A DNA stretch of 64,000 nucleotides from the NCBI GenBank assembly GCA_035235625.1, contig CP141143.1, positions 41,525,178 to 41,589,177 of the forward strand, written 5' to 3'. The translations under genes were made by a program, and so were the position numbers. Within the stretch, counting starts at the first letter, position 1, and the number at the start of each line of letters is the position of its first letter. Under the pieces are notes generated by a model. That model saw nothing but the letters and a program-made list of their open reading frames with translations. It was not told the origin of the DNA and made no database searches. This DNA is from Saururus chinensis (Eukaryota > Streptophyta > Magnoliopsida > Piperales > Saururaceae). Positions 1 through 64,000 of the stretch are shown here, piece after piece.

Positions 1-26
1 AAATGAAAAATGATTCGTATTTGTAA

Positions 27-460
27 TTAAGTAGCGCCTTTTCTGAGCATGTTGTCTTCAGGGTCTTTGGGAGCTTGTAGCATGTCAAAGGGGTGAGTAA
101 GATTTTTCTGACGAAGAATCTCAAATGGTGTCTTACCACTAGTTCTATTGACACTAGAATTATATGCAAATTCAAGTTGAGCTAGAATCAGATCCCACTG
201 GTTTGGCTTGTTTCTTGATATAGTTCTCAGCAGATTACCCAAAGTTCTATTGACTACTTCAGTTTGACCATAGAGTGTACCAAAAATGCTAAACTTGAGC
301 TGTGCCTAATCTATTCCATAATGTACCAAAAATGTCCCTGTGAGATGTAATGGATTTAGGAATGCCATGATGCTTTACAACCTGCTGAAAGAAAATCAAA
401 GCAATGTGAGAAGCATCAGATGCCCTATTACTGCTAGCACATAAACTTTAGCTTTAGTCT
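27..460 (-). pseudogene. Integrase core fragment (gypsy)
   Basis: The minus strand shows the end of an integrase core: a piece with HHGIPKSITSHRD around 330-380, then NRTSGKTPFEILR and QWDLILAQLEFAYNSS (27-242). The parts lie in different frames, so it is broken. Confidence 0.75.
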
Positions 461-591
461 TCAGCTCAGGTTGGAGGTTGTGCACCAACATGGTGGAAGC
501 ATCTTTCATTTTATCATGAGTTAAGTTGGGTTCTCCACTTCTTGGCAGCAACACAATCTTCACACTATGATGAATGGAGTATGTATTCTAC

Positions 592-789
592 TTAATGAAT
601 TGAGTCAACTATATATTGCCAAGACCTTCCTAGGAGGAGTTGGCAGGTTGATATATCTACAACATCGCACCAAATCTGAGCTCTATAATGTTTGCCTATG
701 GAGAAAGGCAACTTGCACCTCTCAACAATCTTTTTGTCTCCTACATCCTTTATTTTGCCAACAGAATATGGATGAGGGTGCTTCTCCAC
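592..789 (-). pseudogene. Retropepsin-like protease fragment (gypsy)
   Basis: The minus frame reads CKLPFSIGKHYRAQIWCDVV then CQLLLGRSWQY, the C-terminal half of the retropepsin-like domain found in many plant gypsy polyproteins. The D(T/S)GA catalytic part is not seen. Downstream on the minus strand the frame runs into integrase without reverse transcriptase. Confidence 0.65.
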
Positions 790-1449
790 CTATTTTTGCA
801 GGTTATTCTCACTACCCCTCCCCCCGCCCCCCCACTCTTTGACAATTCCTGTAGTCTGAAAGATGTAGAATGCTAAGGAATCAACACAACTTTCCTCACT
901 AGCATAGTGAGGGGATGTTTTCTTCAAAGGTTAAACCTTCATCTCCCTCAATCTCTTCATTTTCAGACTTATTTTATTCATCAGTAGTAGCTTCATCTTC
1001 TGCTAACATAATAGTGACTACAGTAGTAACTTCATCTTCTACTAACATATTAGTGACTACAGCAGCAGTTTTGTCAGCCTTCCTTAAAGGACATCGGCTG
1101 GTGACGTGTCCAGGTTCATGACACTTATAGAGGTAGCTGGAAATGAATAGGGATTTGACTTGGAAGAGGAAGTTGTTGCATTACATTTAGGCTGAGGCCC
1201 TCCTTGCTCAGGTCCGCCCTTCTTTACTGTTTGTGAGTTAACCTGTGGCTTAAACCTCTCCTGCGGTGTAGTACCAAAAGTATTTTTACCTGAACTGAAC
1301 TATTTACCCCCAAATTTGTCCACTTGTAATTCCACTCTACTTGCCATTTGAATGGTATTTGACAGAGTAAACACAGTATGTAAAGATACCCTTTTCTGGA
1401 TCTGAAGTTTCAATCCAGAAATAAATCTGGATACCAACTTCTGCTCAGA

Positions 1450-1960
1450 TTATGCAATGTCATTCCTAGCCACCAATTTTTGATATTCTGCAGTATAATC
1501 TGCAATTGATGTACTCTCCTGTCTGCATTCTTGGAAATGCCTAAACAGTACTTGTTTTAAGTCCATAGGTAGAAATTTATTTCTGAGTAAATTCTTCATT
1601 CTAGGCCAGGAGTTGATGGGATGTTTATCTTGTTTCATCCTACTAGTCAGCACTTGATTTCACCATGCTAAGGCACCATTCTTGAATGTGCAAGCAACCA
1701 GCTTCGCCTTCATGTCATTTGGAACTTCAGTGTAACCGAAATAGGTTTCCACTTCATATTCCCAATTAAGGAAAGCTTCAACCTGCATAGAACCAGTGAA
1801 ACTAGGCAGTTCCAGCTCTGGCTGAATTGATATTGGATTTGAGCTTCAAATCTATGGTTTCCAGGGGGTGTAACTACTTGCTTCAAAACTATGAAATTGC
1901 GGAAAGGCCTGATTTGGTGGACTTTGAACTTGCCTTCGCCTCCCATACACTTGTAGTGGT
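1450..1960 (-). pseudogene. Retrotransposon gag fragment
   Basis: Minus-strand translation shows the retrotransposon gag signature WPRMKNLLRNKFLPMDLKQV followed by FRHFQECRQESTSIADYTAE, the usual capsid-like region of gypsy gag. A TGA interrupts the frame just before residue 1 of the longest open piece (near 1655), so gag is broken. It lies between the LTR and the zinc knuckle, as expected. Confidence 0.8.
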
Positions 1961-2111
1961 GGTCAATGCCGTCCCTGATGCAAGGTGAGCTGCTGGGACT
2001 GCAACATTTGCTGCTGTCGCTGCGACATCTGTTCCATCAGCTGCTGGAGATTGTTGTCTTCTGTGTTGTTAGCCATCATAAAAGGTGGCTAAGCAGGCTC
2101 TGATAGCACTT

Positions 2112-2687
2112 TGATGGAAGAAGGATCAAAATCAGCACAGAAAAATGAAGGATCCAACTGAACTAAACCAATCTGGAAATTTGAATATCAAAAATTGAAC
2201 TTATAAACAAAAATGATTTACAAAGCTCAAATGAGCGATTCCTAAATCTACAGGAATTACAGAAGCATACTGGATCCACAGTACTCAGGAACTCAATTCC
2301 ATCAATTCTACAAGAGCAAAGCTCAGAAGATGAACACACAGGTTCAAATTTGAAAAGAGGAATCTAAATATTACTGAAATGAGAGACTCCATCCTATTTA
2401 GACTGGTCTGCTGATGAAGAAGAGTCTGGAAGTTGCTGTGCTGGAAGAGATCTGCTGAGCTGAGATTGATGGAGTGGGCCCACTTCTCTAACTAACTCAC
2501 TAACTGCTGTTGACTTTCTGTAGAGTTTAATTACTGAATTGCCCTTGACTTATTAGACTGCTACAAATGAAGTCATACTGCTCTGACTAAACTCCCCTCA
2601 CTAACAATTTGTTAAAGGTTATAACAGAATGAATCCAAGTACTCTGACCAAACTACCCTTACTAACAATCTGTTACAAGTCATAACA
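2112..2687 (-). repeat. LTR (5' LTR) of the left gypsy element
   Basis: The sequence beside the primer-binding site starts with TG at 2112 and ends with ...CATAACA at 2687, giving about 576 bases with the usual TG...CA ends. The partner LTR is outside the window, so the right boundary is inferred from the end motif alone. Confidence 0.5.
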
Positions 2688-3429
2688 ATAAATCCATGTA
2701 TATTTCCCTTTCTGTCCTTGTGCTTTAAATGAACAGCTGCAAGCTGTTTGACAAAATGTCTCAGCAGCACATCAGTGCTGAGATTTGTCCTACATCTTCT
2801 TGGCTCATTAAAGAGTGTGTCTTATTGGAAACATGCTGGGTTTCCACATGGAAGTCCTATATTATTTTACCATGTTACATAAACTATAAATTATATACAG
2901 TATATCATATTGGCATTGACTTGTGGAATCATAAACAAAGCCATGTTACTGATTATATATCATTTCCTATATTATTTGTTCAGTTTTTAAAATATATTAG
3001 ATCTTTATTCTGGTCCTTCACATCTCTGGCCTAATTACTCGACCTGAATGCAACTGACTCATTTGTCTTCTTACTCAGGACATGATGACAAACATGGACT
3101 CACTTTCTCACTCTCTATGTAGTTCTTTTGAGCTTCCATAGCTGGTCTTTTCTTTGCATAGGAAAATGCCTGGTGACCATGTTTGGCTGTAAATCCATTT
3201 CGTATCACCCTTCTTGCACTTCAATGGAATTTATTATTGAGGAAAAAAAATCATTCTTGTCGCAACTAAGCATCAGTTGTCATCATTTAAGCTTGGAATT
3301 TTTAGATCCTACATTGTAATGCATGCAGCGTGTTTGCCTTACTTTTTTTTTTCATTATGAATTCTCTTTGAATGCTAAAAGGCTTTATGTTTGATTAGTC
3401 GTTTTAAGTAGTTATATATTTTATTCCAG
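2688..3429. other. Intron sequence, nothing recognised
   Basis: AT-rich sequence between the gypsy LTR and the first visible FMT exon, ending in a normal acceptor (TTATTCCAG). It contains short unconserved open frames only. The conserved upstream FMT segment that precedes RYVHNN is absent here. Confidence 0.6.
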
Positions 3430-4235
3430 GTACGTACACAACAACATATTTTTTAGTTTTGCTGTGGATGCCGACCTTGGCCAGATGCCAAAAAATAATG
3501 CTTTGAGTGTTAAAGGAAAAACATATGTAGACCTGAAACGTCCGGAAAGCACGAGTTTTCTAGATAACTCTTCAGAAATACATTTGGGTGGTGAAAGTGA
3601 TAGCGGGCCTGAGTTCCATAAAATAGGCAGCTTCGAAATAGAGGAGCATCAACGGTCCACAGATGTGCTATCTAATATGAGCCCTGAGGCGCAGGTCGAC
3701 AGTGAACAAGCAACATATGCATCTGCTAACAATGACCTGAAAGGAACAAAAGCCTATCAGGAAGCTGATGTGCCTGGCCTCTATAATCTTGCTATGACAA
3801 TAATAGATTACCGAGGACACAGAGTGGTTGCACAGGTATGGACAACATACTTTTTGTCCTTTTTTATGAGCTGACCACCTGTTAGTTGCCTCCTACTGAA
3901 TGGTCCTCTTTTTGTGTCAAGAGTATCATACCTGGTATTCTGCAAGGAGATAAATCGGAGTCTCTTCTATATGGCTCTGTTGACAATGGGAAAAAAATTT
4001 GTTGGAATGAAGCATTTCATACCAAGGTATGGTCTTTGAGTTGTTTTCTCTTAAATATAATGGTTTCCCTTCTTACAAACTCCTATGTAATGGTGTTAAT
4101 TATATACTTCTAACAGGTTTTAGAGGCTGCAAAGCACCTTCACCTAAAGGAACACACAGTCCTTGATGGATATGGAAATGCCATAAAATTAGCAGCACCC
4201 GTTGAATGCAAGGGTATTGTTGGAAGTGATGATAG
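3430..4235 (+). CDS. FMT: FMT exons a-c (CLU region)
   Basis: Three exons (3430-3835, 3922-4026, 4117-4235) are separated by introns of 86 and 90 bases with GT-AG ends. The first begins within a codon, then [16 protein letters not shown], followed by a variable acidic Ser/Glu-rich stretch, and ends in YRGHRVVAQ. The second reads [11 protein letters not shown] then [16 protein letters not shown]. The third ends in [15 protein letters not shown] plus the first two bases of an Arg codon. These are the conserved blocks of the central CLU region. I found no upstream exon between 2688 and 3429, so the previous intron runs at least to the gypsy LTR at 2112-2687. Confidence 0.92.
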
Positions 4236-7200
4236 GTGATTACTTATGGAAGGCTGAGTTTATTTCTTCATTTCTATTATTTTCCTTCTTCCTATCATAC
4301 TAGTTACATGTGAAATTCTAATTATTCAGGGCTAGACGTGTGTAGCTTTTAACTTATTATATAGATTTCTGACTGCGTCTGTCCTTTAATGGGGATTTTT
4401 TTCTACAAATGATTGTTCATCTTTTTATTGTTTTTTTTTATTCTCTTGACTTCTGTTATTTGCAGTTGATGATTAGTTTACTGGTTGCAGTTTTCCTCGT
4501 CCTTGTACATTTGTTGCATAGTTTAATGGTTAACCATCTACCCAATGTTGGCCAATGATTAGGGTTAGCTTATTTTGAGAGATCACATTTGAGAGGCTTA
4601 TTTTAGATAATTATTTATTAACAATTAATATATGCTTGGTTACTAGGATATGAATCTAGATGTAATAATCCAAATTTTAGTATCAATTTATATAAATTTG
4701 ATGAAAAACAATACTGGCATTCAGTAGCTGTGTTGGGCTTATTAGAGGATAAGTCCCTCGTGAAGGGGAGTTGTCCACCACCTGAAAGTGGACATTCTAA
4801 GCCTAGCTAAAATTTCTTCTTCCTTCTACATGAAAGTTTGTTAAATCTCAGTGAAGAATTATCATTTCCAATTGGACGACCCATTAATTCAATTGGAGGA
4901 GAATTATAATTGGATAACTATTTTTGATTTTCACTGGAGACTGGGAATTGATGGGCTTTCTATAGGACCCATTTTACTGACAGGATTCATCACTACTTTA
5001 GCTACCTTAGCAGCCTGGCCGGTTACTTGAGATTCGCGATTGTTCTATTACCTGATGTTAGCAATGTACAGCGGTCAAATAGGCTCATTTTCTTCTCGAG
5101 ACGTTATACTTTTTTTCATCATGTGGGAGTTAGAATTAATTCCTGTTTACCTTCTTTTATCTATGTGGGGGGGAAAGCGCCTTTACTCAATGGGTATCAA
5201 GGCATTGGCCAATCGATCATGTTATTGTAGTTGCAGATGCAGGCCAGAAACCATTGAATATGAATATTGTTCAAGGTCAAAACGTGGTGGGCAAATGAAA
5301 CAACTTAGAGACCATGTTTTTATCATGAATCTGATCTATATTCAATGGTTTCTGGCCTTCACCGTTTGCTTTTGCAACAATGCCTGGAATGTCTGAGATT
5401 GCTTACCTTTGTGTTGGAGCTGGAGTTTGTGGAAGCGTTGTTCAAGGGAGCAATTGATCACATTGTAGCCTGATTTTTCAGTCCGGATTTTTCTGCATTT
5501 GGACTTATCACTGCGAGACATTTCTAAATAGGATTCTAGTGAGCGTGAAAGCTCTGGGGAACCTCTCTTATGCTGGTAAAGTCTCTTTAGTGTCTCTTTT
5601 TATTCCTCTATTATAAGCCACTTGAATCCTCTTATTCTTCTTTGCATCTTTGAGAGAGAACTTTCCCTTCTGCTTGGTATTGGTGAGAAAGTACTTGTAA
5701 CAATCCTTGTACTTGCTCTTGAAATTAGCAGATTGATTTTGGGCGAGGTTGCCTTGGTATCCCAGTAATGAATGTTCCAATTATATTAAAAAAATAATTT
5801 CATTGATACTAGGAAATATCCCTGACAAAATTTAACATTACTATGAAACTACTTGACTAAGAAGCTAGATTAGAATAAGTGAATCTACTAATCTGGCTCT
5901 ATTTAATTATAAAGGAGATGGTTCATAACGGAACTATACTTGTCTTTGGAATCTGGATGTTCGTCACCAGGGAAGACAATGATCAGTGATTCAAAGGAAG
6001 GCAGGGGAAAGGGAAGAGATAGGAAGGGAAGATCGATAGGTTGCGTTGGAGTCTGCACCAAGGGTGGGTTTTGCTGGAGTGCACACTGCCCGGAGGAGGG
6101 CTTCCAGAGTGCACACTAGGAGTCAGAGTTTTCACAGTGGAAGGAAACAACCTTCAGAAGTTGTCTTCAATAACTAGCGTAATCTATTCCTTTAATAAAA
6201 TTTGAGGCCTTTAAGTGGGTGTACATAAAGGTCTTTAAAAGAAGTTTAGTTATAATGGCAACCAGGATACAATCTCGTAAAACTCTTAGGAATAAAAATC
6301 TAAACTTATCCTACTAAAACTAAATTTCTGTAAAGTAGTAGCATTTATTTTAGCTTCGAACTCCTAATCCATATAAATTCCGAAATAAGCAAAGAAAAAT
6401 TTAAACATCTAGGGTCAATGTCTTGTGTCTGCATCAAGGGGAAGGAAATGGGGTTTAGGGCGGGGGAGGAGAAAGGGAAGGATGAGAATGTAAATATATA
6501 ATTTAGAGAAGAGGGAGAGAAGAACAAATAACAAGACTATCTATGTGTTCACTTACGTTTTTGGAGGCATACATTTGCTTATACAGGCTTAAAACTTATT
6601 CCTATTCTAATTATAATATAAGTTCAAGTCCTTTTGCAATTACAAAAAGAATCTTTTTAAGTTTCCCATCTTAATTTTAATAATACAAATTACTAATTCT
6701 AAATGCCCTGTTGGCTGTCATTTTTTCATGCTCCACCACTCTTTGCCCTTCAGATGTGTAAGTAGAAAACCATTATGTATATTATGTTCCTCCAAAATTG
6801 TCAAGAATTGCATCATCCTCAATAAGGAACACATGCATTGACTTGCAATTGTGCTCTCAGATTCTTTGCTTCTTAGGCACTACATGCTTATATGCATCAA
6901 TTTTGTAAGGATGGTATTAAAATTCTCGATGCAACTGGCTCAAAGCAGGGGTCAGCAAATTCTTGCCTACACATAGAGGGGACCCACCTTATATGTTGCC
7001 TAAAGCCTGTAGATGTCCTTCTGATAATGTAGCATCTTCTAGTAGGCAAAAAATGCTCTGGAGAGTTTTGGAAAGCCCGGGCATGTAATTTAGGCTTGTT
7101 GTGGGGCTGCAGGGTTCTCTGGATCCTCATACATCTCTTAACTCGCCCTAAAATGATGTGGGACTGACTTTCCAGGTCAGTTGTGCCCTCTTGGCCCTAT

Positions 7201-10200
7201 GAACCATATCAGCTAGCTTACTGGCAGTCTTCATAACCATGCATATGCTGCATGCTTGGTTGGGGTTGCAAGGGTAGGCTGTTGAAGAACCCATGCATAA
7301 TCGATCTTCTTGCAAGGTGGACCCACCTTTTGCTCAAGACCGAGCCCTAGGTCTCCTTGCACCTGCAAAGAAAGAGCATAGGCTGGTGGAGCTATGGAAG
7401 CCAGACCACAACTGGAAGATGCCTGGCAACTTTGGTCTTCTTCTGTGGATGCGATCCTCGTGGCGGTGGTGGCAATAATTGGAGAGACAGACCGTTGAAT
7501 AGAAGATCTTTGATTGAATGCAAGGGAGTGTTCCGTTCTGCGACTTACAACTTCGGTGATCCCCACAATACAAGTGGTTGCTGCCGTTGGTCTACTGCCA
7601 CCTATTGCACCAGCCTAGATGTAGTGGATGGTGTGGCCTAGACAATGAGGCCCCACCTTGGACTTCCTCTACTGCAGCTGTCAAGGACCTGTCTGTCATT
7701 TAGTTTGAGGCCTCTCTTTGAAAGTTGGTAGAAGTTTGTAAGATGCTACATGTGTCGCTTTGGGCCTGCTGACTAAATTTTCACGATCTTCTTTCTGAGG
7801 TTACACAAACGTGCATGGTTAATAAACTGAGGCAGGAGATGGTTAGATGAGACATTTGTTGGTGCTCTTATTGGCTGTCTATGAGAGGTTTTGGGGACTA
7901 ATGTCCACATTCTTCAGCCTCTGATGCTTGTCCAAGCCATTCCACTTGCTTGCATTTTGAAGACCAGCTCCACAAAATTACAACCATTTATCAAAGGTCC
8001 CTTGTTGTTCTATGACCCTACAATTATAACCACATGTCTTTGCAAAGTGGGCAACATCTAATCAATCCCAGGGTAAGTAAACTTAAAAGAAGTTTATGAG
8101 CAATTGAGCAAGAGTCTGATTTTATTCTGGCAAGCGATTTCCAAGGAGCACAAGTGCATGTCAATGGATGATTTCTTGCTTGATGATGATGCAGTTATTG
8201 ACGATGATGCTGGGGTGTTACCAATGCCAAGGTTGTCTAAATTGGTGTAGTTTTTTTTTACCTGACTTCTTGAGGGCAAGGTGTGGAGTAATAAGAGGTT
8301 AGGAATAATCGTTGCCTATGACACAAGTTGTGGGCCAAATTGTTAATGCTTGGTTAATTTGGAAGTTCTGTGATGTCGGGTGATGAGTTGATGACATTGT
8401 TGCGGTGTACGCATCGTTGGATGTTGTTGACGTCGGGGGCAAGGGATTCTACAGCGATGGTGTGGCTGCCAGGTGGTGATGTTGTTGGTTGGCTGGACCA
8501 CTAGATGCTACTGGAATTGTTGCTAAAACTGACAATGCCAAGTTACTTGATGGATTTGTGATGGTTGTAAGCATGCTAGTGGCCTCTTATTTGACACGTT
8601 TGTTTTCTAGATAGGAACCTTGATGGTCAAGTTGTGTTAATGATAGGATGATTGGGATTCTTGTTCATTCTTGCTCAACCAAAAATTGCCTACTCTAGCA
8701 ATAATTAATACAGACAAGAAGGGATTGGTTAAAATTAGGATGGAAAGGAATTAGAATTTGGGATAAGAAAGAAAAAAGAGGACAGAAAGAATGTGAGAAA
8801 AGGGATGCAGAGAGATGTAGACAGAGAAGGGGAGAAAGCAAGGCTACAATAATTCATTCATGGACTCCTTTATTAGCATACATCTGTTTATATAGAATCA
8901 AACCCTAATCCTACTCTAATTAGAAAAGTAGCAACTGTCTTACTGCAATGTACTGGTAAATCTTTATAGTTATCCTAAAATTACAAAAGAACTCCTTGTA
9001 AATAAAAAACCTGGTTTCTGTATTTCATTTAGTGTACTATGACATCTACCTTGAGAAAGAGGTCAGCAAAATCATTGCGTTATAAATTGTGAGACTACAA
9101 AGATTCAATTATAAGATGTTACAAGATAGCAATCTAGATGTCCTAATCTTAATCTTAATCGCGAGTGCCTTTTCCCAAGAATTTGAAGTCGGCGACCTGG
9201 ATCTTGTATCTCCGATTTTCCTGTTATGTGAAAACTTTTTAACAAGTGATAGCCATATCCTTTCTTATTAAGTCCATCTATGTCATCATAGGTCATCCTT
9301 TTCTACTTTTGGCCTCTTCAATTCGCATCCCCAACTTTTTTTTACCGGACATCCATTGGTTTTCATTATATATACTGGTAGTAAACGTGACTTATTCTTC
9401 CTATGCGTCTCCGGAAGGTGCTATCCTAAGTTATTGGTAATATAGTAAATTCTAAGATAAGAAGCTACAGGTAATATTCTAAAATCATCTGTCTATATAC
9501 ATTTGTGTATGTATATTGACTACTGTAATTCATAAGTTTGTTAAACTCATTAGGCTGCTAACTGAAGCTCTCCTAGGGAATGCTAGGGAACTATATAGTG
9601 TCACATAACTTAAATATTTAGGTCATGTCTGGATATGAATTCCCGGAAATCCTGTTTATTTACCCATTTAAGACTTTCTTTGCGGAGCTGGAATCTAGCA
9701 TCTTGGAGGTAAAATTCTAAATGTGATTTTGATCAAAATTTGGATTCTAGGTGACAGAATCCATTTGCCTTTTAAAAAGGCTGTTTGGGTTGGGATACAC
9801 AGGTTTACAAAAATAATCCTTCTTTGACAGACAGCCCATCTGTCCATGCACCTGAGATAAATTTGTTGAGCTTGGGATGCTGTGTGCCTGCCCCTCATGG
9901 ATCCAAATCTGTTTTAAAATATCAAATTTTGAAGAATATAAAAAAGCACAAATTCTTGCCAGAATTAGAATTTTAAATGAAATCTATTGTTTAGAATTTT
10001 TTTCAACCAAACTAGCTGTATTTCTTTCAGAATCTAGCTCCATGGGAGTTCTAAAATGGGTATATAAACAATATTGTGGTGCAATAAAAGGGAATCTATT
10101 TCCCATTTGGAATTTATTTGGAATATATTGTGGCTAATAGCCTTGAGGCACCTGTCAACACTAAAAGGCGTGCCATCATGCCTAATATTTTGACTTTCTG

Positions 10201-13200
10201 TATACCTAATTGATGAGATTCTAGTGCTTTTGAGGCATTTGAGGAGTTCCCTGCATTGAAGGGTGCCTTGAGGCTTTCCTCAAAATGCTTTTAAAGACAC
10301 GGTTCAGAGCAAGATGCACTTACGAAAGGTGACACCTTGGTTAAGACCATTCTTATACTACCTTGGTCTGAGGATAATGTCCAATTGTATAGTATATATA
10401 ATAAGGCCCGTATATGAAACAATGTGGACCACATGGTAATGGTTTTGTTTCCTTCTGCACCAGGATGAATGAATGTTAGCGGGTGTGTGTCAAACAAAAT
10501 TGGTGTCTTGAATGATTCTGGCCTTGCTAATGCAGGATTCTCTACCACCCCTAGAGCAAGTCAAACCGTATGCTGCATATGGCCACCCCTACAAGTGTAA
10601 GCACGTGGAATACTAGTCTTTGCCTGGCTGGTACCTTCTGCTGGATACACGTGGGAGCATACTATTATTGCCCGTTGACAGAAATCCTGGTGCTGCTAGG
10701 TCTTACTGGTTCAGTGACCCATCAATGAGAGGAGTATGTGAAACAAGTAAGCACCCAATTTACTAGGGAAGTGTTAATGGATGTAGCATATGGGTGCTCA
10801 ATGCTCACACACAAGCTTTTTATGGTGCAATTCTTTGGCACTCCTGTGCCATCTGATGTTGTCCAGCATGGAGTAACTGAATCACTTGTCCAGTGGAGTA
10901 GAACCAGCCACTAAAGCTGCTACGTGCCGTACCAAATGGTCATCTCACTGGACCATCAAGCTCAAGAAGGGTCTTTAAGTGCTGGGAAATGCATTGGGAA
11001 TATGCCATGGATGCACTGGGCTTCCTAAAACGTTCTCCAGTAGTGGCCATTGGATGTTGGCTTATTGATGTGTGATTGACATTACAGGTGAAGTATGAGA
11101 GGGCCATTGCACTAGGTTTTGACATGGTGGTTGGGGCATGCTTCCTGTACAGTGCTAGAGTATTAATAACAAAGTTATGTGAAACTATTTATAAATTACT
11201 CTTATTTCTTGTGACCCATGTGTGCTCCCATGGGTCATAACATTATTGTAATGAAAGAAATTGTGTTTTGTAGGCAGTATGGGGGTGATTAGAACCAAGG
11301 AATGAAATATCTTAGATATACCTGAGAGAGACATTTATTTGCCCCTTAACCAATAAAAGATATTGTGGAAGAGGATATATCCGCTGAAATATCTCAGATA
11401 TTGCTGATAACTGTCCCATTGAAAAAAGATCAGTTTTTCCCTTAAATCTGTCACCGAATATTATTTATATTTTATATGGCTGAATTCATATAGCAGAGCA
11501 TTGAGAAATAAAAGCAGAAAACTGATTGTTGCTCATGTAAAACTGTTGCAAAGATAAAATTCCGTCCATCTTTTGAGCAACAATCCATCTACTATCCAAC
11601 CTAATAACCCTGCTAGTGCCAACCTTTTCTTTCATCAATGCATACCACTACCATAGCCATCATTCTTGCTGCCATGCCCTTGCCATTACCACAGCTGCCA
11701 TGGCATACCCTACCACCACCATTGCAACAACTATATGGTAGTTGGATGCTTGGCTGGTAGAATGGATGGTATTCTATCTGTATGGCTATTTTTGGGAACG
11801 TGAATCAATTTTCTGCATTCATTCTCAAGGTTGTGTAATATGAATTTAACCATAGGTGATATAAAAATTGTTTGAGTTTTGTATTAGTTTCTAAATCTTA
11901 ATATATTCTTAGATTATCAAGATCTATGTTAAAAGGCCGTTTTCAGTCACTGATATCATTTTCGCCGATATATCTTCATAATATGCTACCTTTAGGTTTG
12001 CTATCTTCAAATCATGTTGCCAACTATGATTTGAACTCTTTTTAAGTAAGGCTATCATGTATTTTGAAGAATCTAGTGAATGATTTAAGTTAATTTCTCT
12101 CTCTCTCTCTGTTATGACCCATTTAGAAGACAGTTAGGAATAGTTTATTTTATTAATAGTTATGTAATTAGGGAGTTATTTGTAATTTTTATTTAATTGG
12201 TGATAATGAGCTTTTAGGTTAGTGTTTAAGCCCGTTTAGGAGTTCTATTTAATGTAAGGGCTACGCCCTAATTTTAATTAGTGAATGAATTAGTCTTTTG
12301 GTTATCCTTTTCTTCCCATCGTCTGAACTAATCTATTGTCCTCATTTCCCCCCTTTCATCCAAACCCTTCTCTCAACCCTAATTCCTTGTTCTCTTCGTC
12401 TGGCCTTCCCTATCATCACTTCTCAACCCTACAATTTCCTCCTAATATTCACCCATAGATCTAACGATCTACAAGATTGGTATCGGAGCCGTTCTTCCTG
12501 GAAATTACCATTGCTACAACTCTATTTTTTGAGATGTCAATCACATGGCAATTGTCTGTTGTGAGGCAGCAAGATGACCAGGCACTTGTCCATGTTACAA
12601 ACAGAGACTGGATTCACTCGCACTTCAAAGTTTAATTTTCTCTCAGTGGCAGATTTCTGGCTACTGATAGGCATGATCGCAACAGGGCAAACTATTCCAA
12701 TGTCGAGGGCCACTCTGTAGCAAGTTTCCCATTTGATCCCGGGGGTAGTCCTCTAGTGGATGACCACTCATCAAAGGGCCTTTCTGGAGCCCCCACCCCC
12801 ACCCCCACCGAAGCACCCACCTGATAACCCTCATCAGTGGCCTTCTTGGCGAGGGAGAAAGAGATGGCGGTCCGGACCTTCCTCGCCGAGAAAGATCTGC
12901 TGCCCTGCAATGGATAGCATGCCGGGCACAGGATTGGGCTCTTCCTCCTCCCGTCGCTGCTTAACGTCAAGAAATCTGGCCACCTTCCGCTCTTGCAACT
13001 GTGAGCAATACTAGATTTGCTTCGGGGCAGTGGTCAGGATCTTATGAGATTTTCTTTCCCCTCTGGTTACGATTTACCTAAATGGAACATCACTGCAATT
13101 CAGTGAAATCTTCAGCGGCAGGAATTTTGCTAGAGAAGACTTGGTGGAAAATTGGCTCTTCCTCGGCCCAAATTTCGGCTCTGGCTATTGGTTGGAGGGC

Positions 13201-16200
13201 CCCAGGATCATCGCGATCTTCTCGTCTCAGTGCAAATTGCCCAATCTGGGATTTCCCCTCTCCCATGCTATCTTGACGTGAGGATTGGCACTCTCAGCGC
13301 CGCTATCAACTTCATCCAGTGCCAATCGGGATCGGTTTCAGGACCTTGTGATGATGCGGACGTTGACGGAGGCCCTTAACTCGGGGCAGGAGGCGCTTGA
13401 TCTTCGGATTGAACTTGCGGGGACCGGGATTATGAGGAAGTTGCCACATTTCATCGGAAGGTTGTTTGAGATCCTGATCAAGATGCTGTTGGATATAGAG
13501 GATGATCCCGCTTTATTACGGAAACTGAGGATGAGGATGCCGGGGAGTCAAGTAATTACAGGGTGGGGCATTCTTTCTGCAGATTGTTTTATTTTTAAAG
13601 GTGCGAGGGCAACCGATGGAACAACTACGAGAGATGGTTCTGGAAACTAGAAACTGGAAACCAGGACAGAACACTTTGGTCGATAAATTTGTTCTAGCTA
13701 TTTTACCAAATGGAACCCGGGTCTCATAAATTCAAGTTGGCCCAACAACTCAAACCCATTTTCTTTTGGAATGCCTCCAGCCCGGATACGCCTTGCTCTA
13801 AGATCTATCCAGCTTTGTCTTTTGAATTTCATAGAGCGGAGCAATAGTGGGCCCGACTACCATATTTTCTTGAATTTGTTTGCTCTCATCTACGACCCAA
13901 GTGCTCGGTATCACCTCGAGGACGAGGTGACGCGGAAGAGTGGTGGAGTGTTATGACCCATTTAGAAGGCAGTTAGGAATAGTTTATTTTATTAATAGTT
14001 ATGTAATTAGGGAGTTATTTGTAATTTTTATTTAATCGGTGTTAATGGGCTTCTAGGTTAGTGTTTAGGCCCATTTAGGAGTTCTATTTAATGTAAGGGC
14101 TACGCCCTAATTTCAGTTAGTGAGTGAATTAGTCTTTTGATTAATCTTCTGGTTATCCTTTTCTTCCCATCATTTGAACTAATCTATCGTCCTCATTTCC
14201 CCCCTTTCATCCAAACCCTTCTCTCAACCCTAATTCCTTCTTCTCTTAGTTTGGCCTTCCCTATCGTCACCTCTCAACCCTACAATTTCCTCCTAATATT
14301 CACCCATAGATCTAACGATCTACAACACTCTCTCTCTTATTTCTTGATGTTTTTTTCATCTCTCTCTAAGTCTGTTCCCATTATGCCCAATTTAACCCAA
14401 ATGTGGCCTGTTCACATTAGCCAGCTATCTAAATCGGTATGATTGAGAAAATAGTCAAATTAGGCATAAGTGGATGAGTCTTGTTACCTGTCCTATAAAA
14501 GTGTGCTACTTAATTCCACATGTACAGTGGAACTTGGTCGTAAACATTATAAAGCTTGTGGCTTGGTTTTGCAAGTTGAATAGTTTCTAGTTATAAAATA
14601 GTAGAATTGAAACATAAAAGAGTTGTGGCATTTTTTGTCACAATCTAATGGTTTAGCACAAAAGTAAAATGATGTATCTGTTAGACTAAAGAGAAATGAA
14701 TCCATTAAGAATACCCAATAAGGATATTTTATCATTATCATGATATATGCCTTTCCACAACTATCTTGTGTTTGCAATATGGATTTCATATTACTATTCA
14801 AGTTTTAGTTCAGTCAAGAGGATGATGCAGAATACATTGTGAGAACATAGTGGCAGTTCTTAAAGTCTGAAGCCTTTCCTGTAACCATCCAAGAAGGAAA
14901 TATTGTAATCAAGTTCCATAATGAATATTATAGTCATGTGTGTTTCCTACTTATTTAGGGTTGGCTTGATGAGTGTGAGAAAATATTGATATCTTGCAAT
15001 GCCAAGTTGGCAACAAATCAATCAGTTTGCTTTGTACCCTGAAACCATGACAAAATACATGAAAGTGGTGCATAGTGTTCAATACTTTAGTAAATTATGT
15101 ATTTCATCTTGACCGTTCAGTTTGTGAATACTGTAGATTCTTTTTGTCTAACCATGTATACTACTTTTGGCATTTAGTCATTATGTTTCCTTGTTTATGG
15201 TATTCTTAATATAGACACTGTAATTTCCTGGTCTCTACTGTTTGTACTTCAGTCTATAAATTTCTGATCAAGCATTGGACACATTATAATTTCATATATC
15301 TCACTTGTGTTTCATTTTCATTATTACCAGGCATTATCTTTTAGACTTGATGAGGGTAACACCCAGAGATGCCAACTACAACGGTCCTGGCTCTCGTTTT
15401 TGTGTTCTAAGGCCTGAACTTGTTACTGGTTTTTGCCAGGTTCACTTTCTTGGAGTCATGGGCAAGGTTTATTAGTTGGCACTTTTTTGTGATTTTCTTA
15501 GATATGGTTGTTTTTGTTCTTTATGAAATGCAGGCAGAAACTGCAGAAAGGTCCAAATCTTTAACAAATGGAAAGGTTCCATTAGTATCTGATTCTGACA
15601 GGGGCACTGGTGTTGAAACAAACGAAAATGTTGAGACTGTTATGTGTTCAGAATCCAAGGTATTCCGATGGTTGGAATTTAATTGTTTAAATGAGGTCTA
15701 TTTTCATACTAGTACAATACATCCAATATATGGATGCTACCTTGTGTTTCTAGAAGTTCCTTTCATTTGCTTCTATTAACAATATAAAAAGGACGGCCAC
15801 AAGTCTGCAAGGCAAATTGTTTATGAATTAAAAATATTATTAATGTTTTTTTACATAGGTAGTGTAATGCAGAACAATCTGAGTATAAAGGTGAAACGGG
15901 GGAAGAGGGACTTGTATGCTGATTTTTCTGATTTTTTTTTATAAATTATAATAAATACTAGTTTGTGGTCCTCAAAATTGATGTGGTTATCTAATCCGTT
16001 TTAATATCATCAGGGCTTTTATTATAGTATGTAAATTTATTAGCCAGGTATCTGACAGTTGTGGCATTTATTCTGTTTGCAATCAGCAAAATTGATGTGG
16101 TTATCTAATGGGTTTTTATTTCATCAGGGCTTTTATCAGTCTAAATTTATTAGCCAGGTATCTGGCAGTCGTGGCATTTGTTCGGTTACTTGTATGCGTA

Positions 16201-19200
16201 TCTCGGCCAGGCCATGTTATTGCTTGAGCCTCCTATGATACAAAGGCATTCATGTTATGGATCATGTGTTATATAGACTATCAGCCTATCACAGATTTTC
16301 AGTTCAATGTACACTTTGTAATTGTGATGGATAACTTTTATCACATAGTTTAGCTGGTTGACTATACTTCCTTTTCTCCTTTTACCATGACATACATAGA
16401 TCTTGTTATTAAATTAGTCCTCTAGATGGACTGTTTTATCTGATCATGTGACGGGGTGTGGGTGAAGATGGACAGAAACAATAATACAGCAACATACAGC
16501 CAACAAAGATTTATATTCGAACTGTAAAAAGGAAAATGAGAGGAAGAAGATGACTCATCTCTATTAATCTTCTGAACAAACAGGGTGTTACAAGCTTGAA
16601 TCCACAAGCCAAAATGACAAGATTACCCTTCCCATTTGCACTGACTAAAAGGCATAAACAGAAATGCCCCTTTGAACCTTATGAAAGAATAAGCAGCTGG
16701 ACATGCTGTAAAACAGAATTCAATTATGTTCATCTGTGACAATCTGTGACAGGCTGAAAGGATTAAAGTATACCTTTGCATTAGTCCCTCCCTCCTAAAA
16801 GAAGCTTGTCCACAAGCAAGAAGGCTTGTGTGCCAGCAGTTTTTGGAGAGATTGGACTAAAATAAGTGGACAGATCGGAGACATTGAATGCCTTGGATAT
16901 GTTGTAATGAGCAGGGAGGTCGACCATATTGATGCATTGCAAAATCTGAAATGGACCTACTTTCTGTGGTGTGAGCTTGTTGTGGTGGCTAGCGAGACGT
17001 CTTTCCTTCATAGGAAAACCATTACATAATCTCCCACTTGAAACAATTTTCGCCTTCTCTTTTTATCAGCTGAGACCTTGTATTGAGCTATGACATCAAG
17101 TAAACGTTGCCAGACTACTTGATGGATGGAAATCAAGTCTTGAACTGTTTTATAAGCTGTGGTTGGTTCTCCTAATTATTTAGGCAGCTGAACTAAAGCC
17201 ATTGTGCGGCGGGTAGGAAACCCATATAAGAATTCAAAAGGTGCTTTGCTGGTGGACTAGTTGGGTGTGGAATTAAAGGCAAATTGAGCTTATGGAAGAA
17301 CTAAGTCTCAATACTTAGGAGCATCACCCGTGAGGCTTCTCAGCAGGTTTCCCAAAGTTCGGTTAACCACTTAAGTTTGGCCATTACTTTGGGGGTGGGA
17401 AGTGCTACTGAATTGTAAGTACCCAATCTCATCTATATTGACCGCTAAAAGTGACTTGAAAACTTGCTGTCCCGATATGATGTAATCGACTTTGGGAATC
17501 GATGAATTCTCACTATTTCTTTGAAGAATAGACCAACTACATGCGAGGCATCGGTTGCCTTTTTATATGGCACAAAATGAGCCATTTTCAAGAACCTATC
17601 CACCACCACAAAGATAGAATCCACCCTCCTTTGAGTCCTAAGCAACCTAAGGACAAAATCCATAGAGATATCATCGTAAGGCCGATAGGGAATAGGTAAA
17701 GGGGTATAAAGGCCGGTATTTTGTGAGGTTCCCTTGGCTTGTTGGTATGTATAATAATGCTGAATAAACTGTTAACCGTCCCTTAAAAGAGTTTGCCAAT
17801 GATACCTTGCTTTGAGAAGTGCAACAGTTTTATCTTTGACAAAGTGTCTAGCTAGTCCACTATGCAATTCCTTAATAAGTTGTTGGCCGTTAGAAGAAGA
17901 GGGAATACACAGCTGATTACCTTTGTATAAGTAACCTTCCATAAGATGATAGTCTTGGACTGGCTAGTTGCTTTGAGAGCATAACCCCCGAATGTCTCAA
18001 GCTCTTTGTTATTGGGTAGAGTACTTTTAAGCTGTCAAAACCTATGTTTTCATTCCTCAAAGGTAGTGAAAAGGGCCACCTTTCAACTCAAGGCATCAAC
18101 TGCCTTGTTCATTGTGTCGGACCTACGCTTGATAATAAAGGTATAATCTTGTAGCTCACATATCCACCTAGCAAACAACTTGTCCACCTTTATTTGACTT
18201 TGCAAGTGCTTCAATGAATCATGAGTCATGTGGAAGACAATGTTTTTAAACACAAGGTAATGCCTCTAATATTTCAAGACATGGATCGAAGCAAATTATT
18301 CCAGCTTGTAGGTTGATGATTTTCTCCTTGCATCATTCAGCTTGCACTAAAATAGGAGATTAGCCTTCCCTCTTGTGTTAAGATAGCCCCTGTGCCCACT
18401 CCGGATGCATCACACTCAACCTCAATGATCTTGTTAAAATCAGGGAGGGCAAGCACCAGAGCTTGAGTTAGTTTTTCTTTCAGCTTTTCAAAGCTATCTT
18501 GAGCTTCTTGGGACTACACAATGCCGGCTTTTTTCATACACTCAATCAAAGGGCATGCTATGGTGAGAAAATGCTTCATAGATCGGCGGTTAAAGGTGGT
18601 CAAACCTTGAAAACTGTGCACCTCACTTGTTGATTTTGGTGTGGGCCAATTTTGTATGGCTTTTATCTTGAATACCTTTGGAACTGATCACATACCCCAA
18701 AAACATTGGTGAAGAGGAACACTCTTTCAGATTTATGTACAAAGAATGATGTTAGAGCACTTCAAAAATTTTGGCCCGTTGTGCATGTTCTTCACCTTTG
18801 TTATGTACTAATATGAGTCTCATGATGGTACCAGGCACTTTAGATAAGCCAAAGGGCATCACTAGCCATACATAGGGGCCTTCTCTTGTCTTGAAGGCTG
18901 TTTTCCACTTATCCCCTGGCCTTAACCTGATTTGGTGATATTAACTTTAAATATCAATCTTGGAGAAAACGGTGGCGCGGGTCAACATATCCAATATATT
19001 ATATAGCTTAGGTACTGGAAACCTATACTTTAAATTAATTTTATTAATAGCCCGGCTATCCACGCACATCCTTCTAACTCTCATTGTTCTTGGGCTCACT
19101 AAAAAGGCCGGAACCGCGCATGGACTAAGTTTCTCCTTGCCCCTTGTGAGGTCTATTTGATGCTAAATTTCCCTTGTGAGGCAGCTCCAATGGGAGTTCT

Positions 19201-22200
19201 TCGGTGACCAGTTGCTTATACTTCTCTAAGAGGGGTTGAAACTGCTAGGGGTGGCTTTTAATCTCAGATCTTGTTGAGCAATAAGTACACATCTTCAGTG
19301 GTGGTTAGGTCTCATTTCCATGGCTGCTCTACCTCACAAGGGGCAATCCAAGCAGGAAATGACTGAGATCACCATAAAATTACCGAGATCTCATAGAGAT
19401 CGTGTAAAAAGTCAAAATAGCGTACTAATATCTTGCCTCAGTATCTCTCCTGAGACCAAGATTTCGCCTGATTGCGAAACCTTGGTGCCAACTGAGACTG
19501 CTAATGACTTGTCCTGCTCAAAAATTTTTTTTAATCATAATCCTGAATATAATCTGATCTTTATTTGCTAATTCATTTAAGTTTTTCCTTGTTAGTTTAA
19601 AATCATGTAAGGATACCAGGTCACACTAATAGAATTTGATTGGATAGATAAACAATTTGAAGTCAACAATGACTTAATGGTCTTTACCTAGAACATGAAG
19701 GAACATGAGATTTTCTTATGTATTTTTTCTTTTGACAAATTCTTCTTATCTAATTCTGTTGAAGCATAATGAAAATATATGTATTTTTTGGTGTTCGGCT
19801 AATTACCTTGGATGAATGCTAGTTTCTTAAAGCCATTGTATAGTCTTGATAATTTGAAAAGTAAAAATGGATGGCGGAATAGAAGGGAACTGCATTCATA
19901 ACTTGGTCTGATTTCTGAGCTGTGTTCATAGCTTGACCCGATATCTGTCATATTTATGGTTGTCTGAACTATCTAATGTAATTGTCCTTTTAATTATTAT
20001 TATATTTGGAAATTGGCGGCGTGAACCATATTTTGCTGTCTAGATCAGTCACATGGCAACATGTTCATCTCCATGCCTTTTTTTATGGACATATCCCATA
20101 TTCTCCTTAGCTTTCTCCACTCTTAATGCATCCTAAAAAAAGTTAGGTGTATTAATGTATCCTCAATACAGGTTGCAATTGTTGCATCCGAACTGTCTCA
20201 TACAGATGCACACAATTTGTCATCCATTGAGGCCAAACAGGGGATCTATCTGATGTGTAAACGTGTGAAACATGTTTAGTCTCCATACATTCACCTTATG
20301 CTCTGTATTTTCATGTCATATAATTTGTATTTATTATGTCCATGTTATCTCTGCTTCTTTCTAGTCGCTTAATACTTGCTGCTGCATGATGTAGCTGTTC
20401 CAATTGTGTTCTATAAAACTTCCCTACTTCAATTTTCAGTGGATACTTACAGCTTTCTATGATATAGGATTTTCAATTTCTGATTTGGGATATAAGAGTT
20501 GTATAAATTTATATGATTTGAAACATGACACTTTACTCTTGTCTTTATGTAGGCTGGAACTGAAGGGTTCCATGATGAACCTTCTGAAAAATTCAACTTA
20601 ACACCTTTTCAAAATGACAGTTTATGTGAAGAATTTCTGTTGAATCCTAATGTCTTTACGGAATTTAATCTTGCCGGCAGTCAGGAGGTAACTGTTGTGT
20701 CATTTGCTGCTTCCCTTTTCTTGTAGGAGCTAAAATTCTCATCAGGTGTGTTGGGGTTGTTTTTCCTTAATAGGAGATTGCTGCAGATGAAGAAGCAGTT
20801 ATGAAGGCTAGTATGTATCTTGTAGATATCATCCTTCCCAAGTTTGTTCAAGATCTTTGTTCTCTTGAAGCATCACCAATGGATGGTCAGACATTGACAG
20901 AGGCTCTTCATGCTCATGGAATTAATGTTCGTTATATTGGGAAGGTATGTTGCTTGCATTCCTCTTATTTTGAACCTCTTTAATCTCTGCTGGACAGAGC
21001 ACCATTTAATTTATAGATGTGGCCTGTGGAATCTCAGGGCTCAATAAGCTCTTCTATTGCCCTCAGTTTCTTCAGTTTTGCTTGTTGTACTTTATTCCTA
21101 TTCTGTTCCTTGCTAAAAGGATTTTTGCCCTTTAGAGTATTTCCTCTTATAATCATGAGGGGTAAGGTTCTCGTGTCCACCCCTTGTATTATCATGTTTT
21201 ATTTTCAATAATATTTTTTTCCTTTTAAAAAAAAAGACAATTTTATTCGTATATTTCAGGTGGTTTTTAGTAATTGTATTTTGTCATCATCTATGACTCT
21301 TCTGTGTGCTATTTTGTATGTAAGTGAAGTGACTTTATGCTTGTTTTATATCCTTCTTGACTGTGTTCCATAGTCACTCTTGCACAGTGCGCACAAGGAT
21401 AATGGACTGACTTGACACCTGAAAATGACTTAACATGTGTCTACTTATGATGTACTGAAAAAGTTTCCAATTAATAGTGTCATGCTCATGGAACTAATGT
21501 TTTCCATTTGGGAAGGTGAATTGCTTATGTTTCTCAATTTTTGAAATTACTCAATCTCTGCTGGAAAGAGGGCATTTTTATTTCTATACTTCATGTTTGT
21601 TTTTTAATAGTTGTGTCTTGCCATCGCCTATATCCCTGCTCTGATATTTTGTATGCAATTGGTGTGAGTTTATGCTTATTTTATAGCCTCCTGGATTTTG
21701 TTCCATAGCCACGCTTGTTAAGTCTAAAACAGCATGCAAAATGGTAATGGAATAACAACCTTAAATGGTGCAATTGAAAAAATTTAAAAAGTTATGCAAC
21801 ATCAAACGCATGGCACTTGGCTTGCATTGTATGATCATTATCAAACATCCAGGCATAAATCGTTCTAGCAATAGTTGAATGCTTTGCACAATATAGACAT
21901 TAACAATCATCCAAGCGTAGATTGTCTAAGCAATCAGTGCATGCTTTGCATGATATAAACATTAACAAGCTTCAAAGCATAGAGTAATTAAGCAATATAG
22001 ACAGCAATTTTAGAACAATATATTAATAATATATCTCTAAGAAGGATTTATAGGGTGGGTTTGGGACAATACAGTTATATAAATCAAGCAACTGCCCTAT
22101 TGATAATTTAGGGTGGGAAAAGACAAAGGTGGGGATGCTTTTACCTAAATGAACTTTTCCTTCTCCTTCTTCCCCCCCCCCTCTCCTTCTAATTGTTGCC

Positions 22201-25200
22201 TCCTCTTCCTCTGTGTGTCACTGCCTTTTCTGCCTGCTACCTTCTCCTCTATGCCTCACATCCTAGGTCAGTAGCTGCTTCCTCATTCGTGCATTGCCAC
22301 CTCCTTCGCACGCTGCTCTCCCCTCCTCCCCCTTCATCCTCCGCCGCCTTCTTCAACCACGGCCTTCCCCTTTGTGCACCATCACCTCCTCTGCTTGCCG
22401 CCGCTTCCTCCTTCACGTGTCCTCTGAATTGCAATGGGATCTATACTGCGATAGGATCTATACTGCAATATGTTGATATTGCAATAGTTAGTAATTGCGA
22501 AACTATTTGGTATCTAAATTGTGATGGCTAATTTGTAATGGTATTGGTATCTAAATTGCAACAATATATGCATCTGCATTGCGATTGGTAGATATTGTAA
22601 TCAGCAAAGATTGCGATTGGTAGATATTGTGATCAGCAAAGATTGCGAGAGTATGGTATCTAAATTGCAATGGTATATTGTATTACTATATTAGCGCCAA
22701 GGGTGACAATTGATTTTTGCTATATTTCCTATATTGCCCTCAAATTTTCTATAATACCCATAAATAAAAGTTTAAAATGGTGTGTAGTTTGGGTATATTT
22801 CGTAAAATCCTTAATTTGAATTTCAAAGTTATCCTAGCCCAGAAACTCTTTTGACATGGTTGTCTTGCTAGGAAGCATGGATGTGACCCAACATTCTGAT
22901 ACGGTTACTGTAGCAAAAATAAAATAAAATCTCGTTTGCCCCAGTAAAGTCGTGTCTCCCTAATCAATTGAAGAACTTTTCATTCATGCTGCAAAGAAAC
23001 TGCTTATTTTAGTTGTTTTTTTAGCCAATATTGTTTATCCATTTAGAACTCTTAAAATGCACCTAAAACTATATATAAAATAATTTTCAATAGAGGTTTC
23101 CTTGCTGTATGGCATCCTAGTTTTTGGAAATTCTCATATCCCTGCATCGGTATCTTGTCGTGTCGTATCCCTGTACCCATATCCATGCTTCTTAGTTGTC
23201 ATGCATCAGTCAGGTACTAATTGTAGTGACATGACATGGGCCACTTTTTTATGTTGTTTTATTAACATGATTATATATTGCGGTTGATGATAAATCTCGA
23301 TGAGCTCTATCAAATACTACCCATATGAGAATGTTTTCTCCAACCTTTTTCCTAAGTCCCAATCAATTGTTTTTTGCATTTTTGCCTATAGTACACATTC
23401 AGATTTGTGTGTTCTTTGTACCTTGGAAACATATGTTATGCGAGAAAACATAATTTATGTTTATCAAAAAATGCACATAGTTGGTTTTGGAAATGAAAAT
23501 TAATTTGAGGTAATTACCACTATTGAGATATTGACTATTGTTTGCATTAGATTTGACGATATACAAGATGAGAGGCGAAGAAAATAGTTGAAAAGGAACT
23601 TTGGGGATTTTTTAGAATCTCTGGCACCTGGGGTGCTTATCCCGAACAAGGGGGTGTTGCCTTAGTTGATTATTTTGAAGGCGTGGGCCTAGTTCGGATA
23701 ACTTTCTTCCCTCTACTCCTACCATGAAATTGCCCCTCTCTAAATGCTTTAAGTATTGGTGAAGTCTTTCATTAAATCATATGCTGCTTAATAAGATCCT
23801 CAAACCAAGGTGAATTGACTTGATCTGAAAAAGTCATTATGCTCATCTCAAGTCAATCTTATGCATATTAAATCATTTATTGTTTAGAATTTAAAAGAGC
23901 TGGAGGTACCTCTTTTTTGAGCAATACACGGAGTAAGATGATTCATCCATTAAGAGACATGATATTTGCTTGAAGAGCTCAGGAGAAACCAATCATGAGG
24001 ATCCATAATGCTCTTTAAAGAAAGACAAGAAGTGTATATGTAACCAAAAATGCAAAAAGATTCTATATCCAAGTCATTTGAAGAAGCAAAAGTAATCATT
24101 AAGAAATAACCTCTATGCATGTTCTAAATGAATAGTGGTCATGGTCCTTGCTGATGTGCAGGACCATGAGCTTAGAATACACCTTCGTGATCCAAGATGC
24201 TCTTTAGATGAAGGCAAGACAAGTGTATGCAAGCAAAAATGCGAAAAGAAGATCTTGTGTCCAAGTCATGTGAAGAAGCAAAAGTAATCATATAGGAACA
24301 AACTCTATGCACGTTCCAAGTAATTAGTTATAACGGTTCTATATGATGTAGTGGACTATGAGCTTGAATACATCTGTGGTTGTTCATTATGTGGCCCTCT
24401 AAGTTAATATGTTTAGATTTATATTGGTAATAAATATCATGACATGCATTTCTTTTGTTCCAGGTAGCCGAAAGGACCAAGGGTTTACCTCATATATGGA
24501 ACCTTTGTGTCACTGAAATTGTGGTCAGGTCTGCAAAACACATTCTCAAGGTGATCTGTTGGGCTTACTTTAGATGTGTGTTTGCTGATGGTTTCATTGA
24601 TAAGTAACTTGGTTGTCATAGAAATTTCATAGAAGATTATTGTTTCCTATCTGCTAGTTACCTGTTTCCTGCGGTGGTAGAGTACTAGTCTGTAACTATG
24701 CTCGTGTTATTTTTCCTGTTACTCAGGAGTTGTTGAGAGATACACAAGATCATGACCTTGGACCTGCAGTTGCACATTTTTTCAATTGCTTCTTTGGAGA
24801 TGTTCCTGTTCCTACCAAAAGTAGCATTAGCAATGCACATACAAAAAGTCAAAAAAAGGTTATTTGATGAAATTTATTGTTTTTCTATTCTTGTTCTGGT
24901 GATTATGTACTTTCATTGATCCAATTTAAATTTGGCTAGGCTTATGGTGGTAAAATATAGGCATTGTTCTCCCTTTTGAAATTGATGCTCCTTTGCACAC
25001 CGTCAGATATTCTCCCTCCATCGCATATTAATAGTCCTCTATTATTGAGTTGTAAAAATTAAGAAGAAATAGGGCTAAATACTGGAAAAAATAGTCAGAA
25101 GAATATTAGACGCTTCACCGGTTTAACTGATGCATGCTGTGAGAGAGCAAAAAGCCTGTTGGCCAGATCTTCGATTTGTGCTGCGGATCTTTTGACTTCC

Positions 25201-28193
25201 CCTTTATCCTTCAAACGTGACAAATATCTACTCCCCTCCCAATTCAAATTTACATTTCTGATCTCCATAATTTTATGCATCTTTGATGCTAGTTCTGAAA
25301 GGCCGAGTTGCTCCAGGTTTGTGTCAGAACGATTTCCAACAAACCATACGAAAAATTTCAGCAGTCCCCATGCATTACATGGAAAATTTCAGATTTGATC
25401 AGTTGGTCAAGGCTCACCGGAGCTTCTTGAAAATGAAAAATTTTGGCCAATCTTTGGTTAATGCTCACAAGAGTTACATTGAAACTGATTCTATTTTTTT
25501 TTACATATGCCAATCCCTAGAGCTACATGAGAAGCGTGTCAGATGCTTCCTAGGGTAACCAGCCTAACAATCATACAATTTTAATGGGATGAATTTTACT
25601 TTTGAAGTCAGACTATTAAAAAATGGAGGGAGTACATTTTATTGATTTTCTACCCCTTCCGTTTTTCACTCTCTATGTTTGCTGTTTTATTTATATGCTT
25701 ATGCTAAAAGAACCTGCAAGCAACATAAATTTTTGCTTTTTGTTTGGTATATTATGTATAGCCCATTTTATTGTTGGTTTATTAGCAGTTTTTAAGATGC
25801 TGATATAGTTTTTGGCTATTTAAAATTCTGAATTTTTTTTTCATATAGAGCATGTAATTTGTTGCTCGACATTTGTAAAGTGTAAAAGCTTAATGCCTTA
25901 TTCTGGTCATATCTTCTTTTGTGTTTCTTACTTTTATGTTCTTCAAAAGAAAAGAATTTACTATGTTACTCTTGCTCCTTTAGTTGTTGCTGTAATTGTC
26001 ATTTTATGTCGGGATTGGCCCAATCAGGCCCATTAGTTTCTTATTTATCTGCTTTAGTTATGTTTACATAGAATGGCTGTGATCATATTATCTAGAGGGT
26101 TGAGATTATGTTATGGACCTCCCTTGTCGCATGATTGTAGATTAGAATTTGCTTAATTGAGATATTATAGTTTCTATTAGGAATATTTTTATGCCAGTCT
26201 ATTGGGATTTTAATATCCTATTTAAGTTATATTTATTTTAGTCATTGATTAAATTCAATTAGAGGAGTCCGTAGGCTATTGAGAGAGTTCTCTGGCCTAA
26301 ATCTATTTATTGGGTGTCTGCCCCATTGTTTGGTACAAAGTGAAATTGGAACACTGAATAGAATAGCTATTTAGTTTATTCTTTCTCTCTACTTGCCCTA
26401 ATATCTCCTCTTCCATTACTCACCTTGTGTCTCCACAAGAAGATACAACATTGGTGTCAAAGCATCTCGTGGATTTTTGGGTTTGGTTGGGTATTATAGG
26501 CACTTCACTTTTTGATATGGCATATCACTTGGACCAGTCAAGCACAACATGCTTTTGATAGGCTCAAGGATGATGTGAATTGAGCACCTTTCCTGATCAT
26601 CCAGATTTCACTAAAGCCTTTGTTGTGGAAAGTGACATTTTTTATGTTGGTTTGGGTGCTGGACTTATGCCAGATGACTGCCCCATTGCCTTTTTCAGTA
26701 AGGTTTTATCATGTTAGTCTCTCCTCCATTCAGCTTAGTAGCATTAGATGCTAACTGTTGTGCATGCAGTTACAAAATGACAGATTTATTTTCTTAGCCT
26801 AACAATTTATCATTTAGACTGATCATCCTCTTGAGTATTTCATGGATAAGCTTATTTATATTCCAAAACAATAGTAGTGGGTGACAAAATTGCTTGGTTA
26901 TGATTATTAGATTGTGTACGAAAGAGGCACGGATAATTGGGCAATTGATGCTTTGTCTCGGCAGTTTTAGGACTCTTCATTTTGTGTTTTTGCTCCCCGG
27001 TTTCCCCTTTTTTAAATGATATCCAGTTCTCCTGCATAGTCATCCAGACTTCTTTTATTGCCCACCTTCAAGTGGATCCTTTATGTTCATTGGGTTTTGT
27101 TTTGCTAGAGTATTTGTTGTTGGATAAGGGTTGCTTATGTGTACCAAAGGATGGGAAATTGTGGCATGATATCATTCATCATTTCCATTGTACACTTGTT
27201 GCTGGTCATGAGATATTTTTCACGCTTACAAGAGTGTATTTCTTGGAAGTGTCTTGGGGGTGTTGGCTTAACTTGTTTAACTAAGTTTAACAATATTTGG
27301 AAGTCAAAGATGATGCTAGAGTAGAGTACCCCTATATAAAAATAAAGGGGATATCCAAAGTTATACAAACTATAGTGGTATAAAACTTACGAGTCATACC
27401 ATATGAAATTATGTAAGGGTGGTAAGATGCATGTAGAAAGTAATTGAGAATTTCATTTCAAGATAGAGAGGTCAACAATCGAGGCTATCTTTTTGTTACG
27501 ATAATTAGTAGAAAAATATAAGGAGACTAGACCTCTATATGACCTTTATTGATTTAGAAAAACTTATGGTAGAGTGCCTCGAGAGCTCATTTGGAGTGTC
27601 TTGAAGAAGGGTGTTATAAGAGGTTACGTCAATGTTATTAAAGATTTGTACAATAGTATAGTGACTAGTGTACGAATAGTTGGGGAGAAACGAAGGAGTT
27701 CCTTGTTGTAATAGGTCTACATTAAGGGTTAGTTTTTGGCCTTTATCTTTTGTTTTAATTATGGATGAACTAACTGTACATATATAAGATAATATACCTA
27801 GGTGTTTCCTTTTTGCTAATGATTTAGTTTTAGTCGATGAGACTATAATAGGATTAATGGAGAGTGGGTAAAATGGAGGTGGTGGTGGGAGTTGTGTAAT
27901 AGGCGTGTCCTAAATAGGATAAAAGATAAGCTTTGTAGGACAACTATTAAGCCAACAATACTCAATGGAGTTGAATGTTAGGTGCAAAAGAAAAGCCATA
28001 TAAATAAACTGAATGTAGCGGAAATGAGGATGCTAAGGTGGATGTGTAGAATAATTACGAAAGATAGAATTAGAAATGAGTATGTATGCAAGAACTTAGG
28101 GGTTGCACCTTTTGGGAGAAGCTTAAGGAGGGTAGGTTGTGCTCTTATGGACATGTATAATGAAGATTAATGGATGCCTTGTAAAGAAGGATT

Positions 28194-28237
<44 letters not shown>

Positions 28238-31200
28238 GATGCCAAAAGCGGGAGAGAGAGACCAAAGAGAACTTTGATAGTTAATAAAAAAAGATATGAC
28301 TATGCTAGAATGGTGGCTAAGATTAATGTTGCCGACCCCAAATTGTTAGGAAAAAGCGCTACTTAGATTTTGATTATGACAAGTGTCTTAGAGTTTTACA
28401 TAGCATAGTCTCAAGTATGATGTTCCACATTTTGTTGTGCAATGTGATGTTCGTTAGCATGTTTAGGTAGACACCACTACATTAGTTTAGTTGCTTTGGC
28501 CCTTCCTATCCCTGAGCATATATGGTAGGATATTTTGATAGATTTTGTTGAGGTTTTACTCTTAGTGCATGGAAGTGAGTTCTCATTATTGTTGATTGGC
28601 TCTCCAAGTATGCCCACTTTTTATTCTTTCTCATCCTCTTACCATCCAATCAATGGCTAATGAGCTTAAGAGTTTTTAAAACTGTAGGGGACTAGCTTTT
28701 GAATGAACTTAGCGTATCATCCCCGGATTGATGGGCAGATTTAAGCACTTAATAGTTGTTCGGAGCAATACGTTCGGTGTTTTGCAGGCAACTGGTCTAA
28801 GGCTTAGCTATTTTTTTTTTGTTGAGTGGTGTGGTTTTATAATACTGTTTATCAAACTGTGGTCGGTTTCATGCCATTTGAGGTTGTCTATGGACGGCCT
28901 TCTCCCACTGTTATGTAGTATTTTCCCTTTTGATTCCGAGTTAGTGAGGTGGATAATGCATTGGCGACTAGAGATTAGATCTTTTGCAAGCTTTGCCTGC
29001 ATTTTGTGGCAGACTAGAATCGAATGAGGTAAGTTTATGATTGTCACCACCAAGATTAGGAGTTTCATGCTGGTGATTTAGTTTTGCTATGCCATCAGTC
29101 ATGCTACCTGATGTTTGTATATCAGCCAGGCAGTGCCCAACTTTCTCATCGCTTCCCTGACTCTTATTATATCCATCAGTAGATTGGCGATGGATTTTAT
29201 TGCCTGCATTCACACTTGGAGTCCTAGATTCATTTGTTTTTCACATTTAACGGCTCCATAAGAATGTGGGTGATCCCTTTGAAGTATCTCCTGCCCTTCT
29301 TCCCCTTTTGTCACTGGGTCAGCCATGCCCAACTCATGCTATACTCCAGCAACAATGTGTTCACGGTGGGCGACGTGTTGTCCTGAAGATTTTGATTTCA
29401 TGGGTAGAGGACTCTAATTTTTATGATCAATTTCCTGATTAGTTGCCTTAGGGAAAGTTGATAGTGGAGTGTGGTGGGATATTATGGACCTGCCCTGTCT
29501 TATGATACTATATTAGGGATTTGCCTAATGAATTTGTTCTAATTCTATTAGAAATATTTTATTTTCAGTTTATTAGGATTTTAATTTCCGATTTAAGTTA
29601 TACTGTATTTGTCATTGGTTAAATTCTTAATAGAGAAGGAGAAAGTAGTGTATTGAGAGAGGTCTCTGGCCTAACTCTATATATTGGGCTTCAACCCCAT
29701 TGGTTGGTACAAACTGAAATTGGAACGTTGAATAGAATAGTTATTTAGTTCTCTCTCTTCTCTTCCCCTAATCTCTCCTCTTCCATTACTCACCTTGTGT
29801 TTCCACATGAACATACAAAAGATTAATTGTGATTTTAAGTTAATCGTAATTCAAGCAGGATTAAAGGGCTTATTTGCCCAAGCTGACAGGTCCACAGCCT
29901 AGTAAGAAATAAGTACTTTAGTAGTAGCCTCTCACAAAGCCCTAAGTTCCCTTCCCCTCTTTTTAAATTGTTCTTCCTTTTGGCGGTGGATTCTCTCTCT
30001 CCCCTTTCAATGTAACTTTCACCCCAAATTTTGTGAGAGGGTTCCTAGTACTGATGTTGGCATAGATGAAAATTTGATTTTTCAGAGGTTGAACCATGGC
30101 AAACACATGTAGGTCATCATAGAATGGCACAAGGAGAAGGCAAATTCTCTTCACTGGGGTAGATGTTATGAATGTGTTTCTGAGAGAGTAAGAGATGAGG
30201 GAGAAGGGGTGTGAGGAACGAGGGAGAGGAGAACTGGGAGAGAGAGAGAGAGGGAGTCACACTTGCAGTTTGCAAATGCGAACTCACATTTTGAAGAGAA
30301 AGGTCGGGAAGAGAAGTCGATAGTGAGAGGAAGAAAGGCTAATCTTCATTAATGATTCCTAATTACAACGATTAGGCCTAAAATAGGCTGCCCTAGCCAA
30401 TTGGGCTACATAAGAGAAAACCAACAAGCTACATAGACTATAACTAACTAATTAATAACCAAGACAACATTCCCCACTAACATAACTACCTAACTAATCA
30501 TAACTACAAAGCATGACATCAAACTATGGAACATAACAGTAGACATGTCTGTGGCACAGATTTTTTGATGCAACAGATTTACAGAGAGGAGCAAAGTTGA
30601 TGCAACAGATTTACATAGAGCAGCAAAGTCACAGCAATCCAAACAGAACACACAATTCCAAACAAGAAAACACAGGAAATGGAGGAGGAAGAGTATGATT
30701 TCTATTGAAATTTCTCGAAAGCAGGGATCTACAAGCTTGGATACACAAGCTAAAATCTTACAGAAGCATAAGAAAATTACATGGTTGAATCCACAACCCT
30801 AACTCAAATCCATGAGCCAAGAAGAAGAAATTTCTGGAAGAAGCCATTACATTCAACTTTTTCGAATCCCCTTTCCCTTTTCCCCCACCTATTATCTCCT
30901 TTGAACTAACTGCCTTTAACATCCTAACAAACTATGACCCAAAAAGACTGTTTTTCTCCTACCATTTGCACCAGCAGGGAATTAATTAAAGACTCGGACA
31001 ATTCTGCCCCTTTTGGCCTCAGCTGGAGTATGAACTGCACACAGCTGTAGAAGGACTGAATTACCCTCTCTACATCAATTACCCCCTCTACATCAGTCCC
31101 TCCCTCCTAAAAGGGGCTCGTTCTTGAGCAAAGAAGTTTGTGTAGCAGCAGCAACCGGAGGCATTGGACCATAATAAGTGGATGGATCGGTGACATTAAA

Positions 31201-34200
31201 TGTTTTGGTGATGTTGTAGAGAGTAGGGAGATAAGCCACATATGCATTGTCAATAATTTATTGTAAAATCTGAAATGGTCCTATCTTCTGAGGTGTGACC
31301 TTGTTGTGGTGGCTAGCAGGGAGTCGTTTCTTTTGTAGGAAAACCATAACATAGTCCCCCACTTAAAACAGTTTTTGCCTTCTATTTTTGTCAACTGAAG
31401 GCTTGTATTGAGCTGTGACATCAATCAAATGTTGCCGGATTGCTTGGTGGACTAAAATAAGGTCTTTGAACAGTTTTGTAAGTTGTGTTTTAACTCTCCC
31501 ACTTGTTTATGCAGCTGAATCAAATCCAGTATGTGGCGGCGTAGGAATCCATATAGAATTTTAAATGGTGCCTTGCTAGTGGACCTGCTTGGGATTGAGT
31601 TATAGGCAAATTCAGCTTGTGAAAGAACCAAGTCCCATTGCTTAGGGGCATCACCTGTGAGGCTTCTCTGCTGATTTTCCAAAGTTCAGTTGACGACTTC
31701 AGTGTGGCCATTACTTTGGGGATGGCAAGTGCTATTGAATTGTAACAAAGTACCCAATCTCTTCCATATTGACCACCAAAAATGACTTAGAAACTGGCTT
31801 TTCCTATACGATGTAATCGACTTTGGCAACCCATGAATTCTCACTATTTCTTTTAAGAATAGAGCTGCCACATGTGATTAGATGCCTTTTTACGTGGCAC
31901 AAAGTGAGCCATCTTTGAAAACCTATCCACCACCACAAATATGGAATCCACCCTCCTTTGAGTTCTAAGTAGCCTTAGGACAACATCTATAGAGATATCA
32001 TCCCAAGGCCACTAGGAATTGGTAAAGGGATGTAGAGTCCGGTATTTTGTGAGGTTCCTTTGGTTTGTTGACAGGTATAATATTGCTAAATAAACTGTAG
32101 AACATCTCTTAAAAGAGTTGGCGAATAATACCTCTATATGAGTAGTGCAATAGTTTTATCTTTGCCAAAGTGTTCAGCTAGTCCCTCACTATGCATTTCT
32201 TTTATAAGCTGTTGGCGGATAGAAGAAGAAGGAATATACAACAGATTACCCTTGTACAAATTTCCTTCCACAAGATGATAGTCTTGGACCGGTTAGTTGC
32301 TTTGGGAACACAACCCCTAAATATCTCGCAGCTCTTTGTCGTCAGGGTAGAGCTCTTTTAAACAGTCAAAACCCAAGTTTTCAGTCTTCAAGATAATGAG
32401 AAGGGCCACCATTTGACTCAAGGCATTAGGTGCCATGTTCATTGTGCTGGACCTATGCTTGATAATAAAAGTATAATCTTGTAGCTCACATATGCACTTC
32501 GTAAATAATCTGTCTACCTTTGTTTGACTTTGCAAATGCCTCAGATCATGATCATGTAAGACAAATTCTTTAGACACAAGGTAATGCCTCTAATGTTTCA
32601 AGGCTTGGATCAAAGAAAATAATTTCAGCTTGTTGGCTGATCATTTCCTTCGAGCATCATTTAGCTTTGCACTCAAATAAGAAATTGGTCTACCATCTTG
32701 AGTTAAAACAGCCCCTATGCGCACTTTAGATGCATCACATTTAACCTCAAAGGTCTTGTTAAAATCAAGAAGGGCAAGGACCCGAGCTTAAGTGAGTTTT
32801 TCTTTCAAACTGTTCAAAGCTATTTTGAGCTGTTGGGGACCACACAAAGCGGTCCTTTTTCATACACTCAATCAGTAGGCATACTATGGTGTTGAAATGC
32901 TTGATAAATCGGCGGGAAAAGGTAGCCAAGCTCACTAGCTGATTTGGTGTGGGCTAGTTTTGTATAACTTCTATCTTACTTTTGTCTATTTGAATGCCTT
33001 TGAAACTGACCACATATCCCAAGAATATTAGCTGGTTGGTGAAGGAGCACTTTTTCATATTTATATACAAAGAATGATGTTGGAGCACCGAAAAAATTTT
33101 GGCCAACTGTTGTGCGTGTTGCTCCTCACCCTTACTATATACTAGTATGTCATTAAAATAGGCCACAACTGATTTGCCTAAAAATACTTTAAAAACATCG
33201 AGTCATGAGCCTCATGAAGGTACTTGCAGCATTAGATAATCCAAATGACATCACTAACCATTCTTAAAGACCTTCCCTTGTCTTGAAGGTTGTTTTTCAC
33301 CCATCGCCGGGTCTCAACCTAATTTGGTGATAGCCACTTTAAAGATCAATTTTGGAGAAAATAGTGGCACCAACGAACATGTCCAACATATCATGAAGCT
33401 TAGGTATTGGAAGCCTATACTTGATAGTAATTTTGTTAATAGTTCGGCTATCCACGCACATCTTCCAACTCTTATCCTTCGTGGGCACTAACAAAGCCGG
33501 AACCGTTCATAGACTAAGGCTCTCTTTAATCATTCTTCTTACCAAGAGGTCTTCTACTTGCCTTTGCACTTCAACATGCTCAGTTGGGCTCATGGTATAG
33601 TGTGACAAATGTGGGAGGCTAGAACCCGATATTAGGTCTATTTGGAGGAGGAAGAGTATAATTTCTATTGACATTTTTTGAAAATAGGGATCTACAAGCT
33701 TGAATCCACAACCTAAAATCTTACAGAAGCATAGGAAAACAGGGTTGAATCTACAACCCTAACTTAAATCCATGAGCCAAGAAGATGCAATGAAACAATT
33801 ACATTGAACTTTTTTGAATCCCCTTTCTCTCTTTTACCCTGCCTCTTATCTCCACCAGACTAACCGCTTCTGACATCCTAACAAACTGTGACCCAAAAGA
33901 CTGTTTTACCCCTCCCCTTGACACAAGCAGGGAATTAATTAATGAGTCGGACAATTCTGCTCCTTTTGGCCTCAGCTGGAGTATGAACTGTACAAAGCTG
34001 TAGAAGGACTGAATTACCCTCTCTACATCAATTACCCCCTTCTGCTTTTATGATTGAAGATGTTTTTGTTTCATCCAGATGGGTAGAGCCTTCTGCATGT
34101 ATAATCAATGTATTTAGTCTGAATATTTCCCACCTTCTGCTTTTATTTACTTAGTTCCAGCTGAGTATCAGAGCCTTCCATAAATAGGTGAAGAAATCTG

Positions 34201-37200
34201 CAAATTGAATAGCTAGATTGTGAATAATCTTTTTGAAATGCATAATATCTCATTCATCACATGGATGTTAAACCCGTTCATGATTGTTCCAGGATCAAAT
34301 GAGCCATCAACCTTGTAGCAAATCTGGTAAATTTTCAACGAAGGTAAATCATGGACCATCATCGGGGAAAAACCAAATGGCTGCATATATGTATATGCAT
34401 TTTTGCTCTGAAGGACTTTGGTCTGACATTCTGGTGTTTGCTAAATTTAAGTATCAGGTATTGTGAGCTGTTGTGATGCTTTGTCTTTTGCTAGCAATAT
34501 TTGTGTCTTTATATTGATGGTGTTTTGATTGATGTAGTTTGAACTGCCAGAAGATGTGAGGAAAGAAGTTAAACGAATGTCAACAGTCCGTAATTTGTGT
34601 CAAAAGGTACCATGTGACACCACCTCTACCTCTCCCCACCCAAATGCTATAATAAAAAAAAAATAAGGCACACATTTGCTTTATAATGCCATTTACCTAA
34701 TTGATTATTTATAACAGGTAGGAATAGTTATTTCTGCTCGAAGGTATAACTTGGAAGCCCCATACCCGTTCCAAACAGCTGATATTTTGGACCTGCTACC
34801 AGTAGTGAAACATTCAGTTCCAATATGTACAGAAGCTAGGGATCTTGTGGAAACTGGAAAGGTCAAACTGGCTGAGGTATGCGTAAGAATACTTGTTATT
34901 TGAAGGAAAATTCATGAAAGTAGTAATTGTGCATACTATAACAATGATCACATGCCTCTTGAGCTATGTGAATTGTGTAATAGGGGATGTTGAACGAGGC
35001 ATACACTTTATTTTCTGAAGCATTCTCTATTCTTCAGCAAGTAAGTAGTTGTTTCCTTTTCCTAGTACTTGAGAGAGATACATCTTAAGGTAGGATCACA
35101 AATAATAGTAAATTATGCAGGTTACTGGACCAATGCATCGGGACGTTGCCAACTGTTGTAAGTAAGATTCAATCACTTGAGCTTGCCTTTGATATTTGTT
35201 GCCATATGTTCTTGCTTTGTATATATGTTGTAATCTAAAAAATTTAGTATAATGTATAAGTGTCCAGGAAGAAATTGCTTGAATTACTTGGGGTACCATA
35301 GAAGTTAATGTGCATGAATGGTAGATAGCAGTTCAAGCCATGAGTAATTAGTAATTTTGTTTTAATTGTGATATCTGTGGTTTTAATGTTAAAGACCATG
35401 AATAATGGTAACATTTTCTGAACAAGTGCTGCAACACTCGTTTTTTAATATGAACCATGATATTTTGTGATGCAATTTATGAATACTTTTTAATGTTGGG
35501 TTGCATGGGCATGAAAGCAACAAAATATAAACTGAATAGATTGGCTTTAAGACAAATAGTGAACTACTTTTACATTTATTATTGTTGGAAAGTGAGCTTG
35601 ATTTTGATAATTTTGTGGTCTTTAAAAATGTATTGGTCAATGTATACTGGATGATGTGCTTCAAGACAAATGATGAACTTCCTTTAGGATTAAATAATCA
35701 TTGGAACAGATTCCTGATATTGCTGACGTATGGCTGCCATAAATGTTTTATTTTATATTATTTGGATCACATGGCATGAAATTAACTTCATATAAAGTGA
35801 CTTACTGCTTTAAGTTAAATGATGTACTTAATATATATTTATTTCACAAAGTTATTTACCTTGAGAAAAAAAATGTACACAAGGTTACTTTGGGCATCTT
35901 TTCATGTGTAATTGCGCTAAAATGTGATCCTCTATGGAATGGAAACAAAAGGTTAATTATAAAACATTCTTCGTCAATCGATGAATGAAATCATAAGGGG
36001 CAATGGAGAACTAGACTAGGGAGGTAGAAGATGTAGAACATTTTAGATAAACAGAAATAATGTAAAACCTTTAAGAAGGAAAAAACATGCTACTTTTTTT
36101 CAATCTAGTGCCCAACTCTTCCTGGAATGAGGTTCACAATCTGAGTCTTGGAGTCAATTTCAATTGACCTAAAATGAGAGATCTCGAACAGATCAGGAAA
36201 ATGTTCTTGATGTTGAGGAAATGCTAGTCTCATACGTGAAATTGACTTGCATGTAACATGCTGCAAGTTATTTAGCTGTGGTGTGTTTGCTTAGCCACTA
36301 AATTTGAACCAACATTTACAAGAAAAAGCCGCCTTTTTAGTGGGATTTGTCAAAATCACATATTACCCTTACATCCTCTTCTCTCCCCTACCCCTCTGAA
36401 AATCTGCTTCTTTTCCCTGCCACACCCTCCAGATCCCTTTCTTCACTGACAGGCCAGCTTCTCTCTGCTTAAACCTACAATCATCAGTCCCTCATCCACC
36501 ATAAACTCGTGCTTGTCCCCTCACTCTGCTATGCAAGTACTATTTGCACCATCCACAACTCCCATTGCTCTCCTGGTATGATTGCTCCAGCTCAGAAGCT
36601 GAGTGAACAAAACAATCATATGCCTTCATTCTCTTCTCGTTCCATTTCCCTCTTATTATTCCTCTTCATGCTCCTTTTTTATCTGTCTACAAATCTTTGG
36701 TTGTCTTCTTCTTTACCATACCTACTTACATCGCTTTACATCAGGCACACCATTGAGGAAGTTGTAGGAGGGTGGTGGTGAGTCGAGGTAGGGGATTCTG
36801 TTTTTTATCAAGAGAAACAGCGGACTTGAATGCACAGGTGGTGTTACAATGTTACTTCATCTTGTATTAGACCACTGTTTCCCTTTGTTTTTTCGGGAGA
36901 AAGTGAGATATGAATTTAGGCGCAATCTTTTTTGTTCTTGGAGGGAGAAAGAGGCAAGAATTTGTTGTGTTTCCTCATTTCTTTCTGGAATTATATTGAT
37001 TGGTTTTATAATTTTCTAAGTTGGCTGTTGTTTAGTTGTTGGAGACAAGATCTGAGTTGAATTGCAGTCTGTCTCTTTCGCTTGTGGTGCTGGGGAAGTG
37101 AGCTGCCAAAAAGGGGGAGAAAGAAAAATGAATATGTGCTTCACAACTGTATTGATATTGAAGCTTGTTTCTCCATCTGCTGTCACACTCTTCTATTGAG

Positions 37201-40200
37201 TGAAAAAAATGGAATGGCTATCTACCACAATCCTTCTGAAGGCATTTCTGGGTATGAGAGATGACATCACCAGCGTAATGGCACCTTACTCACCAGACAA
37301 CCCAGACCAAGAGAAGCCACAGTGAGTGACATAGATTATCTAGGTTGGAGGTGGTGATGGCGAGAAGATAAAATTTATAAACATTAATACTACCATAAAA
37401 CATAGAGGAATTTACTTGTAAGTCAACATGGAAAATTTTGCATATCTTCAGTCTTTTTGGCTTTTATGCATATGTTCAGGTCAATTCTATGATATCTTAA
37501 AATTGTCATAATGATATTATGGAATTGTTTTGATGATTTCATTGAATTCTGCAGCTTTGACCTGAGCAGATGTAAACCCCCTTCCAAATTACCAAATTCT
37601 ACAAATATGTTACTTCTTGAAAGTTTATGCTAAATAAAAAGAGATTCATGATTAATTAGTAAATGGATAACAATACAAAAGTTTCCAATTATTATTGATA
37701 TCTTCACCACGAGTGTTAATTCACATTTGTGTCTCTCTATGATGTACTACATAGTACAGACATAGAAGGGAATAACACATTAAATGTTGAAACTATTAAG
37801 TACTGTACTGATTGTATATGTAGCATCTAGCAAGAGAGGTACTAATTTCTAACACCGAAATTGACCAAAACAATTGACTACTTCCTTGGAATTTTTTCTG
37901 GGACTGTCACTGAGGTCTAAGATCTTGCCAAGACCGCAAACCCTGCCTTGAAATTTTGCAAGCAAATCCTGTCACTTTGCAATTGGCTCATTTAAATTAC
38001 CATTACACTACTAGTTCGTATTTACTAGAGGACACTCCATTGGTATATTTCCAGCATGCTTTCTAGCTGTCAATTTTTCAGATGCAGACTATATATTTTT
38101 ATTGAAGCAATAAAATTAAGTTGGCTTTAGCTAGAGGGATATGGTGAGAGAAGCTACCTAAGCTTTCAAACGTGTGGAAGATTACCGAGATCAGACTCAG
38201 TGAATGGAGAAAATTGTTTACTTTGTGTATTGGTGAGCATGGCCTGGCAAGTTGAAAATATTTGTCCTATCACAGATGATGGAGCAGCTTGACTCTGTCC
38301 AACTACTGTAGTGTGCTTATCTACGCATGTAATCTTATATTATATAGCCAATTGTCAAGATTCAAATCTGAGTTCTGATCTCTTTTGGTACTCTTAATTG
38401 TCTTTGGAAAATCTTTTATTTTTTATATTTCTTGTTTGAAATAGAAAATTGTTTTCTTTAAACATCTAATTCTTTTCAATCTTCAGGTACCTTGCTATGG
38501 TGCTATATCATGCCGGTGACATGACAGGGGCCATAATGCAGCAGCACAAGGAACTAATCATAAATGAGCGATGCCTTGGCTTGGACCATCCTGACACTGC
38601 ACACAGGCATAAATTTTCTCTTTGAGATTTTCCATATTTTGTTACTTTCTTGGCATCGCTCAAGAAATATGGACCACTTATCTCTTGCAAAATTTCATGC
38701 AGCTATGGTAACATGGCCCTCTTCTATCATGGCCTTAATCAAACAGAACTGGCACTACGTCATATGTCTCGGACTTTACTCCTCCTTGGTTTATCGTGTG
38801 GTCCCGATCATCCTGATGTTGCTGCAACATTTATTAATGTGGCAATGATGTATCAAGACATCGGAAAAATGAATATTGCATTGCGTTATTTACAAGAAGC
38901 CTTGAAAAAAAATGAGCGGCTTCTTGGAAAGGAGCATATTCAAACGGCAGTTTGTTATCATGCTCTAGCCATTGCCTTCAACTGTATGGGTGCTTACAAG
39001 CTCTCTATCCAGGCAAGTATCTCTGTCACTTAGCAATATTCATTTTTATTCCCTGTTTGATCCAATATTTCTGTTTGACAGCATGAGAAAAAAACTTATG
39101 ATGTACTTGTGAAACAACTTGGGGAGGAGGACTCAAGGACACGTGATTCACAGACTTGGATAAAGACATTTCAAATGCGTGACCTTCAGGTACATATAAA
39201 ACTAATTACATTGTGAATTTGGGATGTGAAGGTTGCCTTGCTAATTTTTGTTTGTGGGTCCTAGTAAACCAAAAATCTAGATGATATTAACCCTAGGAAA
39301 GATGTTCCGTAAATAGAGGCAAGCTACAAAGCACGGAATTTCAATATAGGCGCAGTATGTGTCGTATCTGTATCATATCCATATTTATATTGGATATGGC
39401 TGCCTCTGTGTGCTGCCTTTGATATCACACATTAATTATACATTACTTCATCAAATCCTCTCTAAGTAACGTGAACATTAAAGAAATACTGTATGACTTC
39501 GAAGTATGTACTTTCCGCCCAAAAGATCTAAGTAAAACTGTTTCAAACTAATATATTACTCTTATGGGATAACTTTCCCTGCGAAAATGAGGTATTTGTA
39601 ATTACATTTCAGACATATAGCTACACTTTTTATTATAATTAAGCTTTTTAATATATGAACTAACTGAGAATATACCTAAAAATAAATAAAGATTAGTATT
39701 TTAATATACTCATCCCCCGTATCATATCTTGATTTTTTTAAAATTGCTCTATCGTCATACCCGTATTGTATTGTGCCCGTGTTGTGTATCTGTATCTGTG
39801 CTTCCTTGGAGTCAAGTGATCACCATTAGTTGTTTTGAATGCAATATATTATGTCCTACATGGACAACTGCAGAAGCGCATGGGATCATGTCGGGATGTC
39901 TAGATGGTGTAGAGCAGAGAAGAACATTGATTTCTGAATTGAGAAAGAGGTTTCATTCTTGAATCCACAATCTTCCTTTGAATCCCTGAAGGATTTATAC
40001 AGAAAATTGGAGCTGAATCCACAGCTCTGGCTCAAGTCCATGAGCAAAACTCTAACAGAGATTTTTCTGAATTTCAAATTTCACACTCCTCTCATCCCTC
40101 CACCCACCTATTTATAGACTCTCCAAACAAATCGTAACTAACTCTGACAGCAACTAACTGATTATATACAAGTGATAGAAATACCCTCCTTTATACTAAT

Positions 40201-43200
40201 GATGACTCAAATAACATGTGAATGACAGAAATACCATTTTCTTTCACCAACACAGTTACTCACTAAACACTGTGAACAGCAGCATGTAGAAATGTAGGAA
40301 CTGACTAAACTTATAGCAAATGGACTGAATTAGAAGACTTAATATATTTATGTGCTATGTCCAAGTACTAATAAACAAGAACAGGCATAGGCTTCTTATT
40401 TTTGGGAAAATTAGCACGAATGTACGCACATTGTGCATGTAAATACAAATTTGTTAAAAAAATAAAATAAATTAGAGATGAAATATGTATAGAACAAAAG
40501 TCTCTTTGCACGCGATAATTAAATTACATGCTTCAAAATCATAATGATCATAAGATATATGCCCATATGATAATAAACATTATTCCAGCCCAAATACATT
40601 CTTAGTAGGCAACTGCAAGTCCAAATCTCGTGGGCTTAATAGAGAGAACATTGGTGTCGAAGGATTTCACCCCAAACTGGCGCCAAAGTTGTGTAATAAA
40701 GAAAAAAAATAAAAAAATATTATTGAGAACCGTGTTGTATGCTGGGACTCATAAAAAAGTTTGAGGAAACATACGCATGTGGGGTCTCTTTTGATAGAGC
40801 CCGTGAAGAGCTTTCCAATGGTACCAAGAATATGCGAATTTGAGTTTGAAAATGCAAGATATAACCTTATAAATTTAAAAATGGCACAATATAACATGTG
40901 ACAGCCATCTAAAACAATATCATGAAGTAGGTAGTCAACGTAAAGAATTTTACTTAAATATACCAAACCACATGTGCATTAAAATTTTTGAGGACGTTAT
41001 TGGAAATGTGAGGTCAATGTAGGGAGTTTGGAAAAAATCTATCGTCACTGCTTTATATAGTAGTATAATTATGAAGCTGAATGCTAGACTAAGATTGAGA
41101 ACTTTTGGCGGATAATAAAGAAGCAGTTTATGTGTAGAAAACAAGAAAATTTCACTTGTTTTTGGTGGATTTATTTATGCGGAAATAAGGCAGAACAAGC
41201 GTTCAATTTAGACTTTTAGTGATCTTTAGTGTGATGAGTTGTGAAATGTCACCTGAAATGTAGTGTTTTGTCTGGGGTATCCTCTCTTTAAAAGAAGTGC
41301 TCCAAGTGACAAAACCCATTGGAAGTGTTCACATTGGCAAGGTTCAGATGCATGAGCTATTTTAGCTTTATGTGTAATCTTGGAATCCAGTTAGGCAGAT
41401 GTCAGAACAAGCTCTTGTCCTTGCCCATGGCCAAGTTAGGTAGACTTCTTTTCATTTTATTATTTTGAAAAGGGCTCATGCCCTCCCAACCAATTAGGCA
41501 GACATTTTTACTCACTTGGTTGTGAGATGGACATCTTTGTCACCAAATAGGAAAGTGGATTGTGGAGGGCAATGGGCATAAAGTTCTTTAGTTAATTCAG
41601 ATTCCTTTGGAGGTTCTTAAGGCCCAAAGCTTGAAGTTTGTGAAATTATTAAGAGAAGCCTGTATATTGATAATCAGTCTAATGCTTGCCTAATGTTTCT
41701 GGCCCATGTATTCAGCCCATAGCATAGTCGATTTGGGGCCCCATTCTGTGTCTGTGTAATTGATTCAATAAAGACCTAATTCATTAATAGAAATATTTTT
41801 TAGGAGCCTAATTTAAATAGGAAAGGAGCTTGTAAAGAAGATGGTGGTGGAATGCAATTGCGTGTGGACAGTTTTGTGGAGGATTGATGGAGAACAGTTT
41901 TTTGCTGCCTAAATCAGTCAACTAATATGTAAAGTGGCTGGATTGAGGGAACATAAATTAGAAGGATAATCCATGTACGAAACGGAATGTGCATTAAGTG
42001 CTTGAGAATGTTGACTGAACCAAAGTATTGTGGAATCCGGATTATGGGAAAGGTGAAGCAGCTTAAATCAGAAAATATTCTATTGGGAAAGGATGAGGAG
42101 GTATTGAATTGAACTTTTCAAAGGATTGGAAGCCAGCCACAGCCTACAATATGGATTTCAAACAAGAAGGGTCGGGATTCAGCCTTCTAGAAGGATTAAT
42201 TAGAAGAGTCCCTAGAAAAAAGGCTTATCTTGGAGGATTCCTGCATAAATACGGGTAGAATTTGACCAACTTGATCATGCTTATTTGCTGGGGAATTTCA
42301 CTATTAGTTTCCTTTTATGTAGGAGTTCTTTTTGTACTCCTATTTTTATGTCCATCTCAAAGTTCAATAAAATTAGTAGAAGAATTAGTAAGGGTTATCT
42401 TTGGCGGGAAAGGCAATATTTATCAAATACACAAGTTGTTTCCTGCTTTAATTCTTTAGTTACTGAGGCCTCGTGCTCAGTCAGAGGTGGATATACGGAC
42501 CAAGGAATTGCTTGTAGGTAGGGCTTGTGTTGAGGGAGCAACATATTTGTAAAATCCTTTTGGGCTGTATGGCCAGATGTACAATAGTAGAAGTTGATGA
42601 GTACCACTCTGTGACAAATGCAATCTAGAAATTCTAACAAGGGAAGCCCAGAGTTTCTTAGCGCATTTTCCCATCAAACCAATTATAGGAAACAGACACG
42701 TGATTATGTAGGTTACAACCTGAGAAGCTTGTAACATAAATAGAGTATAAAAGAATTAGGGATATAAGGAAACAAGTTTTCATTCATCGGTTAGAACCTC
42801 TTCTTCAATGGTGTTCCAATAAATTGTTTGTAGACCTTTGAAATAAGCAATGCGTACTTTTGATGGAAACAGTTGCTAACTTAACTCAGTCAACTAATAA
42901 TGAAGAACCTCGTGACTGGGGCTAACAAACTATAACCCCAACATTTTCATAATTACGTCAGAATTAGAAAAAAATAATCTGCCATCATTACTGTCATTAT
43001 AAAAAGAAGTAAACATCAAACAAAAACATTTATATGATGTAATGAAGCTGATTGTATTTTTTCCCATGTTATTTGTTAAGAATATCTACTCTGCATGTTT
43101 TATGTATTTGTTAGTAATTTTGTCTTCCCCACATAATCTTATTTTCTTATTGGTTAGGCCTTCACTTAGTGAGGGCAATATAGTCGGTTCTTATTATTGG

Positions 43201-44872
43201 TGACCTAAGCATATTAGAGGCTGGTTGAACCTCTATTGTATTATCTTCTCTTTCACTATTTCAAGACGGAGTTCTTCCCCTCTTTCAAACCCTAGTTGTC
43301 TTAATTCTCCGAATGAGATAAGATTACATGGGAAGGAGAAAACTTCGCCACATTAATAAAAACATGCTACAAATGACTTAAACAAATACATAAAGACAAG
43401 CAGATCAAATACTCTTCTAACATTATTGACCAACAATATAAAAATAACCATGAATTTTGCTAGTCATCTGTAACGTATCAGAAGCCCGGTCCTAGTGCTT
43501 CTGTAATTGGTTTAATTGTAGGTCATTCTCACGTTTTACTTTTTAGAGGTGGCTTTTGGTGTTGCTATTAGCTTTGCTGATTTCAGACTCCTCCATATTG
43601 AAGCTAATACTGGGCAATGTTTGTTTACCTCTTCCTTCTTTGTTAAGGTAAATGCTCATAAGCAAAAAGGGCAAGCAGTGGATGCTGCTTCTACTCAAAA
43701 GGCTATTGATATCTTGAAGGTATTGTGAATTCTATGTTTTACTTTGTTGACAGATTGGAATAATAGAAAAAATATTTTATCCAAAGTTAGTGGTAAATTT
43801 GGTGCCTTTTCACCGAATAGTTCACAACTTTTTCATTCTTGAAGGAAATTTTAAGGCATCTATGAATTTCATTTGCTTTAAACAAATTAATTGTCCACAG
43901 TTCTAGTCATTGCTTCCTTCTCTACAACAATGTTTACCCTTCAGGTGTGGTTTGAGACTAATGGGGCAAAATTTTTTTTCATGAAATTTCAAATTTTCAG
44001 ACTTTTGGAGTATGGAGTAAAATGGCACTGAACATTCTAGGGGTTCAATGGGTGACCGTAAATACAACTTGCTAATTTTCAATGGGATAATTATTGTTCT
44101 ACACCACTTTTTGTCCAACAAAACTTTACACCAGGTTTTGATTGGACAGAGAAAACCCTACACCACTTTTTGTCATGTGAGACCCCATTTTTTTCTGTCC
44201 AATCAAAGCATGGTGTCAGGTTTTGTTGAACAAAAAGTGGTGTAGGGTTATAATGGCCCTATTGCAGTCTGTATTTGTTCAATCCCCTCGTAGGTCCCCA
44301 CATCTGTGCTGGAAAGAGAAACCAGTAAAGAACAGAAAATTCCTTCCATGATGCGATATGTGAATATTAGTCTTAGACATTACTTGATTATGATATTCTG
44401 AATACAGGCTCACCCAGATCTGATACAAGCATTCCAGGCAGCAGCAGGTGGATCTGCTAATCCGGGGTCAACAGTCAATAGGTCCCTTAGTGCTTCTCTA
44501 ATTGGTGAAACTTTTTCTCCTCGAGGGAGGGGATTTGATGAGCGCGCTGCTCGTGCTGCTGCTGAAGTGAGGAAGAAAGCTGCAGCCAAAGGGTTGCTGG
44601 TACGGTCTCATCGCAGTGCTCCAGTCCAACCAGTTTCTCCGCTTACACAGCTTCTCAACATCATCAACTCTGGGGCAGCCTCCAGTGCTGAAGGAGAAGA
44701 GCAAGCTCTTGAACAAAAGGAAAAAGTTGTTACTCCCGTTGAAAATGGAGTATTAGTTGCCAAAGCAAATGAACCCAATGAAAATCAGGAGGCAGCGCCA
44801 GTTGGATTGGGTACTGGATTGGCTTCTTTAGATTCTAAGAAGCAGAAGCAAAAAGCAAAGGCTGTAGCATGA
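3430..44872 (+). CDS. FMT: FRIENDLY / clustered mitochondria (CLU) protein, 3' 19 exons (5' part outside window)
   Basis: The spliced product matches the C-terminal two thirds of plant FRIENDLY (CLU family), a cytosolic protein needed for normal mitochondrial distribution and contact; relatives are implicated in binding mRNAs for mitochondrial proteins. Exons: 3430-3835, 3922-4026, 4117-4235, 15331-15439, 15534-15659, 20553-20687, 20774-20944, 24464-24550, 24727-24858, 34293-34457, 34538-34606, 34718-34876, 34984-35040, 35121-35161, 38487-38606, 38703-39012, 39082-39189, 43648-43719, 44408-44872. All joins keep frame and no stop occurs before TGA 44870-44872. The order is the later part of the CLU region, the eIF3-p135-like region, TPR repeats and an Ala/Lys-rich tail. 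About 984 residues are coded here; the family is near 1,400, so the N-terminus lies left of the window. The first base at 3430 completes an Arg codon from an unseen exon. It groups with FRIENDLY rather than the REC paralogues because the TPR part reads [18 protein letters not shown]. Confidence 0.93.
4236..4858. other. Start of the 11-kb FMT intron
   Basis: T-rich intron sequence following the GTGATT donor. I see no coding, RNA or transposon signature in it. Confidence 0.5.
4859..5190 (+). pseudogene. ndhD: Plastid ndhD fragment (NUPT) in FMT intron
   Basis: About 330 bases translate as part of plastid NDH subunit 4: [12 protein letters not shown], then [19 protein letters not shown] and [13 protein letters not shown], an in-frame TGA (5028-5030) where the family has an Arg codon, then [20 protein letters not shown] and [20 protein letters not shown]. 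The stop fits a CGA-to-TGA change. A Lys codon is lost near 5175 and similarity ends at RLYS (about 5190). It is plastid ndhD, not mitochondrial nad4, because these motifs are specific to the plastid protein. It lacks both ends and lies within an intron, so it is non-functional nuclear DNA of plastid origin. Confidence 0.88.
5242..5357. repeat. Perfect 20-base inverted repeat with 76-base loop
   Basis: GGCCAGAAACCATTGAATAT (5242-5261) is the exact reverse complement of 5338-5357, so the transcript could fold into a stem. It follows the ndhD fragment directly. No match to a named element or microRNA is recognised. Confidence 0.8.
5358..6460. other. Intron sequence, unassigned
   Basis: A short open frame (5341-5457) reads [20 protein letters not shown] and looks coding-like, but I do not recognise it and it ends in a stop. 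The rest is AT-rich with no clear feature; GTGCACACT-type repeats occur near 6080-6120. Confidence 0.4.
6460..9060 (-). mobile_element. Possible degenerate LTR element (LTR pair about 6460-6715 and 8770-9055)
   Basis: Two purine-rich then AT-rich stretches resemble each other over their central parts: GCATACATTTGCTTATACAG at 6567 and GCATACATCTGTTTATATAG at 8877, both followed by a similar ...TCCTA(T/C)TCTAATTA. They lie about 2.3 kb apart in the same orientation, as LTRs of one old element would. The interior (6716-8770) shows no recognisable polyprotein; short open frames in it are not conserved. Orientation and ends are uncertain. Confidence 0.4.
9061..12109. other. Intron sequence, unassigned
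   Basis: About 3 kb of intron with scattered short open frames and no recognised domain. A 17-base near-identical direct repeat (TGAAATATCTTAGATAT type) occurs near 11306 and 11386. A CT run (about 12097-12110) precedes the LTR element. Confidence 0.4.
12110..12476 (+). repeat. 5' LTR
   Basis: It starts TGTTATGACCC and ends ...GATCTACAAGA just before the primer-binding site. The partner copy ends in ACAACA, so this copy probably lost its CA end by one substitution. Confidence 0.85.
13275..13570 (+). pseudogene. Captured importin-5 (karyopherin beta-3) fragment inside LTR element
   Basis: Translated pieces match plant importin-5, a nuclear import receptor built of HEAT repeats: [16 protein letters not shown] (13275-13322), then in another frame [47 protein letters not shown] and DIEDDPA, then in a third frame [17 protein letters not shown] (ending about 13570). 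The last piece is the acidic loop typical of importin-5. Compared with the family there are frameshifts, about five residues lost after SGQEA and about 47 residues lost between ELAGT and MRKLP. It cannot make a working receptor. The flanking interior (12491-13274 and 13571-13948) is not recognised. Confidence 0.8.
13949..14327 (+). repeat. 3' LTR
   Basis: It starts TGTTATGACCC and ends ...GATCTACAACA. It has a short extra segment (TTAATCTTCTGG) near 14142 compared with the 5' LTR. It is followed by CTCTC, the candidate target duplication. Confidence 0.85.
14333..15330. other. End of 11-kb intron, nothing recognised
   Basis: AT-rich intron sequence ending in a normal acceptor (TTATTACCAG). 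No coding or transposon signature is seen. Confidence 0.5.
15331..15659 (+). CDS. FMT: FMT exons d-e
   Basis: Exon 15331-15439 completes the Arg codon split across the 11-kb intron and reads [16 protein letters not shown], then [15 protein letters not shown], the end of the CLU region. After a 94-base intron, exon 15534-15659 codes a low-conservation linker (AETAERSKS to MCSESK). Both introns are GT-AG. Frame continuity across 11,095 bases of intron, with conserved residues on both sides, is strong evidence that the transposons between are spliced out. Confidence 0.92.
15660..16440. other. Intron sequence with a tandem duplication
   Basis: The only structure seen is the 114-base tandem duplication described separately (15973-16187). 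The rest is AT-rich intron. Confidence 0.5.
15973..16187. repeat. Tandem duplication, about 114-base unit, two copies
   Basis: The segment starting CAAAATTGATGTGGTTATCT at 15973 recurs at 16087 and both continue through ATCAGGGCTTTTAT and AAATTTATTAGCCAGGTATC to GTGGCATTT. The copies differ by substitutions and a short gap. They lie within an intron. Confidence 0.85.
17300..17930 (-). pseudogene. Integrase fragment (gypsy)
   Basis: The minus strand shows [20 protein letters not shown] then [12 protein letters not shown] and [20 protein letters not shown], the catalytic core of a gypsy integrase up to the second conserved Asp region. Stops follow in the next part, so it is broken. Confidence 0.8.
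18000..19160 (-). pseudogene. Reverse transcriptase-RNase H fragment (gypsy)
   Basis: Fragments in several minus frames match gypsy RT and RNase H: the RT segment around the catalytic site (about 18780-19140) and the RNase H segment with the tethered polymerase region (about 18000-18500). The parallel copy at 32300-33600 keeps longer frames ([20 protein letters not shown]) and confirms the assignment. Confidence 0.7.
19531..20552. other. Intron sequence, nothing recognised
   Basis: AT-rich DNA between the gypsy remnant and FMT exon f. No coding or repeat signature is seen. Confidence 0.5.
20553..20944 (+). CDS. FMT: FMT exons f-g
   Basis: Exon 20553-20687 (45 codons) ends FNLAGSQE, and exon 20774-20944 (57 codons) starts EIAADEEAV and continues through [31 protein letters not shown] and IGK. 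This is the conserved segment that leads into the eIF3-p135-like region. The intron between is 86 bases, GT-AG, phase 0. A decayed copy of the 3' end of the second exon and its donor lies about 570 bases downstream. Confidence 0.92.
21480..21745 (+). pseudogene. Decayed copy of FMT exon-g end plus following intron
   Basis: TCATGCTCATGGAACTAATG at 21480, then TTGGGAAGGTGAATTGCTTA, copies the exon end and donor at 20909-20960 (TCATGCTCATGGAATTAATG, then ATTGGGAAGGTATGTTGCTT). The likeness continues into intron sequence: TCTCTGCTGGA(A/C)AGAG, the ATTTTGTATG(T/C)AA stretch and TGTTCCATAG(T/C)CAC. It is a partial segmental duplication without the exon's acceptor, so it should not be spliced in as an exon. 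Confidence 0.8.
22430..22700. repeat. Minisatellite-like GATATTGCAAT-type repeats
   Basis: Short variants of ATCTATACTGC, TTGGTATCTAAATTGC and GATTGGTAGATATTGTAATC recur. The last, with AGCAAAGATTGC, is present twice in tandem near 22580-22645. Confidence 0.7.
24000..24380. repeat. Tandem duplication, about 189-base unit
   Basis: GATCCATAATGCTCTTTAAA at 24000 and GATCCAAGATGCTCTTTAGA at 24189 begin two similar units that both include CCAAGTCAT, GAAGAAGCAAAAGTAATCAT and an ending ATGAGCTT-GAATACA. They end about 80 bases before FMT exon h. Confidence 0.85.
24464..24858 (+). CDS. FMT: FMT exons h-i
   Basis: Exon 24464-24550 (29 codons) reads [20 protein letters not shown] and then the conserved RSAKHILK. 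Exon 24727-24858 (44 codons) reads [20 protein letters not shown], then CFFGDV, and ends in a Lys-rich QKK. Both lie in the eIF3-p135-like region and are separated by a 176-base GT-AG intron, phase 0. The following intron is 9.4 kb and loaded with transposons. Confidence 0.92.
24859..25011. other. Intron sequence after FMT exon i
   Basis: Plain T-rich intron after the GTTATTTG donor. Confidence 0.5.
25012..25632. mobile_element. Stowaway-like inverted-repeat element
   Basis: The ends are inverted repeats: CTCCCTCCAT...TTAATAGTC at 25012-25036 and GACTATTAAAAAATGGAGGG AG at 25611-25632. CTCCCTCC is the classic end of Stowaway/mariner-type elements. TA follows the right end and TA-containing sequence (GATATT) precedes the left, so the TA target duplication is only partly clear. 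At about 620 bases it is longer than most MITEs. The inner open frames are not recognised. Confidence 0.65.
25633..26108. other. Intron sequence between two transposons
   Basis: T-rich sequence with no recognised feature up to the GATTA target site at 26104-26108. Confidence 0.5.
26109..26450 (+). repeat. 5' LTR of nested gypsy element
   Basis: It starts TGTTATGGACC and ends ATACAACA, just before the primer-binding site (26451-26464). It is 342 bases and preceded by GATTA. Confidence 0.88.
26465..26980 (+). pseudogene. RT end and RNase H fragment (gypsy)
   Basis: Pieces in several frames match the end of gypsy RT and RNase [21 protein letters not shown], a DLFFSKV-like stretch, [12 protein letters not shown] and [10 protein letters not shown], the last being the conserved end of RNase H. 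Frequent stops show decay. Confidence 0.8.
27255..28400 (+). mobile_element. LINE (non-LTR retrotransposon) fragment nested in gypsy integrase
   Basis: Broken frames match a plant LINE reverse transcriptase: [30 protein letters not shown], a palm segment near [12 protein letters not shown] (27810-27850, where the usual catalytic FADD motif is FAND) and the later [20 protein letters not shown] (27990-28060). [10 protein letters not shown]-like end is at about 28330. It lacks the endonuclease part, so it is 5'-truncated as LINEs often are. The catalytic Asp-Asp pair is altered (AND), so it is dead. Confidence 0.8.
28201..28234. repeat. (TA)n microsatellite
   Basis: An uninterrupted TA run of 17 units inside the LINE fragment. 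Confidence 0.95.
29480..29820 (+). repeat. 3' LTR of nested gypsy element
   Basis: It starts TATTATGGACC and ends ATACAAAA, each end with one base changed from the TG...CA rule. It is 341 bases and followed by GATTA. Confidence 0.88.
29826..30679. other. Intron DNA with purine-rich LTR-like part and short tandem repeat
   Basis: 30180-30290 is GA-rich (GAGAGAGAGAGAG). It is followed by AATTACAACGATTAGGCC and AT-rich DNA, the look of a plant LTR, but no partner is identified. A 32-base unit starting TTGATGCAACAGATTTACA is present twice (30565 and 30597). No coding sequence is seen. Confidence 0.5.
31452..31990 (-). pseudogene. Integrase fragment (gypsy)
   Basis: Frames on the minus strand read [20 protein letters not shown] (31686-31871), [14 protein letters not shown] and then [20 protein letters not shown] (31452-31682), the central and late parts of the integrase core. 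The parts overlap in different frames, so it is broken. Confidence 0.85.
32317..32577 (-). pseudogene. RNase H fragment (gypsy)
   Basis: The minus frame reads [20 protein letters not shown] then [20 protein letters not shown] and [10 protein letters not shown], the C-terminal part of gypsy RNase H with the NxxADALSR-like end changed to APNALSQ. Confidence 0.85.
32954..33166 (-). pseudogene. Reverse transcriptase fragment (gypsy)
   Basis: The minus frame reads [20 protein letters not shown], then [16 protein letters not shown] and FLGYVVS, the RT palm end and start of the tether. The catalytic YVDD-type motif is FND here, so the second Asp is kept and the first altered. Upstream RT parts (to 33600) are in other frames. 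Confidence 0.85.
34293..35161 (+). CDS. FMT: FMT exons j-n (eIF3-p135-like region to start of TPRs)
   Basis: Five short exons (34293-34457, 34538-34606, 34718-34876, 34984-35040, 35121-35161) are separated by introns of 80-111 bases. Key stretches are [64 protein letters not shown] and [19 protein letters not shown], the last being the first TPR helices. The final exon is only 41 bases ([13 protein letters not shown] plus two bases). With the next exon it gives a Lys codon where relatives usually have Arg (CCRYLAM). Introns are GT-AG. Confidence 0.92.
35162..38486. other. FMT intron, 3.3 kb, nothing recognised
   Basis: AT-rich intron with chance open frames. No transposon protein, LTR pair or RNA gene is seen. 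The donor is AA|GTAAGA and the acceptor is TCTTCAG. Confidence 0.5.
38487..39189 (+). CDS. FMT: FMT exons o-q (TPR domain, with two GC-AG introns)
   Basis: Exon 38487-38606 reads [20 protein letters not shown] to GLDHPDTAH. Exon 38703-39012 reads [18 protein letters not shown] through [20 protein letters not shown] to YKLSIQ. Exon 39082-39189 reads [20 protein letters not shown] to MRDLQ. These are TPR repeats, probably a protein or RNA contact surface. The introns 38607-38702 (96 bases) and 39013-39081 (69 bases) start with GC (AG|GCATAA and AG|GCAAGT) and end in AG. Protein conservation on both sides fixes the joins, and no GT donor that keeps the protein is nearby. Confidence 0.92.
39190..43647. 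other. FMT intron, 4.5 kb, with possible solo LTR
   Basis: 39900-40280 looks like an LTR: it holds GAATCCACA twice and CTCAAGTCCATGAGCAAAAC, and resembles the LTR family at 30680 (CTCAAATCCATGAGCCAAGA). No ends or target duplication could be fixed. The rest (40300-43647) is AT-rich with no recognised gene. Confidence 0.45.
43648..44872 (+). CDS. FMT: FMT exons r-s and stop
   Basis: Exon 43648-43719 (24 codons) reads [20 protein letters not shown] then DILK. Exon 44408-44872 starts [15 protein letters not shown], contains the conserved [20 protein letters not shown] and a Leu-rich [12 protein letters not shown], and ends with a Gln/Lys-rich tail [11 protein letters not shown] before TGA. The intron between is 688 bases, GT-AG, and contains a hairpin MITE. 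The basic Ala-rich tail is typical of FRIENDLY proteins; the last 60 residues are variable. Confidence 0.92.
43720..44082. other. FMT intron before MITE
   Basis: T-rich intron; nothing recognised. Confidence 0.4.
44083..44260. mobile_element. Hairpin MITE in last FMT intron
   Basis: Left part CTACACCACTTTTTGTCCAA (44099 on) and right part ending AACAAAAAGTGGTGTAG (44229-44245) are inverted copies. The pairing continues inward: CCAGGTTTTGATTGGACAG against CTGTCCAATCAAAGCATGG. The left arm is repeated in the middle (CCCTACACCACTTTTTGTC), so several folds are possible. It ends about 150 bases before the last FMT exon. The family is not named; TA- or 8-base target duplications are not clear. Confidence 0.75.
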
Positions 44873-45111
44873 ATCTATAAATAATATAGATACAGAAACT
44901 TGCGGCGGAAATTTTTTTCTCCTCTCGCTGAGAGGTTGACTCCGTGGCACACAGTTTTTGGAAGTGTAGTATTCACTTGCGCAGAACATTTTTCCTTTTA
45001 TCTTCATGCTTTAGTCAAACACACAGTTCTGATCCTGAGGTGACTTATTCTTACAACTGTAGGGAATAGTTTTGGTGAGAATCAGTTTATATGATAATGG
45101 TGTAAAATGAA

Positions 45112-45117
45112 AATAAA
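45112..45117 (+). promoter_or_regulatory. Candidate polyadenylation signal of FMT
   Basis: AATAAA lies 240 bases after the FMT stop codon, in T-rich DNA. The distance is normal for a plant 3' UTR. Plant signals are loose, so this is a suggestion only. Confidence 0.4.
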
Positions 45118-46122
45118 TTCAATACTTGCCATTTTTTAAGTTTGGCATAAAGGGTACGTGCGTACTGTAATTTATGGGCACAATTATCCCATCTTATATG
45201 TAACCTTGTAGCTGTAAAATTTGCAAATGTTCATATTCTTTTGTATTAATCTCAATTGTCTAATGTCAGCAATTATGTTGACGTAATTAGTCATTATGAG
45301 ACACTGATAATTCTGTCACCTGGTTTGATGTGAATAGCATTGGCATCTAACTATAGTTGAATGTGTCAAAGATGAATAGTCCAACCATGTTTTCTATTTA
45401 TTTTTTATTTAGCACTCTTGACATGGTACATAACTATTTGAGAATGTATTTAATCTAACACTGTATTTGGACTAGTATCCCTGAAGATGAATGCAGATCA
45501 GATGCAATCGTGACATTGTAAATCTAGGGTAGGTCCGTTTGACTTGAGGATACCAATTACTGCTAAACAATTGTGTTCACTGTGCGTACATCAATGAACA
45601 TGTTGGAGGCTCCTAATCACTCTGTCTTACTTACTGCATTCCTAGCCTCCCTCGACTTTCGTCCCACCTCTATATGCAAGTAGAAGTGTATGTGCATTAT
45701 GTACATGTACACTATGTATTTAGAATCTTATATTACCGTATGCAAATTGAACTTTAAGTTTAATAATCTTATTTGATCCTTGAATTTGTGAATTATATTT
45801 TTGGTATGCAGGGGTTAATTTAAGATGTTTATGAGAAAAATTTTGGTTCCCTTTTCAATTTAATGATATTATAGGTTAGGTATAATGGATTTTTATAATA
45901 AAAATCTTTGCCCTCTTGATATTTGAGAAATTATTATAATGTTTGAAGTTAAGTGAATTTTAAATTAGGGAAAATTATTTACATAATATTTTAAAAAATA
46001 TTTACTAAAATCGTGCACTTTGGAAAATATTTTCTGAAGTAGTGTTGTTTTTGTTTATGTAGGCACCAACCACTCGTTGCCACTTGCATGACTTTTTTTA
46101 TGAAAATTTTTTCAATTTCATC

Positions 46123-46162
46123 TGGAAGGATGAAATATCTTTAAGTTGATTTCATCCTTCCA
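46123..46162. repeat. 14-base hairpin with a related copy
   Basis: TGGAAGGATGAAAT (46123-46136) pairs exactly with ATTTCATCCTTCCA (46149-46162). A related, less symmetric copy lies at 46228-46275 (TTGGAAGGACAAAATTAACT). Confidence 0.75.
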
Positions 46163-48239
46163 AAAGACGAAATCCCAATACTTAGTCCACTCACGCCTCA
46201 TTCACTCATGGCCTTACTTAAGTGGATTTCGTTATTTGGAAGGACAAAATTAACTTAAGCTGATTTTATGAAATCCCCTCTACTTACCCAATGCTCCTCT
46301 TCTCGTTTGTTTCCTACCTTATGAATTTCTTTACCTCGCCCAAAGCCCTGCGTGTTGTAATCCACCCAGATTCGCTACCGAGGAACCAGAAACAGAAAGT
46401 CCACCGCGCTCTGCCATCCACCTCACTGTGCTCTGCCTAGATCCACACATGATTCCTCCAACATTTCGAATTTTTACATGAGTTTTCATTCCAAGATCTT
46501 TGTCTGTAACGAATGATATTTTTGTGATGCTCGGCTCTATTTTGTGTTGTTTTTTTAGCTTATGCATGCATATCGATTTTATTCCCGATCATGCTTTTTT
46601 TTTTCTGTTGTTTCTTTGATATAGTAATCAATTGCCACTAAAATATGCTTGGCTCTATTTTTTGTTCTTGCTTTAATCTTGGTTTCTGTTGTTACTTTGA
46701 TCTAGCGACTCGAAAGCAATGTGCTAGCTAGTTGAAGTTATGGCATTATTAGGTTGTCCTATAGCCGTTTTTAATAGGTTGATCCCATTTTATATTGAAA
46801 ATGAATTTTGGAAAAGATGAAAAGGGGACCCAAGTCTATACATTTTTTTTCTTTAACATATACAAGTGTCTATATGCCTTAACACGATTTAACACTTCAA
46901 TTTTTCTTACGAAAAAAAGAAAGACTTCAATTTTCCAGTGATGGATATTATTCAAGTTTACTAGGGTTTGCAATGTAAGATACTGGTGGGTTAAAAGGGA
47001 TTTTTCTTTAAACACAGAATATGTGGCCTTGGGAAATTTGAGGGGTTGTGGTCTTGTGAATTTGGTGCGATTTTAATAAGTAGGATTGCCTCATTTGTGG
47101 CTAGTGATTTGTAGTGTAAACATAACGGCTGAAATATCTAATGTTTAAATGGAGAACCATAAAATATCATTTGTGCAAATTTGGTTGCCTTATGTCCTAA
47201 GCTTTATTCTTTCAATTTAATCCGGCATCGCCGGGGCATTGTAATTAGTAGGAGCCACTTATTGTGGCCACTAGCTTGTGTTTTTTGCCTAAACATTAAT
47301 GGCTAGAATTTCTTAAGTGTAGATAGGTGAGACCACCACATATAGAGCTCCCAAATTTGGCATCCTTCTGTCCTAGTTAATTTTTCTTTCAATTTACCCC
47401 AGAAATTGACATAACCTCATATGAATTTGCAGTAGGGTGTGTGCACCATGTAAAATACTCTTCCAACCCCTTGGCAGGGGACTTGACTCTAAGGCCAACT
47501 CTAGTTCTAGCTATGGTCTCATGTCCCTTGACTAAGGGTGGTTACGAATCAATGTGTTGCCGATTTAAAAACCTCTATTTTCAAAATATAACTTTACAAT
47601 ACTTAGCCTAGACTATTAAACAAATACACAATTCCAGTTACATCGGCCTGAGTCAGGGTCTATTACGTGTTTATGTATTTTTGGAATTGAAATCTAAAAA
47701 TAGCTTGGTTTGTTATTAAGGGCTATATAGTGAGGTTATTTGTTTAATGAATTTTATTTTTTTGAATTATGCTCCTGGTTTCTATCTTAAAAAGCTAATT
47801 TTGATAGCATGCAATTGATTTATTTACTATTGGTTTTTATATTAAGCTCGAGTAATCTCATGTTTCATTAAGTAAGTAGTTATTTTAAAGTAATTAATTA
47901 ATGTATTATTTCTATAATTTATAGTTTATTAATTAAGTGAATAGAAATGGTTAGTTTTATGCTTAACTATCAAGGATGCACAGATGGATTATTAATTACG
48001 AAATTGTGTACTTATGATGAATTTGAGATGCAAGTAGCTGGTAGAGTTGGGTCGGAGCGAAGGAGATAGAAAATTACTATAAAATGTAATATTATGATAT
48101 TTGGATGGAGATCAGGACTAATATGTATAAATAATGATGAATCATTGAGTTTTATGTTTCACCATTCATCTCACATATTTTGTTTCGAGCTATTTATTGA
48201 AAAAAAGCCCTCAAAGGCACAATAGTTCACATTGGAGCT

Positions 48240-50715
48240 CTCACAGGTGCTCTGAAAGAAATTTTTGAGCAGTGGAAGGCATATGCAAATGCCAGTGTAT
48301 GATGAAGAAGAAGGAAATTTATTGATGATAGTAGCTTCAAATGAACGTCATTGGTCATCTGCACCTATTGACAATGGAAGTGGACCTAATTGGAGGTAAG
48401 GTTTATTAAGATGTGAATTATGTTTAAATCTTATAATTGTCGATGAAAATTAGGATGTTGAATTATGAATTTTGTGTGTAATGTAGAAGGTACACATCGC
48501 ATGCATATGAGACATTTAGCCTTCAAATGCCTCAAGGTGGTGTATGGTATGGAACTCAAAGCTCGATGGGCACTCATTACCCCTACACAGGTGTTGGGCA
48601 TACCGATGCTGGACCATCTAATCCAAGGTGAAATACATATTTATAAATAAATTTAACATTTTTAGGTTTTAAAGAAGGGTTTAAGTCATATGGAATTGAA
48701 TACATATGCGATGTTCATGTGTAGGGGCGCTTATGTCCATGATGAAGATGTTGATGTAAATGAGGCCAGAAGATGAAGAAAATATTGACAATGCAAGTGA
48801 AGAAGAGTATGACATGAACAAAGAAGGTGTAAGAGGTGAAGAAAGCGCTCAACGGATAGTTGACGGCCAGGGGAACAATGTGGTAGACAATGCGATAGCC
48901 GCAAATGACATGAATGTGGATGATGAAGAGCCGCCATACTATGACGAGGAGGAGCCATTCTATGCACCTATCACAAATGAGGAGATAGATGCAACAATTA
49001 ATTATGCCATGGATATGGACTAACAAAATGAAGAAGAGTTTTATGTTGGGCACATCTTTGAGAATAAAGAAGCATTTGTCACAGCCTTGAGGGAGTTTTC
49101 AATTAAGAATCATGTCCAATACATGGTTCTATGCACAAATATGTTAGAGTATATAGTGAAGTACATTAATAGTACTTGCCCTTAGAGAGTTCGTGGATCA
49201 ATGAAGAAGGGTATAGGGTACTTTAAATTGAAGACATATGGAGTTGGCCACATATGTCAGAATGCTCAACTTAGAATTGATCATAGGCAGTGTAGTGCAT
49301 AATTTATTTTGAAGGTCATAATGCCCGCCATCCAAGCCAAATTAACTCTCACACTAGGTGATATTATTTAAAGAATGAAGGAGAGGTTTCATGTTGACAT
49401 TTCTTATAAGAAAGCATGGGTGGCAAGGAATATGTTCATAAAGGCCATTTATGGGGATTGAGTTGAATCATACAAATTGTTGCCAATGTACCTCAGGGCA
49501 ATGCAAGATGCGAATCTCGACACCTACTACATCTTGGAATATGATGAAGTAACTCGTGAAGATGGTGGCCTGTATAGGAGATTTAAGCGGATGTTTTGGG
49601 CATTTGGGTTGTCTATAGTGGGGCTTTGACATTGCATCCCAGTGATTGGTGCCGTGCCACTCACTTGTATGGCCAGTATCTCGGAGCTCTTATGGATACA
49701 ACGTCTACAAACAGAAACAATGTGTTATTTCTTATAGCATTCGGGATAGTAGAAAAGGAAGATTATGGCAATTAGAAATGGTTCTTAAGTCAACTGAGGG
49801 ATAATGTACTTAATGGTATGATGAATGCCATAGTTATTTCAGATCGACATAAGGGGCTTCAGAAGGCCGTGCTAGAGATTCTTCCCGAGACATACTGCTA
49901 CCATCGTTACTGCATTCGTCACATAAAGGCAAATTTTATGGAGTTTATAAATAATATACTGATGGACTTGATTGGGGCAACAACCTATGCACTGACAGTA
50001 GAACAATTTAATGCTAAAATGGACTTGGTTGGTTAGGAGAGTCCTAGAGCAAAATAGCTCCTCTTAGGAGAAGGATTGCATCCTACACAGTGGTCTCTTG
50101 CTCACGATGTTTTTAGAAGATTTGACATAACTACAAATATTGCTGAAAGTTTAAATATCATGTTGAAGGGGGCATAAGGATTACCCATGCAGGCTTTAGT
50201 GTCAGCTACTTTTTATCAGGTATACTCCTGGAGTGGAAGGGATAATAGAAAACAAAAAAAAAATAGGGAGTATATAATCAACTGGATCAACTACAACGAG
50301 TACGAAGTGATGTCAATGTGTGGCTGGAAGGTTGTGGTGAATGTGACTCTTCATACTTGTACATGCAATCTCCCTCAAGTCTATTTGTATCCTTGGTTGC
50401 ACCTTATTGTCGTGTAGGGAAACCGGTGGGAGCCTATACAGACAGGACTTTATTACACATCGACCTTTTATAAAAATGTGTACTCCTCACAATTCTGTTC
50501 TCCTCGTTATTGGGAGTTTTGGGAGAGATATACCTTATGTGTTATTCCCTCCAAGAGCAACAAGACAACCGGTCGCCCACGATCTATTCAAATTAGGAAT
50601 ACAATGAACCGTGTGACCATGGAGAGAGATGGTAGAGTATAAGGTATAAATGTGGGAGGTGCAAACAAATTGGGCATAATAGTAAAAAATGTAGAAACCC
50701 TCTTGTCGATTGGTA
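48240..50715 (+). pseudogene. Mutator-like (MULE) transposase, broken
   Basis: Pieces over 2.4 kb match plant MuDR-type transposase: an acidic N-terminal part (48760-49023, EEEYDMNKEGVRGEES and similar), a MuDR-type part near FYVGHIFENKEAFVTALREF, KRMFWAFGLSIVGL, THLYGQYLGALMDTTSTNRN, MNAIVISDRHKGLQKAVLEI (second catalytic Asp), TYCYHRYCIRHIKANF, TTNIAESLNIMLKGA and a CCHC zinc knuckle KCGRCKQIGHNSKKC (about 50650-50700). Stops and frameshifts interrupt it repeatedly (for example near 49180, 49460 and 50035). The first catalytic Asp motif is disturbed (DWCRATHLYG). Earlier short pieces at 48285-48610 look like separate exons. Confidence 0.85.
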
Positions 50716-50939
50716 AACATACAATTAGTTTGTTTATTTATTTTCTAATTTAGATAAGACTATATGTTCCTCATGACCTTGATTCTCCACAAATCATATG
50801 GAGACTTTCTACGGGCTAGGCCCTATTGATGAGACGGTACTTGTGTAGTAGGAATTGCACAAGTTGACTTCTATTTGGCGAAGAGAGGTATTCTAACTGT
50901 TCATGAAATTTATTGAGCTTTTTAGACTATATAATATGC

Positions 50940-51230
50940 TGGTTTATAATATTTAAATTTAAAATAGGACCCTGGGTGCCTTGAGTGCACTGAACATTTT
51001 TTGTATCTCCGACAGTGGCCCATAAATGAGCGTATTTTACCTTATAGTGAGCGAGCAGGATTTGGACATTTCATTCATATACAATACATTTGTCTCGATA
51101 GGCCTTTATAGTCAACTCTTGTCGAGAGATGGAGGGAGACATAGACATTCCACCTACCTTATGGGGAGATTTCTATCACTCTCGTGGATGTGGCAGTTCT
51201 TTTATGGTGGCAGTGGTGGCGGGGATGATA
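50940..51230 (+). pseudogene. Plant mobile domain (PMD), first part
   Basis: After the MULE zinc knuckle, in the same direction, frames read YLRQWPINERILPYSERAGF then STLVERWRET, FHLPYGEISITLVDVAVLL, the first part of the plant mobile domain found in MAIL1-like proteins and in many plant transposons. A TAG follows DRPL in the best frame and a frameshift follows. It stops at DVAVLL and the rest of the domain resumes about 4.7 kb downstream. Confidence 0.75.
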
Positions 51231-51239
51231 ATGATGGTG

Positions 51240-51800
51240 GTGGTAGTAGCAATAAGACATAAGTGTTTAGTACAATATTTTTCTCCCAAACAGACCTTGA
51301 AGAGTTAAGTTTGGGTCAAATTTTCATTTATTTTCTCTCACCTTTCACTCTAGTTTCTCTTTCCCTGTTGCACTAAACAGTGGAAACTAGGAGATTTTAA
51401 GAAGATTCCTTTCTTTTCCCCCGCTTTCCACCAATCCAAACAGACCTTGAAGAGTTAAGTTTGGGTTTTCAAATTTAACCTAAATAGAAGGTTGAGTATA
51501 TAAGAAAACCTAACTCGACTCTAAAAGGTCAGGTTTAGGTTTTCAAATTTAGCATAAATAGTCATTTAAGTTAAGTTCGGGTTTGAGGTGATCCATCTCA
51601 ACTCAACCCAAATAAGATTATAAATATAAATATTTTAGATTTTTTTTATAAAACTGAACCCGACCCTAATGGGTTAGGTTTGAATTTTTAAATTTAACCT
51701 AAATAGTTATTCAGTCAAATTTGGGTTTACTATTTCTTCCATGTTATCAGGCTCGGGTTTGACAAAAGTCAACTAGCAGCATCCCTACTCCAAAGGGGTG
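51240..51800. repeat. Diverged repeat DNA with CAGACCTTGAAGAGTTAAG copies
   Basis: CCAAACAGACCTTGAAGAGT occurs at about 51288 and 51437. Variants of TTTCAAATTTAACCTAAATA recur at about 51468, 51540 and 51690. No coding region is seen. Confidence 0.6.
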
Positions 51801-53339
51801 TTTTTTTGTAATTTTATCATTCAATTAATTATAGTTTGAATTAGTTAGCATTCTAGAGGGATAAATAGTGGAGAAAGCAAAGGAAAGAGCACAGATGTTT
51901 ATAATTTGAAATTGTATCAAAAAAATTTTAGTTTCCTCGTGGATTTGATCTTGAACTATGGATTCATTTTTTCTATATAAAATTCACTAATTTGAAGGGA
52001 ACTTGTAGATTCAAGTTTGTAGCTCTTTTTTTTTTAGTTTTCTTCTTTGAATTGCATCATTTTGGTGTCATCTATGGGAAAATAGAGATTCTTCCATGTG
52101 TGCTCCATCTCCCATAGAATTAGTTTCCCTCTAAGTGATTGTCAACTTAATTCAACAGCAGATGAGGTGCAGCAATAGCAAGTGGTTCAGTAGATATTGT
52201 AATATCCAAGAAATTTTAGGTATTTTTTTTTAAAAAATTCCTAATTTTTGTCACGCCCAAGGTTTTTCCACACATTTACCTTAAGATTTTACTTAAAATT
52301 TGTTTCAAAATACGGATTTAAATCAAAAGAAACAATGAAATTCAAAATGTGTGAAAATAATTTTCGTAAATTAATTCATCTTAAAACAAACCAACATTCT
52401 CAGGCGTGACCCAAAACAAAAACATAAAAGTGAAACCTGTCATGGCTATAATCTTAAAAACAAAAAACCCATCCCAGGCCTTCTAAGTACAAGCTCTTCA
52501 GTAGTCTTGTTTTGCTTTATACATATATGCACAAGTCTAGAAGAATAGCATATGCAATACCCACCTTAATCAATACATAAGATCGTGGTGCCAAACTTCC
52601 CATAGCCTCAGTACGAGTTTGTTGCACTCAAAGTCGAGGAAAAATAGTCCACCTCATATAGTTAAGTCTAAAAAGCTATCGATCGACCTACAAAATCCTC
52701 TAAATGAACACTACTGATCATGACCTGGATATTTACTTGACTGATTTGATTTGTTTTTTTTTTGTGAATTATTGCATGATCTTTAAAGAAAAATGTGTTC
52801 TTGAAAATCTGGGTCATGACAGATGTAGTAGCGATTGATTTGATTTTCACCTCTACAAATTGCAGAAACACTAGAATTTCTATATTTGTGATTTGTGATA
52901 GAAGCTAAGAGGTAACTATTTCTGCCATGGTTAGAAAAGGAGCTACCAGAGATTGGGCATCCATTTCTACCATAAACAAAACATCAACCCCTAATGTCGG
53001 GCTACCAAGTCTATCGCAGGCAACAATTCCACCCAAATCATGATCAAACTACCAATTGCTATGAATTGCAACTAGTAGCTAACTACAAAAGAATTGTAGA
53101 TCTCATGCATGGCGGAAGGTAGCAGAATGATTTCCAATATGCTCGTGAAGGACCATTGGGAGGAAGACCGGTGCTTCCTCATTGAGCTCCAGTTGGAAAT
53201 CCACTATTTCATCAAGCTCCAATAGGAAATACATTGTATCATCAAGATGAGTCTAGTGAAGAGGATGATGAACAACCATTCCATGCTTGACATAATGATA
53301 GAAATCTCCATCAATTTAAACCAAAGTTCTAACAACCTA

Positions 53340-53800
53340 ATTTATGTGGACAAATGAGCATCAAAGATTTCCTTAATTGTATTTTCGAAGTGGAGAAATA
53401 GTTTGAAGCAATAGAGGTTCCTTATGAATTGAAAGTTAACCTTGTTTCCTATAAATTGAAGAAAGGAGCTACAACGTGGTGGAACCAAGTGTAAACCAAC
53501 AGATTTCAGTAGGGAAAACATCCCTTGAAGTCCTAGCCTAGGATGAAATAATTGTTGAAAAATCAGTTCTTGCCTACAAACTATAAACAAATGTTATACA
53601 AGCAGTACCAAGAGTGTAAATTGGGCAATAGAATAGTGGTAGAATATTTGGAGAAAATTCAAAGGCTTTCAGCCTGAAATAATATAGTGAAATCTAAAGC
53701 ACAAAGAGTCACCAAGTTTACTAGTGGAATGAAGTTCAATTTGCAAGAGAAGTTATCCAACCATTCCCTAAATTCTTTATTAGAAGTGCGATCTTCCATG
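53340..53800 (+). pseudogene. Gypsy gag fragment
   Basis: Frames read IKDFLNCIFEVEKYFEAIEV, KLKKGATTWWNQV, then KNQFLPTNYKQMLYKQYQEC, the standard gypsy gag (W.....F...L.....P..Y) signature. Stops break it at about 53490. Confidence 0.8.
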
Positions 53801-54469
53801 TAGTTTAATAGATTACTTTATTTGTTTAATTTAAGTTTAAGATCTTTTAAGTTTCAATTAACAAATTCTCTTTTAGATTTAGTAATTAATTCATCCATCC
53901 CTGAGGTTTGACAACCCTAAAAAACTTATCCTAGTACAATTACTTTATACACTTGTAAAGGGTTTAACTATAAATGATAAATTTTTTGCATCGTTGTTTC
54001 TAAATTCGTAGTTAGGATAGTTTTAGGTTACTTTGCTTTCTAAGTTAATTCTTAGTTACTCTCTTTTATTTTGATCTTATGGGATGATTTGAAGACCGTG
54101 CTCTCTACTCTTGTAGCTGCAAGGTGACATCGGCAAACATAGTTTTTCCCTTTGGTTTGCAAGATCTTCTCCTCTCATTAGTTTTAGCTTCTTTCTCCTT
54201 GTACATAGTTTTTGCTTACTCTTTCCCTTTTTACACTTAACATTTTTTTGGCGTAGTGTATGCGTGGTTGTCGCTCCTTTCTCCCCTTATTAACACCACT
54301 TGACTTGAGCCCGAGCGATTACCTAAGAGAACTAAGTTGCCCTCAATCTTCATCTCTACCCACTCTCCCACCAATTATATCACTTCTACACTACTTCTCC
54401 CACTACTTCTACCATCACCATAGTTGAACACAATCAATTAGTAAATGCACCTCTTAAAGACCTAAGGGA

Positions 54470-55620
54470 GTATTACACTCCCAATGAGTACACCTCTCCT
54501 TCACACATTAGGTTGCCAATAGTCACCGCTCAAAAGTATTAACTTATAAGTCCAATGCCATTTAGATGCTTCCATATTTTCATGGGTTTAACAATGAAAA
54601 CTAGTACAAACACCTAGATGGCTTCTTGGAATTATGTGCAACCTTAAAGCTTTCTAACTTGACCAATGAGGCCGTATGTATTTGGCTTTTCCCTTTTACA
54701 TTGAAAAAAAGGCTAAAAAATGGCTCCACTCATTAGAACTAGACACGATCACAGCATAGGTACAAATGCAATAAGAGTTCTTCAAAAAGTACTTCCCCAT
54801 AGGCAAGACTAGCCAAATGAGAAAGGCCATAATTTTGCCCAACTTCTCACTGAACAGTTCCATGAGTGTGTGATATACTTAAGGACCTTCTTAGGAGGTT
54901 TACCCATCATGTTGTCTTTAATTGGCAATAAGTTCAATGCTTCTATAGGGACTTACAAAAAAAATCTTCCACCTTATTGATGCGAGATGTGGATGTACCT
55001 TTTTGTTGAAAAATGAAAATGAGGCTTAGAAACTCTTTGAAGATTTGAGTGAAAATTCTTGTCAATATGCTGCATTGAATAGAAATAAGTGTGGACTATC
55101 CACCTTGAGCAATGCCTCCTCTAGGGGTGACTTGTATGAAATCAAAGCCCATTAGACTCTTCCTCCAAAGATGACCCTTTGAGTAGGAATTAGACATTCT
55201 AATGACTTCAACACATAAACCCGCCCCCTTCACTCACAACACATGTGTCATATATCATATGTCTTAGTCTAGCCTACACTGTCATCAAGTGCCCCTCAAT
55301 TCCCTGAACTTATCCAAGACTATGTCAAGGACACCCAAGTCTTCACTAGGGCTGAGAATAATCTTTTCTCCAACAAATACAACCCGGGGTGGAGGAATCA
55401 TACTACTTTTCCTGGCAGGCACCAAACTGAGGAGTTATGGGCAACCAATCCCCGAGGCAACTATTTCAAGCTCCACCAACCCCTTTCCATCAACCCCAAG
55501 TACCACTAGCCCTTTTCAAGTTTTGAGTTTTGAGTTTTGAAGAGATTGTATTGACTGCATTAGAAGAGCTACAATCTCATTCTCAGATCCTTCACTCATA
55601 TACCCAATCCACCATAAAGC
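54470..55620 (+). pseudogene. Athila-type gag fragment
   Basis: Frames read YFHGFNNEN (54560 on), FLELCATLKLSNLTNEA, WLFPFTLKKRLKNGS, then FKDLLRRFTHHVVFNW, matching the gag of Athila-like gypsy elements (LFPFSL...W, FKDLLRRCPHH). The later part (55120-55600) is a poorly conserved linker towards protease. Several stops are present. Confidence 0.75.
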
Positions 55621-55959
55621 TACAAGCCCAAATTTGTCAACTAGTCAATGCTATTTATTAACAAGAGAGAGATAGGAACATTGCCGAATCAGCCACTACA
55701 ACACCCTAAAGGTCAATTTCGGGTAGAGGGAAATGCTCCCTCTCACTAGGGTTGGGGGTACACTAGTGAGAGACAATGGAATGAGCAGTCACAACAAGTA
55801 TAAGATCTCTAATTTTATTTTGATTTAATTCCTTTTTAATTGTGTGAATTGTGTGGTTTTTCTTGTTTGCCAATTTAATTTTATTTTGGAGTCATGAATT
55901 AGTTAAATTATGACTTTAATAAGGTTTAATTTCATTTTTATAAGTTTTAGTGCCAAACT

Positions 55960-56712
55960 TGATTTATCCACATCGATGAAGAGGCCGTGACAGGCACGAT
56001 AGGAGGAAGAGATTTGGATTTATTAGTCACACTCCTTGGTAGAGCTCCTCCTCCTATAGTGTTGTGTGGTAGCCGAGTAAGCCTTAGATGGCTCTTAGGT
56101 GAGATTCATGTACTCCGAGTAGATGGCACAAAGATAGTGATCGAGCAGCATGCATGGGCATATTTATTATATTTACTTGGGTATATGATATTTGCAGATA
56201 ACACGAATAGCCATGTTCATGTTGCGTATCTCTCCGTCCTTGCGGATTTTGACATGGCGGGCACTTATGCTTAGGGCAGTGCCACTCTTGCATTTTTATC
56301 AAGAGAGTTCAAGAAAACATATTAGGCCATGACCTTGGGGATCGCAAGGTGTCTGGCCCTTCTTCAGATTAATGAATTCGTTAATGTTAATATTTTTTAT
56401 ACGTATAATTGCTTTGCATTTGATAATAATGTTTATCACATTTTGTAACACAGCTATAATCATGGGAGCATTTACAAGTCAGCCGACCAAGTATTGAGAT
56501 GGGTATTGTAGTCGAAGGTGCTCCATTAGGAGCCAAGTAGGGTATTTTTATGTTTTACACTTAATTGTTTTAGCATAATTTTATTTGGATATGATGAACT
56601 TAGGTTTTGAATTTAACTCAAGGTGAAATGTTCGGAGGAGAAAAATAAAAACTCCATAGGGAGTCCACCGTTTGTATAGAGGAGAGTTAGACCACCAGTG
56701 GCTTTATTAGGT
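55960..56712 (+). pseudogene. Plant mobile domain (PMD), second part in three pieces
   Basis: 55960-56360 reads IDEEAVTGTIGGRDL, then LGRAPPPIVL and VIEQHAWAYLLYLLGYMIF, ADNTNSHVHVAYLSVLADFD, the second half of the plant mobile domain. After an intron-like gap, 56455-56540 reads SWEHLQVSRPSIEMGIVVEG then APLGAK, and 56626-56712 continues in a related style. The TAG after AGTYA (56274) breaks it. It continues the domain that stops at 51230, so the two were once one gene. Confidence 0.8.
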
Positions 56713-56719
56713 AATTTAA

Positions 56720-59700
56720 TTAAATTATCAAATTTCATACAATGATTATAAGATTTGTATGGTCATTAGAATTTAATTATCTTTATAAAATGTGTGGATT
56801 ATTTGGTAGCCGTACTTGCCGGAGGTTTCGGAAGAGTTACCTCCTCTATGTACTGGGTCGAGATGTGTGGCTCTTGCGAATAGAAGAAGAGAGGAAGGAG
56901 CAGCCTCTTGGTCCCCTGGCTTCCTCCTCTAGGCCTCATCTTGATTGTGGATAGAAGGGAAGGCCAGTGTGGGAGGAGGGGCCGGCCTCCTTCCCTCGGC
57001 CTCCTTCCCACGAATAGCCATGATTATAATTGTTTGATGATTAATCGTAATTATTTTAGTTTAAAATCATAGTTTTTATGTAATTCTATTTGACAGATCG
57101 ATCACCCATATTGGGTGATTGATCACCAAAAGTTAATCTGATTGACATAGTTTAGCCAATCGATCACCTACACAATAGGTTAATTTTTTTTCTTTTTGAA
57201 CCTCCAATTGATTGGTCTAGTGATTCAATCAATATGCACTCCTATGAATGGCTTATGTGCATATTCTTAAGTTCTATCTTCATGCTTTTGATATTCATTT
57301 ACATGTAACTAGTCAAGTATTATTGGATAATATTAAGGTTACTTATGCACACATGCATATAATGTAATTCTTTGGAATTCATGCTACATGTATCATGTTC
57401 TATCCTCATATAATCATGATTGCAAATTCATGTTTACCAATGATTAACTGTGAATTGTGTTTCACTATGAGTAGACGTATCGTTCCAAAGTGTTCTTGAT
57501 TAGCCGCATCAGATTGTGAATGAATTAATTTTCTGCTTGAAAGGCATGGTTTTCTGTCCAAAAAGGTTGGGTTTGTCTTTTCAAAGGGCGAGTTTTTCCT
57601 CCCAAATGAGAATAATTAGATTATTGATATGCTATTGAGTCATTTTAGTTATGCTTTGGGATTTGGTCATGTCCGTATGTGCCGGCTTGACCAGGGAATT
57701 TTGGTACTTCCAGTATTTGGAAAGCCAAGTAACAGGTAAGGCAACAAGCATTAGGTAATATGTTACAATTTCTTTTGTTACTTTGGTTTTACCCTATTGT
57801 GATGTACCTTCTTGAATTCTTGATATTATTTACACCAGATTGTTGTGTAAGGTTTTTAAGATGCAATTTATGAGTCATGATTCTACTATCTTGTGTAAGG
57901 ATTTGATATTCCTTTTGAAGAAGTGCTTTATGGTAAGGTAAACTAGTTATGTTTCAAAACCATATTGGGCGATGCTCACTCTTGTATCTTTTGGGAATTG
58001 TTCAGGATCCCTTGTGAGACTAGAGTAAAATCCCATAACTACCCTCAATTCATTAACCAAGGTAAGTTTCTATGTTAGTGCCCTAGCTCATTCCATAAAC
58101 CAATCATAGACTCCTTGTAGGTAGTTTAGTCTTTATCTTGATGAGGTATTTTTCCTCCAATCTAAAGCCACCAAAACATATCTGATTAATTTTTATCATT
58201 CTCATCTTTGTAATAAGTTACTAATACATCAAAATCAAAAACATGCATAAGAGTAATTAACATAAATAGTATGAACTCACACGCCCTAATGGATAACACT
58301 ATCAGGGCTGAAGCCCAGTAATGATAAGTGGATGACCATTGCACTCATTTCTAGGGCTAGGGCTAGCCAATTCTAGTCTATGAATGTGAATAACTCCTAC
58401 ATACCAACAACTTGTATCAACTACCCAGTAGTTCGAAGTACTGTGTTGAATCAACATGTATTACATTACTTTAAGTCCAAGGAACGAGGGTTCTTCTCTT
58501 TTTCTCCATGACACTGTTAATTGTAAAGGTCTTCTTGTCACCTACTGGTGTCACACCTTCTATTTAAAGATATTTATTATTATTATTATTATAGGGTGCC
58601 TAATTCTCTTTTAGATAGGGTATCTATTGCATTGAAAATAGGGTAGATGACCCTAAGGGCATTGAGATAATTCTCCAACATGGGGTACATAATTTTTATG
58701 GCATTTCATGGGGTCATAAAGCCATCAAAATGACCTTGGTTCATTTAATGGTTAACCCTTAACTGTAGGGGTAAATTGGTCAATTACCCATTTACTAGGA
58801 TTTTTCCCGACATGTGAATTGATTTATACTTAGAGTACACCCTCACCTCTAACTGGTGTTTTTCTCAAATTTTAACTTTCACTCGTAGACCCTTGAACAG
58901 GAGCCTATGTCAGTTAATTGAACTTGGTCATGACACTCATTCCCCTCTCACAGTATATTCGTAATTTTGATGAAGTTTTTGGATATTTTGGTCAATTTCC
59001 TTATGGGAGGACCTCCGTTCCCCAGTTTCTATGGGGAACAAAGGACATCTTGGCCTGCAAGAAATTCTACTAATTGGCTCCAGAAAATGCTTGATTGACT
59101 TGCCATGGCTAGTCATAGTCTATGGCAGAGCCTAACTAAGCTATCCCCATGACAAAATGCCACCGCCAAAGGCTGAGAATGCCTCCAAAGGCCATTGGGT
59201 GGTGTTGATGAAGCCTTTGCCGCTTTGCCAATCCCCTAACATGGAATTTCTCTCCCTAGTCTCGCAGGCCATCTCTGTTACATAGCACTACTAGTGATGG
59301 GCCAGCGTTAGAACTCCTTAAAAGTGCTCTTCCAGCCATATCCCCTTCGAAGCCGATCATGGACAACCCTGGTTACTATTGGAAACCCAAAATCCACAGC
59401 CCTTCATCAGCTACTCATATGCATACATGATACACCACAACAAGAGAAGCGTTCCACTGCTTAATTGTCAGCGTACGATTGCTAGAGGTGTATGAAGAAG
59501 GGGCCACTACTAACTATAGATGACAATAGCCCACCACAACTGAAGAAGAATAGGGATGAAGAAGGGTTTGCAATCACCGCACCCGTCGCTGGATCGCCAT
59601 GCACATCCAGTCCAGAATAAGCCATCTTCGCAAACAAATTGGCTGGAAAAGGAGGGGGGTTTAGCAGCCACTATGCCCCTATGCTAGCCTACCAACCACG

Positions 59701-60500
59701 TTGCTATTCATTGTGCTGCCTACACCCTCTTTAATACAAAACCCTATTTAAACTAATATAAAATTATGATTTTTCACATAAGTAAAATAATATTACATCT
59801 AATCCAACCTCTCCATCCACTTGTCTTCTTGCTTGCTCCTCCCCACCTCCATCGTAGGTTACATTCGCTGGAAAAATCTCTAGTCATAAGAAAATTCCCC
59901 ACCCGACAACCCACTCTATCAAGCCCCCAAAAGCTCCTCTTCTAAAGAAACCCTACATGGCCTCTGATAATCATGGGGATTATGGCTTTAAATCCCCTAA
60001 CAAATTGGGCCATTTTATTTACTAATATTTGTCACTTCAATTAACTAGGCCCACAAAGCATATTAAAGGGCCCAATTGCACATCTGATTTTGATAAATGG
60101 GCAATGGGCTTTCTGCGACATGTTCAAGTTTGAACATTCATATATATTGCTCATCCAAACTCCGATTCATGTATTCTTGGTAATATTTCGAAGCTCTTTA
60201 TGTTTATTTCTAATGTTCTTATACCAAAATTCCATCTAGTCATGAAGGTATTATACCAATAATGTAGAGGCATTAAGCATACCATTTTCCAATTGGCAAC
60301 CTTCAAAAAATTTAGAAAATTCCTAAATGTTATAGCTCAATTACCTTATAACTTCACAATTTTTAGCAATATTATATGTGTAAAATTTTCACAAGTCAAT
60401 TGTGTTGGTCATGATTCTCATGCTATTTATTGTAAAAGAAGACCAAAACCAAATAAAAAACTGAAACCCCAACACAAAATAAAAGCAAGCATGTTGTGTC
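56720..60500. other. Anonymous intergenic DNA
   Basis: No gene recognised. A near-perfect 29-base palindrome lies at 57096-57124. A TTA run lies near 58578-58597. Small open frames (for example 56742-56954) have no conserved content. Confidence 0.5.
57096..57124. repeat. 29-base imperfect palindrome
   Basis: GATCGATCACCCA, TAT, then TGGGTGATTGATC: the arms pair with one mismatch. Related GATCACC and GATTGATC words follow to 57230. Confidence 0.8.
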
Positions 60501-60509
60501 CTAATAATT

Positions 60510-61240
60510 TTTTTGAACAAAAACAAAGGAATTAGGTTTCTTAAGGAATTCCTCTGGGCAAGAGATCCCTATAACTTTCTTTAGGTTGATGAACCTATTG
60601 GATTCCATGGGCTTTGTAAAGGAATCAGCCAATTGAAACTCTATTGAAATATGTTTTGAGTTCACAATTTTATGCTCAACCAAATCTCAGATAAAGTTGT
60701 CTAATATCAATGTTCTTAGTGCAAAAATATTGAATAGGATTATGAATTTTTTTTATGAAACTTAGATTATCACAATACAAAGTCATCATCCCTGGTGTAT
60801 TCCATAATCTACCAACATGTGTTTCATCCACATTAATGACTATTGCCAGTTCTTGCCGCAATATATTTAAGTTTAGTAGTATATAATAAAACACAAATTT
60901 ATTATTTGATATGACTGGACATTAGACAATTTCTTATGTAAAAATTGCCGCCAGATGTGGCTTTTTTATAATCTACATTGTATGCCCAATCAACATATAG
61001 AAGGAGTATTAAATAGGTACTATAAACCATATCCTATAGAGCTAGTCACATGTTTAATCATTCTTTTCACACTAATCAAGTGGGAATGTTTAGGACAAGC
61101 CTTATATCTTGCATATACTCCTACACTAAGAGATATGTTTGTGTGACTAAAAGTTAAATACAAAAGACTACCTATCATGCTTCTCTTGTAAAGAGTTTGG
61201 TCAATGTGACGTAAGTTTTGATATATACTCGTAAGCACAT
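60510..61240 (-). pseudogene. Ty1/copia RT-RNase H fragment
   Basis: Minus frames read YKRSMIGSLLYLTFSHTNIS then VGVYARYKACPKHSHLISVK (61020-61238), LYCDNLSFIKKIHNPIQYF and KNIDIRQLYLRFG (60676-60894), and ISIEFQLADSFTKPMESNRF (60501-60683). This is the end of copia RT plus RNase H, with the LYCDN and ADxFTK motifs. The three pieces overlap in separate frames, so it is broken. No LTR is identified. Confidence 0.88.
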
Positions 61241-61734
61241 GAATGAAGAGAAGAAAAATGGGTAAACAACATCAATGCCACGGAGATTATTTCAATTCAA
61301 CTAAATCTAAAATATCACTTAAGTAATTAAAGAAAAGATATTTATTTCAATTAACTAAAGTGACTAAAGGCTTATTGAAAAGGCCTTGTAAAATTGCACA
61401 TAGGCATCAAATCCATCCTAACCAAATCACTTTTATTTCTACTCAAGTTCTTAATAGTCTTGTGTTCCTCTTAGACACACTCATAAAAATTTGCACATAC
61501 TCCTCTCAGACATATACGGCTAGGACAATTAAAACAAATTGAAAAACCTACCTCTCTAGAGCATATTTTCAAATAAAAATTTAAAGTTATTTAAAAAAAG
61601 CACCTCAGAGTGCACTCGTTTTTCTTGAACACAAGCATTTGTTGTGTTCTACCACTATAGCTTACCAGTCAGCGTCAGTAGGCCTTGAAGGCACATAGAT
61701 CTTGATTATTTATAGCTGTTGAATTTTATTTATG
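61241..61734. other. DNA between copia and gypsy remnants
   Basis: AT-rich, no recognised feature. Confidence 0.4.
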
Positions 61735-62055
61735 CTCAGTAGGAATCATGGATGTAATTGGGGATGATTTGGTAATGGGCAGGGTCATGGGCCTTTTGAT
61801 GGCAGGCTAGCCAGCCAATTTGGTGGTATGTGCCATACCCTGCCTGTAGGGGGTAGTATTTGTACTTGGTACAAGGCCTTCTTACTCATTAATGAATCAA
61901 GATAATTATCTTCTTCTTCTACCTCTTCTTCTTCTTCTTCCTTTCTTCTCCCAATTTAGCCGAGGTATTGTGTGTTCCTTATTGGAACACATCATTAGTA
62001 TCAAAGCCTCGCCATAATCCATAGCTAGGGGCAAGCAGCTTGTCGCTGCTCAGGT

Positions 62056-62143
62056 GAGTGAGGGTGAGAACTCTATGGAAACCATGGATGAATGTCTATG
62101 AGTGAGGGTGAGAACTCTATGGAAGCCATGGATGAATATCTAC
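62056..62143. repeat. 44-base tandem duplication
   Basis: GAGTGAGGGTGAGAACTCTA begins at 62056 and again at 62100; both units run through CATGGATGAAT. They lie between the primer-binding site and protease. Confidence 0.9.
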
Positions 62144-62159
62144 GCCTTCTCAGGTTCCT

Positions 62160-62540
62160 TTAACCCACGAGCTATGTGGGTGCATTGGAATTTCAAGCGT
62201 CAACTAGTAATTGTTCTTATTGACAGTGGGTCAACCTACAACTTCATCAATGACCACGTCAAACAAAATTTGGGTTGCTAGGTCATGCATTCTACCCCCT
62301 TCAATGTTCAGATTGGGGATGGGATACATCTTGTGTAGTGTCGGCATTTGTTCGTGAGCAACACTTTCTATTCACGGTCACACCCTTGTGATGAACCTCT
62401 CTATCTACAACCAACGAAGGGTGCCAATGTAGATCTGGGCATCCAATGGCTTCAAGAATTGGTTGATATAGTATGGAACTTCAAGAGGATGACTATGGAT
62501 TTCGAGTCAAAGGGGCAGCGCATTCAGCTTCATGGGTTAT
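62160..62540 (+). pseudogene. Retropepsin-like protease (gypsy)
   Basis: Frames read VLIDSGSTYNFINDHVKQNL, the catalytic D-S-G motif, then FNVQIGDG, and later VDLGIQWLQELVDIVWNFKR with MTMDFESKGQRIQLHGL, the usual retropepsin-like order in plant gypsy elements. Stop codons interrupt it (near 62280 and 62335). Confidence 0.8.
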
Positions 62541-63650
62541 AGCCGAGCACACATAGAACACCCAGGCCGTAAGCTCCTTATTTAGATATGCACCGAATGG
62601 GTTTTACTTGCAGCAGCAAGCAGCCACGACTCGTACAATTTCCCATGTCATCTAATTTTCTCTCTCTCCAAGATGAAAATGAGAGCATCTTTTAAGAGCT
62701 CCACTCTCTGACTCTAGTCTTCTGTCATGACCATTGTGTCCCAATTTTTCTGGCGAAACCACAAGCCAACATGAGGACTTACTAGTATCCTCACATCCAG
62801 AAGACAAAGATTGGGAGGCTGGTGACTAAGATCCTCTCATGATTCACTCAGTCAAGCACCAACTCAAACTCCTCACCGGTTCTCCTTGTTTGGAAGGATG
62901 GATCATGGTATACTTGTGTCAATTATTGTGCCCCTAGCGCTATCACTTTAACATCCCTGATTTTTCTGCTATTTTTTTTCATTTTCTTTGCAATGTTCTG
63001 CTATTTTATGCCATTTAGTGGTTTGTTTATTATAACAACTCATTTTGGTAGTGGAATGACTCCTGTAAACCTTTTGTAGAAGATATGGTTATCACCAATT
63101 GTTTGGATGAGGTGAGCATCAGATTCTCCAATTTGAATTTATTTGACACTATGTAGATAACTTTAACTTAGTCAGAGAAGGGCCGTAGACAGTGTAAGGC
63201 GGATAAAAGAAACACACTAATTGAAGGTGAATTGGTCTTGAGTTTGAGGTTGACTATTTGGCATTTTTATATGTCTTCCCGGTGTAGAGAGTTATTTGGT
63301 TCTGAATGAGAGGGAAGTTAAAACCTCGAGGAGTAGATCATTGTGAGATTGTCGAGCGGATTGGACAGCTAACCATGGAGTTACCCTGCAACCTCAACTC
63401 ACCAAAGTGGGTGATGATCATTTCCTTATTCAATGAGACACTCCGAGGAAGCTTCATCTTGGCTTAATAATTGAGGAGCACTTAGATTAGATCTTGGCAA
63501 TCAAAAGGAGGTTTAGAAGACTTGGATTATTCTTGTGGTAGAGATTTTGACGCGATGCAATTTCTCCAGTAATGGCAATGTGGCATGTTCTTGTGGATTC
63601 GAGAGAGTTATATCCCGTAATGGCGAATGTAAGATCCCTAATTTTTTTTT

Positions 63651-63936
63651 GCGAATTTATGCATTTTTCAGCTATTTGTTTTTGTAATTTGTTTTGCAAT
63701 GTTTTGCTATTTTCTTCTTGTATTTTTTATGAAGAAATATGACGCTTTGTCGTATCCATATTTGTAATTGATCTTGATATTCATAACCATAAGAGTCGGG
63801 AGTGGTGTTTTGTTGCAGGTTATCGGCTTCGATGCGCCATAGAAACTTCCAACGCAAAAACAGGAGAGAATAGAAAGTGGCACAAAGCAAAATAGAAAGG
63901 AAGGGGAAAAAAAGAAAGAAAAAAAAGTGAACAGGT
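63651..63936. other. Right-edge sequence upstream of a possible gene
   Basis: T-rich then purine-rich (63840-63930, many A and G). Minus-strand open frames here are low-complexity (repeated Phe, Ser) and are probably chance. Confidence 0.4.
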
Positions 63937-64000
63937 ATGGCGCGGAGGGAAGCATCCGCCCCGTTAACTGTGAAGCTAGAGGCGGAGCAGCTGCAAGCTT
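63937..64000 (+). CDS. Possible first codons of a gene cut by the window edge
   Basis: ATG at 63937 opens a frame that stays open to the last base and reads MARREASAPLTVKLEAEQLQ. It is much richer in GC than the DNA before it and is preceded by an A/G-rich leader-like stretch. No family is recognised from about 21 codons, and the minus strand is also open here, so this could be chance. Confidence 0.3.
   Translation, partial: MARREASAPLTVKLEAEQLQA

Follow-up and report, generated by a model that had tools for sequence, protein, structure and literature searches.

A chimeric LTR element in an intron of Saururus chinensis, with an importin-5 passenger also found between LTRs of a second kind

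Results

The window, a stretch of 64,000 nucleotides of the Saururus chinensis genome, contains an element with two long terminal repeats (LTRs), W (12110–14327), that lies within an intron of another gene (Table 1). Specifically, a region encoding a CLU domain and one encoding TPR flank W on one strand, and the nearest exon to the right of W (15332–15439) has no Pfam match. This placement had been proposed in an earlier note on this DNA, and it is confirmed here. W likely has no effect on the host, and nothing points to a host function for the coding fragment that it carries.

Table 1. Coordinates in the window of W, its segments and seams, and the flanking host-gene regions
Feature	Position	Strand	Basis
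Host-gene exon region, CLU domain (1.3e-17), upstream of W	3395–3871	+	Pfam
Target-site-like repeat CTCTC, 5′ copy	12105–12109	.	Sequence; CT-rich tract, weak
5′ LTR, family A	12110–12476	+	LTR comparison; further copies in genome
Family-A 5′ leader	12477–12884	+	Genome matches
Primer-binding-site-like TGGTATCGGAGCC	12478–12490	+	Sequence
Family-A/X seam at the word ACCTTCCTC	12876–12884	+	Sequence comparison
X, family-B interior segment	12876–13274	+	Comparison of copies
X/importin-5 seam at the word GAC	13275–13277	+	Comparison of copies
Importin-5 exon-1 fragment, from gene A	13275–13570	+	Alignment to host gene
Importin-5/family-A tail seam at the word GGCA	13567–13570	+	Sequence comparison
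Family-A 3′ interior tail	13567–13948	+	Genome matches
3′ LTR, family A	13949–14327	+	LTR comparison
CTCTC, 3′ copy	14328–14332	.	Sequence
Host-gene exon region, TPR, downstream of W	38626–39030	+	Pfam

The two-LTR structure put forward in the earlier note is borne out: the LTRs of W are near-identical, with 19 substitutions in 367 aligned columns (K2P 0.054). The 3′ LTR is bounded by TG...CA; the 5′ LTR ends in GA instead. Although CTCTC stands on either side of W, both copies are inside a low-complexity CT-rich tract; among the copies with flanks read, clear 5-bp repeats occur in L037, hereafter E2 (ATCAT), L016 (CCAGC), and L023 (TAAAT). Just inside the 5′ LTR is TGGTATCGGAGCC, a putative primer-binding site that may be of the tRNA-Met type. 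The ends of W have dispersed copies in the 516 Mb of genome searched, with at least 46 matches when 40 of 694 candidates were scored. TRIM elements have LTRs and an interior that run to no more than a few hundred bases; with LTRs of ~370 and an interior of ~1470 nucleotides, W is too large to be one. As the earlier note had stated, W has no recognized retrotransposon genes: Pfam finds no gag, RT, RNase H, or integrase in 10 frames from its interior, nor in 20 frames from relatives. The 10 frames yield two weak, sub-cut-off rows, Importin_rep_4 (E 0.073) and bDLD1 (E 0.18), the latter unrelated, and a Foamy_virus_ENV row in one L016 frame (E 0.15; 10.2 bits, with the cut-off at 27) was taken as chance. 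W is a non-autonomous LTR retrotransposon that, in the manner of maize Bs1, has host coding sequence between its LTRs.

That coding sequence is a decayed piece of importin-5, as the earlier note had recognized. The host gene used for comparison is identified by its TPR_IPO5 (1.3e-43) and Importin_rep_4 (3.3e-26) Pfam matches, and its first exon aligns with element positions 1166–1317 (window 13275–13426; 77.5%, E 4e-44) and 1315–1461 (window 13424–13570; 93.4%, E 5e-62); a whole-genome search with the same exon recovers the two pieces at 3.3e-39 and 2.9e-57. It is this nucleotide match that proves the identity of the passenger; a search of the translated interior, which had been proposed, did not suffice by itself: Pfam gave no proof, and two PDB searches with W frames did not find importin. 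Judging by the alignment, in which 283 of 296 columns are identical, the donor is IPO5 gene A. The passenger has deletions of 14, 6, 15, 144, and 4 nt and is read in two frames rather than the three claimed (DVRIG... and TETEDEDAG... share one, LTEALN... and MRKLPH... the other), with open reading frames starting at 13134, 13506, and 13282. The 144-nt gap corresponds to exon-1 positions 751–894; because it falls inside a single exon, it is not a joined intron and is uninformative on splicing. Likewise, the passenger of W contains no exon junction, so splicing is unreadable in W itself. The passengers are without coding constraint: substitutions by codon position are 4/3/6 in W and 22/19/25 in E2, versus 30/10/139 between gene A and its paralogue, gene B.

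Longer IPO5 pieces occur at 19 loci besides W and the two genes, and 16 more loci have short pieces only. Hence the outcome that the earlier note had set against its own reading, a passenger that ordinarily belongs to a widespread family, is partly what is found, with the LTR context read for some of these loci. In all five copies aligned across the border (E2, L042, L043, L044, and L036), exon 1 is joined to exon 2 and the 805-nt donor intron (GT..AG) is missing, and L043 and L044 remain joined through exon 5, L036 through exon 4. These relatives indicate that spliced RNA was captured, and the suggestion of an RNA intermediate thus gains from them the support that the gap in W does not give. 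Two relatives also have RAD23-like or PPR-like pieces; in L043 a UBA match is above its cut-off and a ubiquitin match (20.4 bits versus 25.4) below, and in L036 the PPR match (22.6 bits versus 25) is below. Introns would likewise be missing from a LINE-made processed pseudogene that was taken up as a DNA-borne retrocopy, and the genome search does find N-terminal importin-5 pieces at C6:31963102, C8:14206085, and C5:4633724. Nonetheless, the lineage holds several host genes (importin-5, a RAD23-like cDNA, and a PPR-like piece), each as an internal fragment, a pattern that repeated switching onto RNAs explains better and that makes such a retrocopy decidedly unlikely as the source.

The interior of W has two origins: W is a chimera with the ends of a non-autonomous family (A) and a middle, comprising segment X and the importin-5 piece, from another (B). 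Its 5′ leader matches many family-A copies as far as 12773 or 12833, and in L013 and L019 an additional short match reaches 12884. Among the matches listed for the scored candidates (again 40 of 694), none of the 45 others covers element positions 725–1456, where a finer BLAST gives a single 37-nt match (739–775, in L013). The middle is instead colinear with E2 (83/77/85%). The LTRs of E2, which differ from each other at 37 of 345 columns (K2P 0.117) with ATCAT on both sides, match those of W in short stretches only (139 nt at 75.5%, 43 nt at 81%, and 50 nt at 78%). Both seams between the families lie on words of 4–9 nt common to the partners: eight of the nine letters of ACCTTCCTC are present in the family-B copy L030, and GGCA is common to importin-5 and the family-A tail. 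X has no Pfam match in the several copies scanned.

The seam between X and importin-5 is identical in all eight copies aligned, W and seven others, and in at least one of these, E2, it occurs between LTRs clearly unlike those of W. When 13 X copies are read across this point, 11 continue with one common sequence, the empty site, which has the GAC of the seam in common with importin-5; the remaining two, L051 and L060, have importin-5 pieces. W is therefore most likely not the element that took the fragment from the gene, and what had been described as capture by W involves a real passenger that was likely acquired second-hand. Direct capture by W from host mRNA, independent of family B, would agree with the closeness of its passenger to gene A (13 of 296 positions differ) and with the finding that none of the 12 W sites differing from both genes is common to E2; however, W has X upstream and a seam identical to the base with that of seven other copies, and because capture is unlikely to have happened twice at one base beside the same X, we regard this explanation as extremely improbable. 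We also considered a separate, younger capture for W and set it aside: the distances to gene A (0.044 for W; 66/754, or 0.088, for E2) and the half LTR distances (0.027 and 0.058), from which ages are rough, are numbers too small to separate the two captures.

Trees of X add a complication. The ten carriers of importin-5 as one clade are rejected (AU p 0.006, for a carrier group chosen after the first tree and with a “non-carrier,” L030, that ends before the seam), and W and E2 as a single clade are not (AU p 0.10). The X segments of the carriers are not one clade, indicating that X and importin-5 were reshuffled and that the path to W was not simple descent. Such a reticulate tree is also what might be expected if both the chimera and the A/B mosaics described below arose at the DNA level, as integrated copies underwent gene conversion or ectopic recombination with one another, and the copies are dispersed and alike enough for conversion. 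But both LTRs of W belong to one family and are bordered by 5-bp repeats (weak), and the seams of W coincide with the short words noted above, not with long homology; this DNA-level route is in our view rather unlikely.

Six of the eight copies that share the seam switch from gene A to gene B at exon-1 position 637–642. A-like sites to the left (through 637) and to the right (642 onward) number 13/13 and 6/146 in L042, 11/12 and 10/152 in L043, 13/13 and 9/152 in L044, 12/13 and 9/126 in L036, 12/12 and 4/27 in L045, and 12/13 and 5/43 in L046, versus 9/9 and 46/47 in W and 11/13 and 133/141 in E2. When the best split is tested against 10000 shuffles, none attains the observed value in any of the six mosaics, versus 3331 of 10000 for E2 and 10000 of 10000 for W. 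B-type LTR-like sequence accompanies four of the six, on the 5′ side only (69–86%); L045 and L046 are assigned through X and the seam alone. This pattern suggests that recombination took place within the homologous passenger. The switch sits in long homology and is compatible with an RNA or a DNA route. Alternatively, with no recombination, gene B itself could have changed at its 5′ end after capture; all scored copies are A-like at positions 676 and 1347 too, so gene B does have private changes. However, the sites at which every scored copy is A-like number 11 of 13 to the left of 642 and only 2 of 166 to its right, and the differences between A and B are spread along exon 1 (10–22 per 70 nt, positions to 1190), with 12 and 14 in the two blocks around the switch. 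Change in gene B is thus a very improbable explanation. A second form of the B passenger, with its own 5′ breakpoint, is present at nine loci, and its aligned member, L058, has derived sites in common with the mosaics (L051 was left out of this comparison beyond about position 733).

Discussion

These observations suggest a history that we consider probable, in which W is a family-A element whose middle was replaced from family B after capture of IPO5 from spliced RNA, with recombination between A and B sequences in other copies. Specifically, spliced RNA of gene A would first have entered family B, with a 3-nt word in common at its junction with X; the middle of a family-A element would then have been swapped for X and the importin-5 piece, probably as reverse transcription switched templates twice between co-packaged RNAs, with the proteins presumably supplied in trans. 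In the inferred order of events, the chimera would next have integrated into the intron of the CLU-domain gene and decayed; at some point after the capture, the passenger in other copies would have recombined with cDNA of gene B.

It is also worth considering, more tentatively, that the captured fragment serves as a homology handle through which element RNA recombines with the RNA or cDNA of a paralogue, such that passengers would be overwritten and moved from one LTR family to another, and dispersed copies and genes would exchange sequence at the RNA level; we think this possible, if on balance doubtful. If so, the source of the B sequence may be gene-B mRNA or another element that had captured gene B. 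Avian sarcoma viruses regained src from the host gene, and the two cases are alike in that a passenger remnant provides homology for renewed uptake of host sequence. They differ in that the former are viruses under selection, whereas here an unconstrained plant passenger and a paralogue are involved.

Host-gene capture by LTR elements is already known. Maize Bs1, as presented in PMC13317346, is an LTR element that carries parts of three host genes, and the elements described here resemble it in containing pieces from several genes, importin-5 in W and RAD23-like and PPR-like pieces in relatives; they depart from that account in the identity of the genes and in having one passenger that lies between LTRs of both kinds and comes as two paralogue versions joined at a single seam. 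Jiang and Ramachandran (2013, PMC3726574) counted captured genes in rice (672), sorghum (1,343), and maize (424), where host genes likewise lie between LTRs, many are decayed, and PPR is a frequent captured domain; their main text contains none of the terms “template switch,” “intron,” or “importin.” VejuL and BARE2 are described, in the sections of Sabot and Schulman (2007, PMC1950507) that concern them, as chimeras of two element RNAs formed by abnormal template switching. As in these chimeras, two different elements are combined in W, but the exchanged piece in W includes a host gene and theirs, as described there, does not. A literature search returned no paper that treats importin-5 and an LTR retrotransposon together, which does not thereby exclude prior art, and no match to peptide phrases from W. 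The transfer between families and the switch between paralogues are the unusual parts.

Within one genome, most steps of capture are on display: the donor, the joined exons, the empty site, the seams, the spread, the transfer between families, and the change of paralogue. If the change from A to B involved host mRNA, then homology could allow retroelements to shuffle coding sequence among paralogues, a possibility that a model of one-off capture does not foresee.

Structure and setting of the window element

The two LTRs of the window element differ at 19 of 367 columns (K2P 0.054), a primer-site-like word, putatively Met-type, lies just 3′ of the 5′ LTR, and no Pfam match to a retroelement domain was obtained in the 10 frames scanned of the interior. 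The description in the earlier note of a two-LTR element without recognised retrotransposon genes thus stands, as does its placement in the intron of another host gene: CLU and TPR exons (Pfam) of a gene in the same sense lie on either side, the nearest exon to the right (15332–15439) being one without a Pfam match that was assigned to this gene by eye. Elsewhere in the window, a frame at 5031–5393 (+) resembles a subunit of plastid NADH dehydrogenase (Proton_antipo_M, below the cut-off at E 0.0013) and is perhaps plastid DNA in the intron. Ty3/gypsy polyprotein-like remnants were recognised by eye at 16784–17771 (−), 30–305 (−) and 32320–32589 (−), with Pfam backing at 16784–17062 only (SH3_Tf2-1, 4.9e-10).

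An element built from two LTR families

When the entire element was used as query, 40 of 694 candidates were scored and 46 match rows obtained; in this scored set all non-self rows fell within element positions 1–724 and 1457–2218, and only the window element carried importin-5. Finer BLAST against 20 fetched loci (L009–L028) added a 37-nt match at element 739–775, in L013. Compared mutually, these family-A copies have constant ends and middles of several kinds (reshuffled, for example, in L009/L017/L018 versus L013/L019), and their scanned frames gave no Pfam match better than E 0.1; family A is a modular non-autonomous family. L017 (C9:21.006 Mb) and L018 (C9:20.918 Mb) seem to belong to a segmental duplication and not to be separate insertions, because their printed flanking bases are identical on both sides.

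The middle of the window element is colinear with E2, a family-B-type element on contig C8 (L037) with ATCAT at both borders and different LTRs, the likeness in LTR and tail being only 139 nt at 75.5%, 43 nt at 81% and 50 nt at 78%. The segment X that precedes the importin-5 passenger is part of the family-B interior: it is accompanied by B-type LTRs, without importin-5, in L030 and L033, where the L033 LTR is that on the 5′ side within the fetched stretch and the L030 sequence ends before the X/importin-5 seam. The LTR divergence of the window element is below that of E2 (K2P 0.117), which would fit a later move into family A, the rates being rough.

Features and coordinates (L, fetched locus; C, contig; A-like sites counted left and right of the paralogue switch)
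Feature	Location	Remarks
5′ LTR	12110–12476	pairs with 3′ LTR
3′ LTR	13949–14327	pairs with 5′ LTR
First seam, window element		ACCTTCCTC, common to both partners (8/9 in L030)
Second seam, window element		GGCA, common to both partners
Gene A, importin-5 donor (L038)	C10:20858500–20862500	long exon importin-5, Pfam TPR_IPO5 1.3e-43
Gene B, paralogue of gene A	C4:17853670	79% identity across exon 1
RAD23-like piece	L043:2560–3621	copy at C10:11808484; five donor introns absent
PPR-like piece	L036:2703–3308	copy at C10:637429; under Pfam cut-off
Query-319 loci, examples	C9:9407318, C5:44633599, C10:3188619, C6:1830108
L042		13/13, 6/146
L043		11/12, 10/152
L044		13/13, 9/152
L036		12/13, 9/126
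L045		12/12, 4/27
L046		12/13, 5/43

Probable capture of spliced host RNA

With interior 12774–13600 as query, the 516-Mb genome (11 contigs; window at C4:41525178–41589177) returned 53 match rows on several contigs. The passenger aligns to exon 1 of gene A at 565–751 and 893–1043, which upholds the importin-5 identity first proposed. Exon 1 of gene A stops at 2267 before GT and exon 2 starts at 3073 after AG (L038 positions); gene B has its intron at the same position. In E2, exon 1 is joined directly to exon 2 and the 805-nt intron is absent, as it is in all five copies aligned across the junction (E2, L042, L043, L044 and L036); exons 3 to 5 are also joined in L043 and L044, and exons 3 and 4 in L036. 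The RNA intermediate suggested in the earlier note as one possibility is borne out by these relatives.

Downstream of importin-5, L043 carries a RAD23-like stretch (UBA 1.4e-5, above the cut-off; ubiquitin 4.4e-4, below it). Its donor, L064 on C4, is split into six exon blocks, bordered by GT and AG as judged by eye, and its end exons match ubiquitin (1.7e-9) and UBA (1.4e-11). All six blocks are contiguous in the passenger; the lineage has therefore acquired cDNA of two host genes. The PPR-like stretch downstream in L036 (Pfam 1.2e-4) is perhaps cDNA of a third.

X and importin-5 are joined at the identical base, exon-1 position 565, in eight copies (the window element, E2, L042, L043, L044, L036, L045 and L046). 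Among 13 X copies read past the seam, a subset of the X rows from the 53-row search, 11 share one alternative continuation, an empty site, and the other two (L051, L060) have importin-5 pieces at this point; GAC is common to empty and filled sites. No coding constraint is seen in the passengers: substitutions by codon position are 4/3/6 (window element) and 22/19/25 (E2) against gene A, and, against gene B from 642, 17/17/25 (L042), 24/24/35 (L043), 27/29/27 (L044) and 29/30/33 (L036), with 30/10/139 between the two genes. The passenger in the window element has deletions of 14, 6, 15, 144 and 4 nt.

Other importin-5 exon-1 pieces, N-terminal, lie at C8:14206085, C5:4633724 and C6:31963102; two of the three end at the same position, 515, and pieces with this common 3′ end are perhaps a further capture. 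L047 (C10:36838000–36840000) holds gene-A-like importin-5 (exon-1 828–997, 89%) with no adjoining X.

A switch between paralogues

Scored at the positions that distinguish genes A and B, the window element (9/9 left, 46/47 right) and E2 (11/13, 133/141) are A-like throughout, and six mosaic copies change from A-like (up to 637) to B-like (642 onwards). A single split fits best at exactly 637/642 in four of the six (723/726 in L043, 657/668 in L045), and for each mosaic no shuffle out of 10000 matched the observed split; the sites at which the scored copies are all A-like number 11 of 13 on the left and 2 of 166 on the right. Recombination between an X–gene A passenger and gene-B cDNA would leave such a pattern. 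Nine loci share a 5′ breakpoint (query 319) that marks a second B-passenger form; four of them also end alike (1006–1007), and the form is another amplified one of gene B. One of these loci, L058, begins close to gene-B position 879 and has derived sites in common with the mosaics; exchange between elements is therefore as possible a source of the B sequence as switching onto gene-B mRNA.

Some observations count against the reading given here. The X sequences of ten carriers form no clade among 22 (AU p 0.006, for a carrier group picked after a first FastTree and with the L030 label uncertain), so that X and passenger have been reshuffled beyond a simple story, and B-type LTR-like sequence was seen next to only four of the six mosaics, on the 5′ side (69–86%). 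Conversion at the DNA level is a less probable rival. We consider it quite probable that the window element has family-A ends and a family-B middle brought together by template switching, with a passenger captured from spliced RNA, our confidence being slightly reduced because LTR context was read for a minority of passenger copies.

Known and new

Host-gene capture by LTR elements has precedents, maize Bs1 among them. No link between importin-5 and LTR retrotransposons was found among the papers searched; that no paralogue mosaic in a captured gene was recognised is a weak negative, judged mostly from listings. Template-switching chimeras between element RNAs are already described (PMC1950507). 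The finding is real and goes beyond the first account of this element while being of a basically known kind; its interest to specialists lies in the transfer from family to family together with the switch between paralogues.
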